A DNA stretch of 6,160 nucleotides from an uncultured Gemmatimonadota bacterium (GTDB lineage Bacteria > Gemmatimonadota > Gemmatimonadetes > Gemmatimonadales > Gemmatimonadaceae). The notes beneath the pieces were generated by a model. It was not told where the DNA came from, made no database searches, and saw only the letters and a program-made list of their open reading frames with translations. A program made the translations under genes and the position numbers. Shown here in pieces: positions 1 to 6,160 of the stretch. Location: assembly GCA_946479995.1 (NCBI GenBank), contig CAMLIU010000109.1:1-6160 (forward strand), read 5' to 3'. The stretch's first letter is position 1. Every line of letters starts with the position of its first letter.

Positions 1-110
1 AGGAGCCCTGCCGCAGGTGAGACAACTCGACATGGAGCCGTACAGACAGAGGAGCCCTGCGCCAGGCGCAGTTCCGACGACACGAGCCGGGAAACCAAGA
101 GGACCCTGTC
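1..110. repeat. Degenerate direct repeat, period about 49 bp
   Basis: The 11-mer AGGAGCCCTGC occurs at 1-11 and again at 50-60, and a related AGGACCCTGTC starts at 100. The blocks CAGG (14-17 and 63-66) and GAGCCG (35-40 and 84-89) keep the same 49-bp offset. Only about half of the positions match between units 1 and 2, so this is either an old tandem duplication or chance in GC-rich DNA. The array may extend left of the window. Confidence 0.3.
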
Positions 111-277
111 GAGACGGAGTGTCCGACCCGGGCTCATGCAGAGCACAAAGCCCTGGTGCACGCGCCCGGCGAAAACTGGCCGCACCCGGCCGCGCAGAGC
201 CGCGCTCGGCCATGCTTCTCGCCACCGTCAGCGCCGGTTAGCTTCACGCCACGGCGTCTCCCAGACCACGAGCCCTC
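1..277. other. Upstream region of argF without a supported gene
   Basis: I see no convincing protein or RNA gene here. Open frames exist on both strands, but their translations are Arg/Pro/Ala-rich, resemble no family I know and look like products of high GC. The first 110 bases carry a degenerate repeat with a period near 49 bp (listed separately). No clear ARG box, attenuator or T-tract terminator is visible. The promoter of argF presumably lies here, but I cannot place its -35 and -10 elements with confidence. Confidence 0.5.
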
Positions 278-1222
278 ATGACCGCTACCGCTGCTCCTGC
301 CACCTCCGACCACCGCGACTTCCTCGCGATTCCGGACTTTTCCACCTCCGAGCTGCTCGCTCTGTTCGATCTTGCGGAGCGCATGCGGAGGGGGCAGTAC
401 GACCGGAAGCCCCTCGCCGGCCAGACGCTGGCGATGATCTTCATGAAGTCGTCCACCCGAACGCGCGTCTCCTTCGAGGTCGGCACCTACCAGCTCGGCG
501 GCCACGCCCTCTTCCTCAGTCCGCGCGACGTCCAGCTCGGCCGCGGCGAGCCCATCGCCGACACGGCGCGCGTGCTCTCGCGCTACGTGAACGGCATCAT
601 GATCCGCACCTTCGCCCACCAGGACGTCGAGGAGCTCGCGCGCTACGCCAGCGTTCCCGTGATCAACGGGCTCACCGACCTGCTGCACCCCTGCCAGATC
701 CTCGCTGACCTCCTCACCGTCCGGCAGCACCTCGGCACGTGGGAGGGGAAGAAGGTCGCCTGGATCGGCGACGGCAACAACATGGCGAACTCCTGGATCA
801 ACGCCGCGTATCGCCTGGGCTTCGAGCTCGCGCTCGCCTGTCCGGAGGGATACGAGCCCGCCGACCACCTCCTCGATCGCGCCCGGAAGGCCAACGCGAA
901 GATCACCCTCACACGGGACCCGAAGGAGGCCATTGCCGGCGCCGACGTCGTCAACACGGACGTATGGGCCAGCATGGGGCAGGAGGACGAGCAGAAGAAG
1001 CGCGAGCGCGACTTCGCCGGCTATACCGTGGATCGGAAGATGATGTCCCGCGCCGCGGGCGACGCCATCTTCCTCCACTGCCTCCCCGCCCACCGCGGGG
1101 AGGAGGTGGCGACCGACGTGATCGAGGGCCCTCAGAGCCGCGTCTGGGACGAGGCCGAGAACCGCCTGCACGTCCAGAAGGCGATCATGGCAGTGCTCAT
1201 GGGTGGTGAACGGCTCTCCTGA
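278..1222 (+). CDS. argF: Ornithine carbamoyltransferase
   Basis: This enzyme transfers the carbamoyl group of carbamoyl phosphate to ornithine, giving citrulline, in cytosolic arginine biosynthesis. The 314-residue length is normal for the family. The carbamoyl-phosphate signature STRTR is at residues 59-63, HPCQ at 137-140, the ornithine-side D228 and SMG loop at 232-234, and the diagnostic HCLP at 267-270 followed by R273. HCLP and the SMG loop favour ornithine over aspartate carbamoyltransferase. Acetyl- or succinylornithine specificity is less likely but not excluded by motif reading. The ATG at 278 gives the usual N-terminus (DFLAIPDFS), although no good Shine-Dalgarno precedes it, so a leaderless or weakly initiated mRNA is possible. 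No other arginine gene is in the window. The next gene starts 84 bp after the TGA stop, so co-transcription with kaiC is uncertain. Confidence 0.95.
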   Translation: MTATAAPATSDHRDFLAIPDFSTSELLALFDLAERMRRGQYDRKPLAGQTLAMIFMKSSTRTRVSFEVGTYQLGGHALFLSPRDVQLGRGEPIADTARVLSRYVNGIMIRTFAHQDVEELARYASVPVINGLTDLLHPCQILADLLTVRQHLGTWEGKKVAWIGDGNNMANSWINAAYRLGFELALACPEGYEPADHLLDRARKANAKITLTRDPKEAIAGADVVNTDVWASMGQEDEQKKRERDFAGYTVDRKMMSRAAGDAIFLHCLPAHRGEEVATDVIEGPQSRVWDEAENRLHVQKAIMAVLMGGERLS

Positions 1223-1306
1223 CCCGCGAATCGGCACCCGGCAGAGAGGCACGCTTCTCGCCAATTGCGGCAGACAGAGCGGTACCGACCAGATCATCCT
1301 GCACTG

Positions 1307-3058
1307 ATGACGCGGCCAGCAATCGAACAGGAGCTGCCGGACTCCCCCCACCCGGCCGGAGAGACACTTCGCAAGGCCCCCACTGGAATTCCGGGGGTCG
1401 ACGCCATCACCCGGGGCGGTCTTCCCGAAGCGCGTACCACGCTGATTCTCGGCGGCCCCGGCGCCGGCAAGACGGTGCTCGCCCTCGAGACGCTGGTCAA
1501 TGCCGCCCGGCTCCAGCATGAGCCGGGCATCTTCGTGGCATTCGAGGAAAGCAGCCGGCAGATCATCGCCAACGCCGCCACCTTCGGGTGGGACCTCCCC
1601 TCGCTCGAGCGGGAGAAGCTCTTCTTCCTCGACGCACGCGTGTCGCCCGTGATCGTCCAGTCGGGCGACTTCGACATCACCCTCATGCTCGCCGGCCTCG
1701 AGACCAAGGCGCGCGAGATGGGGGCGAAGCGCATCGTGCTCGACGGCCTCGACGTGCTGCTCACCCTGCTCGACGACCCGGTGCGGGAGCGGCAGGAAGT
1801 GTATCGGCTGCACGACTGGCTGCAGCGCTCGGGACTCACCGCCGTCATCACCGGCAAGGCGACCGACGCGGATCGTCACGGCGCTGAGCGTTACTCATTC
1901 ATGCAGTTCATGGTGGACGCCGTGATCCTGCTGCACCATCGCATGGTGAACCGCGTTTCCCTGCGCGGCCTTCGTGTCGCCAAGTACCGGGGCACGGGAT
2001 TCGACGAGGGCGAGTTCCCGATGGTGATCTCTTCCAGCGGCATCCAGGTCGCCACCTTCGGACCCGCGATCCTCACTCACGAGGTGTCGCACGAGCGCGT
2101 GTCCACCGGCATCTCCCGGCTCGACAACATGCTCGACGGCGGCTACTACCGTGGCTCGTCGGTGCTCGTCTCGGGCGCTCCGGGCGTCGCCAAGACGACG
2201 CTCGCCGCCGCCTTCGCCCGCGCCGCCTGCCTCCGCGGCGAGCGGGCGCTCTTCGTCAGCTTCGACGAAGCCGCCGACCAGCTCGTCCGCAACCTGCAGT
2301 CGGTCGACGTGGACCTCGCGCCCTTCGTCGCGTCGGGCCTCCTCGAGATCCAGGGAGTGCGTTCGGAGTCGCGGAGCGCCGAGGAGCACCTCATCGACCT
2401 GCAGCGCCGCATCCGTGAGTTCGAGCCGAGCACACTCGTGCTCGATCCCATCTCCGCGCTCGGCAAGACGGGTGGCGAGATTGCCGCCGTGCACTCGTCG
2501 CTTCGCCTTCTCGACTTCGCGCGGGCCACGGGCATCACCACGCTGTCCACGAGCCTCATGTCGCAGGCGGCCGAGGTGGAGGCCACTGCCATGGAGATCT
2601 CCACGATCGCCGACACGTGGATCCACCTCGCCTACGCCATCCACGGCGGCGAGCGCAATCGCACGCTCACCGTGGTGAAGTCGCGGGGCATGCGGCATTC
2701 CAACCAGGTGCGTGAGCTGATCCTGTCCGACGAGGGCATCACCCTCGCCGACGTGTTCACCGCGGGCGGCGAGGTCCTCGTCGGCACGGCGCGGTGGGAG
2801 TTCGAGCGCGAGATGCGCGGACGCGCCGAGCAGCAGCGCGTGGAGCGCGAGCAGCGCCGGCGGATCGCCGAACGGAACGTCGCGCGGATCGAGGCGCAGA
2901 TCGCCGCCCTTCGGGCCGAGCTCGAGGCGCAGCAGTCGGAGGCCGAGGCGGTCGGTGTCAACGAAACCCTTGCCGCCGAGCTCCGCCACGACCAGCAGGA
3001 GACGCTGCGGCGCCTGCGGTTCGGCGTGAACGACGCGCCCCGCTCTCCCGTTCCCTAG
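1307..3058 (+). CDS. kaiC: KaiC-like double-domain RecA-family ATPase/autokinase
   Basis: This is a 583-residue KaiC family protein with tandem RecA-like domains. CI (about 22-255) has Walker A GGPGAGKT (49-56), the catalytic pair E80/E81 and Walker B ending at D146. CII (about 262-495) has a variant Walker A, GAPGVAKT (290-297, Ala before the Lys), the pair D320/E321 where KaiC has two Glu, and Walker B D380. The phosphorylation segment is kept: T427, S432 and T433 align with T426, S431 and T432 of Synechococcus KaiC, in the context EISTIADT. The C-terminus (about 495-572) is a long charged, probably coiled-coil helix in place of the short KaiA-binding tail. I chose ATG 1307; a TTG at 1265 in frame would add 14 residues, but neither has a clear Shine-Dalgarno. 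It sits 5 bp upstream of kaiB and likely forms an operon with it. Autophosphorylation and ATPase activity are inferred from the motifs. Confidence 0.9.
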   Translation: MTRPAIEQELPDSPHPAGETLRKAPTGIPGVDAITRGGLPEARTTLILGGPGAGKTVLALETLVNAARLQHEPGIFVAFEESSRQIIANAATFGWDLPSLEREKLFFLDARVSPVIVQSGDFDITLMLAGLETKAREMGAKRIVLDGLDVLLTLLDDPVRERQEVYRLHDWLQRSGLTAVITGKATDADRHGAERYSFMQFMVDAVILLHHRMVNRVSLRGLRVAKYRGTGFDEGEFPMVISSSGIQVATFGPAILTHEVSHERVSTGISRLDNMLDGGYYRGSSVLVSGAPGVAKTTLAAAFARAACLRGERALFVSFDEAADQLVRNLQSVDVDLAPFVASGLLEIQGVRSESRSAEEHLIDLQRRIREFEPSTLVLDPISALGKTGGEIAAVHSSLRLLDFARATGITTLSTSLMSQAAEVEATAMEISTIADTWIHLAYAIHGGERNRTLTVVKSRGMRHSNQVRELILSDEGITLADVFTAGGEVLVGTARWEFEREMRGRAEQQRVEREQRRRIAERNVARIEAQIAALRAELEAQQSEAEAVGVNETLAAELRHDQQETLRRLRFGVNDAPRSPVP

Positions 3059-3063
3059 CGCGC

Positions 3064-3373
3064 ATGGCGGACGCAGTCGTCCTTCGGTTGTACCTCGCTG
3101 GCGAGGGCCCGAACTCCATCGCCGCGCGCGCGAACCTCCTCCGCCTGCTTGCTGGCGTGGAGCGGTCGTCGTATTCGCTCGAGGTGGTGGACTGCCTGCG
3201 CGATCCGCTGCGCGCGCTCCAGGAGGGCGTGCTCGTCACGCCGACCCTCGTGCGCGTGACGCCGCAGCCCGTCGTCACCATCATCGGCACCCTGCGCGAT
3301 TCCGGCGGGGTGATGGACATCCTCGGCCTGCGAGCCGGTGGTGCGGGCCCTGTTTCCACCTCGGGAGCGGCGC

Positions 3374-3387
<14 letters not shown>
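3064..3387 (+). CDS. kaiB: KaiB-like thioredoxin-fold protein
   Basis: The protein has 107 residues. The KaiB core runs from about residue 5 to 89: a first strand and loop VLRLYLAGEGPNS (6-18), a helix, a second strand LEVVDCLRDP (39-48), the conserved VTPTL (58-62) that marks the cis-proline segment, and IIGTLRD (73-79). KaiB binds the CI ring of phosphorylated KaiC in cyanobacteria and switches fold to do so; here the same partnership is inferred from adjacency. The last 18 residues (Gly/Ala/Ser-rich) fall outside the family core and partly overlap the kinase gene. ATG 3064 lies 5 bp after the kaiC stop and is the first Met before the KaiB core. No Shine-Dalgarno is visible, so translation is probably coupled to kaiC. 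Confidence 0.9.
3363..3367 (+). promoter_or_regulatory. Ribosome binding site deciding the kinase start
   Basis: GGGAG ends 6 bases before GTG 3374. Two other in-frame GTG codons at 3338 and 3341 would add 11-12 residues but have no comparable site. This favours 3374 as the start, giving a 14-bp overlap with the kaiB reading frame. Confidence 0.55.
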
Positions 3388-4651
<1,264 letters not shown>

Positions 4652-4654
4652 CCG

Positions 4655-4660
4655 AAGGAG
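4655..4660 (+). promoter_or_regulatory. Shine-Dalgarno of the selenoperoxiredoxin gene
   Basis: AAGGAG lies 7 bases before the TTG at 4668. It is the strongest ribosome binding site in the window. It fixes an uncommon TTG start and shows that the region upstream of the in-frame TGA is meant to be translated, which argues against a decayed gene. Confidence 0.8.
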
Positions 4661-4667
4661 ACTCCCG

Positions 4668-5150
4668 TTGAGCAAGCCCTCGAACGTCGTGAAGGCCGGC
4701 GAGATGGCCCCCGAATTCTCCGCCGCCACCGACGACGGCAGCACCCTCCGCCTGCGCGACCTGCGCGGCAAGTGGGTGGTCCTCTACTGGTATCCGAAGG
4801 ACGATACCCCTGGCTGAACCATCGAGGCGTGCTCGTTCCGAGACGCCTTCCCCCGGTTCGGGGGAATCGACGCAGTGATCCTCGGCGCCAGCGGTGACTC
4901 GGTGGAGTCCCACCGGAAGTTCAAGGAGAAGTACGACCTGCCGTACACCCTGCTCGCCGACGAGAGTCACGAGATCGCCCAGGCGTACGGCGTGTGGGAG
5001 CAGAAGTCCATGTTCGGGAAGAAGTACATGGGCATCCCCCGCACCACCTTCCTCATCGCCCCCGACGGTCGCATCGCCCGGGTCTTCGAGAAGGTGAACC
5101 CGCTCGGCCACGCCGCGGAGGTCGCGGAGGCTATCGAAGCGCTCCGCTAG
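4668..5150 (+). CDS. bcp: Bcp/PrxQ-type peroxiredoxin with selenocysteine at the peroxidatic position
   Basis: Read through the TGA at 4815-4817, this frame encodes 160 residues, close to the 156 of E. coli Bcp. Such enzymes reduce hydroperoxides in the cytosol using thioredoxin-type donors. The active-site motif is PKDDTPG-U-TIEACSFRD (43-59). Sec50 replaces the peroxidatic Cys, C55 stands exactly five residues later like the resolving Cys of Bcp, and R125 (in IPRTTFLI) matches the conserved catalytic-site Arg region. Translation would run from TTG 4668 to TAG 5148-5150. The frame is intact on both sides of the TGA, the upstream Shine-Dalgarno is strong, and SECIS-like hairpins follow the TGA. 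The gene starts 16 bp after the kinase stop, so it is probably in the kai operon. A UGA-terminated 49-residue product, a pseudogene or a C-to-A sequencing error are the alternatives. Selenocysteine insertion is inferred; Bcp family identity is clear. Confidence 0.85.
4815..4817 (+). other. In-frame TGA read as selenocysteine codon
   Basis: The TGA occupies the codon where the Bcp family has the peroxidatic Cys, one base from TGC. Flanking codons give T-P-G before it and T-I-E-A-C after it. Five other genes in the window end in TGA, so a general reassignment to Trp or Gly is unlikely. Confidence 0.82.
4826..4847 (+). promoter_or_regulatory. Candidate bacterial SECIS stem-loop
   Basis: GGCGT (4826-4830) pairs with ACGCC (4843-4847), G4831 is a single-base bulge, and CTCG (4832-4835) pairs with CGAG (4839-4842), leaving the loop UUC. 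The stem has nine pairs, extendable by A4825-T4848. The upper stem begins eight bases after the UGA, and the G4835-U4836 at the tip is about 18 bases after it. E. coli fdhF has a comparable bulged nucleotide and a loop starting with G about 19 bases after its UGA, recognised by SelB. The bulge here is G, not U, and the loop is tight. The element lies inside the coding sequence, as bacterial SECIS elements do. Confidence 0.65.
4848..4866 (+). other. Second strong hairpin just downstream of the candidate SECIS
   Basis: TTCCCCCG (4848-4855) pairs perfectly with CGGGGGAA (4859-4866) around a GTT loop, giving eight pairs. If G4855-C4859 opens, the loop GGTTC starts 37 bases after the UGA, at the outer limit described for bacterial SECIS. 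It directly abuts the first hairpin and could stack on it, slow the ribosome, or be the alternative SECIS. It may also be a by-product of GC-rich coding sequence. Confidence 0.45.
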
Positions 5151-5174
5151 CAACAGGTCGGATCGTCCCGCGCC

Positions 5175-5202
5175 GTGACCGGCGTCACGTGACGCCGGTC
5201 AC
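5175..5202. terminator. Perfect 28-bp palindrome after the peroxiredoxin gene (terminator hairpin or operator)
   Basis: The half-site GTGACCGGCGTCAC (5175-5188) is followed immediately by its exact reverse complement (5189-5202), centred on CACGTG. It begins 24 bases after the TAG of the peroxiredoxin. As RNA it would fold into a very stable hairpin, which fits transcript end or 3' protection of the kai operon mRNA, but no T-tract follows, so it is not a classical intrinsic terminator. As DNA it could equally be a dimeric regulator site for the small genes downstream. Confidence 0.5.
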
Positions 5203-5219
5203 CAGCGCCCGAGATCGCG

Positions 5220-5244
5220 GTGACGCCAGTCGCGCTGTGGCGTC
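5220..5244. repeat. Half-palindrome copy and secondary inverted repeat
   Basis: GTGACGCCAGTCGC (5220-5233) matches 12 of 14 bases of the right arm of the 28-bp palindrome (5189-5202), exactly 31 bp downstream. It also forms its own inverted repeat: GACGCCA (5222-5228) pairs with TGGCGTC (5238-5244) around a nine-base loop. The position, 46 bp upstream of the next start codon, would suit an operator, but the function is unknown. Confidence 0.4.
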
Positions 5245-5289
5245 CAAAGGGAAACGGATCGACGAAACCCCGATGCCGGGAGATTTCGA

Positions 5290-5478
5290 ATGTCCGACAC
5301 CCCAGATCGCATGCGCAACGCCAGAGCCGAGCGCTACACGGCGCTCATCATCGAGCTGCTCCCCGCCATCCGCGAGCTGCGTCCCCGTCTCAACGAGGAC
5401 CAGCTGATGGAGGCTGCCCGTCGCATGGCCGAGTACCGCCTGATCGACGAAGGCCTGTGGTCCGGTCAGGGTCGATGA
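5290..5478 (+). CDS. Small hypothetical protein, 62 residues, helical, similar to its neighbour
   Basis: I do not recognise this family. The protein is charged and probably all-helical, with no signal peptide, membrane segment or cysteine. Its core, about residues 25-50, reads IRELRPRLNEDQ followed by LMEAARRMAEYRL. The same pattern (R..., L, D, L, A, R-M-A at matching positions) recurs in the next gene product, so the two look like diverged paralogues. ATG 5290 is supported by GGGAGA (5278-5283) six bases upstream. Its TGA overlaps the ATG of the next gene (ATGA at 5475-5478), which indicates translational coupling. Coding status rests on the Shine-Dalgarno, the coupling and the shared motif. 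Confidence 0.7.
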   Translation: MSDTPDRMRNARAERYTALIIELLPAIRELRPRLNEDQLMEAARRMAEYRLIDEGLWSGQGR

Positions 5479-5729
5479 CCGACAGGCCCCGCACTCGCGC
5501 CGAGTGCACGAACTCCTTCATGGCGCCGCGGCCGTCGCGCAGCGCACCCTCGCTCGACGAGCGTGTCGAGGCGAGGACCCTCGACATCGCCAACCGGCTG
5601 CGCTTCGTCTGCAGCCACCTCCCCGACGACGAGCTGCTCGACCTCGCCACGCGCATGGCCGTCATCGAGGTGAAGTACGCCGGCGGCAAGGAGCTGCATC
5701 TCCCCCGCCGCCGCGCCGCCAACGGCTGA
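5475..5729 (+). CDS. Small hypothetical protein, 84 residues, paralogue of the preceding gene
   Basis: I do not recognise this family. After a basic, probably disordered N-terminus (1-27), the core from about 30 to 62 is LDIANRLRFVCSHLPDDELL then DLATRMAVIEVKY, matching the preceding protein at the R, L, D, L, A and R-M-A positions. The tail is basic (LPRRRAANG). The ATG overlaps the upstream TGA by ATGA, favouring 5475; a second in-frame ATG at 5520 would remove 15 residues of the low-complexity N-terminus. The pair may form a heterodimer, but that is only a guess from coupling and similarity. Confidence 0.68.
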   Translation: MTDRPRTRAECTNSFMAPRPSRSAPSLDERVEARTLDIANRLRFVCSHLPDDELLDLATRMAVIEVKYAGGKELHLPRRRAANG

Positions 5730-5763
5730 GCACCGCAGCGCGACACTGGCTCGAATGAACGTC

Positions 5764-5786
5764 GGGAGGGCATATTCCGCTCTCCC
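5764..5786 (+). terminator. Possible terminator hairpin between the small genes and gcvT
   Basis: GGGAGGG (5764-5770) pairs with CTCTCCC (5780-5786), including one G-T pair, around a nine-base loop. A pyrimidine-rich run, CTCTTCATTT, follows. This resembles a weak intrinsic terminator 34 bases after the stop of the second small gene. It lies 16 bases before the gcvT start, so it might instead act in the gcvT leader. Confidence 0.35.
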
Positions 5787-5802
5787 CTCTTCATTTGCAG
5801 CC

Positions 5803-6160
5803 ATGCCAGACACCGCCGCTTCCGCCGCCCTCAAGCGCACCCCGCTCCACGACGTCCACGTCGCCCTCGGCGCGAAGATCGTCCCCTTTGCCGGCTACGA
5901 GATGCCGGTGCAGTATCCCGCCGGCATCACCGCCGAGCATCGCGCCGTGCGCGAGTCGTGCGGCATGTTCGACGTGAGCCACATGGGCGAGTTCTGGATC
6001 ACCGGCCCGCGCGCGGTGGAGTTCGTCAACTACGTGACGACGAACGACGTGAGCGCCCTGGCCGTGGGACAGGTGCATTACTCCACCATCCTCAACGAGC
6101 GCGGGACGATCGAGGACGACTGCCTCGTCTATCGCTTCGCCGACCGCATCATGATGGTGG
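5803..6160 (+). CDS. gcvT: Glycine cleavage system T protein (aminomethyltransferase), N-terminal part
   Basis: The T protein takes the aminomethyl group bound to lipoyl-H protein, passes the methylene unit to tetrahydrofolate and releases ammonia. The window holds the first 119 residues of a protein that is usually near 365; it runs off the end with the frame open. Diagnostic stretches are LKRTPLHDVHVALGAKIVPF (10-29), the GYEMPVQYP segment (31-39), EHRAVRESCGMFDVSHMGE (45-63) and DDCLVYR (105-111), all typical of the GcvT folate-binding domain. ATG 5803 is the first Met before the family start; no good Shine-Dalgarno is visible. A glycine riboswitch, common before gcvT in some bacteria, is not evident in the 73-bp spacer. 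A GcvT-like folate protein is the only serious alternative, and the N-terminus argues for true GcvT. Confidence 0.92.
   Translation, partial: MPDTAASAALKRTPLHDVHVALGAKIVPFAGYEMPVQYPAGITAEHRAVRESCGMFDVSHMGEFWITGPRAVEFVNYVTTNDVSALAVGQVHYSTILNERGTIEDDCLVYRFADRIMMV

Follow-up and report, generated by a model that had tools for sequence, protein, structure and literature searches.

Gene organization of the locus

The window, by which the whole analysed stretch of 6,160 nucleotides is meant, comes from an uncultured Gemmatimonadota bacterium and contains argF (278-1222, TGA stop at 1220-1222), a gene whose KaiC-like product has two KaiC ATPase stretches (1265-3058), a gene for a protein with a KaiB domain (3064-3387), a PAS histidine kinase gene (about 3338-4651, TGA stop at 4649-4651), bcp on the forward strand (4668-5150), two overlapping small ORFs without a Pfam match (5290-5478 and 5475-5729) and, after them, the start of gcvT. 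The three genes between 1265 and 4651, possibly a Kai-type signalling module, separate argF from bcp, two genes that are close neighbours in 36 of the 51 relatives compared. A scan of viral contigs found nothing.

When TGA is translated as selenocysteine (Sec, U), the bcp coding sequence runs from a TTG start codon (4668-4670) to a TAG stop (5148-5150) and gives a protein of 160 residues with a single U, residue 50. The TGA codon (4815-4817) is the sole interruption of the gene, with no further internal stop or frameshift. According to the read-through translation and the alignment, this codon occupies the peroxidatic position in a PxxxTxxU motif (catalytic stretch YPKDDTPGU-TIEAC), and the TGC codon of the resolving Cys55 follows at 4830-4832. 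With Cys put for U, the protein matched the Pfam family AhpC-TSA (PF00578, E 7.4e-39) and reached 144.6 bits with the NCBIfam model of thioredoxin-dependent thiol peroxidase (PRK09437.1), passing its cut-off of 140. The AlphaFold2 model, likewise calculated with Cys for Sec, is confident (mean pLDDT 92.7) and places residue 50 within helix 48-65. A Shine-Dalgarno-like AAGGAG, read from the sequence, is located at 4655-4660, 7 nt before the TTG. Because most Sec-containing relatives have their start codon 42-48 codons ahead of U, the GTG at 4689, 42 codons before U and without a comparable Shine-Dalgarno sequence, is a possible alternative start. The earlier note had described a full-length Bcp frame with TGA at the peroxidatic Cys codon, an intact resolving Cys55, an uninterrupted C-terminal half and a TTG start behind a Shine-Dalgarno sequence, and all of these features were found again, with GTG 4689 as a possible other start.

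Truncated database entries

The product of standard gene calling at this locus is a 91-aa ORF (4875-5150, forward strand). When the read-through protein was used as a query, full-length homologues with up to 72% identity among those listed were obtained. The peroxidatic position is Cys in 119 of the 123 full-length homologues: 118 have Cys at both the peroxidatic and the resolving position and one combines the peroxidatic Cys with Gln at the resolving position, whereas one has Trp and three fall outside the motif. The Trp-containing protein is P0078, a JGI entry, as would result from a TGA translated as Trp. The 91-aa ORF as a query listed 120 proteins, among which 115 were new (P0122-P0236; 99 to 64% identity). 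Nearly all of the new matches (112/115) are shorter than 125 aa, being truncations of about 91 aa, as had been expected of automatic annotation, and in 93/115 the start is identical to that of the ORF in the window. From the truncation point alone we infer that the truncated entries would carry UGA. These entries of about 91 aa, some of them named 'peroxiredoxin Q/BCP', lack the active site and most probably represent Sec-Bcp genes interrupted at the UGA.

Conservation of the UGA codon in Gemmatimonadota

Some Bcp match was present in 394 of 395 Gemmatimonadota genomes. Among the matches listed, an in-frame TGA was found in 20 relatives, in 19 of them at the catalytic codon and in one (L129) elsewhere. 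The 19 genomes all belong to one family (179 genomes), and a search of this family added nine more, all with TGA at the catalytic codon. Altogether, at least 28 genomes of one Gemmatimonadota family, in addition to the window, carry TGA at the peroxidatic Cys codon. This distribution bears out the view that a random nonsense hit on exactly this codon is improbable. In the alignment of close homologues that the earlier note had proposed, UGA in the 28 relatives (53-65% identity) is aligned to the conserved Cys, and the same column holds Cys in 49 orthologue rows, which are the better-scoring fetched loci and hence a subset of the Cys forms. L129 was entered as a Cys form. L197, whose contig begins past the codon, was dropped, and L028 was left out of the alignment (A1) and the tree. 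The latter locus (L028:2373-2435) is a TGA-bearing Bcp recorded as 'bacterium isolate LB3_2', belongs to a different lineage and lacks the CCYCGGUUCGRGG stretch described below. Two distant peroxiredoxin-like matches, G002:C12:65529-65948 and G001:C103:5835-6245 (35% and 31% identity), contain one in-frame TGA each and are possibly further Sec peroxiredoxins. The ArgF proteins nearest to that of the window, searched in this family only, are those of G075 (89% identity), G365 and G399 (88%) and G397 (87%).

A hairpin restricted to the Sec forms

A putative SECIS hairpin (4849-4865, forward strand) lies 37 nt after the UGA. Its 6-bp stem is formed by 4849-4854 with 4860-4865, its apical loop is GGUUC (4855-4859), and the folding energy of 4847-4868 is -13.8 kcal/mol. 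The underlying sequence CCY-CGG-UUC-GRG at codons +12 to +15 is common to all 29 Sec rows, with CAG for CGG in L130, which changes the loop to AGUUC. All six pairs are present in 29/29 Sec rows vs 0/49 Cys rows, counts that do not represent independent events because the rows are kin. The five-pair core together with the GGUUC loop occurs in 28 of the 29 Sec rows and in none of the 49 Cys rows. The six pairs (columns 35-40 with 46-51) are formed in 174/174 cells, and in 25 cells both sides are changed, a value reached in 0/500 shuffles. The pair 39/47 is U-A in 15 rows and C-G in 14, and the pair 36/50 is C-G in 18 and U-A in 10. Pairing falls to 33-75% when the partner is slid, all six pairs survive codon randomisation in a mean of 2.3% of controls (0.9-4.5% per row), and the folding z amounts to -2.87 in Sec rows vs -0.64 in Cys rows. 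Moreover, the exchange at 39/47 alters the amino acid at codon +15 (Glu or Gly), and therefore the protein follows the RNA at this position. The bacterial SECIS model, as given in the sections of PMC13188914 consulted, has the loop N1-G-[G/U]-N-N2 and a spacing limit of 37 nt. The GGUUC loop fits this pattern and the spacing is exactly at the limit, so the predicted element agrees with the published bacterial rules at their very edge.

RNAalifold also predicts another hairpin directly upstream (4826-4847, forward strand; 4826-4830 with 4843-4847). Its codons are more uniform in the Sec rows (Ala GCG 28/29, Asp GAC 26/27). It was rejected as a SECIS element: 42 of the 49 Cys rows keep three to five of its five pairs, and the structure is therefore partly forced by coding. 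A covariance model (R1) of the 63-nt stretch gave 84.5 bits for the window, itself in the training set, and up to 52.5 bits for Cys orthologues, which are also scored because the stretch is coding sequence. Since R1 gives no clean separation of Sec and Cys forms, the pair counts were relied on.

Selenocysteine machinery in the relatives

The machinery was counted in the 28 TGA-bearing genomes of relatives, taking tRNA-Sec as a match to RF01852 with E at most 6e-13 and SelA, SelB and SelD as matches over their cut-offs. The cut-off of Rfam itself was passed by 314 of 395 genomes, including G344 and G432, and also by 5/14 control genomes; it therefore admits other tRNAs, and the limit used here is stricter. 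With this limit, tRNA-Sec was found in 23/28 genomes (not in G308, G344, G414, G412 and G432), SelA in 24/28 (not in G356, G414, G412 and G397), SelB in 23/28 (not in G356, G259, G414, G433 and G434) and SelD in 25/28 (not in G308, G344 and G412). At least one component was present in all 28 genomes and at least three in 23: four in 18 genomes, three in five, two in three (G356, G308, G344) and one in two (G414, G412). Several of the matches are pieces at contig ends, and the selD of G414 is cut by a contig end. In nine compared genomes (G356, G259, G179, G075, G397, G377, G362, G370, G215) selD is followed by the tRNA-Sec gene at a distance of about 90-135 nt, and because of this proximity both can vanish from an assembly together.

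For comparison, the 20 top-scoring Cys-form genomes apart from G002, which was examined later, were searched; they are not a random draw. The four components occur in 5/20, always in the same five genomes (G112, G010, G030, G087, G033). All four are also present in the Cys forms G075, G399, G398 and G002, which are close to the window or to Sec forms. The co-occurrence of Sec and the machinery is thus partly a clade-level feature, because Cys-form neighbours of Sec genomes often retain the machinery. An independent-pairs test of the Sec form against the sel genes on the Bcp tree offered two starred pairs only, and for SelA alone some pairings were reversed; Fisher values for the same data take no account of kinship.

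SelD has an in-frame UGA of its own in 23 of 25 cases (G314 has none, and G434 is a piece without that part), and it is predicted to be itself a selenoprotein in most TGA-bearing genomes (L233-L250, L252). Behind the selD UGA, the sequence GGUC-CGGG[U/C]-GACC was found in 18 of 19 loci examined. It is a potential hairpin, which is part of the minimum-energy fold in 7/19 only.

Exchange of Sec and Cys and loss of the resolving Cys

In the tree of 78 Bcp rows, constructed with the U/C letter left out, the Sec and Cys states require eight changes, at least four when counted by starred branches, in either direction. In Sec and Cys forms alike, argF is found within the fetched bcp flank (36/51 loci, L081-L131) and so is gcvT (18/51), and the forms therefore largely represent one orthologous locus. 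The Cys at +5 is missing in 5/29 Sec rows (Ser in L127, L130, L190 and L191; Val in L131) vs 0/49 Cys rows, which corresponds to three changes on the tree and leaves too few independent pairs to weigh an association with Sec. Sec forms are not alone in this loss, since outside the 49 rows L066 (Arg) and one of the 123 full-length homologues (Gln) are Cys forms that show it as well. The proteins of L130 and L131 have no Cys whatever. The others have a Cys at +54 (L127, L191) or +33 (L190), which might serve in place of the resolving Cys.

Discussion

The bcp gene of the window almost certainly encodes a Sec-containing peroxiredoxin of the Bcp/PrxQ type in a Gemmatimonadota bacterium, with the sel machinery documented in its relatives. 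The replacement of the peroxidatic Cys by Sec, which the earlier note had proposed, is supported by the UGA in 28 other genomes, by a covarying hairpin absent from the 49 Cys orthologues and by sel machinery in the UGA-bearing genomes. Judging from the comparative evidence and from known bacterial SECIS elements, SelB with Sec-tRNA-Sec would bind the hairpin at 4849-4865, and the ribosome would then read the UGA at 4815-4817 as Sec. By analogy with the PrxQ family, Sec50 would attack the peroxide and Cys55 would resolve the selenenic acid, with subsequent reduction probably by thioredoxin.

A single in-frame stop on one contig may also result from a recent nonsense mutation, in a pseudogene or otherwise, or from a sequencing error at the Cys codon. 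However, the same codon is TGA in the 28 related genomes, 93 further protein clusters agree as judged by truncation point alone, the gene shows no second lesion, and the covarying hairpin is confined to the Sec rows. This explanation is consequently very improbable. An organism-wide change of the code, in which UGA stands for Trp or another ordinary amino acid, could be suspected from the Trp of P0078, where TGA was perhaps translated with another code. It is even harder to sustain, because TGA terminates argF, the histidine kinase gene and both small ORFs (5476-5478 and 5727-5729), and because the homologues almost uniformly have Cys at this position. Similarly, re-initiation at GTG 4875, giving a separate C-terminal protein of 91 aa, may be invoked on the grounds of the ORF start shared by the new database matches, but it scarcely merits belief, as neither the peroxidatic nor the resolving residue, nor the N-terminal portion of the fold, would be present in such a product, the supposed start GTG is an in-frame Val codon (offset +20) at which 41/49 Cys forms also have Val, and the part before the UGA stays open in the Sec rows as an alignable Bcp N-terminus.

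With regard to known systems, the Sec-containing Bcp/PrxQ of the window belongs to the same peroxiredoxin superfamily as PrxU of Eubacterium acidaminophilum, a described Sec form reportedly published by Sohling in 2001. It is not a PrxU equivalog: with NF040737 (peroxi_PrxU), which presumably models the Eubacterium acidaminophilum protein, it reached 64.4 bits against a cut-off of 270. With the Bcp/PrxQ thiol peroxidases (PRK09437.1), whose solved relatives include 5enu, 3gkn and 5iiz, it shares the PxxxTxxC-type motif and the resolving residue five positions on, but differs in having Sec for the peroxidatic Cys. Sec-containing peroxiredoxins were already known, as the earlier note had said. 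In the consulted sections of the respective papers, Prx of COG1225 (Bcp) with TxxU is an established selenoprotein family (PMC9312934), 91 Prx selenoproteins are reported from 78 organisms (PMC5029168) and 253 from ocean samples (PMC2398784). As far as these sections and those of PMC13188914 describe it, the COG1225 family shares with the window protein the AhpC/TSA-Bcp fold, the Sec three residues after Thr and common Cys orthologues. Those sections name no member from Gemmatimonadota; a further difference is that Sec and Cys replace one another here at a single argF-linked locus and that the usual resolving Cys is missing from some of the Sec forms.

The term 'Gemmatimonad' is absent from the main texts of PMC13188914, PMC5029168 and PMC9312934, and a search of titles and abstracts gave no report of Gemmatimonadota selenoproteins. 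Gemmatimonadota are not mentioned in PMC5330540, are mentioned for SELO homologues only in PMC3281104, and are named without connection to Sec in the consulted parts of PMC8318568 and PMC9727886. According to the portions consulted, selA, selB and selD occur in 47-50% of hadal sediment MAGs (PMC8938466), and SelA and SelB in bins of sponge symbionts from various phyla (PMC5649159); the tables of these two papers may already include Sec genes of Gemmatimonadota MAGs. The Sec-Bcp enzyme type is therefore known, and what is new, as far as the literature was searched, is apparently its spread with 4-8 Sec/Cys switches in a Gemmatimonadota family, together with Sec forms without the resolving Cys.

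A more tentative proposal, to which we give somewhat less than even credence, is that Sec and Cys repeatedly replaced each other at the locus and that some lineages, once they had gained Sec, dropped the resolving Cys, leaving a one-Sec Bcp that would be recycled by an outside thiol, with a two-hairpin SECIS whose SelB-binding loop would sit at the outer spacing limit.

Summarizing, public Bcp records of mostly unnamed bacteria consist of pieces of about 91 aa, for which the correct reading would restore a peroxidase and add a requirement for selenium. The occurrence of one argF-linked gene as Sec and Cys forms in close relatives offers a natural comparison for asking what advantage Sec has over Cys, and with those Sec forms in which the usual resolving Cys is missing, the recycling of a seleno-peroxiredoxin can be tested directly.
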